A stretch of 24,200 nucleotides of DNA, taken from positions 1 to 24,200 of IMG/VR virus record IMGVR_UViG_3300015371_000171; one strand, 5' to 3'. The notes beneath the pieces are model-generated. The model was not told the origin of the DNA, searched no databases, and worked only from the letters and a program-made list of their open reading frames with translations. The stretch is from a virus. The position numbers were made by a program, and so were the translations under genes. This document shows positions 1-24,200 of this stretch, piece after piece (within the stretch, counting starts at the first letter, position 1; every line of letters begins with the position of its first letter).

Positions 1-198
1 CAGCGCCAACGCCTCGACCGTCATCAGGTGCGCGGTCAGGTACATGATCGCGGGCTTCTGGTCGGCCGTGATCCAGTTGTCGCCGACGTCGCGCGCCGCC
101 TCCGGGATCACCACCTCGATGACCTCTTCCTGGTCCTCGAATTGCGGAAACCGGGTGACAAATTCATCAACAGTTGGGATTTCAGATGCCAAGGCCAT
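1..198 (-). CDS. Head-tail connector protein, DUF4054-like (N-terminal part, runs off the window)
   Basis: The reading frame starts at the ATG at 196-198 and stays open for 66 codons to the window edge, so the C-terminus is missing. The N-terminus begins MALASEIPTVDEFVTRFPQF and continues into a stretch with two conserved features of small phage adaptor proteins: an acidic helix after an 'F..RFP.F' opening, and a later 'A..YL.AHLMT.EAL' helix. This matches my memory of DUF4054 adaptors, which sit between portal and tail and are usually about 120-150 residues. The start overlaps the stop of the upstream gene by one base (TGATG), and GGGAG lies a suitable distance upstream. Its position after capsid genes fits a head-completion role. 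The family name is from recall, not a search. Confidence 0.72.
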   Translation of the reverse strand, partial: MALASEIPTVDEFVTRFPQFEDQEEVIEVVIPEAARDVGDNWITADQKPAIMYLTAHLMTVEALAL

Positions 199-821
199 CA
201 ATCATCTCCCAAATTTTGCGCTTGCTTCAGCGCCTCCATTATTTGCGACTTCTTTGGGCGACCCGGCAAGGCGCGCTCGGCAAGCACCTTATTGGCCAAG
301 CGACGGAAGTCCGCTTCTCCGAATTCCTCCGAGCGGTTGAGCAATTCGGCGGGCGTGCTCGGCTCCGGCTTTTTCTCGGGCTCCGGCTCGGGCGGCTTAG
401 CCGCTTGCCTGGCGGCGGCGGTAATCCTATTGGCCAATTCCGGCAACGACATAGGTTCGGGCGCGGGTGGAGGCGGCGGCATGCGATCCGGCCGGGCTAT
501 TTCGGCGCGGTCTTGCGAAGGTCGCACCTCCCTCGGTTGAGCCCAGGTAAATGAAATCAATGGCTCGGGCTGAGGCTCGCCATTGGCCGCTTGCTTCCTC
601 GCCTCCTCTATTTCTTTAAGCTTATGGTCATCGAGGTCGCCGCCGAGAAGGTCGATAGAAAGGGTATCGCCCTTATCGAAAGCCGTTGCGAAGCGCTCGA
701 TCTGCAAGGTAGGCAAATCGACATCAGCCGATTGCCCTGGGTTAATGGTGCGTGGAAGATTGTTGTGCTTGGCATAGACCACGCGCTGGCCCAAGCCGGT
801 ATTGGTGAGTCTCACTAACAT
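198..821 (-). CDS. Phage structural accessory protein, unknown (207 aa)
   Basis: I do not recognise the family. The ATG at 821 was chosen because GGGAG precedes it by a good distance and because it lies just after the major capsid gene; the frame stays open further upstream but only inside that gene. The first 65 residues look folded (MLVRLTNTGLGQRVVYAKHN, then a segment with 'INPGQSADVDLP'), resembling a small beta-domain. The middle is low complexity and rich in proline and glutamate (PPPPPAPEP, PPEPEPEKKPEP), which suggests a flexible linker. The C-terminus has helical, charged sequence. It sits between the capsid gene and the DUF4054 connector, so a minor head or decoration role is plausible but inferred from position only. 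Confidence 0.72.
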   Translation of the reverse strand: MLVRLTNTGLGQRVVYAKHNNLPRTINPGQSADVDLPTLQIERFATAFDKGDTLSIDLLGGDLDDHKLKEIEEARKQAANGEPQPEPLISFTWAQPREVRPSQDRAEIARPDRMPPPPPAPEPMSLPELANRITAAARQAAKPPEPEPEKKPEPSTPAELLNRSEEFGEADFRRLANKVLAERALPGRPKKSQIMEALKQAQNLGDD

Positions 822-886
822 TTGCTTTCTCCCTTTAGGCAAATGGCTGGGAGTTCTACACCCCCAGCCATTCCCCCATACCCATC

Positions 887-1837
887 CTAAGAAACGTAGT
901 TCAGAATGCCATCCATATAACGAACAGCGGATGGCCGCCTGATCTCCAGCCCGGCGAGCCGGAAAATTCCCGGCACATCGAAGACCAGCGGGCCGGTTTG
1001 CCAGACCGGCAAGAAGCGATGCGTCATCGGAATGTGCATCTTCAGCACCGACGGGTCGCGGCGATACGCAACCATGCGACCCGAACCGTTTGGGGCGGCA
1101 TTCTCCAGCCCGCGCACCGCGCGGATGATGAATGGCTGTCCCGTAACGTTGGTATAGACGTTGTTCGCCAATACCCACGAGAGCGCGGTCAAGCTGGTGC
1201 CGGTCACCCGGCCGGTTGCCAGAAGCGCCATCGCGTCGAGCGGCAAGAGCAACGTATTGGCCAATTCAACCGAGCCAGTGCCGGTCCACATGCCGGTGAT
1301 CAGCATGTTGATGTCCCGCATGATCTGGTCAATCGTCTTGGCCGACCAAGAATCGTCGCCGCCCGTGCCATCGGCCGGGGCGGCAACAATGGTGATGCCA
1401 GGGTAATTGATAAGCCCTGGGAAGTTCTTCGCAGTGTCGCCGCGCATGGCGATCTTATCGATGAACTCCTCGGAAGCGCGCTTGGCCGCAAGCGCGCGCT
1501 CAGCGGTCAGGTTCATGCCGATTTGCATGGCCTGGCCGATCTCCTCCAGCGTCCACCTATAGCCAATTTCGGCCATGTCGACGCCAACCTCGAATTGCGA
1601 GCGCTCGATGTCAGCGACATGGACGTCTTTGGCGTAATGGTGGAACCAATTCGCTACACCCACTTTGTTGGTTGAATAGTAGGTGACCGACTTGGTCCAT
1701 TCTGGCGCGGAAGTGTCCACTGGCACAAGATCCGGATACTGAACATCCGGGTATTGCGTCTCAAGCACGATTGGCTCGACATAAGCCAATTGGCTTTGCA
1801 GGAAGCCCAACGCCTGTTGGGCATCAGGGATAAACAT
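887..1837 (-). CDS. Major capsid protein, DUF2184 family
   Basis: This 316-residue protein forms the icosahedral shell. It reads like DUF2184 capsid proteins (HK97-fold type): an N-terminal MFIPDAQQALGFLQSQ helix, then 'PVDTSAPEW..SVTYYS..KVGVANWF', the 'ADIERSQFEVGVDMAEIGYRW' segment, and a C-terminal 'IRRPSAVRYMDGI' end. The length is normal for the family. AGGAG lies nine bases before the ATG, the strong ribosome site expected of an abundant protein. The preceding gene is a cement protein and before that a protease with a scaffold tail, so the order protease/scaffold, cement, capsid is the classic head assembly block. A 54-base gap separates it from the cement gene. Confidence 0.9.
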   Translation of the reverse strand: MFIPDAQQALGFLQSQLAYVEPIVLETQYPDVQYPDLVPVDTSAPEWTKSVTYYSTNKVGVANWFHHYAKDVHVADIERSQFEVGVDMAEIGYRWTLEEIGQAMQIGMNLTAERALAAKRASEEFIDKIAMRGDTAKNFPGLINYPGITIVAAPADGTGGDDSWSAKTIDQIMRDINMLITGMWTGTGSVELANTLLLPLDAMALLATGRVTGTSLTALSWVLANNVYTNVTGQPFIIRAVRGLENAAPNGSGRMVAYRRDPSVLKMHIPMTHRFLPVWQTGPLVFDVPGIFRLAGLEIRRPSAVRYMDGILNYVS

Positions 1838-1891
1838 GTTTCATTTCTCCTATTGCGAGGGGTGTGTTGAGTCGAAAGCCGTTGCCACCAA

Positions 1892-2356
1892 TTAGGGCGA
1901 GGCGCGAGCCATCAACTCGACGATCGCCCGAGCACCCGCCGCAGCATTGGTGACCCAGCGCGCGCCGACGATTGGACCGATGCCGCCCGCATTGGAGAGC
2001 GCGCCGGTCGAAGTGTTGTAATAGACGGGATTGCCCGCCGCCACAGCCGCGCCAGCGAGCACCCAAATTTGACCATCTTGGATGTAGCCGACGTTGCTGT
2101 ATTGCGGGTAGGAATCCTGAGCGGTCGGATTCGGCCGCACAGTGATATCCCTAACCGTAATGCCCAGGAAGTTGGCGAGCGTGCCGCCAAGCACGACGCC
2201 CTTCTCGCCCGCGCCTTGGCCGACAACCAAGCCGAAGCCGATCCCGGCCGCCGTTTCACAAATGCCGGTGCGCGTGCCAAAGTCGGCCGCCTCGATGGTG
2301 CCAGGCGAAGGCGGCAGCATCGTTGCCGGATAGGAAGTTTGGACTGCAGGAGCCAT
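1892..2356 (-). CDS. Structural cement / head decoration protein (gp24-like)
   Basis: This 154-residue protein probably binds the outside of the capsid lattice and stabilises it. The start at 2356 (MAPAVQTSYPATM) is preferred over an upstream in-frame codon at 2377 because AAGGAG lies eight bases before it. The body is rich in glycine, alanine and beta-type sequence ('GLVVGQGAGEKGVVLGG', 'FLGITVRDITV', 'GDQIWVLAGAAVAAG'-like runs, ending 'GARAIVELMARASP'), as in phage structural cement proteins that follow the scaffold and precede the capsid gene. That neighbourhood is present here. The assignment rests on composition, length and context. DUF2190-like capsid proteins of similar look are the alternative. 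Confidence 0.78.
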   Translation of the reverse strand: MAPAVQTSYPATMLPPSPGTIEAADFGTRTGICETAAGIGFGLVVGQGAGEKGVVLGGTLANFLGITVRDITVRPNPTAQDSYPQYSNVGYIQDGQIWVLAGAAVAAGNPVYYNTSTGALSNAGGIGPIVGARWVTNAAAGARAIVELMARASP

Positions 2357-2407
2357 GAAGGAATCTCCTTTTTTCAATGGCTATTAGGGAAGAGAGTGAG
2401 AGAGGGA

Positions 2408-3061
2408 TCAGGCGGCTTTGCCGCCTGGGTTCTTCCAGCGCTCCGACAATTTCTTGTCGGCCTCGGCTTGCGCCTTGTTCTTGGCGTCCTGGTTCCAATT
2501 GCCTGGACCAGGCTGGTGCCCGCCTTGGAAGGCACGCGCGGTATCCATGACACCAGGCGCGGGATCGATCTTGACGCCCGCAACCAAAGTATCAAAGGAC
2601 ACTTTGATCTGGTCATCGGTCCAGCCCTTGGCGGTATCGCCAAGCTTCGCATCGACCACCTGGCGGCGGATCTCCGCATCGCTCTTCTTGTCGGTGACCA
2701 GCTTATCGCCAAGCACCGCTTTCGCCTTGCCGAGCATTGCGCCGCGCTCTTGCACCAGCGCCTCGAGCTTTTCGGGCGTTAGCGCCGCGTCAGCGACTTG
2801 CTTCTTCAAGGTCTCGATTTCGGCATTGGCCTTATCGAGCGCGGTCTTATGGTCGGTCACGAGCTTGGCAATTGCCGCCTCGTGCTCGGCCTTCGCCTTG
2901 GCGGAGTCGGTAGTAAGTTGCGTCACCTGAGCCGTGGAGGCGTTCAGTTTATCACCGAACTCCTTCAGGGTCTTGGACACAATGGTGGCGGACTGCGCAT
3001 CCATGGTAAGTGGAATGCTGTCCACCAAAATTGTGCTCACTTGCTTGGTAGGTTCAGACAT
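2408..3061 (-). CDS. Nested scaffold protein starting inside the DUF2213 gene
   Basis: Within the protease-scaffold gene, codon 204 is an ATG at 3059-3061 preceded by AAAGGAG with eight bases between, one of the best ribosome sites in the window. Translation from it gives a 217-residue scaffold alone (MSEPTKQVSTILVDS onwards), sharing frame and stop with the full gene. The region is predicted coiled coil by its heptad-like charged runs (for example the K/E/A-rich stretch after 'TDSAKAKAEHEAAIAKL'). Lambda C/Nu3 uses the same arrangement, where the scaffold is made separately in excess. The start is inferred from sequence only. Confidence 0.6.
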   Translation of the reverse strand: MSEPTKQVSTILVDSIPLTMDAQSATIVSKTLKEFGDKLNASTAQVTQLTTDSAKAKAEHEAAIAKLVTDHKTALDKANAEIETLKKQVADAALTPEKLEALVQERGAMLGKAKAVLGDKLVTDKKSDAEIRRQVVDAKLGDTAKGWTDDQIKVSFDTLVAGVKIDPAPGVMDTARAFQGGHQPGPGNWNQDAKNKAQAEADKKLSERWKNPGGKAA

Positions 3062-3670
3062 GTCTTCGTCTCCTTTATTGGCGGCCGGGTCCGCCGAATC
3101 GTCGTCAGCAGAGGCGGACCCGGTCCCGTCTCCGATTCTCAATTTTGAACCGCCGCGTGCGGCATCCACAATAGCGATGTGGTTGACGCGAATGGCGGTC
3201 TGGATCGCGTCATATTGCTCTTGAGTGTCCGGCGTGACGCCAGACTCCCACTTTAATTCAGCCGAATAGCCGACCGACAATTCGCTCTTGCCTTGCTCAA
3301 TATCGGTCACCGCTTTGCCGTCCATGATCAGCATCGGCACGCGAATAAAATCGCCATCGCGAACTACCTCGCCATCGGCGGCACCGACCGAATAGGTTTT
3401 CCAATTGTCGGCGGTTATCGGGGTGCGCGGGTGATCGTTGGTGATCGGCTTGTGCCCATAGGTCGCCATGCTCGCGCGCTCAAAGACCTGATCGGGCGGC
3501 CTATAGACCCGCACTGTATGCATCTCAGGCATACCGACCTCGCTGCCTGAATACAACTGGATGCCGGTGCGCGCCACGCGCGGCACAGCGGTCAAATAGC
3601 CATCGCTGGTCTTGCGAAATTTCGCTGACGCATCCAGCGCCATGCGGTCGATGATACGGATCGCCGTCAT
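2408..3670 (-). CDS. DUF2213 prohead protease with scaffold-like C-terminal tail
   Basis: This 420-residue protein has two parts. Residues 1 to about 180 match DUF2213, a family regarded as prohead proteases: MALDASAKFRKTSDGYLTA, then 'YGHKPITNDHPRTPIT', 'SVGAADGEVVRDGDF', 'ELSVGYSAEL' and 'HIAIVDAARGG'. The histidine of NDHP and the serine of SVGYS are likely active-site residues by analogy. After an acidic serine/alanine linker (about 180-203), residues 204-420 form a long, charged, coiled-coil-rich region typical of scaffolds, ending in basic residues. GGAGGAG precedes the ATG. The scaffold would guide capsid assembly and be cut away by the protease. It follows a glycosyltransferase gene after an 18-base gap. 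Confidence 0.86.
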   Translation of the reverse strand: MTAIRIIDRMALDASAKFRKTSDGYLTAVPRVARTGIQLYSGSEVGMPEMHTVRVYRPPDQVFERASMATYGHKPITNDHPRTPITADNWKTYSVGAADGEVVRDGDFIRVPMLIMDGKAVTDIEQGKSELSVGYSAELKWESGVTPDTQEQYDAIQTAIRVNHIAIVDAARGGSKLRIGDGTGSASADDDSADPAANKGDEDMSEPTKQVSTILVDSIPLTMDAQSATIVSKTLKEFGDKLNASTAQVTQLTTDSAKAKAEHEAAIAKLVTDHKTALDKANAEIETLKKQVADAALTPEKLEALVQERGAMLGKAKAVLGDKLVTDKKSDAEIRRQVVDAKLGDTAKGWTDDQIKVSFDTLVAGVKIDPAPGVMDTARAFQGGHQPGPGNWNQDAKNKAQAEADKKLSERWKNPGGKAA

Positions 3671-3688
3671 CGTCTCCTCCAGTTGGTT

Positions 3689-4471
3689 TTAAAGTGCTGC
3701 TATTTCAGCAATGGGCGCGCTTGGCACATGCGGCGCGGGCTCGCTCTTGCGCCAATGCTGCTTGATCCATGCCGCTTCGTTTTGCACATTCGGGTGCCAG
3801 GGCTTCTTCTTGCCGTGAAAGAAAACAATAGATGTGCCATTGACTAGCTTCGGCCGCCTGGCCACCTCTCTCGGGTAGGAGACCGCCGTGGGAAAGCCCC
3901 AATTGCCGCAGGTCGAATCGCCCGCGAAATTGTAGCTCAACCAGGACTGGTCGCTGCCGAGATAGCCAGCCTGGTGCACCGCATCCGGCGTGCGCTCGGG
4001 ATTGAATTGGGTCCAGACCTTGCTGTTCTCGCGGGCGGTAAACATCCACATGCTGCCGTTAAAGACTCGAAGGTGATGTGAGCCCCTGACCGCCCAACCT
4101 ACAAAATGCTGCGGCTTATTCCAGAGCGGGCGCATATCGCCAGTGATCACAGAGTCAAGATCGATTGAACATATGCGCTGGCCTGGCGCTATGCCCATGG
4201 CCTCTTGAGTCTTTGGGTCAAAGAGTTTCAAGCGCCTATAACAAGAGGGAAGATTGGCCCCGGAGCGATTGCTTAGCCCGCTATGGTCATCCCAAAGCGG
4301 AAAGACATCGCACCCTTCTATCCCACTCGGGTCATCAGTCACGCAAATAATTCGAAAAGGCATGCCATGAGCATGCCGCCTGAGCATGCTGACCATGACA
4401 TTGACGTGCTCGGAAAGATAGGCATGCTTGAAATTTGCTTGCACCCATTTCCAGAGCACAACATTCAGCAT
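3689..4471 (-). CDS. GT-A fold glycosyltransferase (GT8-like)
   Basis: This 260-residue protein probably transfers a sugar from a nucleotide-sugar donor. It has an N-terminal Rossmann-like opening (VVLWKWVQ, then HVNVMVSMLRRH, then FRIICVTDD), followed by the metal-binding DxD motif at residues 104-106 (SIDLDSVITGDM), where DLD is preceded by hydrophobic residues as usual in GT-A enzymes. A later 'FNGSMWMF' and 'GSDQSWLS' resemble the acceptor-side motifs of GT8-type enzymes, and 'VFFHGKKKPW' ends the core. The ATG overlaps the stop of the upstream glycosyltransferase by seven bases. The donor and acceptor cannot be read from the sequence. Confidence 0.78.
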   Translation of the reverse strand: MLNVVLWKWVQANFKHAYLSEHVNVMVSMLRRHAHGMPFRIICVTDDPSGIEGCDVFPLWDDHSGLSNRSGANLPSCYRRLKLFDPKTQEAMGIAPGQRICSIDLDSVITGDMRPLWNKPQHFVGWAVRGSHHLRVFNGSMWMFTARENSKVWTQFNPERTPDAVHQAGYLGSDQSWLSYNFAGDSTCGNWGFPTAVSYPREVARRPKLVNGTSIVFFHGKKKPWHPNVQNEAAWIKQHWRKSEPAPHVPSAPIAEIAAL

Positions 4472-5172
4472 GGGAAAACCCGCTCATAGGGAAAGCTCCC
4501 ACGCAAAGGCTGCCAGCCCAATTCGGCTTCGCGCTTGTGCTTTATAGCCTTGATCGCTGGCTTGTCCTCGGGCTGCTTGCGGAGATAGGTTGTGGTCGAA
4601 GCATCAGCGATCACAGTGCGCGGCACCCGAATGATCGGCTGAACAAATTGCCGCACTGGATAAAGCGCGCGCAGCCGCTCCGAGAAATCGCCATCAGTGC
4701 CATAGAAGCCAGCGAAGCGCTCATCATAGCCGCCGACCCGCTCAAATTGTCGCTTAGTCATGAGCCAGGTATTCGGGTGCGGCTTATAGACCACCAATTC
4801 CGGGGCGGAAACCCGCGCGAATTGATAGACTTGCTTCTCCGAATGCTCGCCAAGCAAGACCGCCCGCCAAGTCTCTTCTGGCACTAGGTGATCGATGTCA
4901 GTCATCAGCACCCAGTGCGTTTCAGCATGAGCTACGCCTATATTGCGCGCTGCATCCTGGTTCCAGCGCACATCCACCTTGATCCTGTAAAGCTGGAGCG
5001 CCACACCATAGAGATCCTCAGCATGCGCCGGGTGCTTGGGCGAGCCGTCATCCACAATGACCACCGAGAGCCAATCCCGGAGATCGCGCGGCAATGACCG
5101 AAGATGCCGATAATATTCCCGCAGCATGCCGGGGTTCTCATAATAGGGCATGACCAAGCTGACCGGAGTCAC
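4465..5172 (-). CDS. GT2-type glycosyltransferase
   Basis: This 235-residue protein is a family 2 (GT-A) glycosyltransferase. It opens with SLVMPYYENPGML, has 'VVIVDDGSP' with DDGS at residues 41-44 for nucleotide binding, then 'NQDAARNIGVAHA', and the metal-binding DxD as DID at residues 92-94 (LMTDIDHLVP). A 'GGYDERFAGFYGTDGDFSERL' segment matches the acceptor-side ED-type motif of the family. The GTG start at 5172 overlaps the stop of the DUF115-like gene (GTGA). It sits in a run of three sugar-related genes between the endolysin and the prohead protease, so it probably acts with its neighbours on one glycan. Confidence 0.88.
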   Translation of the reverse strand: MTPVSLVMPYYENPGMLREYYRHLRSLPRDLRDWLSVVIVDDGSPKHPAHAEDLYGVALQLYRIKVDVRWNQDAARNIGVAHAETHWVLMTDIDHLVPEETWRAVLLGEHSEKQVYQFARVSAPELVVYKPHPNTWLMTKRQFERVGGYDERFAGFYGTDGDFSERLRALYPVRQFVQPIIRVPRTVIADASTTTYLRKQPEDKPAIKAIKHKREAELGWQPLRGSFPYERVFPC

Positions 5173-5795
5173 GCAGCGATCCCCAATTCCTTCGGGCTTA
5201 TCTTCGGGAAGGCGGTTATCTTGGAGTGCTCGGAAACATTGACCACATTGATCCTCTGCGCCGCCAAGGTCAAAGCAATCTGTTCGAATTCGGCGGCCCA
5301 GCCCAGGTACTTACCGTTCGAGGTGCCACCGTTCTTCGCCGCCCATGGATACGGATCGTACCAATAGGGGCTCCCGTTCGGGCCTCGGCACATGTCGAAG
5401 CCAAATAGGAAGACCTCCATCCGGCCCACGGTATTCAAGCAAAAGATATACGCGAGGTTGATCGCGCAAGTGCCGGTGTTGGTGCCGTTCAGCCGCTCGG
5501 GCGAGCGCGAAAATTCCACCGAAGTATGGTCGCAATCGAAAATATGTACCCAATCTTCACCCATCCAATCAATATTTTGAACCGCCGAGCGGCGGAGCCA
5601 GGATCGTATAGCAAGCGCCTGGAGATCTTGCCAGCGATGCTCGGTCCAGAGCCGATCCATAGACACGATCTCTTGCACCGGCCGCCTTAGCTTGAGCCCG
5701 GCGTCGTTGCAAGCAATGACAAAGCCGGGCACCTTCTTATGGTCAACCTCTTTGAAGGACCAGCCTGCGCCAATGACCGAGATAGTTTGCGTCAT
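5169..5795 (-). CDS. DUF115-like Rossmann-fold protein of the glycosylation cluster
   Basis: This 208-residue protein starts at the ATG at 5795, which overlaps the endolysin stop (ATGA); an upstream in-frame codon at 5810 is less likely. The N-terminus TISVIGAGWSFKEVD followed by 'VIACNDAGL' matches the nucleotide-binding opening of DUF115/MptE-like proteins found in phages and in surface-glycan or flagellin-modification clusters. A second motif, 'NGTNTGTCAINLAYIF', followed by 'VFLFGFDM', is also typical. Some relatives are annotated as glycosyltransferases or sialyltransferase-like. The exact reaction is unknown. The position directly before two glycosyltransferases supports a sugar-transfer role. 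Confidence 0.68.
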   Translation of the reverse strand: MTQTISVIGAGWSFKEVDHKKVPGFVIACNDAGLKLRRPVQEIVSMDRLWTEHRWQDLQALAIRSWLRRSAVQNIDWMGEDWVHIFDCDHTSVEFSRSPERLNGTNTGTCAINLAYIFCLNTVGRMEVFLFGFDMCRGPNGSPYWYDPYPWAAKNGGTSNGKYLGWAAEFEQIALTLAAQRINVVNVSEHSKITAFPKISPKELGIAA

Positions 5796-6913
5796 ATAGC
5801 GAATTGCCAATCGACGGTGCCCATGCCGTCAATGCCTATGGCCCTGGCCAGCGCCGGAGAGAGATCAATGCCCGCGCCATTGGTGGGCCGCCCGCTCATG
5901 TCCGTGCCGCTCTCGGCTTGCGGGCGCTGGCCGCTCTCCCAATAGGGGTCGTCTATATTCCAAGGCCCGACATCCCATATAGCCGCCGTGGCGAAGAGGC
6001 CCGTGGCCCTATTATGCACCATGACCATGGGGCGCTCGCCCTCGAAGCGATCCGGCAAGGCGACATAGAGATCGGTATCGTTCAGCACTTTGTTCTCGTC
6101 ATAAGCGCTAACATTATAGTCTTCGGTGCCGCCGAATACGCTGGCGGTTATATTGCACTGGTTCGGCGGAATGGCTGGCTTGCTATGGAAATCTTCGCCA
6201 TTGATGGTCAGATAAACATCGCCGCGCAAGGAGATCTCAAGATCAATCGCATTGCGGCTTCCGCCGCGCCGCACAATTTGCCCATTGATAATGACGCTTA
6301 TGTTGCCGAGCACAGTACCGTTTATCTCGACCGCATTCTCGCCGCTAAGATCGGTCTCCGGCTCGGGCTCTATTTCTATTTCGGCCTCCTCCTCGCCCAG
6401 GCCGAAAAGGCATCGCGCAATTCCCTGGCAAATATCCTCGAAGCGCTCTTTGTAGAGTTCAGCATCCGCTTCGCTATCCACGAAGCAAGTCTCTATGAGG
6501 ATCGCGGGCTTATGGGTCTGGTTCAGGAAGAAAAGATCATCGCGGTATTTGGCCCCGCGATCTATGAAGAGCCCGGCTTGAGCAATGGCATCAGAGACCA
6601 GCGCCGCCACCGTGGCCTGACTGGTATAGAGAACCTCTGTGCCCATGGGCTTGGTGGTGTCTTGGTAAGCATTGAAGTGCACCGACACATCGCCGTCGCG
6701 CTCTTGCGAATTGTGGTAGTCGACAATGGTATTCAAGTTCTCGTTCTGCGAGGTCGAGGTATCATCATGGAAAGTTTCCACCTCTATGCCCAACTCACGC
6801 AAGGATTCGGCAACGCGCTCGACTACGCGGCGCGCCTCGGTTACCTCATCGAGGTAGCCGCTGGCTCCGCGAACGAAATGGCCGTGGCCGGAAGAGATTA
6901 CAAGCTTGGGCAT
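5792..6913 (-). CDS. Endolysin: N-acetylmuramoyl-L-alanine amidase (Amidase_3) with C-terminal DPBB domain
   Basis: This 373-residue protein should cut the amide bond between muramic acid and the stem peptide of peptidoglycan. Residues 1-170 are an Amidase_3 domain: 'ISSGHGHFVRGASG' with the zinc histidine (H10 or H12), E23 in 'YLDEVTEARRV', H79 in 'VSVHFNAY', and E141 in 'AILIETCFVDSEAD'. An acidic linker (about 174-190) follows, then a middle region of beta-type sequence. From about residue 290 comes an RlpA-like double-psi beta-barrel ('AAIWDVGPWNIDDPYW', 'GRPTNGAGIDLSPALARAIG', 'GTVDWQF'). There is no N-terminal signal, so a holin is expected. AGGA precedes the start. It sits in the head operon rather than in a compact lysis cassette. 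Confidence 0.93.
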   Translation of the reverse strand: MPKLVISSGHGHFVRGASGYLDEVTEARRVVERVAESLRELGIEVETFHDDTSTSQNENLNTIVDYHNSQERDGDVSVHFNAYQDTTKPMGTEVLYTSQATVAALVSDAIAQAGLFIDRGAKYRDDLFFLNQTHKPAILIETCFVDSEADAELYKERFEDICQGIARCLFGLGEEEAEIEIEPEPETDLSGENAVEINGTVLGNISVIINGQIVRRGGSRNAIDLEISLRGDVYLTINGEDFHSKPAIPPNQCNITASVFGGTEDYNVSAYDENKVLNDTDLYVALPDRFEGERPMVMVHNRATGLFATAAIWDVGPWNIDDPYWESGQRPQAESGTDMSGRPTNGAGIDLSPALARAIGIDGMGTVDWQFAI

Positions 6914-6917
6914 ATTA

Positions 6918-7265
6918 TTATCCTATTGACTCAACCGCTATAGCAAATTCTCGACGCGCGGTTTGCTTGATTGGATTGCCGCGCGTGCCAGACCTGAATT
7001 TGATCCATGCCACCGCGCGACCAATTTCTTCTGGAATGATCACGCCTGCTCCTGGCACCACGTGCTTGACCGTTACCTCGTAGCCGTCCAGGCCGAACAT
7101 GTCATTGTAGCCTTGGCCGTCAGTGGAGAACTGAAACGTCAATGGCGCGGCCGTCCATTCCACCGGCATGGTAATACGAGCCAGCTTTCCGTTGTTACAA
7201 CTAATAGGCAACGACAATGATTCTCCGGCTTCGATGACCGGACCATTGATGACAGCAAGCGGCAT
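6918..7265 (-). CDS. Phage protein of unknown function, beta-rich, possibly structural (115 aa)
   Basis: The protein begins MPLAVINGPVIEAGESLSLP and continues with alternating hydrophobic residues typical of a beta-sandwich ('ARITMPVEWTAAPLTFQFSTDGQGYNDMF', cut here; then 'VTVKHVVPGAGVIIPEEIGRA' and a 'WIKFRSGTRGNP' motif). I recall similar short proteins in many phages without a known role; the fold would suit a virion surface or tail-associated domain. AAGGAG lies eight bases before the ATG, a strong site. It lies between a small membrane-anchored protein and the endolysin, with only four bases to the latter. No catalytic motif is visible. Confidence 0.78.
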   Translation of the reverse strand: MPLAVINGPVIEAGESLSLPISCNNGKLARITMPVEWTAAPLTFQFSTDGQGYNDMFGLDGYEVTVKHVVPGAGVIIPEEIGRAVAWIKFRSGTRGNPIKQTARREFAIAVESIG

Positions 7266-7277
7266 AACATGCTCCTT

Positions 7278-7640
7278 TCAACACTGTGGCGGATTCCATT
7301 GTGTCACCGCCACCAGCGAATGCAAATAAATCCCCATGCCGTGATGGATGCCAGCCCGCGCTCGCGCTGGTTGGCCCTTGTCGCGCAAGTCCTTCATCCA
7401 GGTTTCCCACAGCACCTCGATGTGCTTCTCCAGCGCCTCGTCGATGGCCTTGAACATGACCGCCCGCAGCTTCTCGCGGCTCTTCTCGTCCATGCAATAG
7501 GTCGGCAAGATCGGCTGGGTGGGATGCGCCCACGGGTCGTATGGATGGGTTACCTTTTGCGTCTGCGACATCGAATCATCAGCGAGCAGCAACAGCGCGA
7601 TGCCCATGATGATCGTTGCCAATTCAGAGCGGCCAGCCAT
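7278..7640 (-). CDS. Small protein with N-terminal hydrophobic helix, unknown (120 aa)
   Basis: Residues 8-20 (ATIIMGIALLLLA) form a hydrophobic helix that could be a signal peptide or membrane anchor. The rest is soluble, with a proline/tryptophan-rich part ('HPYDPWAHPTQPILPTYCM') and an amphipathic helical part ('EKLRAVMFKAIDEALEKHIEVLWETWMKDL'). The start at 7640 has a weak ribosome site; an internal ATG at 7571 would remove the helix. It lies two genes upstream of the endolysin, so a lysis-accessory role (holin-like or spanin-like) is possible, but nothing in the sequence proves it. No family recognised. Confidence 0.68.
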   Translation of the reverse strand: MAGRSELATIIMGIALLLLADDSMSQTQKVTHPYDPWAHPTQPILPTYCMDEKSREKLRAVMFKAIDEALEKHIEVLWETWMKDLRDKGQPARARAGIHHGMGIYLHSLVAVTQWNPPQC

Positions 7641-7645
7641 TTCAT

Positions 7646-8251
7646 TTATCGCGCCCTATAGATGATCCGATCGTGCTTGGAGGAGGCATGCACCACCGTC
7701 CTTAACTCAAAACGTTCACCCAAAAGAGTCCGCCAAGCATCCTTGTCCTTGCGCACGTCGATAATCAGAATAGTGCCCTTAGTGGAGTGCTCAAGCACAT
7801 AGTCAAGATAGATCTCGGGCGGATAATGAAAGCACCAGGAGCCCAGGCTTATGACCAGAGGCACGGCCAGGCCAAGCGGCACCAGCGGCTTGCGATTCGC
7901 GTCCACGCTCAGAATTCGGCCCACGCCATTGTCGGCGTGGAACATTTCCGCCACATGGAAGTTAGAGAAAGTCTTTCGATGAAGTTCCATAAGCGGCTTG
8001 TCATCAACGCCATCAAACAAGATCGGAATAATCGAACCTTGGTAGTGCCGATGAAGAAGGATGTCTATGCCGCCCAGCCCCGAGCCAATATCCAGAACAA
8101 AAGCCGCATCGTTAGGTAAGAAAGGCCGCATTTGCAAATAGTCAGCCATGAGCGAGGCCCTATATGCGCCCTCCCATTGCTGGCGGTCGCGGGCGAAAAT
8201 ATCGAGGCTCCCTTTCTGTAGCCTGAGATAGCCAAACGCCTGATCACTCAC
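7646..8251 (-). CDS. Class I SAM-dependent methyltransferase-like protein (MT3)
   Basis: The core has a clear SAM-binding motif I, 'FVLDIGSGLGG' (about residues 51-61 from the chosen start), followed by a Rossmann-type sequence, 'VPLVISLGSWCFHYPPEIYLDYV' region (split here) as motif IV, and 'GTILIIDVRKDKDAW' as a later strand. The start is uncertain: I chose the GTG at 8251 because it lies just after the stop of the preceding methyltransferase (8269); the open frame continues upstream to 8446 but only inside that gene. No strong ribosome site is seen. It is not closely similar to the other two methyltransferases of the window. Substrate unknown; sugar or protein methylation is inferred from the neighbours. 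Confidence 0.72.
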   Translation of the reverse strand: MSDQAFGYLRLQKGSLDIFARDRQQWEGAYRASLMADYLQMRPFLPNDAAFVLDIGSGLGGIDILLHRHYQGSIIPILFDGVDDKPLMELHRKTFSNFHVAEMFHADNGVGRILSVDANRKPLVPLGLAVPLVISLGSWCFHYPPEIYLDYVLEHSTKGTILIIDVRKDKDAWRTLLGERFELRTVVHASSKHDRIIYRAR

Positions 8252-8268
8252 CTTGATGTTGAACGAGA

Positions 8269-8808
8269 TCAGCGGCGCAGCCAAATCCGGATCTCGTGCC
8301 CCAATTTCTCCTCCGAACGCAAAAGAGTCCACGGCATGCGCGCCACCTCTTTGAGCCACCATATTCCCCCCTCTATGATCCGATGAGCATTCGAGCCATC
8401 CGGCAATAGCTGGTTTGCGGGCCGCGTAGCTATGGCCAAATAGCATCCCTTGCGCGTGAGTTGGTCCAGATGCGTTAGCGAATTGAGAAGAAAGTCAGGC
8501 TCGACATGCTCCAGCACATCGGTGCAAACCACAAGATCCGCTGGCCTGGGCATGCGCCGATTCTTTTTCGGAATGGCTGGATCCCATTCATAGAGCACTT
8601 CAGGAATATGACGTTTATAGCACAACTCTTTTCTCAAAGTTCCCCGCCCACAGCCATAGTCCAGAATGGTCTGCGCTCCAAGTTCGTGCGCAAAGGCCAT
8701 TATCTCGTCGGCATATTTGCGTCCTGATTTGCCCCAGCCGCCGCGCTTCTCATGCAAAGCGCGATTCGCCGCCTGGTATTCAGGAGTTATCAACTGATTC
8801 AGGTGCAT
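8269..8808 (-). CDS. Class I SAM-dependent methyltransferase (MT2), paralogue of MT1
   Basis: This protein of about 179 residues carries motif I 'ILDYGCGRG' at residues 48-56 and motif IV region 'PADLVVCTDVLEHVEP', both standard for class I methyltransferases. It aligns almost without gaps to the methyltransferase at 11437-11964: shared 'PADLVV-TDVLEH-EP', 'L-N-L-HL--L--KG', and 'DG-NAH-I' blocks. Both are short for the fold, about 175-180 residues. The ATG at 8808 is chosen; a GTG at 8817 is possible. It overlaps the end of the GT-D glycosyltransferase gene by 29 bases. A role in methylating a glycan made by the neighbouring enzymes is inferred; DNA or protein methylation is not excluded. 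Confidence 0.83.
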   Translation of the reverse strand: MHLNQLITPEYQAANRALHEKRGGWGKSGRKYADEIMAFAHELGAQTILDYGCGRGTLRKELCYKRHIPEVLYEWDPAIPKKNRRMPRPADLVVCTDVLEHVEPDFLLNSLTHLDQLTRKGCYLAIATRPANQLLPDGSNAHRIIEGGIWWLKEVARMPWTLLRSEEKLGHEIRIWLRR

Positions 8809-9466
8809 TGATAACACCCAGCCGCTTCATGAACATGCCTATGTGGCCCAGATCCAAAGCCCACTTTCCTCGCTTCGCCAAGCGCCAGGCCAGCACGGTG
8901 GCCGTTGGCCCCAGGCAAAGAAGAATCGGCATGCTTGGCGGCACCGGCTCCAGCTCTCTTTCGATCTGATCAATAACGCTATAAGCATTTTCGCGCGGCG
9001 CGCTCAAGAGATCGACGTGGCTGGCCCCGCTGGCTAGCAGGCTTTCGGGATCGAGCGACTTATCCAATGCGCCCGCCACCAGCACGCAATGCTTGCCCGC
9101 CCAAAGCTTCTTCACCTTGGCCCAATAGGCGGGCGTATCGATCCATGGCGCGCTGTCCGGTCTCGAAATGAAGGCACTGCCGTAGCGAAGCGGGCCATAG
9201 AGTTGTTGGTACTTGGGTGGATCAAGATATTGCCGCCAAGCCTTGATCCTTGGGCCATGGTAGAAATCAGGTATACAGACCAGAAGACCAGGTACCGGCA
9301 CCTTCAAGATCAGCCGCAGCTCTTTAACCAATTTGGGATCACGCACCCTTTGCGCCTTGGCATCGCCGCCTACACAGAGCCTAAGTTCACCATCGCCATA
9401 GCGCGCCAGCGAATGCCCGGCCAGCGCCATCTCTATGGTGATGACCTCGTCCAGCACCTCCGGCAT
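8780..9466 (-). CDS. GT-D fold glycosyltransferase (DUF1792 type)
   Basis: This 228-residue protein matches the GT-D family (DUF1792, known from streptococcal serine-rich adhesin glycosylation). The opening 'SLARYGDGELRLCVGG' contains the DxE metal motif as DGE at residues 25-27, which replaces the DxD of GT-A enzymes. Further features are 'YGSAFISRPDSAPW', and near the end 'LLCLGPTATVLAWRLAKRG' followed by 'ALDLGHIGMF', both typical of the family. The ATG overlaps the stop of the head morphogenesis gene by one base (TAATG). It is the first sugar gene after that head gene and is followed directly by two methyltransferases. Confidence 0.86.
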   Translation of the reverse strand: MPEVLDEVITIEMALAGHSLARYGDGELRLCVGGDAKAQRVRDPKLVKELRLILKVPVPGLLVCIPDFYHGPRIKAWRQYLDPPKYQQLYGPLRYGSAFISRPDSAPWIDTPAYWAKVKKLWAGKHCVLVAGALDKSLDPESLLASGASHVDLLSAPRENAYSVIDQIERELEPVPPSMPILLCLGPTATVLAWRLAKRGKWALDLGHIGMFMKRLGVINAPESVDNS

Positions 9467-10413
9467 TAGAGGCTACCAAACAATTCGCTTCCTTCGGGCA
9501 CGAAAGCGCAGCGACAATTCGGGTGCGCGGGAATCAAGGACCGCGCCTCGTCGATGTCATAGGGACCGTCTGCTGCTATTTCCTCGCACTCATCACAGAC
9601 CAGATCATCGCCAGCGGTCAGCACTTCAACCTGCATGCCCTTAAACGCTTTCTCTAATAAACTCTCCTCCTTACGAATTCGAGCAATGGTCCGCAAGCTT
9701 TTGCCTATGCGGCGCAAGGCGGGCGGAAGCGGAAAGATGGCCGCGTCTCCCACCCGCACATGAAAGGGCCGCACATATTCCGGCACCAGGCCCACCTGGC
9801 GCACGCCCGCCGCCTCGAAAGTATCGAGGGTGGCGACACTGTGCGCTTTAACTACCATAGTTGAAACCATGGCATGCGAGCGCGGCACGCCTATGGTGTT
9901 GATCGCATGAGTGCTGAGCCTGGCCAATTCGGCAGGCTTCTGCCGCACAATTTGCGCCTCGGCCCCGAGCCGAACCAAGCGCTGGCTCACCGCTTCGCAA
10001 ATGCCCTGAAGCTCTACTAAAGTGAGTTGTTGGAGGTGGCTAATGGTGTCCCTCGTGGTCGGAGGCTCAACAGCGCGGCTCAGCTTTTGCGCTCGGCTGA
10101 GCCCTCGGCGGTAGGCATGGTCGATCATTGGATCAAGAAAACTAGCGTCATGCTCCAGGACCATACGGTTCAAAGACTGGTCTACAAAACCCTGATAAAA
10201 CCGCAAGCGGCCATCGGGCGAGAGCGCCGCCAGCGAGAAGCCCTCGGAGAGAATCCTATCAGTGAGCCCGAGAAGGTCTTGCCCGAGCAAGGCCGCGCGC
10301 AATTGGTTATTGAATTTGCGCCATCTTATGTCTAGCTCGATGCTATAGCGCTTTCGCAGATCGCCCGTCTGCGTGGGATCGGCATTCAAGTTGTGTTTAA
10401 GAGGACGGTTCAT
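9466..10413 (-). CDS. Minor head protein, Mu F / SPP1 gp7-like head morphogenesis protein
   Basis: This 315-residue protein is a minor capsid component that in Mu and SPP1 enters the prohead with the portal. The diagnostic part is at the C-terminus: 'VCDECEEIAADGPYDIDEA' with CxxC at 273-276, followed by 'IPAHPNCRCAFVPEG' with H297, C300 and C302. The N-terminal two thirds are helical, as expected. The true start is the ATG at 10413, which overlaps the stop of a 27-residue micro-protein (ATGA); the open frame continues to 10551 but only through that upstream gene. It should follow the portal directly but here is separated from it by about 2.6 kb of accessory genes. Confidence 0.87.
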   Translation of the reverse strand: MNRPLKHNLNADPTQTGDLRKRYSIELDIRWRKFNNQLRAALLGQDLLGLTDRILSEGFSLAALSPDGRLRFYQGFVDQSLNRMVLEHDASFLDPMIDHAYRRGLSRAQKLSRAVEPPTTRDTISHLQQLTLVELQGICEAVSQRLVRLGAEAQIVRQKPAELARLSTHAINTIGVPRSHAMVSTMVVKAHSVATLDTFEAAGVRQVGLVPEYVRPFHVRVGDAAIFPLPPALRRIGKSLRTIARIRKEESLLEKAFKGMQVEVLTAGDDLVCDECEEIAADGPYDIDEARSLIPAHPNCRCAFVPEGSELFGSL

Positions 10414-10493
10414 TGCATCAGCACCAGAACCAAAAACACAATGACCATGGTTTCCACTACTGTGACCACCACGATTATTGGATCGCGCAACAT
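10410..10493 (-). CDS. Micro-protein with one membrane helix (27 aa)
   Basis: The frame ATG at 10493 to TGA at 10410 encodes 27 residues: MLRDPIIVVVTVVETMVIVF and seven more (LVLVLMQ). Almost all of it is a hydrophobic helix with one glutamate in the middle. The start codon directly follows the stop of another micro-protein (TAAATG), and the stop overlaps the start of the head morphogenesis gene (ATGA). This tight spacing is the main support, as there is no clear ribosome site and short hydrophobic frames can arise by chance. A membrane-active role such as a small holin or antiholin subunit is conceivable but not shown. Confidence 0.5.
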   Translation of the reverse strand: MLRDPIIVVVTVVETMVIVFLVLVLMQ

Positions 10494-10580
10494 TTAAATT
10501 AACAACAACAAGAGCGCCATCACCAGCAGCACGGTCACAATTGAAAGCCACATGACTGTACCGTTTCGTCTAGTTGGCAT
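10494..10580 (-). CDS. Micro-protein with one membrane helix (28 aa)
   Basis: The frame runs from the ATG at 10580 to the TAA at 10494 and encodes MPTRRNGTVMWLSIVTVLLV plus eight more residues (MALLLLLI). The layout is a short positively charged N-terminus (two arginines) followed by an uninterrupted hydrophobic helix, as in small inner-membrane peptides with the N-terminus inside. It abuts the next micro-protein with no gap. No strong ribosome site is visible, and the upstream 206 bases are non-coding with hairpins. It is too short for family assignment. Coding status is likely but not certain. Confidence 0.5.
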   Translation of the reverse strand: MPTRRNGTVMWLSIVTVLLVMALLLLLI

Positions 10581-10709
10581 GATTCACGCAAGGGCCAGTT
10601 AGCCCGGCCACAGAGGAGGAAAAGCCCAGCGCTGACCCTTGCGCTTCTTGATGGCCTTGGGTCGTCGGGGGAGACTCTCGCGGCCACCAATTCACTGGGC
10701 CTGAATATA

Positions 10710-10748
10710 TGGCCCTTGGCGCTGCGTGCAACAGCAGACCAAGGGCCA
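10710..10748. repeat. Long hairpin with 10-bp perfect arms in the gap after the proline-rich gene
   Basis: TGGCCCTTGG at 10710-10719 and CCAAGGGCCA at 10739-10748 are exact inverted copies separated by 19 bases, and the loop contains a further GCTG/CAGC pairing. On the minus strand there is no run of T after it, so it is not a standard rho-independent terminator. It could stabilise the 3' end of the upstream message or mark a boundary between operon parts. Confidence 0.6.
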
Positions 10749-10751
10749 CCT

Positions 10752-10783
10752 TTTGCTGGCTTGTCGGCTGAGGAGCCAGCAAA
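10752..10783. terminator. Hairpin with 9-bp perfect arms right after the proline-rich gene
   Basis: TTTGCTGGC (10752-10760) and GCCAGCAAA (10775-10783) are exact inverted copies with a 14-base loop. It begins only three bases after the stop codon of the proline-rich gene on the minus strand, where terminators usually lie. No clear U-tract follows, so termination would be weak or need a factor. Together with the adjacent longer hairpin it fills most of the 206-base gap 10581-10786, in which I see no convincing gene. Confidence 0.45.
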
Positions 10784-10786
10784 GCC

Positions 10787-11383
10787 TTAGGGCTTCGGCT
10801 TGGCGGCCGAAGGCGTCGGCACACCGGGATGCTCACCCGACGGCACGATCACCGTCACCCACCCGCTCTGTGGCGTCCAAGCGGTCTTCGCGTCCCAATT
10901 CTCCAGTATCTGCGGCTTCTCGCCGGAGCCTTCCGGTGGCAACACGATAGGATGGGTTGGCACACCAGGAGACGGCCAAATGCTGGGTGGAATATAGATC
11001 GGGTGCGTCGGCACGCCAGGAATCGTCCCAGGCGGGAGATAGATCGGCGGAGTCGGCATTGGTTGCGGACCAGGAAGGCCCTGGTCAGGGTAGAGCGGCG
11101 GCCCGCCCCAAATGCCCGGAGGCCTGCCGCCTGGGGCTATGGGATGTGTCGGAAAGCCCGGACCCTGAGATGGATAGGGAGGCTGACCACCGGGAGCGAT
11201 TGGATGGGACACCCACGGCGGGGCAACGCCGCCCCAGGTGCCAAGCGGCGGACCGCCCGGAGCAATCGGGTGCGTCGGGAAGCCCGGACCCTGAGATGGA
11301 TAGGGAGGCTGGCCAGGAAGCCCCTGGTCAGGCACGCCGCCTCCAGAGCCAAGCGGAATGATCAATGCATAGATCGGACCCAT
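10787..11383 (-). CDS. Proline/glycine-rich repeat protein, possible virion surface or fibre component
   Basis: This 198-residue protein starts MGPIYALIIPLGSGGG and then consists of imperfect repeats built from short modules such as 'PDQGLPG', 'QPPYPSQGPGFPTHPIAPGG' and 'GVPTHPIYIPP'. The largest exact unit recurs at a 42-residue distance. The C-terminal 45 residues are different ('PPEGSGEKPQILENWDAKTA', 'TPQSGWVTVIVPSGEHPGVP') and could be a small folded tail. I recall similar 'PDQGLPG'-type proteins in other phages, without known function. No collagen triplet periodicity is present. GAGGAG precedes the start. It lies between methyltransferase 1 and the hairpin-rich gap; a surface-exposed, extended role is inferred from composition. 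Confidence 0.8.
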   Translation of the reverse strand: MGPIYALIIPLGSGGGVPDQGLPGQPPYPSQGPGFPTHPIAPGGPPLGTWGGVAPPWVSHPIAPGGQPPYPSQGPGFPTHPIAPGGRPPGIWGGPPLYPDQGLPGPQPMPTPPIYLPPGTIPGVPTHPIYIPPSIWPSPGVPTHPIVLPPEGSGEKPQILENWDAKTAWTPQSGWVTVIVPSGEHPGVPTPSAAKPKP

Positions 11384-11386
11384 AAC

Positions 11387-11437
11387 TTACTTCTCCTCTT
11401 TCGACGGCATGGTTTGATAGGCTTCGTCCGTTGCCAT
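11387..11437 (-). CDS. Possible 16-residue peptide between MT1 and the proline-rich gene
   Basis: The 51-base frame encodes MATDEAYQTMPSKEEK. Its ATG overlaps the stop of methyltransferase 1 (TGATG) and its own 3' end carries the ribosome site of the next gene. The frame may exist only to carry ribosomes from one gene to the next, or be chance. No function can be proposed. Confidence 0.25.
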   Translation of the reverse strand: MATDEAYQTMPSKEEK

Positions 11438-11964
11438 CAGCCGGGCGAGGCCCAAATATAAAAGCCCTTCCTATAGTCGACCTTATCCACGCGAATGCCG
11501 CTATCCCTGAACTGTTTGATCCAGAAGGGCAAGGGCTTCTGAATAAGGTGCGCATTGCGGCCATCGCTTAGCGTGAGGCGCGCGGCATTCGAAGCGATCA
11601 CCAGGAACATGCCTTTCTTGCTGAGGGCTTTAAGGTGGCTGAGCACATTCTTCAGCAACTCGGGCTCGATGTGCTCGAGTACGTCAGTCGCAACAACGAG
11701 ATCGGCTGGCTCGGGCATGGCCTCCTTGCCCGCCACGCCCGGATCATATTCGCGCACGTCTTTGAATCTTGACCCACTCAGCGCCTCTTTCAACGACCCA
11801 GTACCACAGCCATAATCCAGAATGGTTTGCGCGTCTAGCTTGATGGCATAACGCAGCACTTCACCCAAGTGGCTCTTACCTGAGCCGCCCCAGGCGGGCG
11901 AGGTCAAGCGAGTGTCCAAAAGCACCTTGCGGTAGGCTGGAGAGGCAACGTCGTCGAGGTTCAT
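11437..11964 (-). CDS. Class I SAM-dependent methyltransferase (MT1)
   Basis: This 175-residue protein has motif I 'ILDYGCGTG' at residues 48-56, an acidic strand-2 end ('REYDPG'), and motif IV region 'PADLVVATDVLEHIEP' at about 87-101, followed by 'KKGMFLVIASN'. It is a clear paralogue of the methyltransferase at 8269-8808. The start at 11964 overlaps the stop of a 27-residue membrane peptide (ATGA) and has AAGGG upstream; the open frame continues to 12135 only through other genes. The N-terminal 'SPAWGGSGKSHLGE' resembles MT2 'KRGGWGKSGRKYADE'. Substrate unknown. The presence of three glycosyltransferases in the same transcript makes a sugar acceptor plausible. Confidence 0.86.
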   Translation of the reverse strand: MNLDDVASPAYRKVLLDTRLTSPAWGGSGKSHLGEVLRYAIKLDAQTILDYGCGTGSLKEALSGSRFKDVREYDPGVAGKEAMPEPADLVVATDVLEHIEPELLKNVLSHLKALSKKGMFLVIASNAARLTLSDGRNAHLIQKPLPFWIKQFRDSGIRVDKVDYRKGFYIWASPG

Positions 11965-12044
11965 CCCTTGCTCCAGATGACCCAACCCGCAACCCAGAGC
12001 GCGCAGAGCAACAGGAACGCCAGCGCTGGCAGCAACAGGTCCAT
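11961..12044 (-). CDS. Micro-protein with one membrane helix (27 aa)
   Basis: The frame from the ATG at 12044 to the TGA at 11961 encodes [20 protein letters not shown] plus seven residues (WVIWSKG). It is a single hydrophobic helix with aromatic residues near the end and a lysine at the C-terminus. AGGAG lies nine bases before the start, the start overlaps the stop of the 46-residue gene (TGATG) and its stop overlaps methyltransferase 1 (ATGA). This makes it the best supported of the three micro-proteins. A membrane-targeted regulatory or lysis role is possible; nothing more can be said. Confidence 0.6.
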   Translation of the reverse strand: MDLLLPALAFLLLCALWVAGWVIWSKG

Positions 12045-12184
12045 CACTTCTTGCTCCTGGCCTTGGCCTTGCGCGCGGTGCTGAGCGCAATAGCAATGGC
12101 TTGCTTGCGCGGCTTGCCCGCCCGCCTTTCGGCACGAATATTCTGGCTGATGGTCTTGCGACTATAGCCTTGTTTCAGCGGCAT
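12044..12184 (-). CDS. Small basic protein, DUF6496-like (46 aa)
   Basis: The 46 residues begin [20 protein letters not shown] and end in a lysine/arginine-rich tail after '[12 protein letters not shown]'. I recall this pattern (MPLK-GYS-KTI--NI, then KQA-AIAL--AR) as a widespread short protein of phages and bacteria, listed as DUF6496 or as a hypothetical protein. Its charge suggests nucleic-acid contact or ribosome-like mimicry, but no function is established to my knowledge. GGAGG lies seven bases before the ATG. The start lies within the end of the DUF6197-like gene and the stop overlaps the next micro-protein. Confidence 0.8.
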
Positions 12185-12506
12185 GGTGCGTCCTCCGGCT
12201 TTCGGCTATGGCCCGGTCAAATGCCGCAACGACCTCTGAGTGGGTTCGCCAATCGGCATCATTCCAGAATACAATGGCCTGCGAGCCAGCACCTTTTTTG
12301 CGCCTTATAGCCCATAGCAGCATACCGACGGCTTTGTTCTGACTGCGCCGGTCTGCCGGAATTTCCATGATAGCGCCCAGCGTGCAATGGCGCTTGCCCT
12401 TGACGAATTCATGCTGGCACCACATTACCTCGTCTTCGATAAGCTTGCGCGCGGCTATCAGAATATTGGTGACCTTACTATCGGCCCATTGCTGGTTGTA
12501 GAGCAT
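12162..12506 (-). CDS. DUF6197-like protein (114 aa)
   Basis: The pattern is '[20 protein letters not shown]', then '[11 protein letters not shown]', an alanine/leucine-rich helix, '[20 protein letters not shown]' and a terminal helix. The order tryptophan-cysteine, cysteine-x-leucine-glycine-alanine, then WND--W-T--EV matches my memory of DUF6197, a family found in actinobacterial and phage genomes without assigned function. The conserved cysteine/histidine positions could bind a metal. GGGAG precedes the ATG. It overlaps the upstream gene by 29 bases and the downstream gene by 23. Confidence 0.72.
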
Positions 12507-12693
12507 TGGTCGTCTCCCTTAATTGTACCTCCAGCATAGCGCTTGGCACATTGCTGACAAAGCTCCCCTCGCCGCCCTCCATGGGAAAGACTATCAGGCA
12601 AAAACCCCACTGCTTTTCAGTCATCCGCATATTCAGCGCTGAGTCAATGACAGCCCCGATCTTGTGCATGGTCTCTTTTGGAGCCTTCGGCAT
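12478..12693 (-). CDS. Small phage protein, unknown (71 aa)
   Basis: The ATG at 12693 (MPKAPKETMHKIGAVIDSAL) with AGGG upstream is preferred to a GTG at 12699. The sequence is helical at the start, then 'WGFCLIVFPMEGGEGSFVSN' forms a likely beta hairpin, then a helix. Short phage proteins with 'GF-L--FP---G----YVSN' patterns are common, and function is unknown. It lies between the two-TM membrane protein and the DUF6197-like gene in the accessory block after the portal. No motif for catalysis is seen. Confidence 0.65.
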   Translation of the reverse strand: MPKAPKETMHKIGAVIDSALNMRMTEKQWGFCLIVFPMEGGEGSFVSNVPSAMLEVQLRETTNALQPAMGR

Positions 12694-12769
12694 TAGCACC
12701 CTTTACAAATTGGCGGCGGCGCGGGTGGGTAGGGCGGCAGCGGCGCTATCTGGCTTTCCCGGCTGCCGC

Positions 12770-13063
12770 CTAGCGAAAACGCGGCGACCAGATCGGGCCG
12801 CCGAGCAAGCAGCTAAGCAAGGCGAAGACCAGCCAAAGAATGAACAGCATGATCGCCACCCAGATTATTATGTTCAGAGCGGCGGCCAGAAACCCAGACA
12901 AGGTTTTGGCGCTTCCCTCTGGCGGCATGAATTGCGGCGGCCAGAATGGCCCGGCCGTGCCGCCCAGCGCCATGACCACCAATTTGAGCAAAGCGCAAAC
13001 CGCCACCAGAATCACCACATAGACGAAAACCTCGTACCAGAACGCGAGCGATAAGCAGGCCAT
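12770..13063 (-). CDS. Two-helix membrane protein, possible holin (97 aa)
   Basis: The protein has two long hydrophobic segments: residues about 9-33 ('VFVYVVILVAVCALLKLVVM') and about 58-87 ('FLAAALNIIIWVAIMLFILW' and on), joined by a proline-rich loop ('PFWPPQFMPPEGSAK') and ending in a short basic tail. Size and layout fit a class II holin, but many small phage membrane proteins look alike and the endolysin lies about 6 kb downstream. AAAGGAGG before the ATG is one of the strongest ribosome sites in the window. It directly follows the portal stop side of the operon, 12 bases after that gene ends. Confidence 0.75.
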   Translation of the reverse strand: MACLSLAFWYEVFVYVVILVAVCALLKLVVMALGGTAGPFWPPQFMPPEGSAKTLSGFLAAALNIIIWVAIMLFILWLVFALLSCLLGGPIWSPRFR

Positions 13064-13075
13064 GACTTGCCTCCT

Positions 13076-14515
13076 TTATTGCACCGGCAATGGTCCCGAG
13101 CGGCCGGTTGCTGTTGGTGCTGGTGGCTGTGATCCATTGGTGGGCTTAGGCGGAATGGGCTGGCCGGTAACCGGATCGATCTGAGGCTGTGGCAGCACCA
13201 TGGGCGTGGGCTCTTCGTAATCCTGGCCGAATTCCTCTATGGCCTGCTCGATGCCAGGGTAAGTGCCATCCTCGATCAATTGGTTCTCGCGCGCCTCCTT
13301 CAGCACCGCGCCATCAAGCACGCCAGTGTCCACATCGATCTTGAAGACTTGCGCTTTCTTCAGCGCGACCTCGGCGGTCTGCTGCTCATCCATTTGCCAG
13401 AGCGGCGACCATTTATAGAAAATAGTATCAGGGCGGGAGCCGAGCGCCGAGCGAATTAACACTTCATCCAATTTAGCGAAAGCAGGTCGCAGCACAGTCT
13501 CCTGCTCGGTGGCTATCCTATCGTAATAGTTTCGAGTGTCGCTATCGCCGGTAGCGTTCATGCCGACCGGGGCCTGGCCCAGGAGGCGAGTCGCGGGAAT
13601 ATCCGCCGCACCAGAAGCCATCAATAGGTACATCCGAATGATGTCAGGGAGTGTGTTAAAGTTAGCGGTGATCCGCTCCCACTCTTCTTCTTTGTCCAAA
13701 AGCAACATCCTATAAATTGATTTTGCATCAGAGGCGAGTCCGAAGCGCGCCCTTAGCTTGGCCTCATAGTCGGCGTTCAGCACCTGCGCGGTGAAATCAG
13801 GAATTTTAATAACATCGATCTTTGCCTCCTCGACCATTTGTGCCACGCCCTGAGCAACCGCACCCGCGCTCTTGATGGCGGTGGCTACAATTTGCAGCAC
13901 AGGATCGGCCCAGCCATCGCTTGAATTCTGGTCAGGGTATTCGAGGCCAAGGAAGCGCACCACGCGCGAGGGATGGAGCCGAAGAAGCTTGCCGGTGTTG
14001 CGCTCATAGTAGGTTGGCTGACCATAATAAGGAGACATGACATCAGTCTCCAAAGGCCCAGCGGTAACATCATGCTTCGAGACAGCATGGATAAATTTCA
14101 GGCTCTCGGCCTTTATGGTCTCGACATCCAATTCTTCTTCCGGCTTGCCCTGATCGACCCCAAGGATCAATGCGCCGCCGCCATAAAGCCGCGCCTTCTG
14201 AAGCGCTATCATGGTTTTGCGCTGAAGCCCTAGCTCACGTTCTGCATCTTCTATTTTCTTAATTTCATCCTTGCTGGCTTGCCAGTCCCGCCATTCGCGT
14301 GTGGCGTCTTGCGCGGGGATATCGATCACCTTGCGCGCAATCCAATCGCCTCTATAGGCCGAATCGCACTGCTCTTTGGTGAAGGGCACATAGCCGAAGC
14401 GTGTATAGACAGTCTTGTCGCCGCCATAGCCCATTCCCGAAAGCAAGTTGTGCAGATTGTCGCGGATCTGCACAGGGGTTGCTGCTGGCTTGGTTGCTTT
14501 GGCTCGCTTGGCCAT
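13076..14515 (-). CDS. Portal protein, DUF1073 family
   Basis: This 479-residue protein should form the dodecameric ring at one capsid vertex through which DNA enters and leaves. Motifs recalled from DUF1073 portals include 'DSAYRGDWIARKVIDIPAQD' followed by 'ATREWRDW', 'KARLYGGGALILGVDQG', 'LHPSRVVRFLG', and 'IPATRLLGQAPVGMNATGDS' with 'RNYYDRIATEQE'. The C-terminus is proline-rich and probably disordered. It lies directly after the terminase large subunit, the usual order, with a 102-base gap. AAGGA precedes the ATG at a suitable distance. I see no frameshift or missing block. Confidence 0.92.
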   Translation of the reverse strand: MAKRAKATKPAATPVQIRDNLHNLLSGMGYGGDKTVYTRFGYVPFTKEQCDSAYRGDWIARKVIDIPAQDATREWRDWQASKDEIKKIEDAERELGLQRKTMIALQKARLYGGGALILGVDQGKPEEELDVETIKAESLKFIHAVSKHDVTAGPLETDVMSPYYGQPTYYERNTGKLLRLHPSRVVRFLGLEYPDQNSSDGWADPVLQIVATAIKSAGAVAQGVAQMVEEAKIDVIKIPDFTAQVLNADYEAKLRARFGLASDAKSIYRMLLLDKEEEWERITANFNTLPDIIRMYLLMASGAADIPATRLLGQAPVGMNATGDSDTRNYYDRIATEQETVLRPAFAKLDEVLIRSALGSRPDTIFYKWSPLWQMDEQQTAEVALKKAQVFKIDVDTGVLDGAVLKEARENQLIEDGTYPGIEQAIEEFGQDYEEPTPMVLPQPQIDPVTGQPIPPKPTNGSQPPAPTATGRSGPLPVQ

Positions 14516-14617
14516 TGGCTATTCCTTAAAAGAGAGAGCGGGCCGCATATTGGGTGATGAGGCCAAGCGCGGACCCGCCCCGTCTGAGCACCGCCAAGGG
14601 AGTAGAAAGCGGCACCC
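14516..14617. other. Short non-coding gap between terminase and portal
   Basis: These 102 bases hold the ribosome site of the portal gene next to 14516. Near the terminase stop there is a 6-bp inverted repeat (GAGTAG/CTACTC, about 14600-14622). No promoter-like hexamer pair is convincing and no small gene is supported. Confidence 0.4.
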
Positions 14618-16102
14618 CTACTCTAAGCTTGGTCTGCTATTCGCGGCCGGGCCGCCGACCCAATCCATCGAACTATCGTATGAACCATACTTGCTAGAGG
14701 TCGCTTTGGTGAATGCGCCGCCTGCTGCATCAACCTGATCCCTATATTTCCCGGCTGGAAAGACCTCGTGCTCATCGATAAATTCTCTATTCCATTGCGC
14801 GCCGACCAAAGCCACATTGCCTGCTTGCACTTGCGCGGCATAGGGCTCGGCTCGCGCCTCCTTGCTGCCAGTAACCTTATCGGCTTTGCAATTAAAGCCC
14901 TTCAGCATGAGGATGGTTCGCTCGGCACTCTCCTTGCCGCCTGAGCCTGGCTCTTGCTCGACCCAGGTCTCGACCATGCCGCCTAAGATCTGGTTGTCTA
15001 TTTCGGCGGTTTGCTTGATTCGCTTCTCGCGCTCCAGGGCGGACCATTGCCCGCGCAGCACATCGCTTATGACTATGCCGCCTTCCTTCAAGTTGTGCAG
15101 GCGAACGCCAGCGGTAAAAGCCCCGCCGCCCTCGGTGCCCGCCTTGTCCCAATAACGGACGGTCTTCTTTATTTCCTTGCGGTCAGGCGGCGCTCCGACA
15201 ATTCTTATCTTCTCCACTGGGAACATATCGCCGCCCACAACTATGGGGCTTTGCTGCGCCTCAGCCTCCCAGGAAGCCAGGCTCATGGACTTCTTTCGGT
15301 CCATCAGGAATTCCAGGCTCTTGAATTCAGGGAAGAGTGCCTCCCCAGCAAACCTATATTTCTCATCGTGCGTGGCTATGGCTGGATACTTGAGAACCTT
15401 CCAGTCCGGCATATGCTCGAAAGCCCGCCCGAGCATGTCATCGACTACCCAGCGGGTCATCACCACAATAAGCCCAGCCCGATCAGCAAAGCGGAAAAGG
15501 AAATCGTCGGTGAACCAATTCCAAACCTTATCGCGCATGGCCTTTGAGCTAGCCTCGGCCCGGCCTTTGACCGGATCATCAATAATCCCGAGATCCAGCG
15601 CCATTCCGTTAATAGGTCCGCCGACTGTAGTGTTACGGAAGCTGCCCTTATGATGACAGAACTCGATCAGAGTAGAGTTCAGCATCCATCCCGCTTCGCC
15701 AATATTGGTTTTGAAGAATGTGCTTTGATAGAGCGGATTCATAATGGTGCGCTGCACTCCCAAATTCGCCCGCGCGCCTAAATCATCACTATAAGAAGCA
15801 AAGATCGTTTTGATGTCTGGGTTCCTTCCCGCTACCCAGGAAATAAAATCCTCAACAGTGAAACTCTTGCCATGCTGCGGCGGTGTCATCAGCGCAAGCT
15901 TCGGCCGCTTGCCCGCTTCCAGGTCGTCATAGAATTGCTGGAAGGCTTCGGCGACCTCTTGCAAGAACCAACCCCATTTCATGCCAGGATGGATGAAGCG
16001 CCGATAATCAGCAAAATTAAAGCGAGCCTTGGCATAGCCAAGCTCGGCTATAGCGTTGAGATCATCCTTGGTGTATTTCTTTTTCTTCGGGCTGGCCGCC
16101 AT
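14618..16102 (-). CDS. terL: Terminase large subunit
   Basis: This 494-residue protein is the packaging motor and nuclease. The ATPase half has a Walker A variant 'TPPQHGKS' at residues 73-80, Walker B 'LGIIDD' at 171-176 and 'VVMTRWVVDDML' as the coupling region. The nuclease half shows the acidic residues expected for an RNase H fold: D319 in 'RYWDKAGTEGGG', E384 in 'VEQEPGSGG', and D455/D458 in 'YRDQVDAAGGAF'. The ATG at 16102 with GGTGGA upstream is chosen over a TTG at 16141. It overlaps the small terminase by 41 bases. Downstream is the portal gene. Confidence 0.95.
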   Translation of the reverse strand: MAASPKKKKYTKDDLNAIAELGYAKARFNFADYRRFIHPGMKWGWFLQEVAEAFQQFYDDLEAGKRPKLALMTPPQHGKSFTVEDFISWVAGRNPDIKTIFASYSDDLGARANLGVQRTIMNPLYQSTFFKTNIGEAGWMLNSTLIEFCHHKGSFRNTTVGGPINGMALDLGIIDDPVKGRAEASSKAMRDKVWNWFTDDFLFRFADRAGLIVVMTRWVVDDMLGRAFEHMPDWKVLKYPAIATHDEKYRFAGEALFPEFKSLEFLMDRKKSMSLASWEAEAQQSPIVVGGDMFPVEKIRIVGAPPDRKEIKKTVRYWDKAGTEGGGAFTAGVRLHNLKEGGIVISDVLRGQWSALEREKRIKQTAEIDNQILGGMVETWVEQEPGSGGKESAERTILMLKGFNCKADKVTGSKEARAEPYAAQVQAGNVALVGAQWNREFIDEHEVFPAGKYRDQVDAAGGAFTKATSSKYGSYDSSMDWVGGPAANSRPSLE

Positions 16103-16508
16103 TGGATTGATCCACCGGCTTGAGATCGAGGAAAGGCGCAAGGCCCCGCGCTATTAGCTCTTCGCGCATTTGCTCGGGCGTGAGGTACTGATCACCTGAA
16201 CGATCTATGTTAATTCGCATGGGCAAAAGCTTTACCCATATTCGAGTGTAAAAAGCCGTCATGTTATCGTTATTCTTTTGCGCCCATTTAATGAGGCCCG
16301 GCAAGCCGCCTAGCTTTTCGAAGGCATCGGCAATGATCTCCTTGACTTGCTGGCTCATCACATTCTTCTTGCCAGCGCGCGAATGCGGGCTGGGCACGGG
16401 CGTGCCGCCCTTCCCGGCCGCTCCTTTCGGATGCCCCTTATACCGAGTACCGTCGGACAATTCCAATGGAGCGGACACCTGTCCCTCACTAACCGGATGA
16501 CTAGACAA
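16062..16508 (-). CDS. Probable terminase small subunit
   Basis: The protein lies directly upstream of the large terminase and has the features of short phage DNA-recognition subunits: a basic, glycine-rich N-terminus ('GTRYKGHPKGAAGKGG') followed by helices ('VKEIIADAFEKLGGLPGLIK', then 'MTAFYTRIWVKLLPMRI'), a pattern seen in terminase small subunits of the GRPKG---(helix)--GG----W type. The start is uncertain: TTG at 16508 gives 148 residues, GTG at 16478 gives 138 and ATG at 16358 gives 98. The C-terminus is acidic and overlaps the large subunit gene. The packaging signal is often near this gene but I cannot point to one. Confidence 0.72.
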   Translation of the reverse strand: MSSHPVSEGQVSAPLELSDGTRYKGHPKGAAGKGGTPVPSPHSRAGKKNVMSQQVKEIIADAFEKLGGLPGLIKWAQKNNDNMTAFYTRIWVKLLPMRINIDRSGDQYLTPEQMREELIARGLAPFLDLKPVDQSNGGQPEEKEIHQG

Positions 16509-16583
16509 CCTACCGAAATGACTCGGACTCTCTCATTCCGAATCCTGCGGCGATTTCTCGGCACCCTTCGGCTTTACCCGAGC

Positions 16584-17036
16584 CTACGCCACCAGCATAT
16601 TCTGATCTATTCGCACCTTAACTTTCCGGCCCAGCACCTCCATCAGCACCAGGCCGAAGGCTTCATAGCTTCCTACCCTCCCCGCCATTGGTCCGCCCCG
16701 CACCCGCACCATTTGGCCAGGCCGGAACAATGCCCCGTCCGCCTTGCGCTCTTTCAACTCCCTGATTACCCGATCCGAGACTAGAAGCGGTTGGAGGGTA
16801 GGGGAAAGGAGCATGGCGGCTACGCCCCGCGCCCGGCAAAGGTCTTCCCATCCCGCCCGCCAGAGCACAAAGAAATAGCGCCCGAGAAGGTAGCGGCTTT
16901 GCCAGCACACCTTGCCCCGGCTGACTACTCGCTTGCGGAATTTGGGAAAGAAGCATTCGAAGCCGAGCGCCAGAAGCGCCCGCTCCGCCAACTTCTGGCG
17001 GCCCACCCTGGCAATTCCCACGAGCCATGCGGTCAT
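16584..17036 (-). CDS. NusG-like transcription elongation factor (possible antiterminator)
   Basis: From the ATG at 17036 the 150-residue product has an N-terminal NGN-like domain ('AWLVGIARVGRQKLAERALL', 'GFECFFPKFRKRVV', 'LLGRYFFVLW') and a C-terminal KOW motif ('GQMVRVRGGPMAGRVGSYE', then 'LGRKVKVRIDQNML'). NusG and its paralogue RfaH bind RNA polymerase through NGN and help it pass pauses or terminators. The open frame extends to 17135, adding 33 residues that do not resemble NGN. The chosen start has only a weak ribosome site. The gene lies between the replication and packaging modules, where an early/late regulator would be useful. It could instead be a host-type processivity factor. 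Confidence 0.83.
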   Translation of the reverse strand: MTAWLVGIARVGRQKLAERALLALGFECFFPKFRKRVVSRGKVCWQSRYLLGRYFFVLWRAGWEDLCRARGVAAMLLSPTLQPLLVSDRVIRELKERKADGALFRPGQMVRVRGGPMAGRVGSYEAFGLVLMEVLGRKVKVRIDQNMLVA

Positions 17037-17106
17037 GGGCCGAGCGTTATAGGCCCGCTCCAGGCCGGAGGCAAGCAAGGGCCAAAAAGAGCGAATAAGC
17101 AAATAA

Positions 17107-17126
17107 GCAGGGGTATCCCCCCCTGC
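17107..17126 (-). terminator. Terminator-like hairpin upstream of the NusG-like gene
   Basis: GCAGGGG (17107-17113) and CCCCTGC (17120-17126) can pair with a six-base loop. On the minus strand the stem is followed by the T-rich TTATTTGCTTATT, an imperfect U-tract. It lies after the last gene of the replication module and before the chosen start of the NusG-like gene. Termination activity is inferred. Confidence 0.45.
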
Positions 17127-17277
17127 CATGAACATTGCATGAACACATCCCCCACCCCTCTCTTATCACCTTATATGTGTTTATGTGTGATGTGTGTGTA
17201 GTAGTGTAGGATATATAAGGGGTTAGCAAAACGCGATTAAGGTGATTTCAGGCAGCTTATTTCCTCCTTGTTTCACC
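17127..17277 (-). promoter_or_regulatory. Non-coding regulatory region between replication and late modules
   Basis: These bases hold several ordered elements and no convincing gene. An 8-bp perfect inverted repeat (CCTTATAT at 17169-17176, ATATAAGG at 17213-17220) flanks a 36-base GT-rich tract. Closer to the upstream gene is a full AGGAGG (minus strand, 17263-17268) with no ATG, GTG or TTG at the right distance, enclosed by a 6-bp inverted repeat (17240-17245 and 17273-17278). A weak promoter reading (TTTTGC, 17 bases, TACACT on the minus strand) is possible. This looks like the leader of the late transcript. Confidence 0.45.
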
Positions 17278-17610
17278 TCAATCGGGGCGAATAAGCATAC
17301 CTTGATCGCTCGAAATCTCCTTATTCGCTTTTGGTGGCTCCCAGCGGTCATAATCTATGTATGCGGTTGGAATGTTGTAGTCCTCAAGCAAGCGCTGGCA
17401 AAGCTTCTCAGCGGGAGCAAGCCGCCGAAAAGTTTGGATGTCTATCTTGCGCTCTTCGTATATGTTTAGAGCCGGGCGGGGCCGCCTTATTCTCAATTCA
17501 ACTCGATACTTTTTGACCTCAGGTTTGCACCAAATCGAAACAGAAAGTTCCCACTTATACGGTCCCTCAATTTGCCGAAGCCGAACAGGTTCTTGCCATT
17601 TTCGCGTCAT
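17278..17610 (-). CDS. Small protein following the primase, unknown (110 aa)
   Basis: The ATG at 17610 overlaps the primase stop (ATGA), which decides the start over an in-frame codon at 17622. The protein is basic: 'MTRKWQEPVRLRQIEGPYKW', then beta-type 'ELSVSIWCKPEVKKYRVELR', and a helical end ('RRLAPAEKLCQRLLEDYNIP'). I do not recognise a family. Translational coupling to the primase suggests a replication accessory role. It is the last gene before the regulatory gap. Confidence 0.72.
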   Translation of the reverse strand: MTRKWQEPVRLRQIEGPYKWELSVSIWCKPEVKKYRVELRIRRPRPALNIYEERKIDIQTFRRLAPAEKLCQRLLEDYNIPTAYIDYDRWEPPKANKEISSDQGMLIRPD

Positions 17611-19814
17611 ACTAGCCTCCACATGATGATTGGCCTCCCGCCCCTGCCTTTCGGCGGCGGGTCGCTCTTGCCCTGGATGGTATTGCTATTTTGGAGGCTC
17701 TCAAGAGCGTCCTTCAATTCGCGCGGGGCATATTTCCATTTCAAGGTCTGAGCGATGTCATATTGCCTAATCCAGCCTCCGTTGGCTTTGGCTTTAATGG
17801 CTTTAGCTTGAATGATCCGCAAAACCTCCTTGGTCATGATCTGATTCTCGGAATCGGCTATGCGCTCAGCGGCCATTGCGCAGAGCCTATTGCCTACCCA
17901 TTTGCTGAACTCTATGGCCCACTGCATCTCCTCAATTTCGATGCAATCTACTCCTAGCCCTATGCTGACCACGCTGGCCAGCCGAAGCGCGATCTCAGCG
18001 GTTCGCACCATAAGGTCTCGAGTGTAATCATCCTCAATATCTTCGATCTCGCGCACCAGCGCCATGCGGGCCGCCTCGGCCTCCGGCGTGCAGTCAAGTG
18101 TCAGAAAATCTATAACCGCATCCGGCGTATTCCACATATTGCCGTTGGCGTCCACGCTTCGTTGGTAAATCTTTTTCAATTGATTAGTAATTTTTGGCGG
18201 CACATTGCGCGGGCTAATTTTCCGGACTTGCTGGCGCACTCGGCCCAAGGTCTCCAAAACAATAAACCTATTCAAGAAACCGGAGGCAACATCCTTGTTC
18301 TGGAGCGCCTCGAAGAACTGATCAGGCGTAGAGAAAGCAACGATGGAAAGCGCCGGAGAATTGATCTTGACGCTTGGCTCTTGCGCCCATTCTGGAGTCC
18401 TCATGCTTTTAACGCCAGAGGAGGACCAAGCCTCTTGCATGGTTGCCATAATCTGAAGTTCGAACGAGCTAGCCTTTTTGTGCGCTATGCGAGATAAATA
18501 TTTGCCGAACTCATCATGAGCACAAATGGCCAACGGCTTGCGCTTCATAAAATTGATCATTGCTGGCATGGAAATGAAGGAACTGGGGCCTACATGCTTT
18601 TCCAGCCCGGCTTCCTTCATAATTGAATCAATGGTTGTCTTTGGATGATCCTTGCCCGTGCCGCTTCGACCCAGGCATACAAAATACAAATTCAGCCCGC
18701 CATCGAGCGGCGTTACAACATACCGCCCAGCCGCCGTAGCCACAATGGTCAAAGCCGTTGCCAAGGCCATAAGCGGCTGGGGATGGAAGGCCGAATCAAT
18801 TATGAATTGGGCTATTTCGCCAACCAGCCCCGGAACGGCCAGGAGCCCTTCCGGCATGGCCTCCTCCTCAGGAGGCGGCGGGCTGGGCGGCTCTGACGCT
18901 GGGGCTATGCCCTGGCTTTCAAGCCATGGGCTAATGTCCACCGGCAAATCCAGGCCATCGCTAGGCCCCTTCGGGAATTTCGTGCCAGAGCGCAAGCACC
19001 GGGCAATGGTGCCCCTTGGGCCGAATGCCTTGTCCCCTCGCCGGAGGCCCAAGCCCTCCCTGGCCGCCTCTATAAGGGCCGCCTCGGCTTCGGCCAGGCC
19101 CAGGCAGCCGCCGCCTACCAGCATGCCAGCCCGCCAGGCATTCTGCGCCAGGCCATTATTCCGCTCGCCATGCTCCAGGCCCCGAATCTCCTCCAGAATG
19201 CCCTCCAGGGCCGCCAGGCCATAGGCCGCCTTGCGCTCCTCTGAAATCTCCTCTAGCCCGCTGACCTCAACCTCCAGCGGAGCGCGTAGCCCTACGATCT
19301 TATCCCGGAGCCAATCGGGCAAAGGCGCGGGCCTCAAGGCATTCAGGCGGCGGTAGCCCTTGCTCGGCGGCGTGAGCACATAGCCGCCTTGGCCCTTGAC
19401 CTCCAGGCCCGGCCATAATTTATCCAGGCTCAGCCCGCCGATCTCTTCGTGACATTCGAAGTATAAGTGTTGGCCAGTGCTGGGCGTCTCTATAAGCGCC
19501 GTCTCTAATTCCTCGACCCCATTCTCGGCCAGGAATTTCGGCCATTCGATGACCCCATCGGCGTGGCCAGGCTTGCGGTCAAGATCAATTACAATTCGGC
19601 CAGAAAGCGGGCCGGTTGGCATGGCGAAGGCGGCATGCGGCCAGCGCGTCCACCATTCGGCTACTTGCTCTTTGCTTTGGCTGGCGTCCTTGAAGCCATG
19701 CGGAGTGAGCGGCGCTTTGGTATTCGCATTGCATGGGAAAATGGGTACGGTCTTGATAAGCCGGGAAGCCTGGTCAATGTTGCTCTGACGCTCTTCCCAT
19801 GGCTTGCCAGGCAT
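17607..19814 (-). CDS. Prim-pol primase/polymerase fused to P-loop ATPase (DUF3987-like)
   Basis: This 735-residue protein likely makes primers and may unwind DNA at the fork. The N-terminal domain (about 15-175) is a bifunctional primase-polymerase: 'VPIFPCNANTKAPLTPHGFK', catalytic acids D77 and D79 in 'GRIVIDLDRKPG', H116 in 'PSTGQHLYFE', and 'VKGQGGYVLTPPS'. A middle helical region and a proline-rich linker (about 300-318) follow. The C-terminal part has a Walker A 'GRSGTGKD' (382-389), 'ICAHDEFGKYLSR' as Walker B, and 'ALSIVAFSTPDQFFEAL' as sensor region, like DUF3987 helicase-type ATPases. GAGGAGGG precedes the ATG. No separate replicative helicase loader is seen nearby. Confidence 0.9.
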   Translation of the reverse strand: MPGKPWEERQSNIDQASRLIKTVPIFPCNANTKAPLTPHGFKDASQSKEQVAEWWTRWPHAAFAMPTGPLSGRIVIDLDRKPGHADGVIEWPKFLAENGVEELETALIETPSTGQHLYFECHEEIGGLSLDKLWPGLEVKGQGGYVLTPPSKGYRRLNALRPAPLPDWLRDKIVGLRAPLEVEVSGLEEISEERKAAYGLAALEGILEEIRGLEHGERNNGLAQNAWRAGMLVGGGCLGLAEAEAALIEAAREGLGLRRGDKAFGPRGTIARCLRSGTKFPKGPSDGLDLPVDISPWLESQGIAPASEPPSPPPPEEEAMPEGLLAVPGLVGEIAQFIIDSAFHPQPLMALATALTIVATAAGRYVVTPLDGGLNLYFVCLGRSGTGKDHPKTTIDSIMKEAGLEKHVGPSSFISMPAMINFMKRKPLAICAHDEFGKYLSRIAHKKASSFELQIMATMQEAWSSSGVKSMRTPEWAQEPSVKINSPALSIVAFSTPDQFFEALQNKDVASGFLNRFIVLETLGRVRQQVRKISPRNVPPKITNQLKKIYQRSVDANGNMWNTPDAVIDFLTLDCTPEAEAARMALVREIEDIEDDYTRDLMVRTAEIALRLASVVSIGLGVDCIEIEEMQWAIEFSKWVGNRLCAMAAERIADSENQIMTKEVLRIIQAKAIKAKANGGWIRQYDIAQTLKWKYAPRELKDALESLQNSNTIQGKSDPPPKGRGGRPIIMWRLV

Positions 19815-19940
19815 ACTTGGCCCTCCTCAATCGGCCTTGTATCGACGGCTACACCTCGGGGGTAATCCCTCCAAGCAATGGCTGCTTTTGAGGAAGAGGG
19901 AAACGGACGGCCGTCCGCTGTCCCCCTTCGGCGTAGGAAT
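19815..19940 (-). promoter_or_regulatory. 126-base gap upstream of the primase with a perfect palindrome
   Basis: The gap holds a 14-bp perfect palindrome (CGGACGGCCGTCCG, 19904-19917) flanked by GGGA/TCCC at 19898-19901 and 19921-19924, which extends the symmetry imperfectly. It is the only clear break in the chain of overlapping genes of the replication module. A palindrome without a loop suits a dimeric protein binding site more than a hairpin. Next to the primase lies its ribosome site. I find no gene here. Confidence 0.5.
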
Positions 19941-20180
19941 TCAGCCTAAGCCCAAAGCTTTGAGCCTGGCAAGGCCCCTGTCCCCAGCTTTAAATGTTAT
20001 GCGAATCAAATAGAGCGCGCCCATTTTGGCTATCTTGCGACGAGCACGCGGCTTTGGTCGTTCAGCAAAAAGTCCACCATAATGAATAGGCTGGTCATTC
20101 TTGCCAGGCCATGCATAGACATAAATGATTGGTTGCGAGAAATCAGAAACAGATACCTCAGCACTAAAGATAGTTTTCAT
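19941..20180 (-). CDS. Small protein, unknown (79 aa)
   Basis: The start at 20180 overlaps the previous stop (ATGA). The sequence starts MKTIFSAEVSVSDFSQPIIY, continues 'VYAWPGKNDQPIHYGGLF' and ends in a basic region ('RPKPRARRKIAK', 'RITFKAGDRGLARLKA'). It is partly beta-rich with a positive C-terminal half, so nucleic-acid binding is possible. I recognise no family. It is the last gene before the palindrome-bearing gap. Confidence 0.65.
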   Translation of the reverse strand: MKTIFSAEVSVSDFSQPIIYVYAWPGKNDQPIHYGGLFAERPKPRARRKIAKMGALYLIRITFKAGDRGLARLKALGLG

Positions 20181-20350
20181 TTTATAACGATAATCTTCCA
20201 GCCTTTCTTCTTGCAATAGGCACGCACGCGATCTCGGGACCAGCCCTTCATATAGCTGACAATGGGCGCGGCTCTTACCACTCGATCATCTAGAAACACG
20301 ATACCCGCATGGAAGTGCGGCGCATCAATTGCCGCCAGAATTTTGATCAC
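20177..20350 (-). CDS. Small protein, unknown (57 aa)
   Basis: A GTG at 20350 overlaps the stop of the upstream gene (GTGA) and is preferred over an ATG at 20377. The product has 'IKILAAIDAPHFHAGIVFLD' then 'RVVRAAPIVSYMKGWSRDRV' and a lysine-rich end. Two histidines in APHFHAG are notable. Similar short proteins occur in phage replication clusters, without known function. Support is mainly the overlap chain. Confidence 0.6.
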   Translation of the reverse strand: MIKILAAIDAPHFHAGIVFLDDRVVRAAPIVSYMKGWSRDRVRAYCKKKGWKIIVIK

Positions 20351-20589
20351 TTTCGCCTGTTGAAAAGCACAAGGCAATACGTCAAAAAATCTTTCTTCGA
20401 TATGCCATGCTCTTTCGCTATTTTCGTCGCCATATCGACCAAAAAGAACATCATGGCCTGTTCAAGACTAGAAGTATTCACATCAACTCGTTCGGCCGAA
20501 TCCATGCTGTCTCGAATAACAACCAAGATACGCTCGACCATATGCTCAAAAAGATCTTGTTCGATTTGATTTCTAAGCTTAGGAGTCAT
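20347..20589 (-). CDS. Small helical protein, unknown (80 aa)
   Basis: The start at 20589 overlaps the previous stop (ATGA), while an upstream in-frame codon at 20622 would intrude on that gene. The protein is almost entirely helical: 'KLRNQIEQDLFEHMVERILV', a 'VDVNTSSLEQAMMFFLVDMA' segment and 'KIAKEHGISKKDFLTYCLVL'. It may form a helical bundle or dimer. No family recognised. Confidence 0.65.
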   Translation of the reverse strand: MTPKLRNQIEQDLFEHMVERILVVIRDSMDSAERVDVNTSSLEQAMMFFLVDMATKIAKEHGISKKDFLTYCLVLFNRRK

Positions 20590-20852
20590 TGCTTGCTCCG
20601 CGGAGATAGTGTTGCTTCCCATGCTTCAATGACCTTTTGTACATTCGGGCTAGCATCCAGATCTTTTTGCTCTTTCTCGCTCGGCCTTCGCATGCCTCCG
20701 GCCTGGTGCCGGTCAAAAAGATTTATTTTGCCGCACTTGATGCAAAGCGAAGCATCGCCATCAGTCGGATAGGCGTTTGGCTCATTAACCGCTGCAGCGC
20801 TGTCCGCCTCATAGCCGCAAAACGCACAGATCGAAGTAAAATTATAACTCAT
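20586..20852 (-). CDS. Small zinc-ribbon protein (88 aa)
   Basis: Two CxxC pairs, 'CAFCGYEA' near residue 9 and 'CIKCGKINLF' near residue 37, are spaced as in a zinc ribbon, with a short loop between. The remaining half is charged and helical ('EKEQKDLDASPNVQKVIEAW'). Zinc ribbons of this size commonly bind nucleic acid or protein partners; the target is unknown. The start overlaps the stop of the preceding gene (ATGA). Confidence 0.75.
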   Translation of the reverse strand: MSYNFTSICAFCGYEADSAAAVNEPNAYPTDGDASLCIKCGKINLFDRHQAGGMRRPSEKEQKDLDASPNVQKVIEAWEATLSPRSKQ

Positions 20853-21076
20853 TTACTTTTCTTCCTCTGATAGCGCGCCCTGGCGGCAACGCTCCGCTGG
20901 TCGCGATGCTCGGCGTAATACTTGGCATAGTAGCGGGCCATGTAATCCGCATGCTCCTTGAACCAAGCCTTGCGCTGGGCTTCGGCGCGCGCTTCCCGGC
21001 ATGGCTGGCTACAAATGAGCCTTTTGCGCTCGGAGACAAACCGCTTGCCGCAATGGATGCATTTTAGCTTTTCCAT
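20849..21076 (-). CDS. Small zinc-finger protein with basic helix (75 aa)
   Basis: The N-terminus 'KCIHCGKRFVSERKRLICSQ' followed by 'PCREARAEAQRKAW' supplies four cysteines (CxxC and CxxxC) in a treble-clef-like spacing. The rest is a long basic, tyrosine-rich helix ('YMARYYAKYYAEHRDQRS', 'RARYQRKKSK'). Both parts suit nucleic-acid binding. Short phage proteins of this type often resemble HNH nuclease zinc modules, but the HNH residues are absent. It begins one base after the previous stop. Confidence 0.73.
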   Translation of the reverse strand: MEKLKCIHCGKRFVSERKRLICSQPCREARAEAQRKAWFKEHADYMARYYAKYYAEHRDQRSVAARARYQRKKSK

Positions 21077-21077
21077 T

Positions 21078-21500
21078 TTAATAATATCTCCTTCGGGTGC
21101 GCGGGCGGCGCGGGTTATTGGCTATGGCTACGGAATTCTCCAGGGCGCGGTATTGCTTCTCCGTCAAAAATTTCTTTTCCTTCCACCATTGATGCATATC
21201 GTTCAGGAATTCCGTGAAGGAAGGCGAAGCATTTCCAGCAAACAATACCACATCGAACCACTCATCGATATGCGGCTCGCGATGATGTGCGGGATTAGTA
21301 TTGGGTGCTGGCGCGGTTGGAATTGGCGCGGCCACATTTATTTGAACCCGCCCGCGAATGACCTGGTCCCAATTGACATCGATCTTGGTCAATTCGGCAT
21401 TGGCCAGGCGCAAAGCGCTCAGCGCCTCGTTGTCATGCTGGGAAGTGGTCATCATCATGAGTTTGATGAACTTGTCCAAATTGAAATCCTTACCACTCAT
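21078..21500 (-). CDS. Phage protein, DUF2786-like N-terminus, unknown (140 aa)
   Basis: The N-terminus 'LDKFIKLMMMTTSQHDNEAL' then 'SALRLANAELTK' resembles the helical opening of DUF2786-type and related phage proteins (K--KL--m--S----EA--A---A). A linker rich in alanine, proline and asparagine follows, then a helical domain ('FLNDMHQWWKEKKFLTEKQY') and a basic tail ('NPRRPRTRRRYY'). It is coupled to the helicase (ATGA overlap). A DNA-binding accessory to the helicase is plausible by position. Family call is weak. Confidence 0.7.
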   Translation of the reverse strand: MSGKDFNLDKFIKLMMMTTSQHDNEALSALRLANAELTKIDVNWDQVIRGRVQINVAAPIPTAPAPNTNPAHHREPHIDEWFDVVLFAGNASPSFTEFLNDMHQWWKEKKFLTEKQYRALENSVAIANNPRRPRTRRRYY

Positions 21501-23095
21501 GCCGCCGTCTCCTTCGCTTGCTCATAGCGCCAGCCCACAACCGAGTAATATTTGCCCTCGGGGCGAACCTGGATCTGGTTTGGCTGCCTAAGCTCCCCTA
21601 CTCGGCTCAGAGCCTCGTCGGTGCTCCTCGGAATTTGCCCGCCTCCGGCCCTAGCCCACCAGCGCTCGGCATGCATGCGCGGAATACCATTGTGATCGAA
21701 ACAGGCCCAATGCCTATAGCGAAGGAGCCCGCAAGCATATTCCGCCCGCAAGCTGCTCGGCTTGCCCGCCTTGTTGTGCTTGAAATATTCCAGGCCCGTA
21801 ACATTGACCCATTGCGGCGGGCCTTGCGAGAGAATAGGCGATTTAGAATCGGCGGTCGCATTGTGTGGGGGAAGGCTCTCATCATTGAAAACATGCCCGC
21901 AGTCCGGGCACTCCTGGCACGCCAGGGCGATTATGCTTTTACAATTCGGGCAAATCTTGACTAGCTTTTCGCCTGGCTTCTTCTCCTTGCTGGCATGGCT
22001 TACGGTGATCATATCAATGGGGCCATGTCGGGCGGTATTGCCAGCGAAGTCCAGCACTAGCGTATTCTTCTTGCCTGGCGCTTTTCTGAGGCCGCGACCC
22101 ACTTGCTGCAAGAAGAGCCCAGCCGAAGCGGTGGGCCGGAGCAAAGCAATAAGATCCACGCCCGGATGATTGAAGCCGGTGCCCAAGACCCCTACCGAAC
22201 TCAAGCACTGAATTCTACCAAGCTTAAAGTTACGAATATGTGCATCGCGCTGGGCCTTCGGCGTATTGCCGGTCACTAGCTCGGCACGTATTCCCAATTT
22301 CACTAGCTCTTCTTTAACATGCCTTGCGTGATTAACGCCAGCGCAAAAGGCCAGCCAGCTTTTGCGGCCCTTGCTGTAGTCCACAATTTCTTTACACGCC
22401 GCTTTGGTGACCCAATCCTTATCGACCGCGATTTCCAATTCATGGGGAATGAATTCGCCGCCTCGCTTGCCCACGCCCTCCACATTGAGCGCGGTAGCGG
22501 TGGCCTTGGACATGAGGTTACAGAGATAGCCGCGCTCTATGAGCCGCCGCACATTGGCTTCGTACACTATCTTATCGAACAACTTATCCTTGCCTCGATC
22601 CAGCCGCCCGCTATCGAGCCGCCATGGCGAGGCGGTCAGCCCAACAATCCTTTGATCCGGCACCGCTTCGCGCTGCCATGCAATGAATTTCCCATACATA
22701 GTGTTAGAGTTCTTGCTGATTAAGTGTGCCTCGTCGATCATCAGAACATCGAAATAACCTATAGCCCGGCGACTGAAAACCGATTGAATTCCGCAAAAGA
22801 GAATTTGTGTGCTGGTATCTCTTTGCCCAATGCCCGCCGAGTAAATTCCAGCCGGGGCCTCGGGCCAGAGCGCGATTAACTCTTTATAATTTTGTGTGAT
22901 TAGTTCCCGCACATGGGTCACAATGCCGATTCGAAGCTTGGGGTAATCTCTAAGAAGTTCTTGGCATAGAGCCGCCATGATGAGGCTCTTGCCGGAGCCA
23001 GTGGGCAAAACGATGAGCCCATGGCCGCCGTCCTTGCGCCAATAGGAATAGAGCGCATTCAGCGCTTGCCACTGGAAGTCCCAAAGCTTCTTCAC
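21497..23095 (-). CDS. DEAD/DEAH-box superfamily 2 helicase with zinc ribbon
   Basis: This 532-residue protein is an ATP-driven nucleic-acid translocase or helicase. Motif I is 'LPTGSGKS' (about 30-37), motif II 'MIDEAH' (119-124), motif III 'LTASPWR' (TAS at 154-156), and in the second RecA domain 'TGFNHPGVDLI' and motif VI 'QVGRGLRK' (Q331, R334, R337). Near residues 382-399 a four-cysteine zinc ribbon occurs (CPNC, CPDC). The C-terminal 130 residues are unassigned. This layout recalls phage helicases of the UvsW/Type III res-like group. The GTG start at 23095 overlaps the previous stop (GTGA). Confidence 0.93.
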   Translation of the reverse strand: MKKLWDFQWQALNALYSYWRKDGGHGLIVLPTGSGKSLIMAALCQELLRDYPKLRIGIVTHVRELITQNYKELIALWPEAPAGIYSAGIGQRDTSTQILFCGIQSVFSRRAIGYFDVLMIDEAHLISKNSNTMYGKFIAWQREAVPDQRIVGLTASPWRLDSGRLDRGKDKLFDKIVYEANVRRLIERGYLCNLMSKATATALNVEGVGKRGGEFIPHELEIAVDKDWVTKAACKEIVDYSKGRKSWLAFCAGVNHARHVKEELVKLGIRAELVTGNTPKAQRDAHIRNFKLGRIQCLSSVGVLGTGFNHPGVDLIALLRPTASAGLFLQQVGRGLRKAPGKKNTLVLDFAGNTARHGPIDMITVSHASKEKKPGEKLVKICPNCKSIIALACQECPDCGHVFNDESLPPHNATADSKSPILSQGPPQWVNVTGLEYFKHNKAGKPSSLRAEYACGLLRYRHWACFDHNGIPRMHAERWWARAGGGQIPRSTDEALSRVGELRQPNQIQVRPEGKYYSVVGWRYEQAKETAA

Positions 23096-23373
23096 TCGAC
23101 CTCCTCGAAGGTCGCATGGTAGGCTGTTAGCGGGCGATTCGGCTTGCCGTCGGGCCGGAATGGCACGGTCTTGCTCCGAGCCCGCCAGGTATCCATGGCC
23201 TCTTTCAGATCCTTGAAGCGCAAAGCCTCTTCGATCTTAGACGTACACACTACTCTGCCGCGCCCTTGATAGGCTTCGAGGTCATAGCGCTTGAGGTATT
23301 TCCATTCCGGCTCGTTGCCTTGCGCTGTCTCCGCGATAAATTGGATCTTGTCGAAGTACGGCACAATCTTCAT
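23092..23373 (-). CDS. Small phage protein, unknown (93 aa)
   Basis: The ATG at 23373 overlaps the stop of the repeat ORF (ATGA); an in-frame ATG at 23385 would lie inside that ORF. The protein has 'MKIVPYFDKIQFIAETAQGN', 'EALRFKDLKEAMDTWRARSK', and ends 'RPDGKPNRPLTAYHATFEEV'. I recall similar small phage proteins with the terminal P-RPDG-PNRPLTAY pattern, function unknown. It precedes the helicase with a GTGA overlap, which suggests a role tied to it. Confidence 0.76.
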   Translation of the reverse strand: MKIVPYFDKIQFIAETAQGNEPEWKYLKRYDLEAYQGRGRVVCTSKIEEALRFKDLKEAMDTWRARSKTVPFRPDGKPNRPLTAYHATFEEVE

Positions 23374-23720
23374 GACGGTTGGCATGGGTTCGCTCCCTGG
23401 CTTTGGATTACTTCAACACCATGGCTCGCTACCAAAATCGTGGGTTGCTTACCTCCTGTTGGCTCGCTGTGCGGCCTTGGGTTACTTATAGTTATTGGCT
23501 CGCTTACGAATCGTGGGTTTCTATCAATAGCTGGCTCGCTTTCCGAAGTTGGGTTACTGGCTATGATTGGCTCGCTTCTGAGCGGTGGGTTACTAATATT
23601 GTTTGGCTCACTAAACCGCAACTGGGTTACTTTCTTTTTTTGGCTCGCTGAAGCCGTCTGGGTTTCTCGCTTCCCTTGGCCGCGCACAATAGCAAGAAAA
23701 AGAAAGAAAGCCAATTTCAT
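23370..23720 (-). CDS. Repeat protein with S-E/N-P-x-x-x hexapeptides and an N-terminal hydrophobic stretch (116 aa)
   Basis: The ATG overlaps the nuclease stop (ATGA) and the stop overlaps the next start (ATGA), the same coupling as its neighbours, so translation is likely. Residues 1-12 (MKLAFFLFLAIV) are hydrophobic, too short for a sure signal peptide. From about residue 37 come alternating SEPxxx and SNPxxx hexapeptides, for example SEPNNI SNPPLR SEPIIA, where the xxx part varies in every copy. The underlying DNA array extends past both ends of this in-frame part, where it is out of frame. The last 25 residues are unlike the repeats. No known family. It may be a real secreted or scaffold-like peptide, or a frame passing over a DNA-level element. 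Confidence 0.55.
   Translation of the reverse strand: MKLAFFLFLAIVRGQGKRETQTASASQKKKVTQLRFSEPNNISNPPLRSEPIIASNPTSESEPAIDRNPRFVSEPITISNPRPHSEPTGGKQPTILVASHGVEVIQSQGANPCQPS
23396..23685. repeat. Tandem array: constant 9-mers alternating with variable 9-mers, 36-bp period
   Basis: On the plus strand TGGCTCGCT recurs at 23422, 23460, 23496, 23532, 23568, 23604 (TGGCTCACT), 23641 and, degenerate, 23677. Between these lie TGGGTTACT-type words (TGGGTTGCT or TGGGTTTCT in some), each separated by nine variable bases. Steps are 38, 36, 36, 36, 36, 37 and 36 bases. The two constant words share six of nine bases, so the basic step may be 18 bases. A further partial unit lies near 23403. The spacers show no evident similarity to each other. 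Confidence 0.85.
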
Positions 23721-24200
23721 TTTCCATCGACCCAGGTTGCTCCATTGCGAAGCGTATAGGTTACGGTACGCTTCTCTTCATCGCTATCCGTTTGCTCGCC
23801 TGGCACCAGGCTTGGCAAATACAAATGGCGGTCACATCCCTTGCGTTGCTCTTCATAAGTCAGTTCTTTATTCCAAAAGCGGCAACGGACCACCGCGCCT
23901 GGCAAAAATTCCGCCTCCAGGCATGTCCGGCAATTGAGCCGAGCCCATGCGCCATCATGGCATAACGAGCGGGCCGGGCACCATTGGCAAGCATAGGCGG
24001 CGCGGTCATTGGGATTCTCGAAGAGGCGAGGCGGAGCCTTATCAGAGCCCACAACATGCTCGATCTTTTTAACCGCGCGTTCGGCAAAGGCCCGGTCAAA
24101 ATAGATCCGCTCGCTATAGAGCGAATCGTCGTTTTTATTGATCGCCAGATAAAAGCATCGCTCTAGCTTTTCCGCATACATATACAATTGGCATTGCAGA
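23717..24200 (-). CDS. PD-(D/E)XK nuclease, RecB/Cas4-like (C-terminal part)
   Basis: The frame is open from the window edge to the stop at 23717; the N-terminal part with the catalytic D and E-x-K is outside. The visible start of the frame, 'LQCQLYMYAEKLERCFYLAI', contains the Q-x-x-x-Y motif that follows the active site in RecB-family nucleases, then 'NKNDDSLYSERIYFD', typical of phage exonuclease relatives. The C-terminal region has seven cysteines in about 50 residues ('CQWCPARSLC', 'NCRTC', then two single cysteines), possibly a zinc or Fe-S site as in Cas4. It probably processes DNA ends in recombination with the nearby helicase. An internal TTG at 24187 is not a likely start. Confidence 0.78.
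   Translation of the reverse strand, partial: LQCQLYMYAEKLERCFYLAINKNDDSLYSERIYFDRAFAERAVKKIEHVVGSDKAPPRLFENPNDRAAYACQWCPARSLCHDGAWARLNCRTCLEAEFLPGAVVRCRFWNKELTYEEQRKGCDRHLYLPSLVPGEQTDSDEEKRTVTYTLRNGATWVDGK

What the first reader, a model, noticed from the sequence alone, without database searches (positions are those of the whole stretch)
23396..23685. Array of constant 9-mers alternating with variable 9-mers, overlapping a hexapeptide-repeat ORF
About eight 36-bp units of the form TGGCTCGCT, nine variable bases, TGGGTTACT, nine variable bases. On the minus strand this encodes S-E-P-x-x-x S-N-P-x-x-x. Two facts conflict. The ORF is bounded by ATGA overlaps on both sides, which favours translation. 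Yet units at both ends have one or two extra bases that put them out of frame while their constant words stay intact, which favours a function of the DNA or RNA itself, for example iteron-like binding sites for a replication protein in the replication module. The spacers differ in every copy, so simple recent duplication does not explain it. The near-identity of the two constant words suggests an older 18-bp unit.
Basis: partly seen in the sequence, partly recalled or inferred. Interest (0 to 1): 0.8.

Follow-up and report, generated by a model that had tools for sequence, protein, structure and literature searches.

The report
Phage guide-RNA array of TIGR type
The odd repeat in this phage is a TIGR array, a recently described cassette whose RNA is expected to be cut into eight small two-part guides that lead a partner protein to matching DNA; the kind is known, but the partner gene is not in the sequenced fragment.

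Summary
On the minus strand, 23,386-23,681 holds two alternating 9-nt words, AGCGAGCCA and AG[T/A/C]AACCCA, separated by 16 different spacers (13 of 9 nt, 3 of 10 nt), i.e. eight 36-38-nt units. The best explanation is a TIGR (tandem interspaced guide RNA) array, as in TIGR-Tas (Faure et al. 2025, PMC12045711). A blind search of viral contigs with the repeat grammar alone found 16 other arrays; 13 have a shared same-strand gene close by, whose profile matches only TasR, TasH and IS621 in the whole PDB. A second scan found Tas in 44 of 50 array-bearing records. Details also fit: shared 'xG...CCA' boxes, an extra pairing in the edge repeat only, truncated edge repeats at both ends. Spacers in relatives are not depleted of stop codons, so the 'S-E-P-xxx' ORF is incidental. 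No Tas gene lies in the 24.2-kb record, which ends 519 bases beyond the array; the closest relatives lack both array and Tas. So the array is a confident member, the complete system is unproven here, and an array without its own Tas is possible. Iteron and coding-repeat readings are not supported.

The parts
23386..23681 (-). [quoted passage not shown]
   Evidence: grammar as in PMC12045711
23677..23681 (-). 5'-truncated edge repeat (GGCCA) that opens the array
   Evidence: sequence; same kind of start in L014, L174, L203; described as typical in PMC12045711
23645..23680 (-). unit 1 (36 nt): GCCA-AGGGAAGCG-AGAAACCCA-GACGGCTTC-AGCGA
   Evidence: cut position inside the edge repeat inferred from PMC12045711
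23608..23644 (-). unit 2 (37 nt): spacers AAAAAAGAA / GTTGCGGTTT (10 nt)
23572..23607 (-). unit 3 (36 nt): spacers AACAATATT / CCGCTCAGA
23536..23571 (-). unit 4 (36 nt): spacers ATCATAGCC / ACTTCGGAA
23500..23535 (-). unit 5 (36 nt): spacers GCTATTGAT / CGATTCGTA
23464..23499 (-). unit 6 (36 nt): spacers ATAACTATA / AGGCCGCAC
23426..23463 (-). unit 7 (38 nt): spacers ACAGGAGGTA / CGATTTTGGT (both 10 nt)
23390..23425 (-). unit 8 (36 nt): spacers TGGTGTTGA / AAGCCAGGG; ends in a 3'-truncated edge repeat (AGCGA) just before the next gene
23370..23720 (-). 116-aa open frame through the array; judged incidental
   Evidence: no PHROG match; no frame conservation in relatives
23717..24199 (-). gene upstream of the array: C-terminal part of a Cas4-domain exonuclease (cut by the contig end)
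   Evidence: phrog_1990 E 3e-40
23092..23385 (-). 97-aa protein of unknown function that starts right after the array
   Evidence: no PHROG match, no viral relative found
21497..23095 (-). SF2-type DNA helicase; homologues lie just downstream of tas-array in L182, L192, L194, L236

Best explanation
This is a TIGR array of a tailed phage. It lies in the replication operon between a Cas4-like exonuclease and a helicase and is read on the same strand as the genes around it. The transcript should be cut inside each AGCGAGCCA (edge) repeat into eight 36-38-nt tigRNAs, each holding spacer A and spacer B around an AG[T/A/C]AACCCA loop. A dimer of a Nop-domain Tas protein, probably a nuclease-less TasA because the four partner proteins scanned show no nuclease domain, would bind the AG...CCA boxes of both repeats. 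It would then hold the spacers so that A pairs with one strand and B with the other strand of an 18-bp DNA target. The likely use is programmable binding of competing phage or plasmid DNA. SHOWN here: array anatomy, independence from reading frame in relatives, and linkage of the same array type to Tas genes in many phages. INFERRED from the published systems: transcription, processing, Tas binding, DNA targeting. NOT SHOWN: that this phage carries a Tas gene, which is absent from the fragment held, and what the spacers target.
For: Two alternating 8-12-nt repeats with ~9-nt unique spacers is the published definition. A blind repeat-pattern scan of 2.9 million viral contigs gave 16 arrays with unique spacers; 13 have a nearby same-strand shared protein that matches TaTasR 9MTY at E 1.9e-28 and TasH at 2.4e-15. 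The profile of these proteins hits only TasR (1e-50), TasH (2e-35) and IS621 (0.004) in the PDB; 9MTY is the deposited TasR. Second scan: 44 of 50 array-bearing records carry Tas. 95 of 98 array segments in Tas loci are on the tas strand, median gap 203 bp. Edge repeats can form the extra 3-6 pair in 96.7% of 457 copies, with T-A replacing C-G in L120 and L154; loop repeats in 16.7%. First base covaries between edge and loop (44 A/A, 7 T/T, 1 mixed). Array ends are truncated edge repeats. Tas-array-helicase order with homologous helicases in L182, L192, L194, L236.
Against: No Tas gene in the record, and the nearest relatives by helicase and exonuclease have neither Tas nor array. No terminator after the array and no promoter-like site near it. 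No convincing target for any unit in 1.8 Mb of fetched DNA. Three of 16 spacers are 10 nt, though 28 such spacers occur across all arrays parsed, these three included.
Confidence: 0.95

Rival explanations
1. Orphan TIGR array (a sub-case of the same kind): the phage never had, or has lost, its own Tas. The array is a decaying relic, or is served in trans by a Tas of the host or of a co-infecting element.
For: No Tas in 24.2 kb. Records of 44, 42 and 51 kb (G009, G025, G034) also have an array and no detectable Tas.
Against: 44 of 50 array records do carry Tas; the window record ends 519 bases beyond the array on its upstream side; 15 of 16 words keep both the AG and CCA boxes, so decay is slight.
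Confidence: 0.35
2. Protein-coding hexapeptide repeat (S-E-P-x-x-x S-N-P-x-x-x).
For: Open 116-aa frame with ATGA overlaps; L051 has a 15-repeat array open in the same frame.
Against: Three 10-nt spacers shift frame while words stay intact. In relatives spacers carry stop codons at the shuffled rate, 166 vs 146, and most long arrays are closed in any given frame. No family match.
Confidence: 0.02
3. Iteron-like binding sites of a replication protein.
For: Location in a replication module and regular spacing.
Against: Strand-oriented words with unique spacers; linkage to Tas and not to an initiator in relatives; edge-specific pairing signal; no skew change at the array.
Confidence: 0.02
4. A CRISPR-type array.
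For: Unique spacers between constant repeats, with a Cas4-domain exonuclease next door.
Against: Two alternating 9-nt repeats instead of one 25-36-nt repeat; no effector or cas1/2 gene noticed; the exonuclease is also present in relatives without the array.
Confidence: 0.01

Closest known systems
TIGR-Tas dual-repeat systems (Faure et al. 2025, Science, PMC12045711), TasA type
   Same: Alternating edge and loop repeats of 9 nt, ~9-nt dual spacers, 36-nt unit, xG/CCA boxes in both repeats, truncated edges at array ends, phage carrier, 5-15 units.
   Different: No Tas gene in the fragment; the array sits between an exonuclease and a helicase gene without its own terminator; boxes are AG/CCA rather than the UG/CCA of the solved TasR array.
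TasH system of Salicola phage CGphi29
   Same: Phage-borne TIGR-Tas; its Tas is homologous to the partner proteins of this array type.
   Different: TasH has an HNH nuclease and spacers totalling 16 nt (PMC12045711); partner proteins of the present array type show no nuclease domain in the four scanned.
IS110-family transposases with bridge RNA (IS621) and box C/D snoRNPs
   Same: Nop-type RNA-binding fold and two-part guides (PMC12045711); weak profile match to IS621.
   Different: No transposase and no single bridge RNA; here an array of short guides.
CRISPR arrays
   Same: Constant repeats with unique spacers.
   Different: Repeat length, two alternating repeats, split guide, no cas operon.

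Membership tests
TIGR dual-repeat array | two distinct alternating repeats of 8-12 nt | tested here: met
   AGCGAGCCA and AG[TAC]AACCCA alternate over 16 words
TIGR dual-repeat array | unique spacers of about 9 nt (up to 12) | tested here: met
   16 distinct spacers, 13 of 9 nt and 3 of 10 nt
TIGR dual-repeat array | matching box D and box C motifs in edge and loop repeats, covarying between them | tested here: met
   AG and CCA in both words; 51 of 52 loci have the same first base in edge and loop (positions 2, 7, 8 fixed by the search pattern)
TIGR dual-repeat array | extra base pair in the edge repeat only, kept by covariation | tested here: met
   3-6 pair possible in 96.7% of edge copies vs 16.7% of loop copies; T-A in L120 and L154
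TIGR dual-repeat array | starts and ends with truncated edge repeats (typical) | tested here: met
   GGCCA at start, AGCGA at end
TIGR dual-repeat array | rho-independent terminator after the array (described as typical, not defining) | tested here: not met
   none found after the array; the array runs straight into the next gene
TIGR-Tas system | Nop-domain Tas gene encoded adjacent | tested here: inconclusive
   none in the 24.2-kb record, which ends 519 bases upstream of the array; present in 44 of 50 records with the same array type
TIGR-Tas system | array RNA processed to 36-nt tigRNAs | not testable with these tools
   needs small-RNA sequencing
TIGR-Tas system | tandem-spacer DNA targeting | tested here: inconclusive
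   no target above chance in 1.8 Mb of fetched sequence
CRISPR array | single repeat of about 25-36 nt with spacers of similar size | tested here: not met
   two 9-nt repeats
protein repeat | reading frame conserved across units and relatives | tested here: not met

The most novel reading that the evidence does not exclude
The array is a true Tas-less TIGR array: a guide cassette slipped into a replication operon that relies on a Tas protein supplied in trans by the host, a prophage or a co-infecting phage, so that guide and effector travel separately. G009, G025 and G034 would be further cases.
Probability: 0.25. Interest if true: 0.65.

Novelty: new member of a known kind. Interest (0 to 1): 0.5.

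Why it matters
TIGR-Tas was described only in 2025, and its natural targets, array growth and biological role are open. This locus places a TIGR array inside a phage replication operon beside a helicase and a Cas4-like exonuclease. It also shows that such an array can be recognised from raw sequence by its repeat grammar alone, without its protein. The set gathered here (over a hundred stretches of viral DNA with the same repeat pair, some in long records without a detectable Tas) makes the question of arrays acting in trans directly testable.

Tried and rejected
Coding repeat: rejected by stop-codon statistics and frame-shifting spacers. Iterons: no support. CRISPR: grammar differs. Rfam: no match in the window. 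Named phages by DNA: no match. A closer relative carrying both array and Tas: searched with the exonuclease, the 97-aa protein and the helicase; the relatives found lack both. Spacer targets: units tested as A+revcomp(B) with a 0-2-nt gap and in the opposite geometry; hits at the level of controls, none in the array's own locus. Shared spacers with other arrays: only AAAAAAGAA, in L007 and L015, in the other spacer position, judged chance. Many hits of the genome scan (most of L018-L063) and L017 are ordinary low-complexity coding repeats with identical spacers and were set aside. No structure prediction was run, because the sequence match to solved TasR and TasH was sufficient.

Full report
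OBSERVATION. The window is a whole 24,200-base virus record with a tailed-phage gene set (portal, terminase, primase, helicase, Cas4-domain exonuclease), its main genes on the minus strand. Read on that strand, 23,681-23,386 is: GGCCA, then eight times [spacer, AG(T/A/C)AA(C/T)CCA, spacer, AG(C/T)GAGCCA], with the last edge word degenerate (AGCGAACCC) directly before the ATG of a 97-aa gene. The sixteen spacers are all different; 13 have 9 nt and 3 have 10 nt. Fourteen correctly spaced word pairs occur; 100 Markov simulations of the window gave none.

BLIND SEARCH. The pattern AGYRASCCA-N9, four words long, has practically no chance matches (inference from its information content). It hit 17 viral contig stretches and 46 genome stretches. 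Reading them separates two groups. Most genome hits and L017 are low-complexity coding repeats with near-identical spacers. Sixteen viral contigs (L001-L016) and two MAG contigs (L051 Hadarchaeum, L055 Yanofskybacteria) have the same two alternating words as the window with unique spacers, and many are interrupted by stops in every reading frame.

A SHARED GENE. Comparing all ORFs of those loci with each other showed one shared protein on the array's strand, touching or near the array, in 15 of 18 loci. By sequence it matches TaTasR (PDB 9MTY, E 1.9e-28) and TasH (E 2.4e-15). A profile of 11 such proteins matches only TasR (1.2e-50), TasH (2.2e-35) and the IS110-family IS621 transposase (0.004) in the whole PDB. 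PHROGs calls it 'transposase' phrog_4285 and Pfam gives a weak Transposase_20 match, with no nuclease domain in the four proteins scanned. 9MTY is the TasR structure of Faure et al. 2025 (PMC12045711).

WHAT TIGR ARRAYS ARE. PMC12045711 defines them as two alternating 8-12-nt repeats (edge, loop) with ~9-nt spacers, transcribed and cut in the middle of the edge repeat into 36-nt tigRNAs. Both repeats carry a box D (UG in TasR arrays) and box C (CCA), bound by the two halves of a Tas dimer; the edge repeat has an additional base pair and the loop repeat is A-rich. [quoted passage not shown] Spacer A pairs with one DNA strand and spacer B with the other.

TESTS OF MEMBERSHIP. (i) 102 array segments were parsed from the window and related loci. 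The word AGCGAGCCA (or TGCGAGCCA) is the edge: its positions 3 and 6 can pair in 96.7% of 457 copies (shuffle mean 94.5%, max 95.0%), with T-A instead of C-G in L120 and L154. In the other word only 16.7% can pair and positions 3-5 are A-rich: the loop. Positions 2, 7 and 8 were fixed by the search pattern and position 4 was used to tell the classes apart, so they are not evidence. (ii) The first base agrees between edge and loop in 51 of 52 loci. (iii) The window array starts with a truncated edge (GGCCA) and ends with AGCGA; L014, L174 and L203 have the same kind of ends. (iv) In loci with Tas, 95 of 98 array segments are on the tas strand, median distance 203 bp, with 9 more than 1 kb away and up to 8.9 kb. 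(v) A second scan with a shorter pattern gave 114 stretches; of 50 records searched whole, 44 carry Tas.

CODING OR NOT. Over 803 nine-base spacers, stop codons in the S-E-P/S-N-P frame number 166 against a shuffled mean of 146, so there is no depletion. Of 40 long arrays, 5, 4 and 8 are open in frames 0, 1 and 2. An open frame through an array is therefore ordinary, and the 116-aa ORF needs no special explanation. The downstream 97-aa gene also has a purine-rich AGGGAG seven bases before its ATG (sequence), so it does not need translational coupling.

PLACE IN THE GENOME. The window order is exonuclease - array - 97-aa gene - helicase. In L182, L194, L192 and L236 the order is tas - array - helicase, with a homologous helicase (30-34% identity) and, in L182, L194 and L236, a homologous exonuclease behind it. 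The closest relatives by helicase (58-71% identity, L073-L077) have neither array nor Tas in their whole records and carry other genes in the exonuclease-helicase gap. The gap looks like a cargo site, and the array a cassette (inference).

WHAT IS MISSING. No Tas is found in the record with a profile of the partner proteins or with phrog_4285. The record stops 519 bases upstream of the array, inside the exonuclease, so a tas gene beyond it cannot be excluded. Three long records (G009 44 kb, G025 42 kb, G034 51 kb) also have arrays and no detectable Tas, so Tas-less arrays may be real. No spacer pair of this array, nor the 327 units tested together, has targets above the level of control pairs in 1.8 Mb of fetched DNA. 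No terminator follows the array.

MECHANISM. Most likely (array identity 0.95): operon transcript, processing in the edge repeats with help of Tas, eight tigRNAs, each loaded on a Tas dimer, binding of 18-bp DNA targets by two spacers on opposite strands. Because the four partner proteins scanned lack a nuclease domain, binding without cutting (blocking or bending of competitor DNA) is the more likely outcome. The processing and targeting steps are inferred from PMC12045711; none was shown for this array.

VERDICT. A real, strong array; a new member of a known kind. The open and more interesting point is the array without a visible Tas.

Noticed in passing
L073:7187-8000 (same tract in L074 at about 4213-5020): In the 71%-identical helicase relative the stretch right before the helicase holds a degenerate repeat tract with GG about every five bases (GGCATCGCAGG...), at the spot where the window has its TIGR array. 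Nature unknown.
   Followed up: partly
records G009 (L014), G025 (L174), G034 (L183): Phage records of 42-51 kb with clear AG...CCA dual-repeat arrays and no Tas detectable by the A1 profile.
   Followed up: partly
phages collection, one search hits H6-H40: 75 mycobacteriophage records (for example Moose, Euphoria, Pari) encode a protein about 25% identical to the Tas query, annotated 'transposase' or hypothetical; possible overlooked Tas or IS110-like proteins.
   Followed up: no
L051:1002-2207: In the Hadarchaeum MAG a 15-repeat array is free of stops in the S-E-P frame and runs in frame into the tas gene.
   Followed up: no
window 10787-11383 (-): 198-aa proline- and glycine-rich ORF with repeats such as THPIAPGG...PPGxWGG.
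   Followed up: no
window 23717-24199 (-): The gene overlapping the array's upstream side is a Cas4-domain exonuclease; whether such enzymes take part in TIGR array growth is unknown, and relatives without the array have it too.
   Followed up: partly
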